Virus record (IMG/VR): IMGVR_UViG_3300009481_000039
Coordinates: 1 to 36,808 of that record
Length of the DNA stretch: 36,808 nt
Source: a virus
Reading direction: 5' to 3' (one strand)
The first letter of the stretch is position 1; every line of letters starts with the position of its first letter. Position numbers and translations under genes: made by a program. This document shows, piece after piece, positions 1 through 36,808 of this stretch. The notes under the pieces were generated by a model. That model was not told the origin of the DNA, searched no databases, and saw only the letters and a list, made by a program, of their open reading frames with translations.

Positions 1-83
1 GGTCTTAATCGGTGGTCTTCAGCCATCCCCCTTTAACCTAAAAAAAGGATAAATAAAATGGGATCAAAAAAAGAAAAAGAAAA
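1..83. repeat. Left copy of 83-bp terminal direct repeat
   Basis: These bases are identical to 36725-36807; the next base differs (G at 84, A at 36808). The repeat contains the 3' part of the RNA element described at 36684-36755, the leader of the ERF gene and the first codons of that gene. The simplest reading is that the contig is circular and the overlap was left unclipped, so gene order continues from 36678 into 58. A true short terminal repeat is the alternative. Confidence 0.9.
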
Positions 84-750
84 GGAAGGTGAAACAGTTT
101 TCGATTACGCTGAAAAGCGTACAGGAAACATTCATCAGAGGATTAATCGTATAATGAAAGAAGTTGATTATGTTAAGAAAGATAAAGAAATCCAGTTTGG
201 CAACAGGGCTGGTTACAGCGTAACTGGACACGATGCAGTTACTGGGCTGATTCACCCCAAGCTGGTTGATCATGGGATAAACATTATTCCAACAATGGAT
301 AGGGTTGAACAAAGTGGCAACAGATCACGAGTTCATTTTACTTTTCGCTGGGTGAATGTGGACAACCCAGAGGATAACTTTGAAACCCATGCACAGGCTG
401 ATGGCGTTGACAACCAAGACAAGGGGATTGGCAAGGCTTGGAGTATTGCCCAACGGTACACAGTGCTTAAAACCTTTCACTTGGAAACAGGGGAAAAGGA
501 CATTGAAGAGTACGATGTTGATGCCAATGATCTTGACAAAAAAGAAGAGGATGATATTCCTTACCCGTCTTCAAAGATAACGGGGCAACAAAGGGAACAA
601 CTTGTAGCGTTGTGCAAAGAGTTGGGGCTGAATAATGAGTTTGTTAAAAAGAAGTTGAAGGAGAATGATTGGAAAACTTCTGCGGATATTGAGGCAGAAT
701 TTTTTGATGCGTTTTGTGATGAATTAAGAGAAATAGGGAAGGGGGAATAA
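58..750 (+). CDS. erf: ERF-family single-strand annealing protein
   Basis: This 230-residue protein is a probable ERF-superfamily recombinase, which anneals complementary single strands during recombination-dependent replication and genome circularisation. The diagnostic segment is at residues 116-140, with DKGIGKAWSIAQRY followed by a hydrophobic stretch, matching the conserved Gly-Lys-Ala...Ala-x-Arg-Tyr block of ERF proteins. The N-terminus is very rich in Lys and Glu (residues 4-10). The C-terminal third (about 155-230) is acidic and helical and may be a separate partner-binding domain. The start is preceded by AAAGGATAAATAAA. It heads the recombination and replication genes and lies just after a structured RNA element. 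The family call rests on motif recognition. Confidence 0.87.
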   Translation: MGSKKEKEKEGETVFDYAEKRTGNIHQRINRIMKEVDYVKKDKEIQFGNRAGYSVTGHDAVTGLIHPKLVDHGINIIPTMDRVEQSGNRSRVHFTFRWVNVDNPEDNFETHAQADGVDNQDKGIGKAWSIAQRYTVLKTFHLETGEKDIEEYDVDANDLDKKEEDDIPYPSSKITGQQREQLVALCKELGLNNEFVKKKLKENDWKTSADIEAEFFDAFCDELREIGKGE

Positions 751-751
751 G

Positions 752-958
752 ATGGAACAACGGGTGAGCATAAACTTTGTGATGGACGAGGAAGAACTCA
801 ATTCACGAAAAGGTCATCACGAGATGGCACAAATATTCCACAATATACGCCTCAAGATGAGACATGAATCCTTGGGTGGAAATATTACTACTGAGGACGG
901 GGCTTTAATTGGGCAGTGGGAAATTACCGACAACGGGATAAGGGGGAGACATGAGTGA
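752..958 (+). CDS. Small phage protein of unknown function
   Basis: This 68-residue protein is not recognised. It is charged, without membrane segment or cysteines, and has a short strand-like C-terminal part (GALIGQWEITDNGIRG). It starts two bases after the ERF stop with AAGGGGGAA just upstream, and its end overlaps the next gene by eight bases, so it is translated as part of the early operon. A replication or recombination accessory role is possible from context only. Confidence 0.65.
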   Translation: MEQRVSINFVMDEEELNSRKGHHEMAQIFHNIRLKMRHESLGGNITTEDGALIGQWEITDNGIRGRHE

Positions 959-1121
959 TATACATTTAGAGGGGCAGAGGGAGCAAGACTGGGAAGAATG
1001 GTTGGACGAAAACGAGTATCGCTACTTGGGCGGTGAAATGTATGAGTGTGCTGGCAACCATGTCTGGCACGTTGATGATTTAATCAAACTTTTCGAGGAG
1101 TTTCAAAATGGCAAACAATAA
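951..1121 (+). CDS. Small acidic protein of unknown function (56 residues)
   Basis: This short gene starts at ATG 951 inside the end of the previous gene, with GGGGGAGAC directly upstream as a strong ribosome binding site, and ends at TAA 1119-1121, overlapping the next start by 14 bases. The product is acidic and Trp-rich, beginning MSDIHLEGQREQDWEEW and ending in a predicted helix (DDLIKLFEEFQNGK). Overlapping stops and starts on both sides support a real gene. No family is recognised. Confidence 0.6.
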   Translation: MSDIHLEGQREQDWEEWLDENEYRYLGGEMYECAGNHVWHVDDLIKLFEEFQNGKQ

Positions 1122-1353
1122 CAATAAGGATTTGCTTAAAGTTGGCGGCCTGTGGAAGAACACAGACAAGAACGGCAATGACTGTTTTTCTGGCGATTTT
1201 ACCTTTGGGACAAAAATGCTGGTCTTCAAGAACACATTTAAAAAGCAAGACAATGAGCCAGATTTTAACGTATTTTTAACGCCAAAAAGGAAGCCTGTCA
1301 AACAGGATGCCGAACAAAAAGCAGAGCCAGAAACAGACGATATTCCATTCTAG
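1108..1353 (+). CDS. Small protein with SSB-like acidic C-terminal tip (DDIPF)
   Basis: This 81-residue protein has a compact N-terminal domain (residues 9-60) with a GGLWKNTDKNGNDCFSGDF opening and a NEPDFNVFLTPK segment. That pattern is seen in small phage and DUF736-like proteins, but family membership is inferred. A disordered charged linker (61-75) follows and the protein ends exactly in DDIPF. That tip is the partner-binding motif of bacterial single-stranded DNA-binding proteins, which contacts many repair and replication enzymes. No OB-fold signature is recognised. Its position between the ERF gene and the replication initiator suggests an SSB substitute or an SSB mimic that recruits host proteins. 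Confidence 0.72.
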   Translation: MANNNNKDLLKVGGLWKNTDKNGNDCFSGDFTFGTKMLVFKNTFKKQDNEPDFNVFLTPKRKPVKQDAEQKAEPETDDIPF

Positions 1354-1362
1354 GGGGGAGAT

Positions 1363-2073
1363 ATGAAAGGGATCAAGAAGTGGTTTAGGGTCAAAAATTT
1401 CGAGAAATACCAGCCCAAGAGGAATGGGAAGCACGCCCCTTGGATACGTTTGTATCACACTTGGAACCTCGATCCAGCTATAGGGCAACTGCATGACAGT
1501 CACAAAGCACACTGGTTGGGACTCGTTTGCATTGCACACGCAACAGATAACCAGATACCTTGGGACAGTAAATGGATTAAGAGGCGAGGTTGTTTCAGTT
1601 CAAACGTAAATTTAGACATCTTTGAAAAGCTGGGACTTATAGAGATTTTGTGCAACAATGGTGAAAAAGATAGTGAACCAGAAATGCAAGGAGAAAGAAA
1701 AAGAAAAAAAGAAAAAAAGAAAGATATAGGTGAGGAGCAAAACGCTCCTCCCCCTCTTTCTGATACTTTCAAGGTTGAGAAGTTTTGGAAGGAGTTGTAC
1801 TGGCAAAAGCATAGGACGAAGCCAGATATGTCACCAGTTAAAGATCGAACAATTATCAAATCATTGGTTGAAACACATGGTGTCGGGAAGGTAATGTCTA
1901 AAGTCCCTAGCCATATCGAAGGGGGAAGGCTTCTGACGATTGGTGGATTCAAGACGCTTTTTAATGAACTTGGGATAACCAAGAATACGATGAAAACTTT
2001 TGAGGAAAAGCATCAGGATGAGATCGAAAAAGTAAAACAAAAAATAAGGGAGAGACAAAATGATAACGCTTGA
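1363..2073 (+). CDS. Replication initiator / replisome-organiser-like protein
   Basis: This 236-residue protein probably acts at the phage origin. The N-terminal half (about 1-100) resembles winged-helix replisome organisers: KKWFRVKNFEKYQPKRN, then a WLGLVCIAHATDNQIPW helix and a segment ending FEKLGLIEI. A very basic linker (about 110-121, ERKRKKEKKKD) follows. The C-terminal domain (about 135-210) resembles the conserved C-terminal region of phage replication proteins, with FWKELYWQKHRTKPDM and GGFKTLFNELGI. SD GGGGGAGAT precedes the start. It overlaps the next gene, a helicase-loader-like protein, by 14 bases, the classic initiator-loader pairing. It is called from architecture and context, not from a catalytic motif. 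Confidence 0.6.
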   Translation: MKGIKKWFRVKNFEKYQPKRNGKHAPWIRLYHTWNLDPAIGQLHDSHKAHWLGLVCIAHATDNQIPWDSKWIKRRGCFSSNVNLDIFEKLGLIEILCNNGEKDSEPEMQGERKRKKEKKKDIGEEQNAPPPLSDTFKVEKFWKELYWQKHRTKPDMSPVKDRTIIKSLVETHGVGKVMSKVPSHIEGGRLLTIGGFKTLFNELGITKNTMKTFEEKHQDEIEKVKQKIRERQNDNA

Positions 2074-2656
2074 ACAATTTGAGGTTCAGTTTAATAAGCT
2101 ACAAGCCGCATTTGGGACAGTGAAGTCTGCAAAGATTTTCGAGGAGTGGTACAAGGAATTTGAGTATGAGGACTACTCAGTGTTTTTGGGTGCGATGAAT
2201 AGTTGCCAGTATGGTGAGAGGTTTCCGACTTGGGATGTTTTCAAACAGCACCTGAGAAATTCAAGGGGCGTGACTGTGGCAGAGGAATTTAATGGGTGCG
2301 GAGACTGTCACACTGGTGTAGTTTTGTTCAGGGATATTAATAGCAACGGTCAGGTTTCAGATCAAGCGGCAAACTGTGCGGAGTGTTCGATCAATAAAAA
2401 AAAGGGCATGGCAAATGTTTATCCTAGAAGATTACACAGAGATGCGGTAGGTGTGTTGAGGACGCAAAGAGCGTTGAGACAGGATATGGAGAACGGGGAA
2501 AGAATTGAAGAGCCTAAAGCAAAGACCGAAGAACGGGTTGAGGTTGGACAACTCGTAAAAGAGGTGTATGGTTCTGAAGACCCAGACAACGAGAGAAAAA
2601 GATATGGTAGTTTGAAACGTGAAGAGGAGAGAGAGGCTAATGAAAAAATATATTGA
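2060..2656 (+). CDS. Helicase-loader-like protein (G39P-like N-domain plus zinc site)
   Basis: This 198-residue protein has an N-terminal helical domain (1-66) with the spacing EEWYKEFEYEDY...A...RFPTWDVFKQHL. That resembles the G39P and related helicase loader or inhibitor family, which binds the replicative helicase DnaB. A four-cysteine site follows (C80, C83, C106, C109: CGDC and CAEC), probably binding zinc. The last 60 residues are charged and probably disordered. The phage encodes no helicase or polymerase in this window, so the likely role is to bring the host helicase to the initiator encoded just upstream. The domain call is by pattern only. Confidence 0.6.
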   Translation: MITLEQFEVQFNKLQAAFGTVKSAKIFEEWYKEFEYEDYSVFLGAMNSCQYGERFPTWDVFKQHLRNSRGVTVAEEFNGCGDCHTGVVLFRDINSNGQVSDQAANCAECSINKKKGMANVYPRRLHRDAVGVLRTQRALRQDMENGERIEEPKAKTEERVEVGQLVKEVYGSEDPDNERKRYGSLKREEEREANEKIY

Positions 2657-2996
2657 TGGCTACCAACAAAACGATCTGCCTTTATTTAATTCAACTGCAA
2701 CTAGGAATGAACAAGCAAAACAGATTGGGAGTTATGTTGCAGAGTTCGATGGCAAGCACTATGACAAAACAAAAGACAAGACAAGGCTGACAAAACAAAT
2801 GCAGGGCGTGTATGACTGCATCAATATGGGCAGTTGGAAAACAGTGGAAGAGATCAGCAAGGTCACGGGCTATCCACAGCCATCGATCTCAGCCCAGTTA
2901 AGAAATTTAAGAAAAGAAAAGTTTGGCGGTTTGGATGTGCGAGGAAGGTACAGGTCTGGGACGAGGATTTTTGAATATAAGTTGGTAGGGATTTAA
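2640..2996 (+). CDS. Winged-helix DNA-binding protein
   Basis: This 118-residue protein has a C-terminal winged helix-turn-helix (about residues 52-118): SWKTVEEISKVTGYPQPSISAQLRNLRK is a typical helix-turn-helix with recognition helix, followed by a wing (GRYRSGTRIFEYKLV). I place the start at ATG 2640, because GAGGAGAGAGAGG lies just upstream; a GTG at 2619 would extend it by seven residues but destroy that ribosome binding site. It overlaps the previous gene by 17 bases. It may regulate early transcription or assist replication. No repressor-like oligomerisation domain is visible. Confidence 0.7.
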   Translation: MKKYIDGYQQNDLPLFNSTATRNEQAKQIGSYVAEFDGKHYDKTKDKTRLTKQMQGVYDCINMGSWKTVEEISKVTGYPQPSISAQLRNLRKEKFGGLDVRGRYRSGTRIFEYKLVGI

Positions 2997-3006
2997 TACA
3001 GAGAAC

Positions 3007-3393
3007 ATGAGAAAACCAAGAAACGATCTTGAGCATATCGAACAAGTCAAGTTGTTCAACTGGGCTAGGCAAAACGAGTCAATGTATTTACACTTGAGTC
3101 TTTTGTTTGCTATCCCAAACGGTGGGCGTAGACATATCGGGACAGCTAGAAAGTTAAAGGCTGAAGGTGTTAAGGCTGGCGTACCTGATTGTTTCCTAGC
3201 TGTACCAAAAGACGAAAAGCATGGCTTGTTTATCGAGATGAAGAATGGCAAAAACAAACCAACATCTAACCAGAATTGGTGGTTGACCAGCATGAAGGTG
3301 GAAGGGTACGAGACTGCGGTGTGCTACAGCTTTGAAGAGGCACGAGACAAGATTATAGAATACTTGAAACTAGAGGTGAAAGATGAACGATGA
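3007..3393 (+). CDS. VRR-NUC family nuclease
   Basis: This 128-residue protein matches the VRR-NUC (virus-type replication-repair nuclease) fold of the PD-(D/E)XK superfamily. Visible motifs in order: E12 in the first helix, IPNGG at 36-40, AGVPDCFL with D61, IEMKNGK with E77 and K79 as the second acidic residue and the lysine, then SNQ around Q89. Standalone phage VRR-NUC proteins of this length are common and are thought to cut branched or flapped DNA, for example recombination intermediates. Its place after the replication genes fits processing of ERF-made intermediates before packaging. It overlaps the next gene by 11 bases. Confidence 0.88.
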   Translation: MRKPRNDLEHIEQVKLFNWARQNESMYLHLSLLFAIPNGGRRHIGTARKLKAEGVKAGVPDCFLAVPKDEKHGLFIEMKNGKNKPTSNQNWWLTSMKVEGYETAVCYSFEEARDKIIEYLKLEVKDER

Positions 3394-3661
3394 GGAAATA
3401 TTAAAAGATAGAGAATCGCAGTATGGGTGTCCTAAAGAATTTTTTAAAACGTATGGTGAAATGTGCAGACTGTTGGATGCGTATGCATCGACAAGCGATC
3501 AGGAAAGCATATGCGAGGGTAGGTTGGTTGCGTTGAAGTTGGCCTTGTTAAAAATCGTCAGGGCGGCATGGAATCCAACCCTGACAGATTCTTACCAAGA
3601 CGCAAGAAACTATATTACCATTGCAGAGATGATGCCTATGAATCAAAATAAGTCCAGATAA
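3383..3661 (+). CDS. DUF6378-like phage protein
   Basis: This 92-residue protein has the pattern of DUF6378: a leading RESQYGCPKEFF (compare R-x2-YG-x-P-x2-N/F), then a long helix ALKLALLKIVRAAWNP, then DSYQDARNYITIAE. The function of the family is unknown; it is often found among phage nucleotide and DNA metabolism genes. It is the last rightward gene of the early operon. Its 3' end overlaps the last leftward gene (3636-3743) by 26 bases, so the two operons collide tail to tail with no terminator visible between them. Confidence 0.65.
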   Translation: MNDEEILKDRESQYGCPKEFFKTYGEMCRLLDAYASTSDQESICEGRLVALKLALLKIVRAAWNPTLTDSYQDARNYITIAEMMPMNQNKSR

Positions 3662-3743
3662 GCATTGAACCTATCATCACAGCCCAAACCTTTAGCCCGA
3701 TAAAAATCCAAGCATATAGTTCTGCAAAGTCTAAGGTTTCCAT
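3636..3743 (-). CDS. 35-residue single-span membrane microprotein
   Basis: This short leftward reading frame starts at ATG 3743-3741 and ends at TAG 3638-3636. The product, METLDFAELYAWIFIGLKVW and on to a C-terminal WTYFDS, is one hydrophobic helix with an acidic N-terminus and aromatic belts. GGGAGAGAT lies directly upstream and overlaps the stop of the preceding gene, so translation is probably coupled. It closes the leftward operon and runs antisense into the end of the DUF6378-like gene. A small membrane-acting effector (pinholin-like, receptor block, or inner-membrane regulator) is possible but unproven. Confidence 0.6.
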   Translation of the reverse strand: METLDFAELYAWIFIGLKVWAVMIGSMLIWTYFDS

Positions 3744-3745
3744 TT

Positions 3746-3949
3746 TTATCTCTCCCTTTCTTTTTGCTTCTGACTTATTGTTGGATAAGCAACGTCTCTA
3801 TCCCAGTAAGGCGATCCACACTTGGGGCAACGCTTTGGCTTCTTTTGTGATCGAGGAAACCACAGGTGTGGGCAACGCTTGCAATTCAATGAAGTGAGCG
3901 TCCAAGGCAGTTCATCTGCCTCTGACATTTCAATAGTAGTTTTTGGCAT
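3746..3949 (-). CDS. Zinc-ribbon protein (67 residues)
   Basis: This small protein has two CxxC knuckles: C23-K-R-C26 and C41-P-K-C44. The first is followed by PHLWFPR and the second by GSPYWDR. This is the layout of a widespread family of tiny zinc ribbons found in phages and mobile elements; their role is unknown, probably nucleic-acid or protein binding. The tail (KQKERER) is basic. Its start codon abuts the stop of the upstream gene at 3950, with GAGGG about nine bases upstream. Zinc binding is inferred from the cysteines. Confidence 0.72.
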   Translation of the reverse strand: MPKTTIEMSEADELPWTLTSLNCKRCPHLWFPRSQKKPKRCPKCGSPYWDRDVAYPTISQKQKERER

Positions 3950-4132
3950 TTATTTTACCCTCTCTACAGCAAGGTCAAGCATGTATTTAATGTGGTCGAT
4001 GACAATGCATTTGATTTGCTTCCCAGACATTTTAAATTTCTTATCCATGTCCATAATTATCACATCGTACTGCCTGTCGCCGTCTTCATCGACATAAGAA
4101 ATCATCAAATCAAAACTATGTGGCTTGTTCAT
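3950..4132 (-). CDS. Small leftward protein of unknown function (60 residues)
   Basis: No family is recognised. The product has a probable beta hairpin (SFDLMISYVDEDGDRQYDVIIM) followed by a helix (GKQIKCIVIDHIKYMLDLAVERV). The start overlaps the stop of the upstream gene as ATGA and is preceded by the recurring GGAGAGATGAA start cassette of this block, which fixes the start. It is translationally coupled to both neighbours. Confidence 0.68.
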   Translation of the reverse strand: MNKPHSFDLMISYVDEDGDRQYDVIIMDMDKKFKMSGKQIKCIVIDHIKYMLDLAVERVK

Positions 4133-4341
4133 TTCATCTCTCCTTTTTTGTTTGGTTGGATGACTGTAAAAATATCCTCGATTGATTCATTCACGGTATG
4201 CCACTTTTTATCGTCCAATAAAATTTCTGAACGGTTTTGATTGGAACTCTTTTGCGGCCTTACTTCCTTGATGCGTGATGTCTTGATAACTCGAACATCG
4301 GTGTCGTTTAAGAAGTTGTTAAAAGTTAGTTTTATAAACAT
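4129..4341 (-). CDS. Small leftward protein of unknown function (70 residues)
   Basis: The protein starts MFIKLTFNNFLNDTDVRVIKT and looks like a small beta-rich fold; it contains one HTVNESIEDIFTVI segment reminiscent of small regulatory proteins, but no family can be named. SD AAGGAAA lies seven bases before the ATG. A GC-rich hairpin at 4356-4371 sits immediately upstream of that site, between this gene and the one before it, and may tune its expression. Confidence 0.65.
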   Translation of the reverse strand: MFIKLTFNNFLNDTDVRVIKTSRIKEVRPQKSSNQNRSEILLDDKKWHTVNESIEDIFTVIQPNKKGEMK

Positions 4342-4355
4342 GGTGTTTCCTTTCT

Positions 4356-4371
4356 GGGGGCTTTCGCCCCC
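4356..4371 (-). promoter_or_regulatory. GC-clamp hairpin with GAAA tetraloop in the leftward operon
   Basis: On the minus strand this reads GGGGGC-GAAA-GCCCCC, a perfect 6-bp stem closed by a GNRA-type tetraloop. It lies between two coding regions and no U-tract follows, so it is not a standard terminator. It could stabilise upstream mRNA, cause partial termination or mark a processing site. A sister hairpin occupies the same relative place at 4705-4719. Confidence 0.75.
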
Positions 4372-4377
4372 TGTTAG

Positions 4378-4686
4378 TTATGCTATGTTTGCGTGTTTGT
4401 TAAAGCGATCTTGTCTTTTTTGTTGAGCCTTTTTATATTTTTCAACAACTAATTCTTGTGCCACAGTCACGCCTCTTGTGAACCTTTCCAAGTCCTCTCT
4501 ATTCTCGCTGTTGAAAACAACAAGACCGTTATGTTTGATTTTGTAAGTAGCATTTTCAAAATGCCACGCTGATTGTCTTGGCAGTTGGAAATAACTTTCC
4601 AGAGCCAACAAAGCCGCATGAAGGTTTGCAAAGGTTGCGAACCTTTTTCCATTCTGATAAAGCGTTGTGTTAAATGCGTATGCCAT
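4378..4686 (-). CDS. Small leftward protein of unknown function (102 residues)
   Basis: The product begins MAYAFNTTLYQNGKRFATF and has two parts: an alpha-beta N-terminal region with the pattern of a small nucleotide- or protein-binding fold (residues 1-70), and a basic C-terminal helix (VVEKYKKAQQKRQDRF). I take ATG 4686-4684 as start because it carries the GGAGAGATGAG cassette seven bases upstream; a longer TTG-initiated version would run through the hairpin at 4705-4719. No family is recognised. Confidence 0.7.
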   Translation of the reverse strand: MAYAFNTTLYQNGKRFATFANLHAALLALESYFQLPRQSAWHFENATYKIKHNGLVVFNSENREDLERFTRGVTVAQELVVEKYKKAQQKRQDRFNKHANIA

Positions 4687-4704
4687 CTCATCTCTCCTAG
4701 TTGA

Positions 4705-4719
4705 GGGGGCAAAGCCCCC
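4705..4719 (-). promoter_or_regulatory. Second GC-clamp hairpin in the leftward operon
   Basis: The minus strand reads GGGGGC-TTT-GCCCCC, a 5 to 6 bp stem with a tiny loop, placed between the stop of the gene at 4728 and the start cassette of the gene at 4686. No U-tract follows. Its similarity in sequence and placement to 4356-4371 suggests a repeated intercistronic RNA element. Confidence 0.7.
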
Positions 4720-4727
4720 TGTTAATT

Positions 4728-4949
4728 TTAAAGTGCGATCCAACCTTTTCCAGTTGTGTTATCCCAGTCAATATTAGTGATGATGCAATTCTTTTTTGCT
4801 TCTGTTTCACGAAACCATTTTTTCATTTCCACAAAAAGATCATTCTCATCTTTAAGATTAGGCCACTTCAGCGAGGCCAATTCTTTTTGCGTTTCAATTT
4901 CTCTCACAACTATTTCATCCCCTGCTATACCCACTCTTGCTTTTTTCAT
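4728..4949 (-). CDS. Small leftward protein of unknown function (73 residues)
   Basis: The product starts MKKARVGIAGDEIVVREIET and contains a helix (DLFVEMKKWFRETEAKKN) followed by a strand-rich end (CIITNIDWDNTTGKGWIAL). The start at 4949 has the GGAGAGATGAG cassette just upstream; an in-frame ATG further out at 4991 lacks such a site. No family is recognised. It stays in the same orientation and style as its neighbours. Confidence 0.68.
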   Translation of the reverse strand: MKKARVGIAGDEIVVREIETQKELASLKWPNLKDENDLFVEMKKWFRETEAKKNCIITNIDWDNTTGKGWIAL

Positions 4950-4981
4950 CTCATCTCTCCCAGTTAAAGTTTGTCTACAGT

Positions 4982-5185
4982 TTATGCCCACCCTTGATTA
5001 GAAATATTGCTATCAAGATAGTCGCTCTCTGGCGTTTCACTAAGATAGCCAATCAATTCCTGTTCACCATCGTGGCACTCTTGGCATAAGCCACTAGGAT
5101 GAACTGCCTCTACCTGACTCAAAAATTTAACTACTTCTGGGTCTTTCTGACTTTTTGCGTAATCAATACAACTTGCACATTTCAT
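4982..5185 (-). CDS. Small cysteine-rich, probably zinc-binding protein (67 residues)
   Basis: The protein has two CxxC pairs, C3-A-S-C6 and C34-Q-E-C37, the second followed by HDGEQELIGYL. This suggests one structural zinc ion holding together an otherwise very acidic small protein. The start has the exact GGAGAGATGAG cassette. No family is recognised. With 3746-3949 it is one of two zinc-ribbon-like proteins in this operon. Confidence 0.7.
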   Translation of the reverse strand: MKCASCIDYAKSQKDPEVVKFLSQVEAVHPSGLCQECHDGEQELIGYLSETPESDYLDSNISNQGWA

Positions 5186-5205
5186 CTCATCTCTCCTTTT
5201 GTTAG

Positions 5206-5514
5206 TTATTTAATAAGTTTTTTTTCTTTAGCTAACCAAAATGGAATGAGGGTTGTGAAAACTCCCTCAAAAGCCTTGCCTGTGCAACGTAGCAATGTAA
5301 CTTGGCTCAATGGAATCCACTCTGACCTGTCTTTAGAAGAGTTCTGGTCATCTATCAAGAAAGCCTTACCAGAAGAACTCATCTCCAAATACTGTGGAGA
5401 TTCTGAGTCATCATCTGCATGGACAAGCGGAAGCTGACCAATGTCAACAAGACCATGAGGCCATACATCCACGATCTTTACATCCAAGTCATCAATGTGT
5501 ACTAAGTTTTCCAT
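5206..5514 (-). CDS. First gene of the leftward operon, unknown function (102 residues)
   Basis: The product starts MENLVHIDDLDVKIVDVWPH and contains an acidic loop (HADDDSESPQ) and a hydrophobic C-terminal segment (FEGVFTTLIPFWLAKEKKLIK). I choose ATG 5514 because the GGAGAGATGAG cassette lies directly upstream; ATGs further out sit in the leader. As the promoter-proximal gene behind a consensus sigma70 promoter it is probably made early and in quantity. Function unknown; a host-directed role is inferred from position only. Confidence 0.68.
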   Translation of the reverse strand: MENLVHIDDLDVKIVDVWPHGLVDIGQLPLVHADDDSESPQYLEMSSSGKAFLIDDQNSSKDRSEWIPLSQVTLLRCTGKAFEGVFTTLIPFWLAKEKKLIK

Positions 5515-5550
5515 CTCATCTCTCCTTTTGTTAATCATCATCATGGGGAT

Positions 5551-5578
5551 ATTATAGCATCATAATGATATATGTCAA
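5551..5578 (-). promoter_or_regulatory. Consensus sigma70 promoter for the leftward operon
   Basis: On the minus strand TTGACA (5578-5573) is followed by 16 bases and then TATAAT (5556-5551). The -10 box is also extended (TGC-TATAAT). Both hexamers match the consensus exactly. Transcription would begin about 5544-5540, a short distance before the first start cassette at 5514. Such a promoter needs no phage factor, so this operon can be expressed at once after entry. Confidence 0.9.
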
Positions 5579-5659
5579 GAGAAATGCAATAAAAAAATAG
5601 CCAAAACCCTCTTTTTTTGGGGGCTTGCTAAATCGTTGGATTTAAAGGAAAAAAGGGGG

Positions 5660-5687
5660 TTGATATATTGCTCTGAGTGTGTATTTT
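5660..5687 (+). promoter_or_regulatory. Probable rightward promoter for lysis and packaging genes
   Basis: TTGATA (5660-5665), 16 bases, TATTTT (5682-5687). It is weaker than the divergent leftward promoter about 80 bases away, and shares the TTGAxATAT opening with the promoters at 5578 and 35736. It lies immediately before the endolysin gene. The start would be only a few bases before the ATG, giving a very short leader, so this call is tentative. Confidence 0.45.
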
Positions 5688-5696
5688 GGGGGGGGT

Positions 5697-6068
5697 ATGG
5701 ACAATAAAAAATTAAGCAAAAACTTTACAATTCAGGAATTTGAGTGCAAATGTGGGTGCGGTGCGAATGACATCAGCGTGGACTTGGTGGACAGGTTGCA
5801 AGAACTGAGGGATGCTGTTGGGATGCCGCTGTCGGTAACGAGTGGCGTGAGATGTGCTGACTGGAATCGAGAGATGGGTGGTTCTGAGGCGAGTTCGCAT
5901 ATCACTGGAAATTCTACAGCAGTCGATATTGCTTGCACATCCTCTCGTAATCGTTATATCATTTTAGAGAAGGCTGTTTTAATTTTTGATCGTGTCGGAA
6001 TAGCTAAAAATTTTATACATTGTGATGTCGATCCAAATAAAACGGCTGGGGTTGTTTGGGTTTATTAA
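5697..6068 (+). CDS. Endolysin, M15 family zinc peptidase
   Basis: This 123-residue protein is a D-Ala-D-Ala type or L-Ala-D-Glu endopeptidase of the M15 family that cuts cell-wall peptides. The N-terminus carries the usual FxCKCGCG cysteine cluster (C17, C19, C21). Then come SGVRCADWN, a SSH-ITG-...-AVDIAC zinc motif with H68 and D77, and IHCDVD with H108 as third ligand and D110. The H-to-D spacing is two residues longer than the usual HxxGxAxD. I start at ATG 5697; only a run of eight G lies upstream as a ribosome site. No signal peptide is visible, so release needs the holin genes that follow. Confidence 0.88.
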   Translation: MDNKKLSKNFTIQEFECKCGCGANDISVDLVDRLQELRDAVGMPLSVTSGVRCADWNREMGGSEASSHITGNSTAVDIACTSSRNRYIILEKAVLIFDRVGIAKNFIHCDVDPNKTAGVVWVY

Positions 6069-6085
6069 CTTTTTAGGAGTTCATC

Positions 6086-6274
6086 ATGGAAGCATTAGTG
6101 GCGTTGGCCTCGAACCAAAGCTGGTTTCAGGTATGTGGCGAAATTATTTTAATAGCCAACAGTATCACGATGTTGATCAGCGATAAGTTCATGCAAGGCA
6201 ATCCTATTCTTGCCAAGATCAACATGGGCTTAAATTTTCTTTCCTTAAACATTTTCAAAAATAAAAATCAATGA
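6086..6274 (+). CDS. Holin candidate (62 residues)
   Basis: A small protein with one clear hydrophobic segment (about 15-32, VCGEIILIANSITMLI) and a weaker one further on (about 43-56, INMGLNFLSLNIF), ending in Lys and Asn. SD TTAGGAG is well placed. It sits between the endolysin and the spanins and overlaps the next gene as ATGA, the normal place for a holin. No family motif is visible, so the assignment is from size, hydrophobicity and context. Confidence 0.55.
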   Translation: MEALVALASNQSWFQVCGEIILIANSITMLISDKFMQGNPILAKINMGLNFLSLNIFKNKNQ

Positions 6275-6498
6275 TGACTCTAATGGTGGTCATAGGACTT
6301 ATTACTCTTTTGGGTGGTGGCTTCTATTGGGCAGTCAGGATGGGAAAGAAGATGCAGAGGTTGGAGAACTTTGAGGTTGGCAAAGAAAAGATGGGAAGTG
6401 TTTCAGAATTTAACAGGCGAATTGATGAAGAGACTGATAGAAAAATTAAGTCTGGTGGTGATAGCCCTGTGGGTGGGGCATGGTTGCGTAACAAGTAG
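6271..6498 (+). CDS. Inner-membrane spanin candidate (Rz-like)
   Basis: This 75-residue protein has an N-terminal membrane anchor (about 2-23, MTLMVVIGLITLLGGGFYWA) and then a charged helical region (24-60) that would lie in the periplasm. This is the layout of an inner-membrane spanin. A lipoprotein gene begins inside it at 6425 in another frame, exactly the nested arrangement of lambda Rz and Rz1. It is shorter than most Rz proteins, so a second holin or antiholin is the alternative. Confidence 0.6.
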   Translation: MMTLMVVIGLITLLGGGFYWAVRMGKKMQRLENFEVGKEKMGSVSEFNRRIDEETDRKIKSGGDSPVGGAWLRNK

Positions 6499-6697
6499 TG
6501 GCACAACACATCTGCCAATACACAAAAGACCAGTCATTCCTTTTGCAGTGGAGCAACCACATAAAGCCTTTATCGGTTGCGGAGATGATTATTTCTGTAT
6601 TTCACCTGAACATTTGCAGGGTCTTAGAAGGTACACAATTGAAATGGATGCATTGGTTAGAAAGTACGAGCACGCAACTGAAGTGTTCAATGATTAA
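6425..6697 (+). CDS. Outer-membrane lipoprotein spanin candidate (Rz1-like)
   Basis: The 90-residue product starts MKRLIEKLSLVVIALWVGHGC, a type II signal peptide with lipobox VGHGC and modified Cys at 21. After it come two prolines-rich steps (HLPIHKRPVIPFAVEQP), a C-x-C bearing segment (GCGDDYFCISPEHL) and a helix. Its first 74 bases overlap the inner spanin gene in a different frame. This pairing indicates a Gram-negative host with an outer membrane to breach. I chose the internal ATG 6425 because it gives a clean signal peptide; an upstream ATG at 6314 would not. Confidence 0.7.
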   Translation: MKRLIEKLSLVVIALWVGHGCVTSSGTTHLPIHKRPVIPFAVEQPHKAFIGCGDDYFCISPEHLQGLRRYTIEMDALVRKYEHATEVFND

Positions 6698-6912
6698 TGT
6701 CCAAGAGGAAGGAGAATTATCTTGACTCCAATGCTTATTTTGACAATCCAAACTTAGAGTATCCATTGCATAGTAAGCAAAAAAATGAGGTTGTCTTGGA
6801 TCAAGGTGAGTATCTCTACCCTTGTTATGTTTATGACAAACATGGAAAGTTGTTAAGAGTTGAATATCCCAAGGTTAAAATAAAATTGAAGAGATGGACT
6901 TCAAGATTTTAA
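6697..6912 (+). CDS. Small protein with YLY-x3-VYD motif, unknown function
   Basis: This 71-residue protein starts on the last base of the previous stop (TAATG). It has a strand pattern GEYLYPCYVYDKHGKLLRVEYPKVK and a basic end. The same pattern (YLY, YD, G-x-L, V, P) recurs in the protein at 36183-36431, suggesting a shared small beta fold. Function unknown. Confidence 0.62.
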   Translation: MSKRKENYLDSNAYFDNPNLEYPLHSKQKNEVVLDQGEYLYPCYVYDKHGKLLRVEYPKVKIKLKRWTSRF

Positions 6913-6974
6913 TCCTGCTTCTTTTTTATTACATTTTAACTGTGATGGTAATTATTTACGAGAATTTTAATTAA
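6894..6974 (+). CDS. 26-residue membrane microprotein
   Basis: ATG 6894 opens a frame of 26 codons encoding MDFKILILLLFYYILTVMVI and a short polar end (YENFN). It is almost entirely one transmembrane helix. It overlaps the end of the previous gene by 19 bases, and GAAGAG precedes the start. It lies in the lysis region, so a holin, antiholin or lysis-timing peptide is possible. It is too short for statistical certainty; a similar peptide at 26443 strengthens the case. Confidence 0.5.
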   Translation: MDFKILILLLFYYILTVMVIIYENFN

Positions 6975-6988
6975 GTTTAAACAACAAA

Positions 6989-7339
6989 ATGGACAAACAG
7001 ATTTTAATATTTTTAATTACTATTTTTATTGCCACCGCTGGAATGGCAAGAGGGTTTGATCTGAATATTAATAATCTTATTGCTCCACCAACAATGATTA
7101 AGTACCAAGGCTCTGCCCATGCAGTGTTTGATATGGGTGGAATGAAGTATTTATTCAAAGTCACACAAGAAGCAAGGCTATTCCCTCAATGCAATGCTAT
7201 TCAGAAAAAAGGAAAAGAGATTATGGTTGTTGGGCATAGTCCTGATGGTTATGCATATTTTGTTGATAAAAACCCAGTTGCTTTTAAGACAAATCACAAC
7301 CCAAGCTGGACTGACATTGTGAAGAGAACACATGAGTAA
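6989..7339 (+). CDS. Secreted protein with signal peptide, unknown function
   Basis: This 116-residue product begins with a signal peptide (MDKQILIFLITIFIATAGMARG), cleavage probable after the Ala near 20. The mature part has a strand-rich fold with one Cys and a VGHSPDGYAYFV segment. It could act in the periplasm during lysis or superinfection exclusion. It overlaps the terminase small subunit by eight bases. No upstream SD is obvious. No family is recognised. Confidence 0.6.
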   Translation: MDKQILIFLITIFIATAGMARGFDLNINNLIAPPTMIKYQGSAHAVFDMGGMKYLFKVTQEARLFPQCNAIQKKGKEIMVVGHSPDGYAYFVDKNPVAFKTNHNPSWTDIVKRTHE

Positions 7340-7883
7340 GCTGAATCCAAAACAAAAGAAATTTGTCAGAGAGTATGTCAAAGACTTCAATACTTCTCAG
7401 GCAATGACAAAGGCTGGATATTCAAAGACTAATGCAACTGCTGGTGGGAGAAGGATGTTAGAAAATGTTGGAGTGAAAGAAGAGATAGAAAAGTATATTC
7501 AAAGGGATGAGGGTGATGTTGATGCAAGAAGAAGGGAGATTGTTAAAAAGACACATGAAATGATGCACGCTGACATTCTTGATCTTTATGACTCAGTTCA
7601 TGGTGAGTTGGTTGTGAAGAGCCTGACTGATGTGCCAAGAGGTGTGAGGGATTTGATTCAGGAGATACAAACTATTCAGTTGCCTGATGGTGGTGGGCTG
7701 GGTTGTAAGATCAAACTGATTCCAAGAGACAGGATCATCAGCCTGAACGCAAAGATTCATGGGATGATGGTTGAGAGGCACGAGGTTAAGATGGATCATC
7801 AGGTAACACTTGTTGACTGTTTGAGAGAGATCGATGAGCGAGAAAAAGCGAATAACGCAGAAACTAAATCAGTATCGAACTGA
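7332..7883 (+). CDS. terS: Terminase small subunit
   Basis: This 183-residue protein matches the Terminase_2 type: residues 4-48 read LNPKQKKFVREYVKDFNTSQ and continue with A-x-TKAGYSKTNATAGGRRMLENVGVKEEI in pieces, the helix-turn-helix that recognises the packaging site. A middle helical part (56-110) would form the ring. It overlaps the large subunit gene by 50 bases. This pair starts packaging of the concatemer; headful or site-specific cutting cannot be told from sequence. Confidence 0.88.
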   Translation: MSKLNPKQKKFVREYVKDFNTSQAMTKAGYSKTNATAGGRRMLENVGVKEEIEKYIQRDEGDVDARRREIVKKTHEMMHADILDLYDSVHGELVVKSLTDVPRGVRDLIQEIQTIQLPDGGGLGCKIKLIPRDRIISLNAKIHGMMVERHEVKMDHQVTLVDCLREIDEREKANNAETKSVSN

Positions 7884-9243
7884 CCCAGTAGCGTTTGTTG
7901 TCGAGGTGTTGGGTGTCCAGCCTGACAAGTGGCAAGCCGAAGCACTGAAGGCTGTGTTGTCTTACGACAGAATATCTATTCGTAGTGGGCATGGAGTTGG
8001 GAAATCCTATTTCCTTAGTTTTCTTACGTTGTGGTGGTTATGCACTCGATCCAACGAGGGTTGCAAGGTAGCTATGACTGCACCAACCTCACATCAGTTG
8101 CACGATGTTTTGTTTAGTAGCATCAGTGAACTGTATCGGAAGATGCCAAAGTGGTATCAGAATCAATTAGCTGTCAAGAGTGAACGAGTCGAGGTGGTTG
8201 GGAAAGAGCAAGAGTGTTTTGCGGTGGCTCGAACAAGTCGGAGAGAGAACCCAGAAGCACTGCAAGGATTTCATAGCCCATCGATGCTTTTTATAATAGA
8301 CGAGGCCAGTGGTGTTGAGCCTATGGTATTTGAGACTGCCCAAGGTAGTATGAGTTCTGCTGGTGCTAAGACAATCATGTGTGGCAACCCAACAAGACAA
8401 AGCGGATACTTCTACGATTCATTTCACTCGCATCGAGACAAGTGGAAAACATTTAAGGTGAGTTGTGCTGACTCTAAGAATGTAGACCCGTCATTCATTG
8501 AAGAGATGGCATCGAAGTATGGGGAAGAGAGTAGCGTGTTCAAGGTTAGGGTGTTGGGTGATTTTGACAATGAGCAAGGTGATACGGTTGTTCCTCTAAA
8601 TATTATTGAGAGTGCTGTTGAAAGGGCGGTTGAGGTGAACCCAGCCGCAAGCGTAGTCTGGGGATTGGACTGTGCGAGAATGGGGAATGATCGTACCGCC
8701 TTGTGCAAGAGAAAAGGTAATGTATTGCTGGAGCCTATTACATACTGGCAAGGCAAGGACTTAATGCAAACGTGTGGGTTGATCGTTGCTGAATATAAAA
8801 GATTGGAGAGTTTTCCTGATGAACTGCCTGAAGAAATTTGTGTTGACAGTATTGGACTTGGTGCTGGTGTGTGTGATCGCCTTGCGGAACTTGGTCTGCC
8901 AGTCAGAGGTGTTGCTGTAAGTGAAAGGCCGTCAACAGATGCAAAGACCTATATGCGACTTAGAGATGAGCTATGGTTTAAGGCAAGAGAGTGGTTTGAG
9001 TCACGAGACTGTAAAATCCCAGAGGGGTGCGATGAACTGGTGGCTGAACTAAGCGTACCTACCTATCAGTTCACGAGCGTTGGTAAGATACAAGTCGAAT
9101 CAAAGGATAGCTTAAAGAAGAGAGGGGTTCGATCCCCTGACTTGGCAGACAGCTTCTGCCTGACTATGGCACACGAGAAAGTATTTAGTGGTGGCTATGG
9201 ATTTAAAACAGAATTACCAGAACTTGAGGTGGCAATCGTATGA
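7834..9243 (+). CDS. terL: Terminase large subunit (ATPase-nuclease)
   Basis: This 469-residue packaging motor has Walker A SGHGVGKS at 51-58 and Walker B LFIIDE at 152-157 with the catalytic Glu, then a coupling motif GNPTRQSG near 184-191. The C-terminal nuclease domain shows GLDCAR with D279, a second region VDSIGLGAG with D338, and SPDLADSF with D436 and D439 as metal ligands. Length and motif order are normal for podovirus terminases of the PBSX/P22-type group. The start ATG 7834 lies within the small subunit gene, with GAGAGA upstream. Confidence 0.95.
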   Translation: MSEKKRITQKLNQYRTDPVAFVVEVLGVQPDKWQAEALKAVLSYDRISIRSGHGVGKSYFLSFLTLWWLCTRSNEGCKVAMTAPTSHQLHDVLFSSISELYRKMPKWYQNQLAVKSERVEVVGKEQECFAVARTSRRENPEALQGFHSPSMLFIIDEASGVEPMVFETAQGSMSSAGAKTIMCGNPTRQSGYFYDSFHSHRDKWKTFKVSCADSKNVDPSFIEEMASKYGEESSVFKVRVLGDFDNEQGDTVVPLNIIESAVERAVEVNPAASVVWGLDCARMGNDRTALCKRKGNVLLEPITYWQGKDLMQTCGLIVAEYKRLESFPDELPEEICVDSIGLGAGVCDRLAELGLPVRGVAVSERPSTDAKTYMRLRDELWFKAREWFESRDCKIPEGCDELVAELSVPTYQFTSVGKIQVESKDSLKKRGVRSPDLADSFCLTMAHEKVFSGGYGFKTELPELEVAIV

Positions 9244-9431
9244 CATTCAAAATGCAAGCAGACATGGACTTACTTCAGGCACATTACGATGAACTGGTTT
9301 CACGGGTAGAGGAATTGGAAAAGAAACAGGAACTAATGCTGGTCGGCATAAACAACATACTTGGAGAGAACAACACTAATCCTGTCGGGGGGATTAAAGT
9401 TCCTCGAAATAAAAACAAAGGGAGGGGTTAA
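9240..9431 (+). CDS. Small coiled-coil protein
   Basis: This 63-residue protein overlaps the terminase stop as ATGA. Residues 8-40 form a heptad-like helix (LLQAHYDELVSRVEELEKKQ), followed by a Lys-Arg-rich tail (KVPRNKNKGRG). It lies between terminase and portal, where phages often keep small morphogenesis helpers. Function unknown. Confidence 0.6.
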   Translation: MTFKMQADMDLLQAHYDELVSRVEELEKKQELMLVGINNILGENNTNPVGGIKVPRNKNKGRG

Positions 9432-9650
9432 ATGAAAGCTAATATTGAAGTGAGTTATGCACCTGATGGACAGGTGTTGGAAATTATAATTCCAGAGGCT
9501 ATACAAGCTCTGCCGAAAGAGGCAAGGTTTGCGATATGGGATGAGGTGTCTTTTATGATAGAAGGCATGAAAGATGACGAAGCAGGGAGTGTTCATAGCA
9601 TTGGAGCCAATGCAATCAAAACTGACATGAACAAATTTAAGGGCTTATAA
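9432..9650 (+). CDS. Small protein of unknown function before the portal
   Basis: This 72-residue protein follows the previous stop without gap, with GGGAGGGG as ribosome site. It looks like a small alpha-beta fold (VLEIIIPEAIQALPKEARFA, then a helix FMIEGM). No family is recognised. It is likely to be co-translated with the portal gene three bases later. Confidence 0.6.
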   Translation: MKANIEVSYAPDGQVLEIIIPEAIQALPKEARFAIWDEVSFMIEGMKDDEAGSVHSIGANAIKTDMNKFKGL

Positions 9651-9652
9651 GA

Positions 9653-11776
9653 ATGGCTAAGAAAAAACAAAAGATAACAGACGAGAATTTAATCGAGATT
9701 ATAGAGCGAGAGGTTGGTAGTTCTATCACCTACTCTGGCGAACTCGACAGGCAAAGACGCAAGGCACTTGAGTATTACAATGGTGAGCCTTTTGGTAATG
9801 AGATCGAGGGAAGGTCAAGCGTTGTGTCCACTGATGTCATGGATGTGGTCGAGTGGTCTATGCCAATCCTTATGAAGATATTTGGTTCAGGCGATCAGGT
9901 CGGAAGGTTTGAGCCGCAAAACCCAGAGGATGTCGAGTCAAGCGAACAAGCTACAGATTACTGTAATTATGTTTTCTTTAGGCAGAATGATGGGTTTAAA
10001 CTTTTATACGATTCAATGAAAGACGCACTGCTTAGTAAGACTGGCATCTACAAGGTGATATGGGAAGAGACTGAAGAGGTGGTGCGTGAAGACTATGAGG
10101 GCTTGAGCGATGAAGAATTTGAGTTGCTTGTCATGGATGATTCGGTTGAGGTTGTTTCGCATACGGCTGTCAGTGGTATGGTTATGGATGAAGGTGAAGA
10201 GACTGTTGGCTTGAGTGAATCACCAGAGATGGGAATGATGGGCGAGGTTCAAGAGGCAATGCAAGCACCACAGGAAATGGTGGAGCAACCTGAAGTTATC
10301 CCAACATTCCACAATGTATCTATTCGCAAGAAAGTAAACGATGGCAAGGTCAACATAGAAGTTGTTGCCCCTGAAGAGTTTTATATTTCGAGGAACGCAA
10401 GGACTATAGAAGACTCGCCTTTTGTTTGTCATCGTACTCGACACACTGTAAGCGAACTTATCGAGATGGGGTTTGATGATGCAGATGAGTATACGAGCGA
10501 TGACTCCCAACACTACGATCAGGAAAACATTGCTAGAAGGTTTAACGATGACAGTCTAGCCAATATGCCGACAGACGAACTCGATGCAAGCACTCGTGAG
10601 ATATGGGTTGATGAAGCATACATTCGATGCGACTGGGATGGTGATGGGATTTCAGAGATAAGGAAAGTCTGGAAGGCTGGCAACAAGATAATACTGAATG
10701 AAGAGGTGGATCGGATTCCATTCACAACGATCTGCCCACTGCCAATGCCTCACAAGTTCTATGGTTTTTCAATAGCTGACATTGTGATGGACTTGCAGTT
10801 AATCAAGTCAACGCTATGGAGAAATATCCTCGACAACATTTACCACTTGAACAATGGAAGGTTCGAGTGTTTGGATGGCAAGGTCAACATGGATGATATG
10901 CTGACCAACCGCCCTGCTGGTGTTGTTCGAGTCAAAGAGATGGGTGCAGTTAAAAGGCTGGATGCTCCGAACATTGGGAACGCTCCTTACGAGATGCTTA
11001 ATTATATCGACAGCGTCAGGGACAGTCGGACTGGTATCACCAAGTTTAATCAGGGGCTGGACGCTAATGTGCTTCAGCAAACCACTGCGACAGCTTTTAT
11101 GCAACAGATGCAGTCAAGCCAAGCAAGGATAGAGTTGATAGCTAGAGTGTTTGCAGAGACTGGCATCAGGGAAATGTTTGGAATGATTTACGAGTTGTTA
11201 CAAAAGAACTCTGACAAGGCGAAGGTTGTGAAGTTGCGAAACAAGTGGGTGACTGTTGATCCGCAAAGTTGGAGAGACAAGGCAGACTTTACCGTAAGGG
11301 TTGGTCTTGGTAATGGCAACAGGGAACAAAACATGGTGCATCTCCAGACACTCGCCCAGATGCAAGAGAAGATTGTTGCGGCTGGTGGCATGGGCTTACT
11401 TGTTACTCCGAAAAACATATTCAATACTTTGAAAGAGATTGGAATGAATATGGGTCTGAAGAATATCGAGGAATACATTACTGATCCTAAAGAGGGAATG
11501 CCTCAACAGCAACAACAGGATCAAGGTGTGGCTGAGATTGCAAGTATGCACCTAGAGGCAGAGAAGTTAAAGTTTGAAGCTGACAAGATGAAGATTCAGG
11601 TCGATATGCAAAAGCTACAAGTGGAAGCACAGAAGCTGGAAATAGAAAAACAGAAACTCGCTTTCGAGGGAGACAAGCTACAGTCTGAGATGATAATGGA
11701 GCAACAAGAGAATCAGTTGAAGGCGGCAGAGTTACAGATGGAAGGGCTAACAGAAAGACCAATTAAGGTGGGGTGA
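9653..11776 (+). CDS. Portal protein
   Basis: This 707-residue protein forms the ring at the capsid vertex through which DNA enters and leaves. The N-terminal part shows the usual portal opening (RRKALEYYNGEPFGNE, then EGRSSVVSTDVMDVVEW), as in large podovirus portals. The central part contains a long acidic Met- and Gln-rich insertion (about 150-222). The crown region at 616-700 is a long coiled coil of near-repeats (EAEKLKFEADKMKIQVDMQK style), typical of portals with a barrel. It follows terminase directly, as expected. A terminator follows at 11793. Confidence 0.88.
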   Translation: MAKKKQKITDENLIEIIEREVGSSITYSGELDRQRRKALEYYNGEPFGNEIEGRSSVVSTDVMDVVEWSMPILMKIFGSGDQVGRFEPQNPEDVESSEQATDYCNYVFFRQNDGFKLLYDSMKDALLSKTGIYKVIWEETEEVVREDYEGLSDEEFELLVMDDSVEVVSHTAVSGMVMDEGEETVGLSESPEMGMMGEVQEAMQAPQEMVEQPEVIPTFHNVSIRKKVNDGKVNIEVVAPEEFYISRNARTIEDSPFVCHRTRHTVSELIEMGFDDADEYTSDDSQHYDQENIARRFNDDSLANMPTDELDASTREIWVDEAYIRCDWDGDGISEIRKVWKAGNKIILNEEVDRIPFTTICPLPMPHKFYGFSIADIVMDLQLIKSTLWRNILDNIYHLNNGRFECLDGKVNMDDMLTNRPAGVVRVKEMGAVKRLDAPNIGNAPYEMLNYIDSVRDSRTGITKFNQGLDANVLQQTTATAFMQQMQSSQARIELIARVFAETGIREMFGMIYELLQKNSDKAKVVKLRNKWVTVDPQSWRDKADFTVRVGLGNGNREQNMVHLQTLAQMQEKIVAAGGMGLLVTPKNIFNTLKEIGMNMGLKNIEEYITDPKEGMPQQQQQDQGVAEIASMHLEAEKLKFEADKMKIQVDMQKLQVEAQKLEIEKQKLAFEGDKLQSEMIMEQQENQLKAAELQMEGLTERPIKVG

Positions 11777-11792
11777 TAAGGTGAATGGGAAT

Positions 11793-11819
11793 GAGGGGGG
11801 ATGGATGCCCCCCTCAATT
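11793..11819 (+). terminator. Terminator after the portal gene
   Basis: GAGGGGGG (11793-11800), 7-base loop, CCCCCCTC (11808-11815), then AATTTT. An 8-bp GC-rich stem with a short T-tract makes a plausible rho-independent terminator for the rightward transcript. On the other strand it sits just after the papain-like gene and could also slow leftward transcription. Confidence 0.8.
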
Positions 11820-11834
11820 TTAAAGGCTGGATGG

Positions 11835-12377
11835 TTAGGACTTGGGTCGATAGATTCTTTTCTTTCCATGTGCCACAACTTCCCAGACATCTTTGACCCT
11901 TGCTCTACGATGAGGTGCTTTACGAATGAAGACAGGGACTTGCGTGAAGGAATCAACGAACTTGTTACCTTTAACTAATTGCCAGTGGTCTCCAGCAGAC
12001 ACAAGGTTCATTTCGTTTCGATCCTTTCTGGTTCTAAGCCAACGTGCAATAGTTGGGGGGTTGCCATTATGACTAGCTGGCTTGTTCGCAGTTGCCTTGC
12101 TCAGTCGGTATCCATAATGATTAAGGCAGTAATTAACTTCCCACCAGTGAGTTCCCTTAACAGGTCTTTCCACATTGATGGATCGTTGGTCTACCATCCA
12201 GCCATCATCATCCCTGATGTCGATGACTCTTTCAGTATGACCAACTCCTCTTTTGATTCGTTGGTCTTTAATAACACGCACGATGTCAGCGACAGGAAAC
12301 CCAGTTATGGATGAGATAACAGACGGGCCACACCAAGTGGTTTCATTGTTTAATTTAGTTACAGGTCTTAGTTTCAT
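11835..12377 (-). CDS. Papain-like cysteine peptidase fold protein
   Basis: This 180-residue leftward protein has the layout of papain-like or C39-like peptidases: TTWCGPSVISSITG with C16 at the start of the first helix, SAGDHWQLV with H131, and KFVDSF with D142. A basic end follows (APHRRARVKDVWEVV). The order and spacing support a Cys-His-Asp triad, though activity is unproven. I start at ATG 12377 with GGAGACACACA upstream. It is encoded against the late genes together with one small protein. Candidate roles are processing of virion proteins or attack on a host protein. Confidence 0.7.
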   Translation of the reverse strand: MKLRPVTKLNNETTWCGPSVISSITGFPVADIVRVIKDQRIKRGVGHTERVIDIRDDDGWMVDQRSINVERPVKGTHWWEVNYCLNHYGYRLSKATANKPASHNGNPPTIARWLRTRKDRNEMNLVSAGDHWQLVKGNKFVDSFTQVPVFIRKAPHRRARVKDVWEVVAHGKKRIYRPKS

Positions 12378-12399
12378 TGTGTGTCTCCTTTTTAAAAGT

Positions 12400-12591
12400 T
12401 TAAGGTTTGATTGTGATTCCTCTGCGTTGCGACTCGACAAGTTCCTTTATAGCAAGAAGGTGCTGAGTCTCAAGATACTCAATCGCAGACTGGGACACCC
12501 TCTCGTATTTATGGAGTCGAGTGTTTGATGATTCATGTGCGATCATTAATAAGTGTCTTTTTGTTTCTGCTTTGTTTAACAAGCTGGACAT
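12400..12591 (-). CDS. Small helical protein of unknown function (63 residues)
   Basis: The product is helical and charged (MSSLLNKAETKRHLLMIAHE, then QSAIEYLETQHLLAIKELV). Its start has GGAGAGATCAA just upstream, a variant of the cassette used in the leftward block at 3636-5514. It is first in a two-gene leftward unit. No family is recognised. Confidence 0.62.
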   Translation of the reverse strand: MSSLLNKAETKRHLLMIAHESSNTRLHKYERVSQSAIEYLETQHLLAIKELVESQRRGITIKP

Positions 12592-12880
12592 TTGATCTCT
12601 CCTTTTTAATATGAATAAATTTTTAACTTACATGACTATTATACCAAACGCCTTTTTGAGAATGATCGTTTCGCCCAGTATTGGTAAGGGTTTTAGCCAC
12701 TACACGCTTTTAAACGTAGATAAAAATAAATTTGACAACGGAGTCATGGGAGCAAACAGGTGTTGAAACTGAAATAATCACTCAAAGGTATTTACTTCAG
12801 GCTTTGAATCGCACATAAAAAAAATTAAAAAAGTTTTTTGCAGATTTTTATTGATTTTGATAATGAGGTGATAAGGGGTG
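12592..12880. other. Intergenic region between divergent genes
   Basis: This gap of about 290 bases holds the leftward promoter element at 12638-12643. On the plus strand there is a TTGACA at 12732-12737 without a matching -10 box, and an A/T-rich stretch at 12816-12860 with a GATAAT at 12859-12864 but a poor -35. A rightward promoter for the scaffold and capsid genes may lie here but I cannot place it. No gene of convincing quality is seen. Confidence 0.55.
12638..12643 (-). promoter_or_regulatory. Extended -10 promoter element for the leftward inset
   Basis: The minus strand reads TGG-TATAAT, a perfect -10 box with the extended TGn element. No good -35 box is seen at 16-18 bases, so the extended -10 would carry recognition. 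It lies about 50 bases before the start at 12591. Confidence 0.6.
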
Positions 12881-13027
12881 ATGAAAACAGAACTGGATGA
12901 TGCCAAGCACATCATCAAGAAAAAAGTTAAAGTATGGATTGGTGATCAGTTGTATGTGTGCAATAAGTTGCCTACCCAGAAAGACATTGCAAGGCACATG
13001 AAATTACCACAGAAAAGGCTAAAATAA
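12881..13027 (+). CDS. Small basic protein with helix-turn-helix-like end (48 residues)
   Basis: ATG 12881 follows AAGGGGTG. The product is basic and ends with LPTQKDIARHMKLPQKRLK, which looks like the first two helices of a helix-turn-helix. Its stop overlaps the next start (TAATGA). It may bind nucleic acid. It is the first gene of the second rightward late group. Confidence 0.55.
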   Translation: MKTELDDAKHIIKKKVKVWIGDQLYVCNKLPTQKDIARHMKLPQKRLK

Positions 13028-13194
13028 TGAGCATTGAGTCGTTAAAAGCCAAGGGTCATTGCATATTGACATGGAATGAAATAAGGAATATGGACTTAAC
13101 CGAAATAAGGAGTATTGAAGAGAGAATGAAAAAGAAAACAGTAAAGAAGCCAGTTAAGAAAACCAGAAAACCTAAACCAAAAGGAACTTACTAA
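13027..13194 (+). CDS. Small protein with Lys/Pro-rich histone-like tail (55 residues)
   Basis: The frame opens at ATG 13027 and its stop overlaps the next gene by one base. The last 21 residues are Lys, Pro, Thr and Arg only, with KKxVKKPVKKxRKPKPK spacing like histone H1 tails. It may neutralise packaged DNA or bind RNA. No family is recognised. Confidence 0.58.
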   Translation: MSIESLKAKGHCILTWNEIRNMDLTEIRSIEERMKKKTVKKPVKKTRKPKPKGTY

Positions 13195-13607
13195 TGCCGA
13201 ACGATAGATATGGGTGGCGATCTCCTCTTGACGATGACATGGAAAGATCGTTCCCACAAATGCCAATTATAGATCAGAGGACTGGGACGGTGAATGTGCC
13301 GCAACAGCAAATGCCAAGAGGCACAGGCTTTGGTCAGCAAGGGGGCTACCAAGGGCAACCTTACAACACTCCCATGCAACCAATGCCACAGCCTATGCAA
13401 CAACCAGCACCAATGCCACAGCCAATGCCAAGGCAACGCACACCACAAGAGCAAGCACTGCGTAACCAGTTTGGTCTGGGTGGTATGGAGATGACACCGC
13501 AACTTTCTCCAGAGCAAGTTATGGAATTGCAGAGAATGCAAAGGTTGCAGGAGTTGGATCAGATGTATATGCAAGAACGCATGATGAAAGGAATGCTAGG
13601 GGAATAA
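13194..13607 (+). CDS. Pro/Gln/Met-rich low-complexity virion-associated protein candidate
   Basis: This 137-residue protein is disordered in the middle, with repeated PMPQPM and QPM units (residues 52-82), and ends in a Met- and Gln-rich helix (EQVMELQRMQRLQELDQMYM). It overlaps the next gene by one base. Such proteins are common near portal or internal virion genes; a scaffold-helper or ejected role is inference. Confidence 0.6.
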   Translation: MPNDRYGWRSPLDDDMERSFPQMPIIDQRTGTVNVPQQQMPRGTGFGQQGGYQGQPYNTPMQPMPQPMQQPAPMPQPMPRQRTPQEQALRNQFGLGGMEMTPQLSPEQVMELQRMQRLQELDQMYMQERMMKGMLGE

Positions 13608-14887
13608 TGCAAGGACTACTTGGACAGGCAGAAGAGTTGGCAAGGCAAAGAGATGCTGAGTACGGCATCATAAGGCCAGAGCCTTCTATGATGGATAAGG
13701 CTGGCAGTTTTGCAAGGAGAATGTTTTGGGGCGAGAATGACCCAAAGAAAGCAAGCCTTCTTGACCAAGGTGTACTACTACCTGATGGAAGCAGAGGGAT
13801 TCCAATGAAAGGTGCTTCAGAAAGATATGAGTCGGTGATGGATGTCTTTGGTGGCCCTATGTCATTTATAGGACGCACAAGTAACTTAGCGGATCGCCAG
13901 CTTTTAAAGAAGGCTAAGTCGATGTTGAGTAAAAAAAGCCCCAAGGATCAGATATGGGACGAGGATGCGTATCGTGCGACAGGGTGGTTCAAAGACATCG
14001 ATGGGCAGTGGAAGTTTGAGATCGATGACTCAAAGGTGAAGGTTGATGAGGGGACATATAAAAAATTTAGACGCACCCCAGTTTTTCAGGGTGTGGGAGA
14101 TTTTATACGCAAAATGGATAAAGGCGAAATCCCGATTAAGCACAGGGGGAGCATGACAAGAGAATCTTTAATGCCAAGAGACACTGGCTACCCAGAGATT
14201 GATTCTGGCCTTGTTTATAGATTGCCGACAAACAAAGGTACTCTTGGCGAAATACATCCAGATATACCAGTTCTTACGGGGATCGCAAACCCCCCAAGAG
14301 GACTACTTCCTAACCCCGTCACTGGAGTACCGATGCACAAATATGGGAAATTGGGAACGATTAAAAAGGATATGCCTTTGTTCAGAGATAATTTGTTGCA
14401 CGAGACACAGCACCACATTGCTGGGGGAGAGGGCTTTGGGATTGGGGGGAATCCAGAGATGTACGCAGAGGGTGGCATACTTGCACTTCCAGAGCCTACC
14501 CCAAAAGACATGGAAAGACAACTGAGATTGCTACAGAAGCATGAAGAATTCAGGGACAAACTTTCTTTTTATGGTGATAAGGGTCAGGTTAAAAAGTTTT
14601 TTGACGTTTATGGTGACCGTTTCAACAAGCTAGAAGATGATCTTCTAAAGGAAAGGTTGAAATTTAATGTTGCAGACAGCCCAATACAAAAATATTTGCA
14701 TTCTGCTGGTGAGGCAGAGGCGAGGAATGTCGAGACTCGTAGTTTACTCAGCCCAGAGGAGAGAGTAAAAACTCTACCTTGGGACACCTTAGATGTTAAG
14801 AGGGAAAACATACACTCTATGTCATACCCACAATTTTTAAAGAAATTTGAAAAGCATAAGAAAAAAAGAAAGGCAAAAACTAAGTGA
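13607..14887 (+). CDS. HExxH metallopeptidase-like protein of polyvalent-protein type
   Basis: This 426-residue protein has three hallmarks seen together in phage polyvalent and internal virion proteins: a domain with GWFKDIDGQWKFEIDD at 126-141, the zincin motif HETQH at 265-269 in NLLHETQHHIAGGEGF, and LHSAGEAEARN around E369-N374, likely supplying the third zinc ligand. It probably cuts a protein, either during head assembly or after injection with the DNA. The N-terminus contains RPEPSMMDKAG (23-33), shared with the next protein. The C-terminus is Lys-rich. It lies upstream of scaffold, so it may be packaged in the head. Confidence 0.72.
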   Translation: MQGLLGQAEELARQRDAEYGIIRPEPSMMDKAGSFARRMFWGENDPKKASLLDQGVLLPDGSRGIPMKGASERYESVMDVFGGPMSFIGRTSNLADRQLLKKAKSMLSKKSPKDQIWDEDAYRATGWFKDIDGQWKFEIDDSKVKVDEGTYKKFRRTPVFQGVGDFIRKMDKGEIPIKHRGSMTRESLMPRDTGYPEIDSGLVYRLPTNKGTLGEIHPDIPVLTGIANPPRGLLPNPVTGVPMHKYGKLGTIKKDMPLFRDNLLHETQHHIAGGEGFGIGGNPEMYAEGGILALPEPTPKDMERQLRLLQKHEEFRDKLSFYGDKGQVKKFFDVYGDRFNKLEDDLLKERLKFNVADSPIQKYLHSAGEAEARNVETRSLLSPEERVKTLPWDTLDVKRENIHSMSYPQFLKKFEKHKKKRKAKTK

Positions 14888-16368
14888 CCAGTCTTGAATT
14901 AATGAGGGAAGCTGAAAGGCAAGCGTTAGAGCGAGACATACGCCATTCCCAGATGGGTGGTGGCTTATTGCGTAGAGAGCCATCCATGATGGAAAATATT
15001 GGTGGTGCAGTTGCTGACTATGCTGTGCCTGATCGTTACAGCGAGGCATTCAATCCTTCTCTTATATTAGACAGGGTGCAGTTAAATCCAAACGCTACCA
15101 TGCAAGACATTCCAGATATGTCACCCATGCTTATGGACATGATGCCACAGGCTGGCATAGGTGGTGTAATCAAAAGAGTTCAAGGTAGAGTAGGTAAAGG
15201 AGTGGGGTCGTTGCCAAAGAGAGGGGGTAAGTATATTGGATCACCATACGATTTAAAGATAACTTCACACAAGATGCCTTGGATCATGGGGAACTTTGAG
15301 CAAATGGCTAGGGAAGGCGAGAAGGCGTGGCCTTGGTATTTTAGAGGTGGGGGGGCTTTTAATACATGGTATCCAGAATGGTTAAGAAAACAAGCTATAG
15401 ACACTGTTGCAACTATGTCACCAAGTTCTGGCGTTGACCTGAACTCTAAGTGGGGAGTGAAGGGAATGAACCAGTGGGCATTGGGAGAGCCAATACACGC
15501 TGGTGCTTACCCAACAAAACCAAAAGGTATGCTGTCTCCTCTTTTTGAGGGTGAGGCTGAAACTTTATTCGATACTGTAAAGGCACAGAAAGTCCCATCC
15601 TTCTCAGCAAATTTACAGCATGGGGCTGGTCTTCCAGTAAGCCCAGAGGATATGCTTAGATCAACGCAAGATAGGTGGATGGCGGTGGCTGGGAACTTTA
15701 GAAACGCAGAATTAGATAACAACCAATACAATTATCTCTCTGCTATTACAAAAGACGTTGCAGAAACATTAGGGATACTTCCACATCAAGCACAAGCTGG
15801 TGTATGGACATCTATAAAAGCTAGGGTGGAAGCAGTACGCCCAGAAATTCATGCAAAGTATTTGAAGGCTGGGAAGATGCGAAAGAAGATGGTAAAGAAC
15901 GAAAAGACAGGAAAGAGGGAGCCAACTGGCCCTTGGGAGATAACGCCAGAACACTCAAGGAAATACAGTGATGAGATTTTTGCGAAAGCGATGAAGGCCG
16001 ACTTGCCAGACTCTGCATTTGATGAAGCTGGAAGGTCGTTTGATTATTTCTTTAATAAAAGTGCGAAAAAATACGATGCACACTCTATGGACGAACTTAG
16101 CCCATTTTTAAATAAAGAAGGACGCATCCAACCTTGGGACGCTCAAGGTATTCCGCACAGGGTTAGCAAGGGCAGGGTTGAGTTGTTAGAGCCAAGCTTT
16201 GAAGGTGTTGCCGATCCATACTCTCTAAGGCAAAATGAAATTGCAGAGGCTTTGATTAGAAAATTGCGTGGCGAGTCTGGGGGTAGTGCAGAGACAATAG
16301 AGAGGCTTGGTGGTACTGCTGGTCTGGAGAGATTTTTAAGTGGGAAACCGCTACTATCACCATACTAA
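14884..16368 (+). CDS. Probable internal virion or polyvalent-type protein, unknown function
   Basis: This 494-residue protein starts at GTG 14884, overlapping the previous stop as GTGA. Its N-terminus has LRREPSMMENIG, matching the RPEPSMMDKAG of the preceding protein. A conserved-looking core (about 140-275) includes WYFRGGGAFNTWYPEWL, TMSPSSGVDLNSKW and a DRWMAVAG helix, features I associate with large polyvalent phage proteins, but I cannot name the domain. No catalytic motif is evident. Its pairing with the HExxH protein suggests they are delivered or assembled together. Confidence 0.6.
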   Translation: MTSLELMREAERQALERDIRHSQMGGGLLRREPSMMENIGGAVADYAVPDRYSEAFNPSLILDRVQLNPNATMQDIPDMSPMLMDMMPQAGIGGVIKRVQGRVGKGVGSLPKRGGKYIGSPYDLKITSHKMPWIMGNFEQMAREGEKAWPWYFRGGGAFNTWYPEWLRKQAIDTVATMSPSSGVDLNSKWGVKGMNQWALGEPIHAGAYPTKPKGMLSPLFEGEAETLFDTVKAQKVPSFSANLQHGAGLPVSPEDMLRSTQDRWMAVAGNFRNAELDNNQYNYLSAITKDVAETLGILPHQAQAGVWTSIKARVEAVRPEIHAKYLKAGKMRKKMVKNEKTGKREPTGPWEITPEHSRKYSDEIFAKAMKADLPDSAFDEAGRSFDYFFNKSAKKYDAHSMDELSPFLNKEGRIQPWDAQGIPHRVSKGRVELLEPSFEGVADPYSLRQNEIAEALIRKLRGESGGSAETIERLGGTAGLERFLSGKPLLSPY

Positions 16369-16381
16369 CAAGTGAGGGGAA

Positions 16382-16651
16382 ATGACGTTTAAACCACAAG
16401 AAGTTGTTGACGGGAATGAGGCAAAGCGTATTATAGATAGTGAGGTATATAAACAGGCGATGCAGAAATTGGCAGATGGATACCAGAGCCAGTGGATGAA
16501 CTCAAAGCCTAACGAAGTTGCAGAGCGTGAACGTGCTTATACGAAACTACAAATCCTTGCTGAATTTATTAACGAGGTTAAGACAGTGATGGAAACAGGG
16601 CAAATGGCAGAACATGAACGACAAAAAGACGAACTGATGACGCACTATTAA
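16382..16651 (+). CDS. Small helical protein before scaffold
   Basis: This 89-residue protein has GAGGGGAA just upstream. It is helical throughout with a central W and ends in a charged helix (GQMAEHERQKDELMTHY). Small proteins of this type precede scaffold genes in many podovirus-like marine phages; function unknown. Confidence 0.6.
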   Translation: MTFKPQEVVDGNEAKRIIDSEVYKQAMQKLADGYQSQWMNSKPNEVAERERAYTKLQILAEFINEVKTVMETGQMAEHERQKDELMTHY

Positions 16652-16653
16652 CG

Positions 16654-16690
16654 CCAAGACAACCTAATCATAGGAACTTGGTTATTATTG
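16654..16690 (+). promoter_or_regulatory. Hairpin before the scaffold gene
   Basis: CCAAG (16654-16658) pairs with CTTGG (16677-16681), enclosing a CCTA-ATCA-TAGG hairpin (16663-16674). A T-rich stretch follows (TTATTATTG). It could be a weak terminator or attenuator that separates early-late from capsid expression; the stem is interrupted, so termination would be partial. Confidence 0.45.
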
Positions 16691-16710
16691 TTTAATCATA
16701 GAGGTGACAC

Positions 16711-17640
16711 ATGGCAGACAACCCAGAAACGGGAACTACCGAAGAAGTACAGCAAAACGATTCAGTTGAATCAGCCGCACAAGCGATCTTGGAAGCTGAA
16801 GAAAAAGAATCGAACTCTGACGATGCCGAAGCATCTGAAGAACAAGAAGCACAAGAGGAATCGGATGATGATGTAGAAGGTGATGAAGAGTCAGAGTCTC
16901 AATTATACACCGTCAAAGTTGACGGCAAGGAAATCGAGGTAACTCTTGATGAATTAGCATCAGGCTACACTAGGCAAAGCGATTATTCTAAAAAGACTGG
17001 CGAACTTGCTAACCAACGCAGAGCAATTCAACAACAAGCCGATGCGATCCAGCAAGAACGCAGTCATTATTCACAAGTTCTTGGAAACGCAAGATCAAAC
17101 GCAGAAGCCCAACTCGAAGAATATAAGAATATCGACTGGGATGCTTTAAGGCAAGAAGATTCGCTCTTGTTCATGCAACGCAGAGATGAAATGCGAGACT
17201 TGGAGAAGAGCATCGAAGACAATACCAAGGAGCAACAAAAACTTGCGGCTCAAGCACAGCAATACCAAGTTCAGAAATTCAACCATGATGTTGAGCATGG
17301 CAGAAAAGAATTGTTGGGAATCATGCCCGATTGGAATGATAAAACCAGCAAGGAAGTCAGGGAATTTGGTCTTGGCATGGGCTTTTCGAGCGAAGAGTTA
17401 TCTGGCATTACTGACCACAGGTCTATGGCTGTACTGAGAAAAGCGATGTTGTACGACAACATCCAGAACTCACAGCCAGCCAAAAAGAAAGTAAAGGCTG
17501 GAACTCCTAAGTATGTTAAATCTGGCGTTTCAAAAACCAAGAGCGATGTCAGTGCGAAAAAACGCTCTGATAAACAAAAACAACTACGCAAATCTGGATC
17601 GGTAGATGATGCCGCATCCATGATTTACGATATGCTCTAA
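16711..17640 (+). CDS. Capsid scaffold protein
   Basis: This 309-residue protein has a very acidic, disordered start (residues 10-62), then YTVKVDGKEIEVTLDELASG at 66-85, a segment typical of podovirus scaffolds, a long coiled coil (about 95-195) and a basic C-terminus (AKKKVKAGTPKYVK, then a helix-loop) that would bind the inner coat surface. It lies directly before the major capsid gene, as expected. SD AGAGGTGA precedes the start. Confidence 0.87.
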   Translation: MADNPETGTTEEVQQNDSVESAAQAILEAEEKESNSDDAEASEEQEAQEESDDDVEGDEESESQLYTVKVDGKEIEVTLDELASGYTRQSDYSKKTGELANQRRAIQQQADAIQQERSHYSQVLGNARSNAEAQLEEYKNIDWDALRQEDSLLFMQRRDEMRDLEKSIEDNTKEQQKLAAQAQQYQVQKFNHDVEHGRKELLGIMPDWNDKTSKEVREFGLGMGFSSEELSGITDHRSMAVLRKAMLYDNIQNSQPAKKKVKAGTPKYVKSGVSKTKSDVSAKKRSDKQKQLRKSGSVDDAASMIYDML

Positions 17641-17650
17641 TAGGTGAAAT

Positions 17651-18601
17651 ATGGCACAACCAACTAATACCTATGATACTTATGACTTGGTCGGGGGTCT
17701 AGAGGACTTACTGGATATTATTACGAATATCAGTCCTACCGATGTACCCTTCCAGTCGAACATAGGAAGAACAAAAGCAACATCTATCTTACATGAGTTC
17801 CAGACTGATGCTCTAGCGGCCGCGGCTTCTAACGCAGTTATTGAAGGTGATGACTCTGCGGCTGAAGCACAAACGCCAACCGTAAGGTTGAGCAACAGAA
17901 CCCAGATCAGTAAAAAGGTGATCTTGGTTACTGGAACTGCTAATGCTACAACCAAGGCTGGTCGTGGCAAAAATGAAATGGCTTACCTTCTCGCAAAAGC
18001 TGGAAAAGAGTTGAAGCGAGACATGGAAGTTGATTTGACTGGTAAAAATGCGGCTGTTGCTGGTAATGCCAGTACCGCTAGGAAGTTAAGAGGCTTTGAG
18101 TCTTGGACTCAAACCAACGCTTCTCGTGGCACTGGTGGATCAGATAACTCCTCAACTGGGGTTGTTACTGATGGAACGCAACGTGCCTTTACTGAGGCAA
18201 TGCTGAAGACTGCATTACAAGCCAGTTTTACGGAAGGTGGCGATCCTGACTGTGTTATGGTTGGCCCTTTCAATAAACAGAAAGTAAGTGGTTTCGGTGG
18301 CATAGCTACGCTCTATCGTGATACTGCTGGATCGAAGGGTCAGGCAAGTATTATGGGTGCGGCTGATCTTTACATTTCAGATTGGGGCGAGTTGAAGATC
18401 GTTCCTAATCGTTTCCAGCGTGATCGAACCGCAATTATTCTTGAAAAAGACAAGTGGGCTGTTTCTTACCTACGTCCTTTCAGGCAAGAGAAGCTGGCTA
18501 AAACTGGTGACTCTGAGAAGATTCACATGGTGGTCGAGTACACGCTCGAAGCTAAAAACGAGAAGTCGAGTGGTAAGGTTGCTGACCTGACTACTTCATA
18601 G
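17651..18601 (+). CDS. Major capsid protein, SU10 type
   Basis: This 316-residue protein resembles the SU10-like major capsid family (HK97 fold). Visible hallmarks are the opening YDLVGGLEDLLDIITNISP with TDVPFQS, then HEFQTDALAAA, RLSNRTQISKK for the E-loop region, a KELKRDMEVDL helix, a central CVMVGPFNKQKVSGF, and RDRTAIILEKDKWAVSYLRPF near the end, followed by a short C-terminal strand. It follows scaffold by ten bases. Two hairpins lie after it. High expression would be expected. Confidence 0.9.
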   Translation: MAQPTNTYDTYDLVGGLEDLLDIITNISPTDVPFQSNIGRTKATSILHEFQTDALAAAASNAVIEGDDSAAEAQTPTVRLSNRTQISKKVILVTGTANATTKAGRGKNEMAYLLAKAGKELKRDMEVDLTGKNAAVAGNASTARKLRGFESWTQTNASRGTGGSDNSSTGVVTDGTQRAFTEAMLKTALQASFTEGGDPDCVMVGPFNKQKVSGFGGIATLYRDTAGSKGQASIMGAADLYISDWGELKIVPNRFQRDRTAIILEKDKWAVSYLRPFRQEKLAKTGDSEKIHMVVEYTLEAKNEKSSGKVADLTTS

Positions 18602-18613
18602 TCTCCTCCCCCT

Positions 18614-18671
18614 GAGTGTTGGGTAAACACTCGTGATCCCTCGCTTTGGCGGTTGAGCGTTATCAACCGCC
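18614..18671 (+). terminator. Two hairpins after the major capsid gene
   Basis: The first stem is GAGTGTT/AACACTC (18614-18620, 18626-18632) with a 5-base loop. The second is GGCGGTTGA/TCAACCGCC (18648-18656, 18663-18671) with a 6-base loop and a following CCTAATTAA. Neither has a real T-tract, so they may protect the capsid mRNA 3' end from nucleases and partly reduce read-through into the tail genes. Confidence 0.65.
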
Positions 18672-18698
18672 CCTAATTAACTGTTGAGGTTCAACTAA

Positions 18699-19019
18699 AT
18701 GGAAGAAAAAGAAGAGCATTCACAGCCCCAAGTTTTCCAACGAGGGTATATTGACGATATAGATAATAAGCTTGTTGTTGAGAGTATTCAGGATACAGCA
18801 CCTATACTGGAAAGTAATAAGTTTGAGAGAAAAGAATTTGATGCGAAGTTTAATTCGGATCAAAAATACAATCGTGGTTTTACAAAGGTTGCGACTATCC
18901 CGAACATTATTGTTGATAAGTTGATGCGAGATGGAACTTGGTATGACAAGGAAGCGATGAAAAAATGGCTGAACGATCCAGATAATAAATCATTTCGTAC
19001 TGGTGGGGGTTGGATATAA
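18699..19019 (+). CDS. Small head-associated protein of unknown function
   Basis: This 106-residue protein has an acidic disordered start and a folded C-terminal half with FTKVATIPNIIVDKLMRDGTWYDKE in two pieces and ending in GGGWI. Such proteins lie between capsid and adaptor genes in related phages and may be head completion or decoration factors. SD TTGAGG is upstream; it abuts the next gene. Confidence 0.62.
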   Translation: MEEKEEHSQPQVFQRGYIDDIDNKLVVESIQDTAPILESNKFERKEFDAKFNSDQKYNRGFTKVATIPNIIVDKLMRDGTWYDKEAMKKWLNDPDNKSFRTGGGWI

Positions 19020-19646
19020 ATGGCTATTAGCACATACGCAGAGTTGCAGACAGCGACAAAGAACTGGTCAAAGCGTTCAGACTTAGACTCGATCATCCCT
19101 GACTTTATCAGGCTGGCAGAGTTAAGGGTGAATAGAAATTTAAGAATCAGGGAAATGGAAACAAGGGTCAGGTCGGATACAGTGGCTAACCAAGAGTATT
19201 ATGGCTTGCCAACTAATTATTTGCAGATGCGATCTTTTAAGTTGAACACTTCTCCATTGCAAGACCTTGAATACTTAACTCCAGAAAGGATGGATACTGT
19301 TTGGGCTGGGAGTCAGGTGGGTCAACCAAGGGCATATACTATTTTGGGCGATGAGTTGAGGGTTGCCCCCTCTCCCGACTCGGCATATACGATGGAGATG
19401 TTGTACTGGAAGAAGCCAACAGCATTATCAGATGCGAATACTACAAACTTTATGTTGACTGCTAACCCAGATGCCTTGCTTTACGCATCGTTGATAGAAC
19501 TTTGCAGTTATACAGAGAACGACAAGGGCGTTTTGAAGTGGACGCAATTATTCAACGAGTCTGTCAATGCGGTTCAGACAGAGGATGACAGGGATCGTGC
19601 TTCAGGTGGGGCATTAGCAGTTAGAGCCGATCATGGTGTGAGTTAA
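19020..19646 (+). CDS. Head-to-tail adaptor protein
   Basis: This 208-residue protein has the pattern of podovirus adaptors that bind under the portal: an N-terminal helix (YAELQTATKNWSKRSDLDS), IPDFIRLAELRVNRNLRIREME, then VANQEYYGLPTNYLQMRSF, a strand region and a C-terminal helical hairpin (LLYASLIELCSYTENDK). The order portal, scaffold, capsid, adaptor fits. It could also be called gp4-like or SU10-type adaptor. Confidence 0.8.
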   Translation: MAISTYAELQTATKNWSKRSDLDSIIPDFIRLAELRVNRNLRIREMETRVRSDTVANQEYYGLPTNYLQMRSFKLNTSPLQDLEYLTPERMDTVWAGSQVGQPRAYTILGDELRVAPSPDSAYTMEMLYWKKPTALSDANTTNFMLTANPDALLYASLIELCSYTENDKGVLKWTQLFNESVNAVQTEDDRDRASGGALAVRADHGVS

Positions 19647-19739
19647 ATGACAACTTGGACTGAAGAGAGCGAAAACACAACAACATGGACAGATGTAACA
19701 GAACAATCAACTACTTGGGTTGAGCAAGCGGAGAATTAA
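19647..19739 (+). CDS. 30-residue Thr-Trp repeat peptide
   Basis: ATG 19647 directly follows the adaptor stop. The 30 codons hold three near-repeats of about ten residues: TTWTEESEN, TTWTDVTEQS and TTWVEQAEN. It ends three bases before the tail-fibre gene start. Similar tiny Trp-repeat proteins sit at this place in some marine phages (from memory). The regular repeat argues that it is a real peptide, perhaps fitting a three-fold or repeated surface of the tail hub. Confidence 0.68.
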   Translation: MTTWTEESENTTTWTDVTEQSTTWVEQAEN

Positions 19740-19742
19740 ATT

Positions 19743-21401
19743 ATGGGCTTAGAGAGCGGAACATATATTGATGATTTAGTTGCAACGAATCCGACTGGCA
19801 CTGATGTTGTTAGTAAGGGCGATGACCATATAAGGCTGATAAAGTCAACTATAAAGGCATCTTTTCCTGATGTTGACACTGCGGTTTCCACAGTCCACAA
19901 CGGCACATCAGCCCCAGCCAGCAAGCAGACTGGAACTATTTGGAGAGACACAACGAACTCGCTCTGGAAATTCTGGAATGGCTCTGCATGGATAACTCTT
20001 TCTATCGCATTTAACACAAGCAACTCTGTTGATGTTGATGCTGGGACAATAGATGGAGTGACGATTGGTGGATCGTCTGCCCCGACAGTCACCAACTTAG
20101 GAAGCGTTGCGACTTGTGATATTAACGGTGGGACTATTGATGGGGTAACGATTGGTGCGGCATCAGCCCCAACTGTAACAAACATAGATATAAACGGTGG
20201 CACAGTTGATGGCGTGACCATAGGAACCAACTCTGCTTGTACTGAGTTGCAAGTAGACAATATCAATGTCAATGGAAATGCGATCACTTCCACAGATACT
20301 AATGGGGATGTAACGCTTACTCCAAACGGTTCTGGTGACTTGGTGCTTGATGGGCAGAAGTGGCCTCAAGCTGATGGTTCAAATACAAACTACTTAACCA
20401 CTAATGGCTCTGGTCAACTTGCATGGACTACCAACACGATTGCAACTTCTGAGGCAAATGCGGCAACTTCGGCTACCAATGCGGCAACCTCTGCGACTGC
20501 GGCTCAGACCGCTAAGACTGCGGCTGAGACAGCAAAGACTGCGGCTGAAACTGCCCAGACTGCGGCTGAGACTGCATTGGATACTTTTGATGATAGATTT
20601 CTTGGGGCAAAGGCTTCTGACCCATCTGTTGATAATGACGGGAATGCTTTAGTTGATGGGGCTATGTACTTTGAAACGACTAATAATTACATGAAGGTGT
20701 ATGACCTTGGCAATACCGCTTGGTATCAACTGACAAATACGACTGCCAACCAAAATAATATAAATACAGTCGCTGGGCAAATTTCCCCAACAAATAATAT
20801 TTCAGCGGTAGCTGGGAAGGCAACAGAGATTGGAAGGCTAGGCACAGCCGATGCTGTAGCCGATATGGCTTTACTTGGGACAACGGATGCAATAGCGGAT
20901 ATGAATTTGCTCGGTACTTCTACTGTTGTAGAAGACATGGATTTGCTTGGCACGAGTGCGAATGTTACAGCGATGGGGTTGTTGGGTACGAGTGCAAATG
21001 TTACTGCAATGTCAAATTGTTCAGGTTCGATTGCAAATATCAATACGGTCAGTTCAAATATAGCTTCTGTAAATTCATTTGCCAACACCTACCGCATTGC
21101 ATCTTCTGATCCATCTTCTTCATTAGATGAAGGTGATCTGGTTTTCAGAACTGACACAGATACTATGCGAGTTTACAACGGTAGTGCTTGGCAAGATGTT
21201 GCCCCAACCAGTTCAGCAAATATTTTTGGGACTGTAGCAGTATCAGGTCAGACAAGTGTTGTTGCAGATTCAACAACTGACACTTTAAACATTGCAACTG
21301 GTGATGCTTCAACTTTAACTGTTACCACAAATGCTGGCACTGACACAGTAACTTTCACAGGCATAGACAACTCAGTACCAATGGCAATAGCTTTAGGATA
21401 A
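19743..21401 (+). CDS. Tail fibre, N-terminal attachment and shaft protein
   Basis: This 552-residue protein has a tail-fibre head (residues 1-30, GTYIDDLVATNPTGTDVVSK with GDDHIRLIKSTIKASFP) common to fibre proteins that join the tail. It continues with three GG-T-[IV]DGVTIG repeats (about 99-160), an Ala-Thr coiled section (AAETAKTAAETAQ, near 255-280), a second W-N-G-S-AW carbohydrate-like strand motif, and LLGT repeats (about 377-420). It is likely to be trimeric. Sequence is Thr/Ser/Asn rich and low in charge. Confidence 0.8.
   Translation: MGLESGTYIDDLVATNPTGTDVVSKGDDHIRLIKSTIKASFPDVDTAVSTVHNGTSAPASKQTGTIWRDTTNSLWKFWNGSAWITLSIAFNTSNSVDVDAGTIDGVTIGGSSAPTVTNLGSVATCDINGGTIDGVTIGAASAPTVTNIDINGGTVDGVTIGTNSACTELQVDNINVNGNAITSTDTNGDVTLTPNGSGDLVLDGQKWPQADGSNTNYLTTNGSGQLAWTTNTIATSEANAATSATNAATSATAAQTAKTAAETAKTAAETAQTAAETALDTFDDRFLGAKASDPSVDNDGNALVDGAMYFETTNNYMKVYDLGNTAWYQLTNTTANQNNINTVAGQISPTNNISAVAGKATEIGRLGTADAVADMALLGTTDAIADMNLLGTSTVVEDMDLLGTSANVTAMGLLGTSANVTAMSNCSGSIANINTVSSNIASVNSFANTYRIASSDPSSSLDEGDLVFRTDTDTMRVYNGSAWQDVAPTSSANIFGTVAVSGQTSVVADSTTDTLNIATGDASTLTVTTNAGTDTVTFTGIDNSVPMAIALG
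20038..20590 (+). repeat. Repeats inside the tail-fibre gene
   Basis: Three units encoding GG-T-[IV]DGVTIG lie at about 20041-20070, 20126-20155 and 20195-20224. A second set encodes TAAETAK-like units at about 20508-20578, with near-identical codons (actgcggctgagac), so copy number may change by slippage. The fibre length is thereby adjustable. Confidence 0.7.
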
Positions 21402-21419
21402 TTCAACTAAGGAAATATT

Positions 21420-21752
21420 ATGGCTAATACTTTTAAATTAAAAACGAAAGACGGTGGCAGTACAGGTGCTAATACCGATATGACTATTTATACTGTTCCG
21501 AGTTCTACAACTACAGTAGTAATTGGTTGTACGATAGCAAATACAACTGCTAGTGCTATTACTATAGATGCAAAGTTGGAGAACGCAGATGGAGACAATA
21601 TTCATATTGGGAAAGACCTTCCTATTCCTACTGGTAGCAGTTTGGATATTCTGGCTGGCAAGATCGTGATGGAAACTACAGACGTTATGAAGATACAGTC
21701 TGACACAGCTAACTCTACACAAATTGCATTATCTATTATGGAGCAGACCTGA
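21420..21752 (+). CDS. Small beta-rich tail-associated protein
   Basis: This 110-residue protein is a probable beta sandwich (MTIYTVPSSTTTVVIGCTIA, then DAKLENADGDNIHIG and a final IALSIMEQT). Such proteins occur beside tail fibres as decoration or fibre-tip proteins. AAGGAAATATT precedes the start; it overlaps the next start. No catalytic feature is visible. Confidence 0.62.
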   Translation: MANTFKLKTKDGGSTGANTDMTIYTVPSSTTTVVIGCTIANTTASAITIDAKLENADGDNIHIGKDLPIPTGSSLDILAGKIVMETTDVMKIQSDTANSTQIALSIMEQT

Positions 21753-22963
21753 TGGCTGGATTCTTAGGCAATAAACCAACTGATGTTCCACTAACGTCAG
21801 CAGACATAGAAAACGGTTCTATCCTGAATGAAGATTTAGCTGGATCAATAACAGATGCAAAAATTAGTGCGTTGTCTGCAAGCAAGCTAACAGGTGCTTT
21901 GCCAGCTATATCAGGAGCCTCACTCACGAACTTGCCGAGCGACATAACAAAACAAGCCTCTGATCCTACTGTAAGCACAAACCCAAGTGGCGGTGTTGGA
22001 AGCTTAATTCTCAACACCTCAACAGGTAAACTATGGATTTGTACGGATGCAACTGGGGGATCGAACATTTGGAAAGCTGGTGTGGGTGGGACAATTGGCC
22101 CAGCGTATGCAATAGACAGTCTTGTTATAGCAGGGGGTGGGGCAGGCGGTGGCTCCCAAGCTGGTTATGCGGCTGGCGGTGCAGGGGGAGCCGGAGGATA
22201 TAGGAATACATATAATAGCGAAACATCTGGTGGGGGTGGCTCATCTGAAACTGCTCTGAATGTTACACCCGGCACAGCTTATACTGTAACCATTGGGGCC
22301 GGTGGTACTGGGGGTGTTGCAGGGTCAGCGGCTGGTACAGTTGGTGGCAATTCAGTTTTTTCAACAATTACTTCTACTGGTGGTGGACAAGGTGGAACAT
22401 CAGGTTCCAATACAGGCTTTGCTGAACCGGGTGATGGTGGAAGTGGAGGAGGTGGGCAGGGATATCATAATCAAACAGCCGGGGCTGGTACAGCTAATCA
22501 AGGTTACGCAGGCGGTACTTATTATGGAAATAGTGCGAATAATGGTATGGGTGCTGGCGGTGGAGCAGGTGCAGTAGGGGGCAATGGCACATCTTCTGCT
22601 GGTGGAGTTGGAGGAGTTGGTGTGGCTTCCAGCATAACAGGTTCTTCTGTTTATCGTGCCGGTGGAGGAGGGGGAGGAAATGTGAGTGGAAACGGAGTGA
22701 GTGAAGGTCTGGGTGGCAACGGTGGTGGTGGACAAGGGAATACCACTTCATCAGGTAACGGCACTAGCGGTACAACAAATTTAGGTGCTGGCGGTGGAGG
22801 GGGCGGGGCTTCGGGTAATGGTGGTAATGGTGGTTCTGGTGTAGTTATACTTAGGATGCCAACCGCAAAATATTCCAGCACCACAACAGGTTCACCTACG
22901 GTAACTACGTCTGGATCAGATACGATTTTAACATTTACTAGCTCAGGGAGTTATACAGCATGA
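21752..22963 (+). CDS. Glycine-rich tail-fibre adhesin
   Basis: This 403-residue protein opens with a fibre-type segment (FLGNKPTDVPLTSADIENGS, 4-23) and a KLTGALPAISGASLTNLP stretch. Then from about 125 to 375 it is a glycine-rich domain with GAGGAGG, GGGGSS and GGNGGNGGSG runs, probably polyglycine II helices as in phage adhesins such as S16 gp38, and ends in VVILRMPTAKYSSTTTGSP plus YTA. The glycine region is likely to bind the receptor. It overlaps the next gene by four bases. Confidence 0.8.
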   Translation: MAGFLGNKPTDVPLTSADIENGSILNEDLAGSITDAKISALSASKLTGALPAISGASLTNLPSDITKQASDPTVSTNPSGGVGSLILNTSTGKLWICTDATGGSNIWKAGVGGTIGPAYAIDSLVIAGGGAGGGSQAGYAAGGAGGAGGYRNTYNSETSGGGGSSETALNVTPGTAYTVTIGAGGTGGVAGSAAGTVGGNSVFSTITSTGGGQGGTSGSNTGFAEPGDGGSGGGGQGYHNQTAGAGTANQGYAGGTYYGNSANNGMGAGGGAGAVGGNGTSSAGGVGGVGVASSITGSSVYRAGGGGGGNVSGNGVSEGLGGNGGGGQGNTTSSGNGTSGTTNLGAGGGGGGASGNGGNGGSGVVILRMPTAKYSSTTTGSPTVTTSGSDTILTFTSSGSYTA

Positions 22964-23277
22964 GTCATTTTGCGGAAATAAATAATGATGGAGTAGTACA
23001 AAGAGTAATAGTGGCAGAACAAAATTTTATTAATAGTGGTTTAGTTGGTGACTCTTTTAACTGGGTACAAACTTCTTATAATCATAATTTTAGAAAGCAA
23101 TTTGCTGGTATTGGGTTCACCTACGATAAAGCTAAGGATAAATTCATAGCACCTAAACCTTATCCCTCATGGGCTTTAGATAGCAATGATGATTGGCAAG
23201 CTCCAAGTGCTATGCCTGATGATGGGAAAATGTATTATTGGGATGAAGATTCTACAAGCTGGAAGGAGCAAGAATGA
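22960..23277 (+). CDS. Tail-fibre-associated protein of cyanophage type
   Basis: This 105-residue protein matches a small family seen next to tail fibres in marine myo- and podoviruses: SHFAEINNDGVVQRVIVAEQ, then INSGLVGDSFNWVQTSYN, YAGIG-like AGIGFTYD, APKPYPSWALD and a Trp-rich end (MYYWDEDSTSWKEQE). Family recall is from memory. It may be a fibre chaperone or a component of the fibre tip. It overlaps neighbours on both sides. Confidence 0.68.
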   Translation: MSHFAEINNDGVVQRVIVAEQNFINSGLVGDSFNWVQTSYNHNFRKQFAGIGFTYDKAKDKFIAPKPYPSWALDSNDDWQAPSAMPDDGKMYYWDEDSTSWKEQE

Positions 23278-23867
23278 GCGGATACGTTGGGCGTGGAATA
23301 GAATACGGTAATGCAGTAGCGGATCACTTCACAGGTAATGGTGGGGCAACGTATACCCTCAGTTATGATACCGTTACCAACGGGGTTGTTGTTTCTTTGG
23401 ATGGCGTGGTACAGAAGAATGGTACTGACTTTAACGTAACAGGAACTTCTCTTGTATTTACTTCCGTAGTAGCAAGCCCAATTGCTATACAAGTTATCTA
23501 TACTGGACTAACTCTTACATTCCCTACGCCTTCAGATAATTCTGTTTCTGGTAGCAAGATCGCTATGGGGTCTGATGCACAAGGAGATACTTTATATTAC
23601 AACGGTACTGATTATGTACGATTAGCCAAAGGTACTGCTGGTCAAGCATTGGTAATGAATAGTGGTGCTACCGCACCAGAATGGGGTTCTGCTGGTGGGC
23701 CGAATCTTGGTACAGATGCAGTTATCAGAACAAACGCTAAAACAATAGCAGAGAATATAACATTTGCTGGCACAGAAAACGGCATGAGTGCTGGCCCAAT
23801 AACAATTAATAGTTCGTATACAGTAACCGTAACTAGCGGTTCAACATGGACAGTAGTAGGTGCTTAA
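23274..23867 (+). CDS. Tail-fibre protein
   Basis: This 197-residue protein begins with a fibre-type module (YVGRGIEYGNAVADHFTGNG, then a YTLSYDTVTNGVVVSLDGV strand pair) and ends in a beta-strand stalk (ITINSSYTVTVTSGSTWTVV). The start is overlapping the previous stop as ATGA. It is probably part of a fibre complex with its neighbours. Confidence 0.7.
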   Translation: MSGYVGRGIEYGNAVADHFTGNGGATYTLSYDTVTNGVVVSLDGVVQKNGTDFNVTGTSLVFTSVVASPIAIQVIYTGLTLTFPTPSDNSVSGSKIAMGSDAQGDTLYYNGTDYVRLAKGTAGQALVMNSGATAPEWGSAGGPNLGTDAVIRTNAKTIAENITFAGTENGMSAGPITINSSYTVTVTSGSTWTVVGA

Positions 23868-23888
23868 TAATTAAAGGAGCAATTTAAA

Positions 23889-24473
23889 ATGTCAGAAATT
23901 AAAGTTAATAAAGTTAGCCCTGCTACTGGTACAGCTATTACGTTAGGTGACAGCGGTGATACTTTTACAGTACCGTCAGGAGCAACTATTGTTAATTCTG
24001 GCACAGCAACGGGGTTCGGTGGAGGTAAGGTTTTGCAATGTTTATCAGCAACTAAAACAGATACAGCAACTTCTTCAAGCACCTCATTCGTTGATATTAG
24101 TGGATTAAGTGTAGCTATAACACCAGCGGCAACAAGTTCAAAAATTTTAATTCTTTGGCACATAAGTTCACATGGTAATAATGCAGGATCAGCTATGCGT
24201 CTTGCGAGAGGTTCAACTGGAATTTGTGTAGCTGATGCGGCTGGCAGTAGAATCCAAGCATCTGTAGCGACTTTTGAAACTAGCGGAGATACGGTAAATA
24301 CCCGTGGTGGTAATTTTTTAGATTCTCCATCTACTACATCAGCCACAACCTATAAGATGCAATGGCGATCAAACGGGAATACAGATAAATTAAATAGTTC
24401 GGATAACGACAGCGATACGGCTGATTACGTTAGAGCAACATCTACTATTACAGTTATTGAGATAGGAGCGTAG
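23889..24473 (+). CDS. Tail-fibre tip protein, paralogue A
   Basis: This 194-residue protein starts with a coiled-strand module (SEIKVNKVSPATGTAITLGD) and continues with a domain (about 48-194) that begins GGKVLQCLSATKTDT and ends ATSTITVIEIGA. The next protein has the same domain, beginning GGKILQVASTVKLDT and ending TSTITVMEIGA, with shared SLTP/AITP, ARL/ARG and ST(G/E)ICV blocks. So the two are tandem paralogues and may provide alternative receptor contacts. SD AAAGGAG is upstream. Confidence 0.72.
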   Translation: MSEIKVNKVSPATGTAITLGDSGDTFTVPSGATIVNSGTATGFGGGKVLQCLSATKTDTATSSSTSFVDISGLSVAITPAATSSKILILWHISSHGNNAGSAMRLARGSTGICVADAAGSRIQASVATFETSGDTVNTRGGNFLDSPSTTSATTYKMQWRSNGNTDKLNSSDNDSDTADYVRATSTITVIEIGA

Positions 24474-24476
24474 ACC

Positions 24477-25049
24477 ATGGCTTTAGCATTTGCAGGGAAT
24501 GGAACAATTACAGGGCTTAGTGTTGGTGGACTTCCTGACGGTACAGTAGATGCTGATACTTTAGCGAGTGGTGTAGGGGGAAAAATTCTTCAGGTAGCAA
24601 GTACAGTTAAGTTAGATACCTTTACTTATAATACAGCGGCATGGGGTGATGTGACTGGTATGAGTGTTTCTTTAACGCCAGCATCAGGAACAAAAGTTTT
24701 AGTTACTTGTTGTTTCACTTATGGAACGTCTAGCACCTACAACGCTAGTGCTAGATTGATGAGAGATTCAACGGAAATCTGTGTAGGTAATGCGGATGGT
24801 AGCAGACCACAAACAACATGGGGAGGCCTGTATTCTAGTTTGAGCGATAACCATGTTCATAATTATTCTATGACTTTTTTAGATACGCATGGTGCTAATG
24901 GATCAACGGCTGTTACTTATAAATTGCAATTTAATTCGCACGATGGAACTGCTGGTGTAATGTATTTGAATAGGACTTTGAACGATTCAAACAATAATGT
25001 GGGTGCAAGAGGCACTTCAACAATCACAGTAATGGAAATAGGAGCATAA
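24477..25049 (+). CDS. Tail-fibre tip protein, paralogue B
   Basis: This 190-residue protein opens with FAGNGTITGLSVGGLPDGTV and then has the domain shared with the previous gene. The N-terminal attachment modules differ, while the C-terminal domain is conserved in order of strands. The start has no separate SD; the last codons of the previous gene (ATAGGAGCG for IGA) act as one. Divergence from paralogue A suggests selection for changed specificity. Confidence 0.72.
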   Translation: MALAFAGNGTITGLSVGGLPDGTVDADTLASGVGGKILQVASTVKLDTFTYNTAAWGDVTGMSVSLTPASGTKVLVTCCFTYGTSSTYNASARLMRDSTEICVGNADGSRPQTTWGGLYSSLSDNHVHNYSMTFLDTHGANGSTAVTYKLQFNSHDGTAGVMYLNRTLNDSNNNVGARGTSTITVMEIGA

Positions 25050-25051
25050 TA

Positions 25052-25342
25052 ATGGATATATGTACGGCTATTCTAGCCATAAACCCAAAAGCACAAGTTA
25101 GTGTTAATGCTGAGGACTACGATCAGATTACTTGGCATGGGGGCACAGCAGTAATTAGCAAGGCTGATATACAAGCCAAGCAAGCAGAATTAAAAACTGC
25201 TTATGATTCCGCTAAGTATCAGCGTGACCGAAAAGCAGAGTACCCTAGTATAGAGGATCAACTAGACGATCTATATCACAACGGGGTAGACGGATGGAAA
25301 GCTACTATTAAAGTAACGAAAGATAAATATCCGAAGGGGTAA
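25052..25342 (+). CDS. Small tail-associated protein (fibre chaperone candidate)
   Basis: This 96-residue protein starts MDICTAILAINPKAQVSVNA, has a helical part (KADIQAKQAELKTAYDSAKY) and an end YPSIEDQLDDLYHNGVDGWK that is common in marine phage fibre clusters. Its start is served by ATAGGAGCA at the end of the preceding gene. It may help fold or attach the fibres. Confidence 0.65.
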   Translation: MDICTAILAINPKAQVSVNAEDYDQITWHGGTAVISKADIQAKQAELKTAYDSAKYQRDRKAEYPSIEDQLDDLYHNGVDGWKATIKVTKDKYPKG

Positions 25343-25345
25343 AGA

Positions 25346-26443
25346 ATGAGTCTGACTAAAGTAACTTCAAATGTAATCAATGATGTAGATGCGAGCAAGC
25401 TTACGGGGTCTGTCGCTGATGCGAGGATACCGGCCTCGGCTGTTACCCAACATTCAGACACCTCATCCATTGAGAACGATATAGCTGTACTGGCTTTACA
25501 GAACGCAATCAATGGCAACATGACGGCACATGGATTGAATAATTACTGGATTGAGCAATTTGAGGATAGCAATTCTATTACTGGCTTGACTAATGTCGAA
25601 AGGAATTCTAGTGAGTATATGCGGGCCGCAAGTTTAGGAACTGCTGACTATACGACTGACCCATATGCGAGTGGAGATAGAACATCTTTAATTACGGCAA
25701 GTTTTTCTACTTCTCCAAACCCTTTTAGTTCGTCCTATCTGCCTACTACTACAGGCAGTCAATGGGTGGATGGGGTAACTGCCTCTGGACAAGCCTATCT
25801 TGATACTACTGAGGTAGGAGCGTGGATAAAATTTGATTTTGGTGTTACAAAATTGGTGACAGGACTGCGATGGTATGTAAGTCAAGTTTACAGCCATGAT
25901 TTCCAATTCGATGGTTCAAATGATGATTCAAACTGGACTACCATTGGGGCTTCTCAAGATATGGGAACTGGCGTACAAATGCCAGCAGAAAAATGGACAG
26001 GATTAAGTCATACGACACAATATAGATATTACCGCCTTTATGAGACTGCTGGTGGTACAACTTCTGGTGGTGATCTGCGTGAAGTTGATTTTAAAATCGC
26101 ACCTACTGTTACAAATGCCACGGGGAGTTTCACTAGCACTACAATCACCCCACAAGATTCGGCAAGCAAAAGTTCTTTAGGTCTTTGTCTACTGTATAAA
26201 AATGCTTCTGGAACTAATACTCTTAATACCGACATTATTGCGAAGGTATCTGCGGATAATGGCAGTAACTATTCTACTTGTGTATTAGCAAGTAAAGGAA
26301 CATTTAGCACAGGTATCAACATAGCAATTGCACCAGCAATATCTGTTACGGCTGGCACTCAGCTTAAATATAAAATTGAGTTTGCCAATCAAGCGAGTGG
26401 AAGTAAAGAAGGGCAGATTCATGGGGTCGCATTGAGTTATTGA
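25346..26443 (+). CDS. Tail protein with discoidin-like (F5/8 type C) domain
   Basis: This 365-residue protein begins with a fibre module (TKVTSNVINDVDASKLTGSV). In the middle (about 145-245) is a sugar-binding fold of F5/8 type C type: GAWIKFDFGVTKLVTGLRWY, a FQFDGSNDDSNWTTIG segment, and YRYYRLYETAGGTTSGG. A C-terminal beta domain (about 255-365) follows. It probably recognises a host glycan such as lipopolysaccharide. SD AAGGGGTAAAG is upstream. Confidence 0.75.
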   Translation: MSLTKVTSNVINDVDASKLTGSVADARIPASAVTQHSDTSSIENDIAVLALQNAINGNMTAHGLNNYWIEQFEDSNSITGLTNVERNSSEYMRAASLGTADYTTDPYASGDRTSLITASFSTSPNPFSSSYLPTTTGSQWVDGVTASGQAYLDTTEVGAWIKFDFGVTKLVTGLRWYVSQVYSHDFQFDGSNDDSNWTTIGASQDMGTGVQMPAEKWTGLSHTTQYRYYRLYETAGGTTSGGDLREVDFKIAPTVTNATGSFTSTTITPQDSASKSSLGLCLLYKNASGTNTLNTDIIAKVSADNGSNYSTCVLASKGTFSTGINIAIAPAISVTAGTQLKYKIEFANQASGSKEGQIHGVALSY

Positions 26444-26523
26444 TGAACCTAAAACTCTTAATATTTTTTGCAGTATTGTATGGGACTTTTTATTTGTTGA
26501 TTGTAACGGGAGCGAATTGGTGA
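26443..26523 (+). CDS. 26-residue membrane microprotein
   Basis: The frame begins at ATG 26443, overlapping the previous stop as TGATG, and gives MNLKLLIFFAVLYGTFYLLI with a short polar end (VTGANW). It is one transmembrane helix. It is the first of five small membrane or lipoprotein genes up to 27424. A similar 26-residue peptide lies at 6894. Confidence 0.55.
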   Translation: MNLKLLIFFAVLYGTFYLLIVTGANW

Positions 26524-26535
26524 TGGGTGGCAGGG

Positions 26536-26694
26536 ATGAAGCAAATAAAAGAATTTCTAGCGAATCTTACTGTTATTTTTTTAATTTCTTTTGTTATAAG
26601 CCTGATTGTGTATTTGCTCTTACTCGATAAAAGACACAAGCCGTCTACTTTTAAGCAATTTAAGCTTGAATATTTTTTAAATCTAAATAAATGA
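26536..26694 (+). CDS. 52-residue membrane protein
   Basis: ATG 26536 follows GGCAGGG. The product has a long hydrophobic segment (about 9-30, ANLTVIFLISFVISLIVYLL) flanked by KQIKEF and a basic end (DKRHKPSTFKQFK). Its stop overlaps the next start as ATGA. Function unknown. Confidence 0.58.
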   Translation: MKQIKEFLANLTVIFLISFVISLIVYLLLLDKRHKPSTFKQFKLEYFLNLNK

Positions 26695-26852
26695 AAGTTT
26701 TTATTTTTTTAATTTCTTTTCTTCAAATTGGTTGTGGGGCAGTTGCCAACTTTGCTATTGGGGCATCTTCTTCAACTGTTGGAAATGTTGTTAGCAACAC
26801 AGTGGACAAGGCAATAGAAAAAAAGATGACTTCAACTGATTGTAAAAAATGA
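26691..26852 (+). CDS. 53-residue predicted lipoprotein
   Basis: The product begins with a type II signal peptide (MKVFIFLISFLQIGC), with lipid-bearing Cys 15 in a lipobox LQIGC, then an Ala/Ser/Thr/Val-rich stretch and a helix (DKAIEKKMTSTD). It overlaps both neighbours. A second outer-membrane lipoprotein besides the spanin, so superinfection exclusion or tail-channel docking is possible. Confidence 0.62.
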   Translation: MKVFIFLISFLQIGCGAVANFAIGASSSTVGNVVSNTVDKAIEKKMTSTDCKK

Positions 26853-27179
26853 ATGGACAATCTTTTACATGATGCTTGGGTATTGTTCGTGGGGATTGGT
26901 TCGTGGATGGTGAACAAATTGACAGCCAAACTGGATTCGTTGGAAAAAGAAAAAGCAGATGGCGGTCAGGTCAATGAATCAATTAAGAGACTTGGTTCAA
27001 AACTCCATGAGGTTGAGAGGAAAATTGACAATCTTGGTCTTACAGCCATTGAGCGTAATGAGTTTAAATCGGATATAACGGCTTTGCATTTGAGGGTGAA
27101 TGACATGGAACAAAGGAAATCCGATAAGATTCAGCGTGTAGATGTTAAGATGAGAAAAGAGAATGGTGGAACGAATTAG
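26853..27179 (+). CDS. Membrane-anchored coiled-coil protein (108 residues)
   Basis: An N-terminal hydrophobic segment (about 8-22, AWVLFVGIGSWMVNKL) is followed by a charged coiled coil (25-95, including LTAKLDSLEKEKAD and KLHEVERKIDNLG). The design is similar to the next gene. It may be an inner-membrane protein or a tail component that spans the membrane. Confidence 0.62.
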   Translation: MDNLLHDAWVLFVGIGSWMVNKLTAKLDSLEKEKADGGQVNESIKRLGSKLHEVERKIDNLGLTAIERNEFKSDITALHLRVNDMEQRKSDKIQRVDVKMRKENGGTN

Positions 27180-27424
27180 TGGACAAGATCAATGAGTTTA
27201 TTATTGCAACATTCACAGCCCTTGGTGCGATGGGGGCGTTCATTGTGAAAAAACTTTACAACCGAATTGACAAGCTAGAGGATCAGGTTGATGCACAGGA
27301 CAAATACATAGAGAGAAACTTGCTAACGAAGGACGATTTAAACCAGATCAAGGAAACTCAGAACTTGATTCTTCAACATTTGTTGGAACATAGAAATAAA
27401 GAGGGTGCAGATGTTCGTCAATGA
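27179..27424 (+). CDS. Membrane-anchored coiled-coil protein (81 residues)
   Basis: It starts at GTG 27179 on the last base of the previous stop. It has a membrane segment (about 6-24, EFIIATFTALGAMGAFIVKK) and then a coiled coil (NRIDKLEDQVDAQDKY and onwards). It overlaps the nozzle gene by 14 bases. It looks like a short relative of the preceding protein. Confidence 0.62.
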   Translation: MDKINEFIIATFTALGAMGAFIVKKLYNRIDKLEDQVDAQDKYIERNLLTKDDLNQIKETQNLILQHLLEHRNKEGADVRQ

Positions 27425-28988
27425 TGTAGGAAAGATTGGGCTGATAGCGGATAAGCCGCCACACTCGCTCCCACTTAATGCGTGGAGTGACGGGCAAAAT
27501 GTTCGTATGTTTGAATCTGGAGTGGAAAAGATGACAGGCCATAGGTCTGCAATCGGTACACCATCTGTTGCCCCTTATTTTATGTTGCCAGTCAGGGGAA
27601 GCGGTAACGAGGCATTTTGGATTTATGCTGGTGGTACAGCTATTTATGTGACTCAAGGTGGTCAGAGCGGAACCCATAAAAACATAACAAGATCATCTGG
27701 TGCTTATTCAGCCAGTACGAGTTCACAGGATTGGTCTGGTTTTATTTTTGGGGGTGTGCCGATCTTAAACAATTCAGGCGATGTCCCACAGATGTGGAAC
27801 CCCGTAAATTTCACAACCCCACAGCTTTTGCAAGATTTAACAAACTGGCCTACTGGGTTGCGATGCAAATCTCTTTCATCGTTTAAACAGTTTATGATTG
27901 CGATGGATATTACCAAGCCAGTCTCTGGCGTAAGCACCCATTTCCCAAGGGTAATTAAATGGAGTCACGCATCAGAGGCGAATAGCGTTCCTAGTTCTTG
28001 GGATGAAACGAGTGCTACTCTCGATGCTGGCGAGTACGAACTAGCAGACAGCCAAGGCGAGATTTTAAGCGGCAAACAATTAAGAGATAGTTTTCTTATT
28101 TATAAGTCAGACTCTATATGGGGAATGAACTTCATTGGCACACCTTATATATTCAGGTTCTATGAGGTGTCTACTCAGTACGGTGCGATCTCAAGACACT
28201 CTGTATTAGAAGTAGAAGGGGGTCATATTGTTTTTGCAAATGGTGACTTGCTGTTGTGTGATGGACAGGCTGTAAAAAGTCTGATGACGCAGAGAATGAG
28301 AAGGTTTCTCTTCAACTCGATTGATGCGGAAAATTATAAAAATTCTTTCTTGGCATTAAACCAGCCAAAGAATGAGGTATGGATATGCTACCCAGTAAGC
28401 GGAGCAAGCTGGCCTAACCGTGTGGTGATATGGAATTACAAAGAAAATACCTTTGGGGTGCGTGATCTCCCAGAGGGAACAACCTACGGGACTAATGGTG
28501 TTGTGAACCCGTCTGATGATCTGGACTGGAGTTCAAGCAGTGGTTGGGACAGCGTTGAGGATAACTGGGACGCTAAAGTATTTAACCCAAGCCAGACGAG
28601 GTTGATGATTTCCAATGCGACATCAACAAAACTTTATTTGGTGGACACAACAAATCAATTCGACAGCGTTAACGCAACAAGTTATATTGAGAGGACAGGG
28701 TTGCATTTCGATAAGCCTGATATTGTAAAACTTGCAACGCAAGTGAACTTGAATTTTGAAAAAACAGGAACTGGGGAGATAGAGGTTTTGGTAGGCAGTC
28801 ACGATAGCCCAGAGGGTTCTGTGTCTTGGTCAAGTCCAGAGGTGATTGACCCAACAACCGAAGCTGGGAGCAAGGTGGATGTCTTGGTGTCTGGGAAATA
28901 TTTGGCATTGAGAATCCAGTCCAATGCGAATGTAGGCTGGAAGTTGCACAGTTATAAATGGTCACTAACTGAAATGGGAACAAACTGA
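27411..28988 (+). CDS. Tail nozzle protein
   Basis: This 525-residue protein is a probable tail nozzle (T7 gp12 or SU10-nozzle-like) that forms the channel below the adaptor. It shows the usual opening FVNDVGKIGLIADKPPHSLP, NAWSDGQNVRMFESGVEKM, and many WD-like strand segments (VVIWNYKENTFGVRDLP). I start at ATG 27411, since GAGGG lies six bases upstream; GTG 27405 would leave no spacing. It is large and beta-rich. Confidence 0.8.
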   Translation: MFVNDVGKIGLIADKPPHSLPLNAWSDGQNVRMFESGVEKMTGHRSAIGTPSVAPYFMLPVRGSGNEAFWIYAGGTAIYVTQGGQSGTHKNITRSSGAYSASTSSQDWSGFIFGGVPILNNSGDVPQMWNPVNFTTPQLLQDLTNWPTGLRCKSLSSFKQFMIAMDITKPVSGVSTHFPRVIKWSHASEANSVPSSWDETSATLDAGEYELADSQGEILSGKQLRDSFLIYKSDSIWGMNFIGTPYIFRFYEVSTQYGAISRHSVLEVEGGHIVFANGDLLLCDGQAVKSLMTQRMRRFLFNSIDAENYKNSFLALNQPKNEVWICYPVSGASWPNRVVIWNYKENTFGVRDLPEGTTYGTNGVVNPSDDLDWSSSSGWDSVEDNWDAKVFNPSQTRLMISNATSTKLYLVDTTNQFDSVNATSYIERTGLHFDKPDIVKLATQVNLNFEKTGTGEIEVLVGSHDSPEGSVSWSSPEVIDPTTEAGSKVDVLVSGKYLALRIQSNANVGWKLHSYKWSLTEMGTN

Positions 28989-29254
28989 TGGCAGATTTTT
29001 CCTTACAAAGACAAAACAGATATTTCCCGAAGCGTACTCCAAATGAGTATGACCAAGGTTATCTGCAAGATGAGTTGGGTTATATTTCATCAGCTATTGA
29101 GCAACAGGCGTTGGGCTTTTTGGATACTACCCATGTAGCACCAGAAAAACCAAGACAGGGGATGATTCGATATGCCGATGGGACAAACTGGAACCCTTCT
29201 GGCGGTGAAGGAATTTATTTTTTCAATTCGAGTGGAACATGGGTCAAGCTGTAG
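28988..29254 (+). CDS. Small tail-associated protein
   Basis: This 88-residue protein begins ADFSLQRQNRYFPKRTPNEY with DQGYLQDELGYISSAIEQQ and ends GIYFFNSSGTWVKL, a beta-strand module common at fibre or knob ends. It follows the nozzle gene by overlap and overlaps the next gene by 16 bases. Role: tail accessory, not resolved. Confidence 0.62.
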   Translation: MADFSLQRQNRYFPKRTPNEYDQGYLQDELGYISSAIEQQALGFLDTTHVAPEKPRQGMIRYADGTNWNPSGGEGIYFFNSSGTWVKL

Positions 29255-29685
29255 CGACAAAAGAAGACAAGCGAATCAATGTCACAGGAATCCCCCATGA
29301 GGCGATTGATGGGATGTGGGGGATAGTTGTTGAGCATATAATGAAGGGACTGGAGTTTGGACACGGGGAATTGGACATAGAAGATGTTTATCGAGGGCTG
29401 AAAAGTCGAGAGATGCAACTCTGGTCGGCCTTCCAAACAGATGGTGAGTGCGTTGCAAGTCTGGTCACAGAAATATTTTATTTTGGTAGTAAGAAGGTGA
29501 TGCGACTGATTGTTTTAGGCGGTGGGCATATTAATGGATGGTTGGACTTTCTGGACACCTTGAAAGAGTGGGCTATTGAAAATGAATGTGACAGGATCGA
29601 GGCATATTGCAGAGATGGAATGATGCGAAGATTAGAGCCTTATGGCTATAAAAAACTATACAATTTAGTTGGGGTGGATTTATGA
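29239..29685 (+). CDS. GNAT-fold acetyltransferase-like protein
   Basis: This 148-residue protein has the feel of a phage GNAT protein: a helix (GMWGIVVEHIMKGLEFG), a strand pair (VASLVTEIFYFG, KKVMRLIVLGGG), and ECDRIEAYCRDGMMRRLEPY-GYKK, which is the typical last helix-strand of the acetyltransferase fold. The pyrophosphate-binding loop is not clear, so activity is uncertain. Such genes sit among tail and internal genes in marine phages and may modify host or virion proteins. Confidence 0.65.
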   Translation: MGQAVATKEDKRINVTGIPHEAIDGMWGIVVEHIMKGLEFGHGELDIEDVYRGLKSREMQLWSAFQTDGECVASLVTEIFYFGSKKVMRLIVLGGGHINGWLDFLDTLKEWAIENECDRIEAYCRDGMMRRLEPYGYKKLYNLVGVDL

Positions 29686-30821
29686 ATTTAGAAAGAATTT
29701 ACGAGTTAGAGGATAAAGAGTTCACTAGCAAGCTATTCAAGAACGCCTTTTTTAAGGGTGGGGGTGGATCAGGAGGAGGGGGGACGAATACGCAAACCGT
29801 TGAAAAAGCAGACCCTTGGGAGGGTCAACAGCCTTTCCTGAAGGATGTATTTCAGAAGGCACAGAATAGATACAACACCGACTCCCCACAATTTTATCCA
29901 GATAACACTGTGGTCGATTTTAATCCGCTGGAGACAAGCTACCAGAACCAACTGACAGACTATATCCAGTCTGGTAGACCACAGGCGATGCAGACAGGTG
30001 CTGAGAGTGCGATCACAAATGAGTTATTCAATCCTATGGCGAACCCATTGTACCAAGCGAGTCGGGCGATTACTCCCTTCTCCTTGGCGAATGCGTCTGC
30101 CTTGACGAACCAACAGGCTCTGGACACAACCAATGCCAGCCCTATCATGCAACAGATGTTGTCAGGTTCAGTGCAACAGAATCCTTTTATATCGAATGCT
30201 GTCTCTGGCTTTGCTGATGATGCGGTGGCTAACTTTCAAAACAAGGTGATGCCAGCGTTGCGTTCCAGCCAGATTGCGGCTGGGCAGTATGGTGGTGGAA
30301 CACGAGGCGAGATCAGTAGTGGATTAGCGGCTGGTACTGTTGGAAGGTCAATCGCTGATTTTGCCAACCAGTCTTATATGGATGCTTTTAACAGGGCAAT
30401 GGATCAGCAGATGGGTGCGGCAAACTTGATGGAGCAAGGACGGGCAAGAAGGGCTGGAGAGGCTTTAGGCCAGTATCAACAGGGCTTGAGTGGTGAGCAA
30501 ATGATCCAACAAGGTCTAGGGGCTGGGCTTGGAAGTTATGGCGATGTAGCCCAGACGATGCCTGATTTCTTAGGCAACTTGAGTGACGTTGGTTTGGCGA
30601 GGCGTGAACTCGATCAACAACGACTGGATGAAGCGGTCAACAGATTCCAATTTGACCAGAACATTCAAGATCAGAAGCTGGCGAACTACGCCAATCTCAT
30701 ACAAGGTAATTACGGTTCCAACCAAGTCAGTTCAGCCCAGAGAGGTGGAACTGGCCTTGCTGGTAACTTAGCCAGTGGCTTGGGTGCGGTGGCTGGCTTG
30801 GCTGGTTTGTTGGGAGCCTGA
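29682..30821 (+). CDS. Internal virion (ejection) protein candidate A
   Basis: This 379-residue protein starts by ATGA overlap. A Gly-rich linker (GGGGSGGGG, residues 27-35) leads to a helical, Ala/Gln/Asn-rich body with RSSQIAAGQYGGGTRGEISSGL, and a Gly/Ala-rich membrane-like end (NLASGLGAVAGLAGLLGA, 362-379). This composition and the place after the nozzle fit an ejection protein that helps cross the cell envelope. Confidence 0.68.
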   Translation: MNLERIYELEDKEFTSKLFKNAFFKGGGGSGGGGTNTQTVEKADPWEGQQPFLKDVFQKAQNRYNTDSPQFYPDNTVVDFNPLETSYQNQLTDYIQSGRPQAMQTGAESAITNELFNPMANPLYQASRAITPFSLANASALTNQQALDTTNASPIMQQMLSGSVQQNPFISNAVSGFADDAVANFQNKVMPALRSSQIAAGQYGGGTRGEISSGLAAGTVGRSIADFANQSYMDAFNRAMDQQMGAANLMEQGRARRAGEALGQYQQGLSGEQMIQQGLGAGLGSYGDVAQTMPDFLGNLSDVGLARRELDQQRLDEAVNRFQFDQNIQDQKLANYANLIQGNYGSNQVSSAQRGGTGLAGNLASGLGAVAGLAGLLGA

Positions 30822-30847
30822 TTAAAATATAAAAACTAGAGGGAATT

Positions 30848-31636
30848 ATGTCACAAGAAGAAAGAAGAAGGACACGCAGAGCAAACAGAGCCAGTCGAGG
30901 ATTACGAAGAAGACAACAGCCAAATCCGACTGGGTTGCAAGGGCCGATTCAACAAGGGCAACCTCGTTCCTCTTTCAGAAAGCCAAACCCTGTCGCAACA
31001 AGCAAGCAGTCTGTTACCACTGGACTTCCAGAGCAACAAGGCACAGGCATTGGTGGTGACTTGATGGGCGGTGTTTTAGCCGCTAAAGGAATTGGAGATA
31101 TGTACGAGACAGGGGGTAAGGCAAGAGAGGGCTTTGGTAAGATTGGTGATGCAGGGGGCAGGGCTTGGGACTGGTTAGGTGATACATGGTCAGGTTCTCC
31201 AGTGGGGGAAACAACCTCTGGCTTTCAAATGCCAACTTTTTTTGGTGACACACCAGCAACCCAGACAACCCCAATGCTTGCACCTCAACAACTCCCAACT
31301 GATTTTAGTATGGTCGATGGGAACATAACATCTTTGGGTGGCGAACTTGTGGGGGCTGATAGTGCTTTTGCTGGTGGTGGAACTGGAGAGGTATTCCAAG
31401 GATCAGAGGGTATGGGTTCTTTAGGTGCTGATCCTTCTTCTGGCAGTGGCTTGCAAGGGTCAGGTTCGTTAGCGAAGGCGATGCCTTATCTCAATATCGG
31501 TAAAGACTTAATTATGGGTGATGATGCAATCACTGGAAGTGCTGGTGGCGATGCGGCACTCAGAACGGGTGCGGCTTATCTCACGGGTGGGCTATCAGAA
31601 CTTGGTTATGGCTTAAAACGAATGTTTTTCGGATAA
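30848..31636 (+). CDS. Internal virion (ejection) protein candidate B
   Basis: This 262-residue protein has an Arg-rich start (residues 6-24, RRRTRRANRASRGLRRRQQ), likely to bind DNA, and then Gly/Ser/Thr-rich disordered segments and small helices, ending in YLTGGLSELGYGLKRMFF. SD AGAGGG precedes the start. It lies between ejection candidates A and C. Function is assigned only from context and composition. Confidence 0.6.
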   Translation: MSQEERRRTRRANRASRGLRRRQQPNPTGLQGPIQQGQPRSSFRKPNPVATSKQSVTTGLPEQQGTGIGGDLMGGVLAAKGIGDMYETGGKAREGFGKIGDAGGRAWDWLGDTWSGSPVGETTSGFQMPTFFGDTPATQTTPMLAPQQLPTDFSMVDGNITSLGGELVGADSAFAGGGTGEVFQGSEGMGSLGADPSSGSGLQGSGSLAKAMPYLNIGKDLIMGDDAITGSAGGDAALRTGAAYLTGGLSELGYGLKRMFFG

Positions 31637-31655
31637 TAAAATAAAAGGATAAGTT

Positions 31656-33230
31656 ATGGCAGATTATTCAAAATATAAAAAATATGATGATGAATGGAAA
31701 AGGTCAATTCCTTTTGAATATCAACTTGACCCAGAGGTGAACAAACTAATACAGAGAAAAAATTATTTGAGTCACATGGGTGATGAACTTTCTAGGGTTC
31801 AGAATAGAGGGGCAACTGGGGCAGGGGCAAGACCCTATTGGCGTACCCCCAAATCTATCAATTCAGGAAACTTTAACCCAAGGTATCTCAATAAACTGCC
31901 GATAGATCAAACCCCAACAAACTTTCAAGATATTCCAAGACAACCACTGTTGAATATAGATAGGGATAGGCCAAGGATTCCCCCAGCCGCCTACAAGCCT
32001 GACGAAAGACCTTGGTATTTTAATCCAAGTTGGGAAGGGGTAAAGGATGCTGGGCAAGAGGTAATGCGACAAGGGGAAGGCTTCCTTGGTGGTGTCAACA
32101 ATTATTTCAAAAAACTGTTTAATGACCCAGCTAGGTTGGCACAAATACAAACATCATTGGCCTTGATGAACCCTAGCTTACGATATGACCAAGGGCCGAA
32201 AGGACTTGAAGTCGATAACCCTTGGGGTGCGTTTGGCAAGGCAATGCAAGTTGGACAAAAGTCTTACATGGATGCTATTAACAGACCAATGCGGTACACG
32301 ACAAATTCGTTTGGTCAGGTCATCGACAAAATGACTGGCAAAGTAATGGCTAACCAAGGGGGTGCTGGGAGTATGCCTTTGGATGGTAGGCAGACATTTT
32401 TTTACAACGAGATGAAAAAAAGCAATCCAAACCTAACCCCAGCCGACATAAAATTCAATAGGGTGCAGATTCCAACTGAACTGATTTCAAGGTATGCAGA
32501 AATGAATCGTGCAAACTTTAACATGAATACGACTTATGAGAGCGAATTTGCAAAAAAACAGGCTGGCAAGGATGCTGACATGATTGAGAATATAGGGACG
32601 GCTAGTGGTGTTGCTATGGCTTCAAACGATGAGTTAGACGGACAACTCTCTATATTAACAGACCCAACTAAGGCTCACTTGTTTGGGCCAATGGCAGATT
32701 TTAGACAGACTGGGAGAGAAATCGCATCACTTTTTGGTTTTGATTATAGCAATGACATGAGTTCATATCAAATGTTTGCAAAATCCTCAATGACGCAATT
32801 ATTAAATCAGTTAAAGGAGCAAAAAGGGCCACAAACTGAAGGCGATGCGTTAAGGGCTTTGAAAACACTGCCAAAGATGGGCAATACGGTCTTGGCTAAC
32901 AAATATATTTTGTTAATGAGAAAAGCAGTTAATGATAGGGCAATCGCACAAGACAGGTTCTTGCAAAAATATATGTACGAAGGAATGGAAGCAATAGACC
33001 TAGAAACTGGCAAGCCAGTAATAGACAAAAAAACAAACGAGGTAAAGATACTAGGGGGGAAAGGTGATCCTAGAGGATTTCGTGATGCTTGGTCTCGATA
33101 TGCCCCAGAAGCACAAGCGTCAATTTTTGAAAGAATGTATAACATAGACCAAGGTATTCTTTTAGAACTCGTGCAAGCTGGCTTAATGAGCCAAGCCACA
33201 CTCGATCAGGTAGTCGCAAACATTAATTAA
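31656..33230 (+). CDS. Internal virion (ejection) protein candidate C
   Basis: This 524-residue protein is helical with a Pro-rich stretch (about 80-118) and motifs such as RLAQIQTSLALMNPSLRYD and KQAGKDADMIENIGTASGVA. The second half is a helical bundle (FAKSSMTQLLNQLKEQKGPQ). It has no enzyme signature. SD AAAGGATAAG is present. It belongs to the set A-D of probable internal proteins. Confidence 0.62.
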   Translation: MADYSKYKKYDDEWKRSIPFEYQLDPEVNKLIQRKNYLSHMGDELSRVQNRGATGAGARPYWRTPKSINSGNFNPRYLNKLPIDQTPTNFQDIPRQPLLNIDRDRPRIPPAAYKPDERPWYFNPSWEGVKDAGQEVMRQGEGFLGGVNNYFKKLFNDPARLAQIQTSLALMNPSLRYDQGPKGLEVDNPWGAFGKAMQVGQKSYMDAINRPMRYTTNSFGQVIDKMTGKVMANQGGAGSMPLDGRQTFFYNEMKKSNPNLTPADIKFNRVQIPTELISRYAEMNRANFNMNTTYESEFAKKQAGKDADMIENIGTASGVAMASNDELDGQLSILTDPTKAHLFGPMADFRQTGREIASLFGFDYSNDMSSYQMFAKSSMTQLLNQLKEQKGPQTEGDALRALKTLPKMGNTVLANKYILLMRKAVNDRAIAQDRFLQKYMYEGMEAIDLETGKPVIDKKTNEVKILGGKGDPRGFRDAWSRYAPEAQASIFERMYNIDQGILLELVQAGLMSQATLDQVVANIN

Positions 33231-33239
33231 GGGTAAAAT

Positions 33240-35708
33240 ATGGTAAGCGAAAAGAAAATGGAACTGCTTAGAGGATTAAAGGCAAATGGTGCTTTCTCTG
33301 AGTCTATGGAAAAAAATTTAAGCCTAGAACAAATAGAGGAACTGAATGCCATCCCAACAGTTCCTAGAGGAACTGCCAGAACCGTACCGCAAGTGGATGA
33401 CCCTTCAGAACTTGAGTTGTTTGGAGAAGGCTTAATAGACTCATATCCAGAATTGGGGCGTGGTGCATTGCAACTTGGAACGCATTTGGCTGACACTTTA
33501 CTGCCAGATTCTTTCAGCCCAAGCCAACAGACAATTAGAGATGCAGATAGAGCGGCTGGTTATTTTAGAAACCCCAACGAAAATCCATACTTCAAGGCTG
33601 GGGAACAACCAGACAAGAAGGTGTTTCAGCTTAAATATCCATTTAGTGATCGTGAATTATATTCTGGGTTTAATCCTTATGAGGTTGGGAAGGTGGGTGG
33701 ACAAATGGGAATCCCTTTGGGGAAGTTCATGCCAAAAGGGGGGCTTGGAACTTTTAAGGATAGGTTGAAGTTTGGGGCTGGTGTTGGTTTGGGTTATGGT
33801 AGTTTGTTGCCCAACGAAGGTGGAGAAGGTTACTGGAAAGACAAAGGAACGCAGATGGGGATTGGTGCTGTAGGTAGCCCGATTGTAGGGGAATTTGTCT
33901 TTAGATTGCTACAAGCTGGCGTTGGCACAGCACAAGGCATTAAGAGCCTTGGTGAGAAAACGATAAACTTTGTTAAGACTTTAGGCAAGCACATTGAGAA
34001 GGGGGGGCAATTACCAGATTCGTTAAGCCAGTTACCTAGAGAGGCTGTGCGTGGGGTTTCTATTGAAATCCAAGAAAGGGTAGAACGAATTTTAAACGAA
34101 GCAAGCCAACGAGGTGGAGTCTTAACCCCAGAACAAGCGTTAAAGATTGCTAACTACGAAAGTCTTGGCTATGAGGCTGGGACAAGGGGGGCTAGTAAGT
34201 ATCCGCTTGAAGGAATGACCCCAGCCCAGATAAGCCAAGACCCAGCTATAGCGGCAGAGGAGTTAATGGTCGAGGGGAATCCAGCCTATAAGCAGAAGAT
34301 GCGAGATCAAGATAGATATATGACTGGTAGTGTTGATAAAATTTCAGAAAAATTACAAACTCCAACGGGGCAAAAACCAGCATATACTGGGGAAGCTGGT
34401 TATCCAGAAATAACAAGCACAGGGGAAGAGGTTGCTGGTGTCGTTGGTGCAATGAGTAAAAGGTTGGGGGCTAAAACCGGCAGACTTTATTCACAAGCGA
34501 CAAAAGAATATGGCAAGGCAAGGGTGAAGCCTGTTAATTTTATGAAGGCAGTGGAAAGGTTTAAAAATGAGGCAACCGCATCAGATGTCAGTAAGACGGT
34601 TCAAGGGTATACAGGACAAATTAGAGATGCGATGATACGCCAAAGACCCAAACCATATAAAGGGCAAAAGGGAACGATGAAAGCAGACAAGCAAAAACTT
34701 CCATCCAGCCTAGATGATGCGTGGAGTGCTTCAACAGCCAAACCCCAGCCCACAACACAACCAAAGGCAGACTCTTTAAACGTGGCTTCATTTGAAGGAA
34801 TAAGAAAAACTTTAACTCGTCATGTTGACCAACTGAAAAGGGCTGGGAACAAAGAAGGGGCTACGGTTTTAAGGAAATTAAGAAAAGCTATGGACAAGGA
34901 TGTTGAGTTAGCTGTAGGACATGATGTTTATAAGGCTGGGCGTGGTGTTCACGAGGCTGGGATGAAAGGACATCTCAACATTCCTACTGTGAGCAAAGTA
35001 TTAAAAGGAGAGTATGACCTTAATTTCGCAAAAGTAGTTGATGATGTTGAAAAACTCCCATACGAGCAATTATTAAAGCTAAAAACGGGTATGTATAGCG
35101 AGGGGGCTAGAGGGAAAGAAGCGTGGAGAAAACTAGCGGCTCAAATTTGGCATAAGATGAAAGAAGAAGCAATAAAGGGATACGAAGGACACGGGCCACA
35201 AGAAAGGATGGTGGGTGTGCCAACCTTAGAAAATAAAATTAAAAAGTTTAGTAAAACTGCAAGTGGATTGGGTGCAAACACACCTAAAGGCAAACTTCTT
35301 TTTGGTGAAGAGATCGCCAACGAGATTACCAATATCTTGAAGGCGAGTCGTGATCTTCAGATCATGGGCAAACGAGAAGTTAGAACGGGATGGGGGGGCA
35401 TTGTCAATCTTCTGGACTGGGGCAGTAAGTTACTGGGTAAAGTGCCTAGCCTACAGACTAGAGGGGCATCAACTATTTTAAGCGAAGCAACCCAAGCAGT
35501 AAAACGAGAAGGGCAAGACAAGATAGCTGGACAAGTTCTGAAGAAGACAATGAAAGACCCTAGAGAATTTAGACCAAAGGGAGTACCAAAAGGGAAGGTT
35601 GACAGTATTATGAATTTGTATAAACCAAACCCCTTGTTTGCCCCAGAAGCGATGGGGGTTCAAGAAATAGACAAAAGAAAAAAACGTGGCATGCTGGGGG
35701 GAAAATAA
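33240..35708 (+). CDS. Largest internal virion (ejection) protein candidate D
   Basis: This 822-residue protein is the largest in the genome. It has a Glu-rich start, an early hydrophobic and Gly-rich region (about 140-245, including KFGAGVGLGYGSLLPNEGG), a long helical middle (about 260-640), and basic segments (AIKGYEGHGPQERMVGVPTL). No lytic transglycosylase or peptidase motif was seen. It ends the late operon, just before the regulatory region at 35736. Confidence 0.62.
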   Translation: MVSEKKMELLRGLKANGAFSESMEKNLSLEQIEELNAIPTVPRGTARTVPQVDDPSELELFGEGLIDSYPELGRGALQLGTHLADTLLPDSFSPSQQTIRDADRAAGYFRNPNENPYFKAGEQPDKKVFQLKYPFSDRELYSGFNPYEVGKVGGQMGIPLGKFMPKGGLGTFKDRLKFGAGVGLGYGSLLPNEGGEGYWKDKGTQMGIGAVGSPIVGEFVFRLLQAGVGTAQGIKSLGEKTINFVKTLGKHIEKGGQLPDSLSQLPREAVRGVSIEIQERVERILNEASQRGGVLTPEQALKIANYESLGYEAGTRGASKYPLEGMTPAQISQDPAIAAEELMVEGNPAYKQKMRDQDRYMTGSVDKISEKLQTPTGQKPAYTGEAGYPEITSTGEEVAGVVGAMSKRLGAKTGRLYSQATKEYGKARVKPVNFMKAVERFKNEATASDVSKTVQGYTGQIRDAMIRQRPKPYKGQKGTMKADKQKLPSSLDDAWSASTAKPQPTTQPKADSLNVASFEGIRKTLTRHVDQLKRAGNKEGATVLRKLRKAMDKDVELAVGHDVYKAGRGVHEAGMKGHLNIPTVSKVLKGEYDLNFAKVVDDVEKLPYEQLLKLKTGMYSEGARGKEAWRKLAAQIWHKMKEEAIKGYEGHGPQERMVGVPTLENKIKKFSKTASGLGANTPKGKLLFGEEIANEITNILKASRDLQIMGKREVRTGWGGIVNLLDWGSKLLGKVPSLQTRGASTILSEATQAVKREGQDKIAGQVLKKTMKDPREFRPKGVPKGKVDSIMNLYKPNPLFAPEAMGVQEIDKRKKRGMLGGK

Positions 35709-35735
35709 TAACACCGAATCGCAATAAATTAGCTA

Positions 35736-35763
35736 TTGACATATAATTAAAAAATGGTAATCT
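35736..35763 (+). promoter_or_regulatory. Early rightward promoter
   Basis: TTGACA (35736-35741), 16 bases, TAATCT (35758-35763). The -35 box is perfect and continues into ATATA, as in the leftward promoter at 5578. The -10 matches four of six. It lies 28 bases after the last late gene and drives a leader of about 130 bases before the HU-like gene. Confidence 0.72.
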
Positions 35764-35770
35764 AGGCTCA

Positions 35771-35892
35771 GTTGCACTGGGTAAGATTCACTTAATATTC
35801 ATAACGGAGTTCTCATCTTTCCTCTCCGTTTATGGCAACCATCAGGGCTTTCTCACTTACCCAGTGTCGCTTTGGTGGTTGCCTTTTTTTTT
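35771..35892 (+). ncRNA. Structured early leader RNA with pseudoknotted terminator
   Basis: Three pairings are exact on reading. A: CACTGGGTAAG (35775-35785) with CTTACCCAGTG (35856-35866), 11 bp. B: AACGGAG (35803-35809) with CTCCGTT (35824-35830), 7 bp. C: GGCAACCATC (35834-35843) with GGTGGTTGCC (35874-35883), 10 bp with one G-T pair, then T9 (35884-35892). The 3' strand of A lies in the loop of C, so A and C form a pseudoknot. This is the design of a riboswitch-like or protein-controlled attenuator. Partner and ligand are unknown. It may alternatively be a discrete small RNA. Confidence 0.75.
35834..35892 (+). terminator. Intrinsic terminator before the HU-like gene
   Basis: A 10-bp stem (35834-35843 with 35874-35883), a 30-base loop and nine T. 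It can stop late transcripts from 33240-35708, and would also stop early transcripts from 35736 unless prevented. The loop is unusually long because it holds the strand that pairs with the 5' end of the leader. Confidence 0.85.
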
Positions 35893-35901
35893 GAGGAAAT
35901 T

Positions 35902-36180
35902 ATGTCTAGAATTCACAAGGAAGAATTTACCAGAATTTTGGCAAAGAAGATGGGGTTGTCGCACAAAGAGTCTATTCGTTTTTTTGATAATTTTGTTGAG
36001 GCAATAAGAGAGTGCTTATCTGCTGAGAAGAATGTGACAATCAGAAATTTTGGGAAGTTCGAGGTTAGAAAATATGGTGAAAGAAAATGCAGAAATCCAA
36101 AAACTGGAGAGGTTTTTGTTTCACCGCCAAAAAAGAAAATTCATTTCAAGGCAGGGAAATTTTTAAAGGAGAAGGTTTGA
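35902..36180 (+). CDS. HU/IHF-family DNA-bending protein
   Basis: This 92-residue protein has the whole HU fold: a helical start (RIHKEEFTRILAKKMGLSHK, then SIRFFDNFVEAIRECL), the NVTIRNFGKFEVRKYGERK strand region, an arm with RNPKTGE and PKKKIHFKAGKFLKEKV. I start at ATG 35902, with GAGG five bases upstream. Upstream in-frame codons fall in the terminator. It may bend origin or packaging DNA, or alter the host chromosome. It is the first protein made from the early promoter. Confidence 0.92.
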   Translation: MSRIHKEEFTRILAKKMGLSHKESIRFFDNFVEAIRECLSAEKNVTIRNFGKFEVRKYGERKCRNPKTGEVFVSPPKKKIHFKAGKFLKEKV

Positions 36181-36182
36181 GG

Positions 36183-36431
36183 ATGAAAAAGCAGAAAGGT
36201 TATTTGTACGAGGTTAGAATCTATGATGGGGAAGGAAACTTGAAAGAGGTTGTGATGCCAGAAATTGATTACGATGTTACCTCTTACGGCAACCCCAAAA
36301 AACAAAAAGCATTCAATAAAATACCATCAGAAAAAAAGGAGAGTTACGATGAGTCACAATCACTGGGTCGAGATGAAAAAGAATGCGGATCAGTTCTGGG
36401 AAAACAAACAGGAACTGGAAAAGAAGATTGA
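36183..36431 (+). CDS. Small protein with YLY-YD motif, unknown function
   Basis: This 82-residue protein begins MKKQKGYLYEVRIYDGEGNL, matching in pattern the protein at 6697-6912 (YLY, YD, G-x-L, V, P). The C-terminal part (SEKKESYDESQSLGRDEKEC) is polar and overlaps the next gene by 83 bases in another frame, so it may be less constrained. SD GAGG or AAAGGAGAAGG is close. The start two bases after the HU stop suggests coupling. Confidence 0.6.
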   Translation: MKKQKGYLYEVRIYDGEGNLKEVVMPEIDYDVTSYGNPKKQKAFNKIPSEKKESYDESQSLGRDEKECGSVLGKQTGTGKED

Positions 36432-36678
36432 AAATTTGCAGAAGGTTTTAAGGGAAGAGAAATTACCAGAGAATTTGCTTGACCCTCAAAACTCTCACGA
36501 CTCGACAGAGGTCACTTGGTTCGCAGATAAAATATACGAGTTGGGCTGTGACATTTCCGAACTTGGGGAAAACTTCATGGTAGGCGAACTGGTCAGTCAG
36601 GCTTGGGATGAGAAGTCAGGGTACACAAGCTATCGGGAAAAGTTGCAAGACTTGGGACACAAAGAATCAGACTTTTAA
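36349..36678 (+). CDS. Small coiled-coil protein of unknown function (109 residues)
   Basis: The start is fixed by AAGGAGAGTTACG-ATG. The product begins SHNHWVEMKKNADQFWENKQ and has a coiled coil (ELEKKIENLQKVLREEK) and an acidic helical end. It is the last gene before the three-way-junction RNA and the ERF gene. Its 5' end overlaps the previous gene deeply. No family is recognised. Confidence 0.65.
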   Translation: MSHNHWVEMKKNADQFWENKQELEKKIENLQKVLREEKLPENLLDPQNSHDSTEVTWFADKIYELGCDISELGENFMVGELVSQAWDEKSGYTSYREKLQDLGHKESDF

Positions 36679-36683
36679 ACTGT

Positions 36684-36755
36684 GGGGGATGCTCAAGGCT
36701 GGACTCTCCAAACCAGCCGCTGAAGGTCTTAATCGGTGGTCTTCAGCCATCCCCC
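36684..36755 (+). ncRNA. Compact three-way-junction RNA element before the ERF gene
   Basis: An outer stem GGGGGATG (36684-36691) with CATCCCCC (36748-36755), 8 bp, encloses two hairpins: GGCTGG/CCAGCC (36697-36702, 36713-36718; 10-base loop) and GCTGAAG/CTTCAGC (36719-36725, 36741-36747; may extend by three pairs). Only five bases (CTCAA) join the outer stem to the first hairpin; the other two junctions have no unpaired base. Because the contig closes on itself, bases 1-31 repeat the 3' half. The element ends 58 bases before the ERF start in circular order. It may be a leader control element, a processing site or a terminator (only TTT follows). No known riboswitch core was recognised. Confidence 0.75.
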
Positions 36756-36807
36756 TTTAACCTAAAAAAAGGATAAATAAAATGGGATCAAAAAAAGAAA
36801 AAGAAAA
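36725..36807. repeat. Right copy of 83-bp terminal direct repeat
   Basis: Identical to bases 1-83; the final base of the window (36808) departs from the left copy. It carries the start of the ERF gene again, so the partial frame from 36782 onward is the same gene and must not be counted twice. Confidence 0.9.
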
Positions 36808-36808
36808 A

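Follow-up and report, generated by a model that had tools for sequence, protein, structure and literature searches.

A putative attenuator at the head of a phage early operon, with a predicted helix joining the transcript 5′ end to a terminator loop

The leader RNA in front of the early genes of an uncultured phage carries an intrinsic terminator, and the loop of this terminator can pair with the predicted 5′ end of the same transcript: CACTGGGTAAG is the exact reverse complement of CTTACCCAGTG (helix S1, Table 1). The preliminary description of this DNA had reported this 11-bp match in the loop of a T9 terminator before the HU gene, together with a third hairpin between the two strands, and both are confirmed here. 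In at least one relative the architecture is kept while the sequence has changed. The structured RNA element is very probably real, and attenuation of some kind is probable. The specific proposal, to which we give about even confidence, is that of a cis-acting transcription attenuator heading the early operon, in which the 5′ end of the RNA would capture the terminator loop and so form an antiterminator helix. An attenuator or antitermination device had been suggested earlier; the position of the element, its recurrence in L216 (and, in looser form, in L078) and stepwise folding support that suggestion well.

The DNA analyzed (the window), a 36,808-base virus record, very probably represents a circular phage genome, given an end overlap of 83 bases (1-83 = 36725-36807). 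Its terminase, portal protein and major head protein are related to those of known phage families. There is no known close isolate, and in the phage collection the closest terminase matches at 52%. On its upstream side the leader borders the last late gene (822 aa, stop at 35708); downstream of it lies the gene for an HU-family protein, which opens the early cluster and is followed by two small genes, ERF and the replication genes.

Table 1. Features of the early leader and the first early gene (positions in the window).
Feature	Position	Strand	Basis or remark
Putative early promoter: TTGACA (35736-35741), 16-nt spacer ending TGG, TAATCT (35758-35763)	35736..35763	+	sequence
P1, alternative hairpin, core 35766-35772/35776-35782	35756..35793	+	RNA folding, -12.3 kcal/mol
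S1 5′ strand CACUGGGUAAG, putatively ~+6 to +16 of transcript	35775..35785	+	exact complement of 35856-35866
P2 hairpin AACGGAG/CUCCGUU (35803-35809/35824-35830), 14-nt loop, between S1 strands	35803..35830	+	RNA folding, -8.0 kcal/mol
Intrinsic terminator: 15-bp stem 35834-35848/35869-35883, 20-nt loop 35849-35868, T9 35884-35892	35834..35892	+	RNA folding, -27.6 kcal/mol
S1 3′ strand CUUACCCAGUG in terminator loop, linkers 7 nt + 2 nt	35856..35866	+	loop positions 8-18 of 20
Shine-Dalgarno GAGGAAA of HU	35893..35899	+	sequence; directly 3′ of T-run; HU ATG 35902
HU-family DNA-binding protein, first early gene	35902..36180	+	PHROG 379 DNA binding protein, E = 2.7e-23

The T-run of the terminator ends one base before the HU Shine-Dalgarno sequence begins, which leaves no space for a promoter in the gap. 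HU and the genes that follow are therefore reached only past the terminator, unless a promoter is hidden inside the terminator itself. A strong stem with a T-run thus stands between the putative early promoter and the first gene, as expected of an attenuator. Two further features of this region were noted. The end of the P2 loop (TTTCCTC, 35818-35824) complements the HU Shine-Dalgarno sequence over 7 bp, a possible extra contact, and a frame of 20 codons (MATIRAFSLTQCRFGGCLFF, 35832-35892) crosses the terminator and stops just before that sequence. Leader-peptide attenuation was considered and rejected: the frame has no obvious Shine-Dalgarno sequence at the usual spacing, and no counterpart was seen in L216. 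Sequestration of the ribosome binding site was likewise dropped as a shared function; the T-run adjoins it in the window and in L078, but in L216 it lies ~190 nt away.

S1 is the sole perfect 11-bp inverted repeat with a spacing below 130 nt in the whole 36.8-kb window. Its duplex energy is -17.5 kcal/mol (-21.1 kcal/mol including the flanking pair), and the fold of 35736-35901 has a z-score of -5.0. Chance pairing had been called unlikely, and at the level of the leader this stands: dinucleotide shuffles gave any 11-bp repeat in 1 of 3000 cases, shuffles of the upstream part only reached the S1 duplex energy in 4 of 5000, and shuffles of the loop against the first 21 nt of the transcript gave the pairing in 11 of 200000. 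At the level of the genome it does not, as 36.8 kb of DNA should contain roughly one 11-bp repeat by chance alone; the weight therefore rests on the position of S1 and on its recurrence in L216. Terminator-like hairpins were scanned at all loci, and in a set of 80, from the window and the first relatives, the perfect complement between loop and upstream sequence measures 11 here and at most 7 elsewhere. That an ordinary terminator acquired this complementarity by accident is scarcely credible; the genome-wide expectation speaks for such an accident, but the shuffle results and the identical geometry in L216 speak against it.

Transcription probably starts near 35770, judging from an early promoter whose -10 element is weak (3/6 matches). 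This promoter resembles a leftward promoter with 12/12 matches (TTGACATATA...ATGC-TATAAT at 5578, minus strand) and also the early promoter of L216, TTGACT-17-TAATAT. The leftward promoter (5530-5578, minus strand) is a perfect sigma-70-type promoter, TTGACA-16-TATAAT, for a small leftward operon whose genes have a ribosome-site repeat, AGGAGAGATGAG, in common (repeat family D2). An alternative -10 element, TATAAT at 35742-35747, would place the start near 35754. The choice of start matters for P1, the hairpin previously described around the 5′ strand of S1 (35766-35782). It can form when transcription begins upstream, and it sequesters the 5′ strand only in transcripts begun upstream of ~35756, either from the TATAAT at 35742 or in the late operon; with a start at ~35770 it is cut off, and the 5′ strand would be free at about +6 to +16. 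A counterpart of P1 was not found in L216, where the neighboring upstream genes point away.

The order of folding was examined by folding the growing transcript stepwise in a nested model, with S1 and the terminator stem treated as mutually exclusive. As long as the 3′ arm of the terminator is still hidden, S1 is a normal nested helix. From the exposure of 35866 up to 35880, S1 has a probability of at least 0.99 and the stem one of at most 0.01; the stem takes over at 35882. Blocking the 5′ strand of S1 lets the stem form as early as 35874 (P 0.95). The delay that S1 imposes on the terminator hairpin is ~8 nt in the window and 5 nt in L216 (switch moved from 2954 to 2959), and the two states are closely matched (-32.1 vs. 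-35.5 kcal/mol). In this calculation the alternative to the stem dominates before the 3′ arm is exposed, again as expected of an attenuator. S1 and the stem have no base in common, and for both to be present at once the RNA must adopt a pseudoknot that threads the loop. The earlier proposal that the two long helices either form such a pseudoknot or compete in time fits this topology, and temporal competition is what the nested model yields.

RNA polymerase hides ~12 nt of the transcript (PMC6478431) and needs only a few bases to clear the T-run, so that a delay caused by S1 should increase readthrough. In the proposed mechanism, RNA polymerase would initiate at ~35770 and the first 5′ bases would remain unpaired until the terminator loop emerges, at which point bases +6 to +16 would pair with it over 11 bp before the 3′ arm is out. 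S1 would then compete topologically, the stem being able to close only around the threaded loop, as a pseudoknot. With closure held back while the polymerase crosses the short T-run, a defined share of polymerases would reach HU, ERF and the replication genes; with S1 late or absent, transcription would terminate and a compact RNA of ~120 nt would be released. Control may be exerted through capture of the 5′ strand by a protein, by a released leader RNA acting in trans or by a start further upstream, and constitutive partial readthrough and start-site choice are candidate alternatives. With an upstream start and P1 formed, late transcripts would stop and early ones would pass. The direction assumed here, in which S1 favors readthrough, follows the nested model and has in our estimate an even chance of being correct.

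Eleven base pairs make up about one turn of an RNA helix. A free 5′ end at +6 would ease threading, and a helix of one turn would put the ends of the loop strand on the same side; if the pseudoknot is easy to form in this way, S1 may not hinder the stem and may even help it. According to this, the main alternative, which is possible but rather doubtful, joining the 5′ end to an over-long loop would pre-organize the hairpin and make termination efficient, and the released RNA would be capped at its 5′ end. Only an occupied 5′ strand would allow readthrough, and the products would be a stable small leader RNA and a regulated mRNA. The two helices share no bases, linkers of 7 + 2 nt and 8 + 3 nt permit a pseudoknot, the 5′ end is free to thread, and a loop of 20-22 nt is unusually long for a terminator. 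There is also a prophage precedent in IsrK, a leader terminator that yields a small RNA and a readthrough mRNA (PMC4825925). On the other hand, the nested model has S1 delaying the stem, and a linker of 2-3 nt on one side strains the simultaneous helices.

The effect of the start site bears on another reading, that of a terminator serving only the late operon. The 822-aa gene lies on the same strand and ends 126 nt before the stem, which would halt its transcripts, and P1 would make them terminate sooner than those from the early promoter. In the folding calculation, P1 weakens S1 in transcripts started at 35754, and the stem takes over at 35878, against 35882 with the early-promoter start. 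However, early transcripts must pass the terminator as well, there being no promoter space between the T-run and HU, and in L216 the device is still present although the upstream genes are oppositely oriented. An exclusively late function is accordingly quite improbable.

Relatives were reached by alignment of ERF (L078-L081) and of the replication protein (L216). L216 is an uncultured temperate relative with the same replication protein (71% over the N-terminal part) and an integrase-like gene; a CI-like gene runs leftward (2773-2399), divergent from the leader, and HU lies to the right (3167). The device is located between the early promoter and HU, with its elements in the same order as in the window: the S1 5′ strand GCTACTTGGGA (= GCUACUUGGGA) at 2833-2843 (+6/+7), a counterpart of P2 (CCTGT/ACAGG), and a terminator with the stem CTCACCAGCC/GGCTGGTGGG, a 22-nt loop containing TCCCAAGTAGC, and T8. 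The loop is divided 8/11/3 in L216 vs. 7/11/2 in the window. In the ungapped register all 11 pairs of S1 are changed and all 11 are still paired, a pairing that arose in 36 of 5000 upstream shuffles and in 4 of 200000 loop shuffles against the first 22 nt. Covariation of the 11-bp helix, proposed earlier as a check, is thus found in one clear homologue, and the competing structure shows the compensatory conservation typical of attenuators. The L216 leader contains, after the terminator and before HU (3000-3080), a second possible pseudoknot, CCATGCGGG/CCCGCATGG with GTTAGG/CCTAAC.

L078 has a 16-bp stem, a T6 run adjoining a GAGGA Shine-Dalgarno sequence and a 13-bp helix between loop and leader with one bulge (7 of 5000 upstream shuffles). 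This version is looser, with the 5′ strand at around +45 and the leader crossed by a reading frame of 62 aa. In L079 and L080, which are close to L078 in other respects, the first early gene follows a short leader that has no terminator. When T-run terminators in the DNA examined were restricted to those with long loops and a stem score of at least 24, the strongest three came from the window, L078 and L216. In a relaxed scan of 1.95 Mb, L125/L129 and L204 rank close to these three; L125/L129 were rejected as further examples, as they contain a different kind of pseudoknot. It is an H-type pseudoknot in a 5′ untranslated region downstream of ERF (L129:3775-3974 and L125:5625-5824, + strand), just before a GGGAG ribosome site, and both of its helices (e.g., AGTTAGCCGGG/CCCGGCTGACT with GACCCCATCTCC/GGAGATGGGGTC) are kept via compensatory changes between the phages.

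Another structured RNA occurs in the window between a small gene and ERF (36683-36762, z = -4.4) and consists of a closing stem, GGGGGATG/CATCCCCC, and two inner hairpins. Larger versions are found at L080:298-422, L079:1241-1356 and L078:3873-3983, where GTCCAA, GGTCAAG and CGATTCGGCACAG are strictly conserved and the stems are altered yet pairing. The copies in the window and in L078 have no Rfam match.

Other searches for the leader device were negative within their scope. A nucleotide search of 50,697 phage records with the region and with the leader alone gave no match, the exact two-strand pattern was not found in viral contigs, and protein searches that took HU, ERF or the 822-aa protein as a single query returned none; searches with HU among isolates recovered distant HU proteins only. 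Terminase relatives (L002-L052) include some at 100% and at 65-67%, and their contigs stop short of the leader. Whole distant relatives (C72C1, three Manatee Spring phages and Vibrio phiV208) have no such terminator.

The comparison with L216 also bears on the view that the two 11-mers are oppositely oriented DNA sites for a repressor or a looping protein. Every RNA helix is a DNA inverted repeat too, and the sites flank the start region. Nevertheless, the genome has no additional copies of the S1 11-mer (10 matches when up to 2 mismatches are allowed, vs. 8.8 expected), a result on which the idea of a DNA regulon was dropped. Moreover, the sequence is wholly changed in L216 while complementarity and loop position are kept, and one copy falls exactly within the terminator loop in both phages. 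A DNA-level function of this kind is very improbable.

An antisense type of feedback is an unlikely explanation. The loop of a released leader RNA would capture the 5′ strand of new transcripts in trans, or the reverse, and termination would rise with the level of leader RNA, as in the attenuators of plasmid pT181 or in phage antisense RNAs of the P1 c4 type. Antisense pairs usually consist of such parts, a 5′ tail and a hairpin loop, and L216 is temperate, with its CI-like gene divergent from the leader. The pairing, however, lies within one RNA, so that cis should win, there is no second target copy in the genome, and no Rfam family matches. With Rfam 15, no family reached the gathering score in the window (the best sub-threshold hit being the SR6 antitoxin, 28.1 bits vs. 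55), and L216 and L078 gave no match.

The cis-acting attenuator proposed here would be of a known general kind, differing by the capture of the loop, an arrangement of terminator loop and transcript 5′ end for which no description was found in the open-access literature (subscription papers lay outside the scope). The nearest systems in logic are the terminator-embedded HMP-PP riboswitch and then the attenuators of the pT181 type. In the HMP-PP (thiS) riboswitch a 5′ strand competes with completion of the terminator in a narrow transcription window, possibly with a pseudoknot (PMC6478431). Both leaders are short and dominated by an intrinsic terminator, with an important loop region and a 5′ strand in the competing helix; in the riboswitch, however, a competing P1 stem breaks up the stem of the terminator close to the U-run and the outcome depends on a ligand, whereas S1 uses loop bases only and no ligand is known. 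In pT181-type attenuators a 5′ leader element determines formation of the downstream intrinsic terminator (PMC4878617), as is proposed here. Their antiterminator base-pairs to the stem's 5′ arm and is blocked by antisense RNA, while in the present leader the loop would be captured and no antisense RNA is known.

A comparison by logic with the put RNAs of phage HK022 had also been drawn, and it is not supported. The put element, ~70 nt with two stem-loops, binds the zinc-binding domain of the polymerase and suppresses terminators at least 10 kb away (PMC9378689). The common ground is a phage RNA after an early promoter with an effect, here predicted, on the termination of early transcripts. But the element described here belongs to the very terminator it would affect rather than acting on distant ones, and the two-stem-loop element is missing before that terminator: the first 64 nt from 35770 hold only P2 and weakly paired strands. 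A blastn search of the leader against the 50,697 phage records (E up to 1), among which HK022 is not necessarily included, gave no match to put-carrying DNA. IsrK of Gifsy-1 offers another parallel, a prophage leader whose output is a small RNA when the terminator acts and the downstream mRNA when it is read through (PMC4825925). Two outputs would likewise be possible from the present leader; IsrK acts on translation via an RNA interaction in trans, and the available part of that source does not describe a helix between loop and 5′ end. The c4 antisense RNA of P1/P7 is also a structured phage RNA with complementary stretches in loops, but it acts in trans on the ant mRNA near its ribosome binding site (PMC12197685), unlike the pairing inside a single leader seen here.

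Whereas a textbook antiterminator ties up one of the two stem arms, the competing helix proposed here occupies the loop only and involves the very 5′ end of the RNA. We tentatively suggest, at somewhat below even confidence, that such leaders form a distinct class of phage early-operon switch, in which an antiterminator helix of one turn would join the transcript 5′ end to the terminator loop, share no base of the stem and work by topology and timing. The switch would be usable only by early-promoter transcripts with a free 5′ end, and it would be kept across divergent uncultured phages while its sequence changes freely. Should the element function as folded, it would show cleanly whether termination is helped or blocked when a pseudoknot threads a terminator loop. 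The leader would then set early-gene output without a protein, through timing and start site, and its sequence would be free to change, so that related phages need not cross-react.
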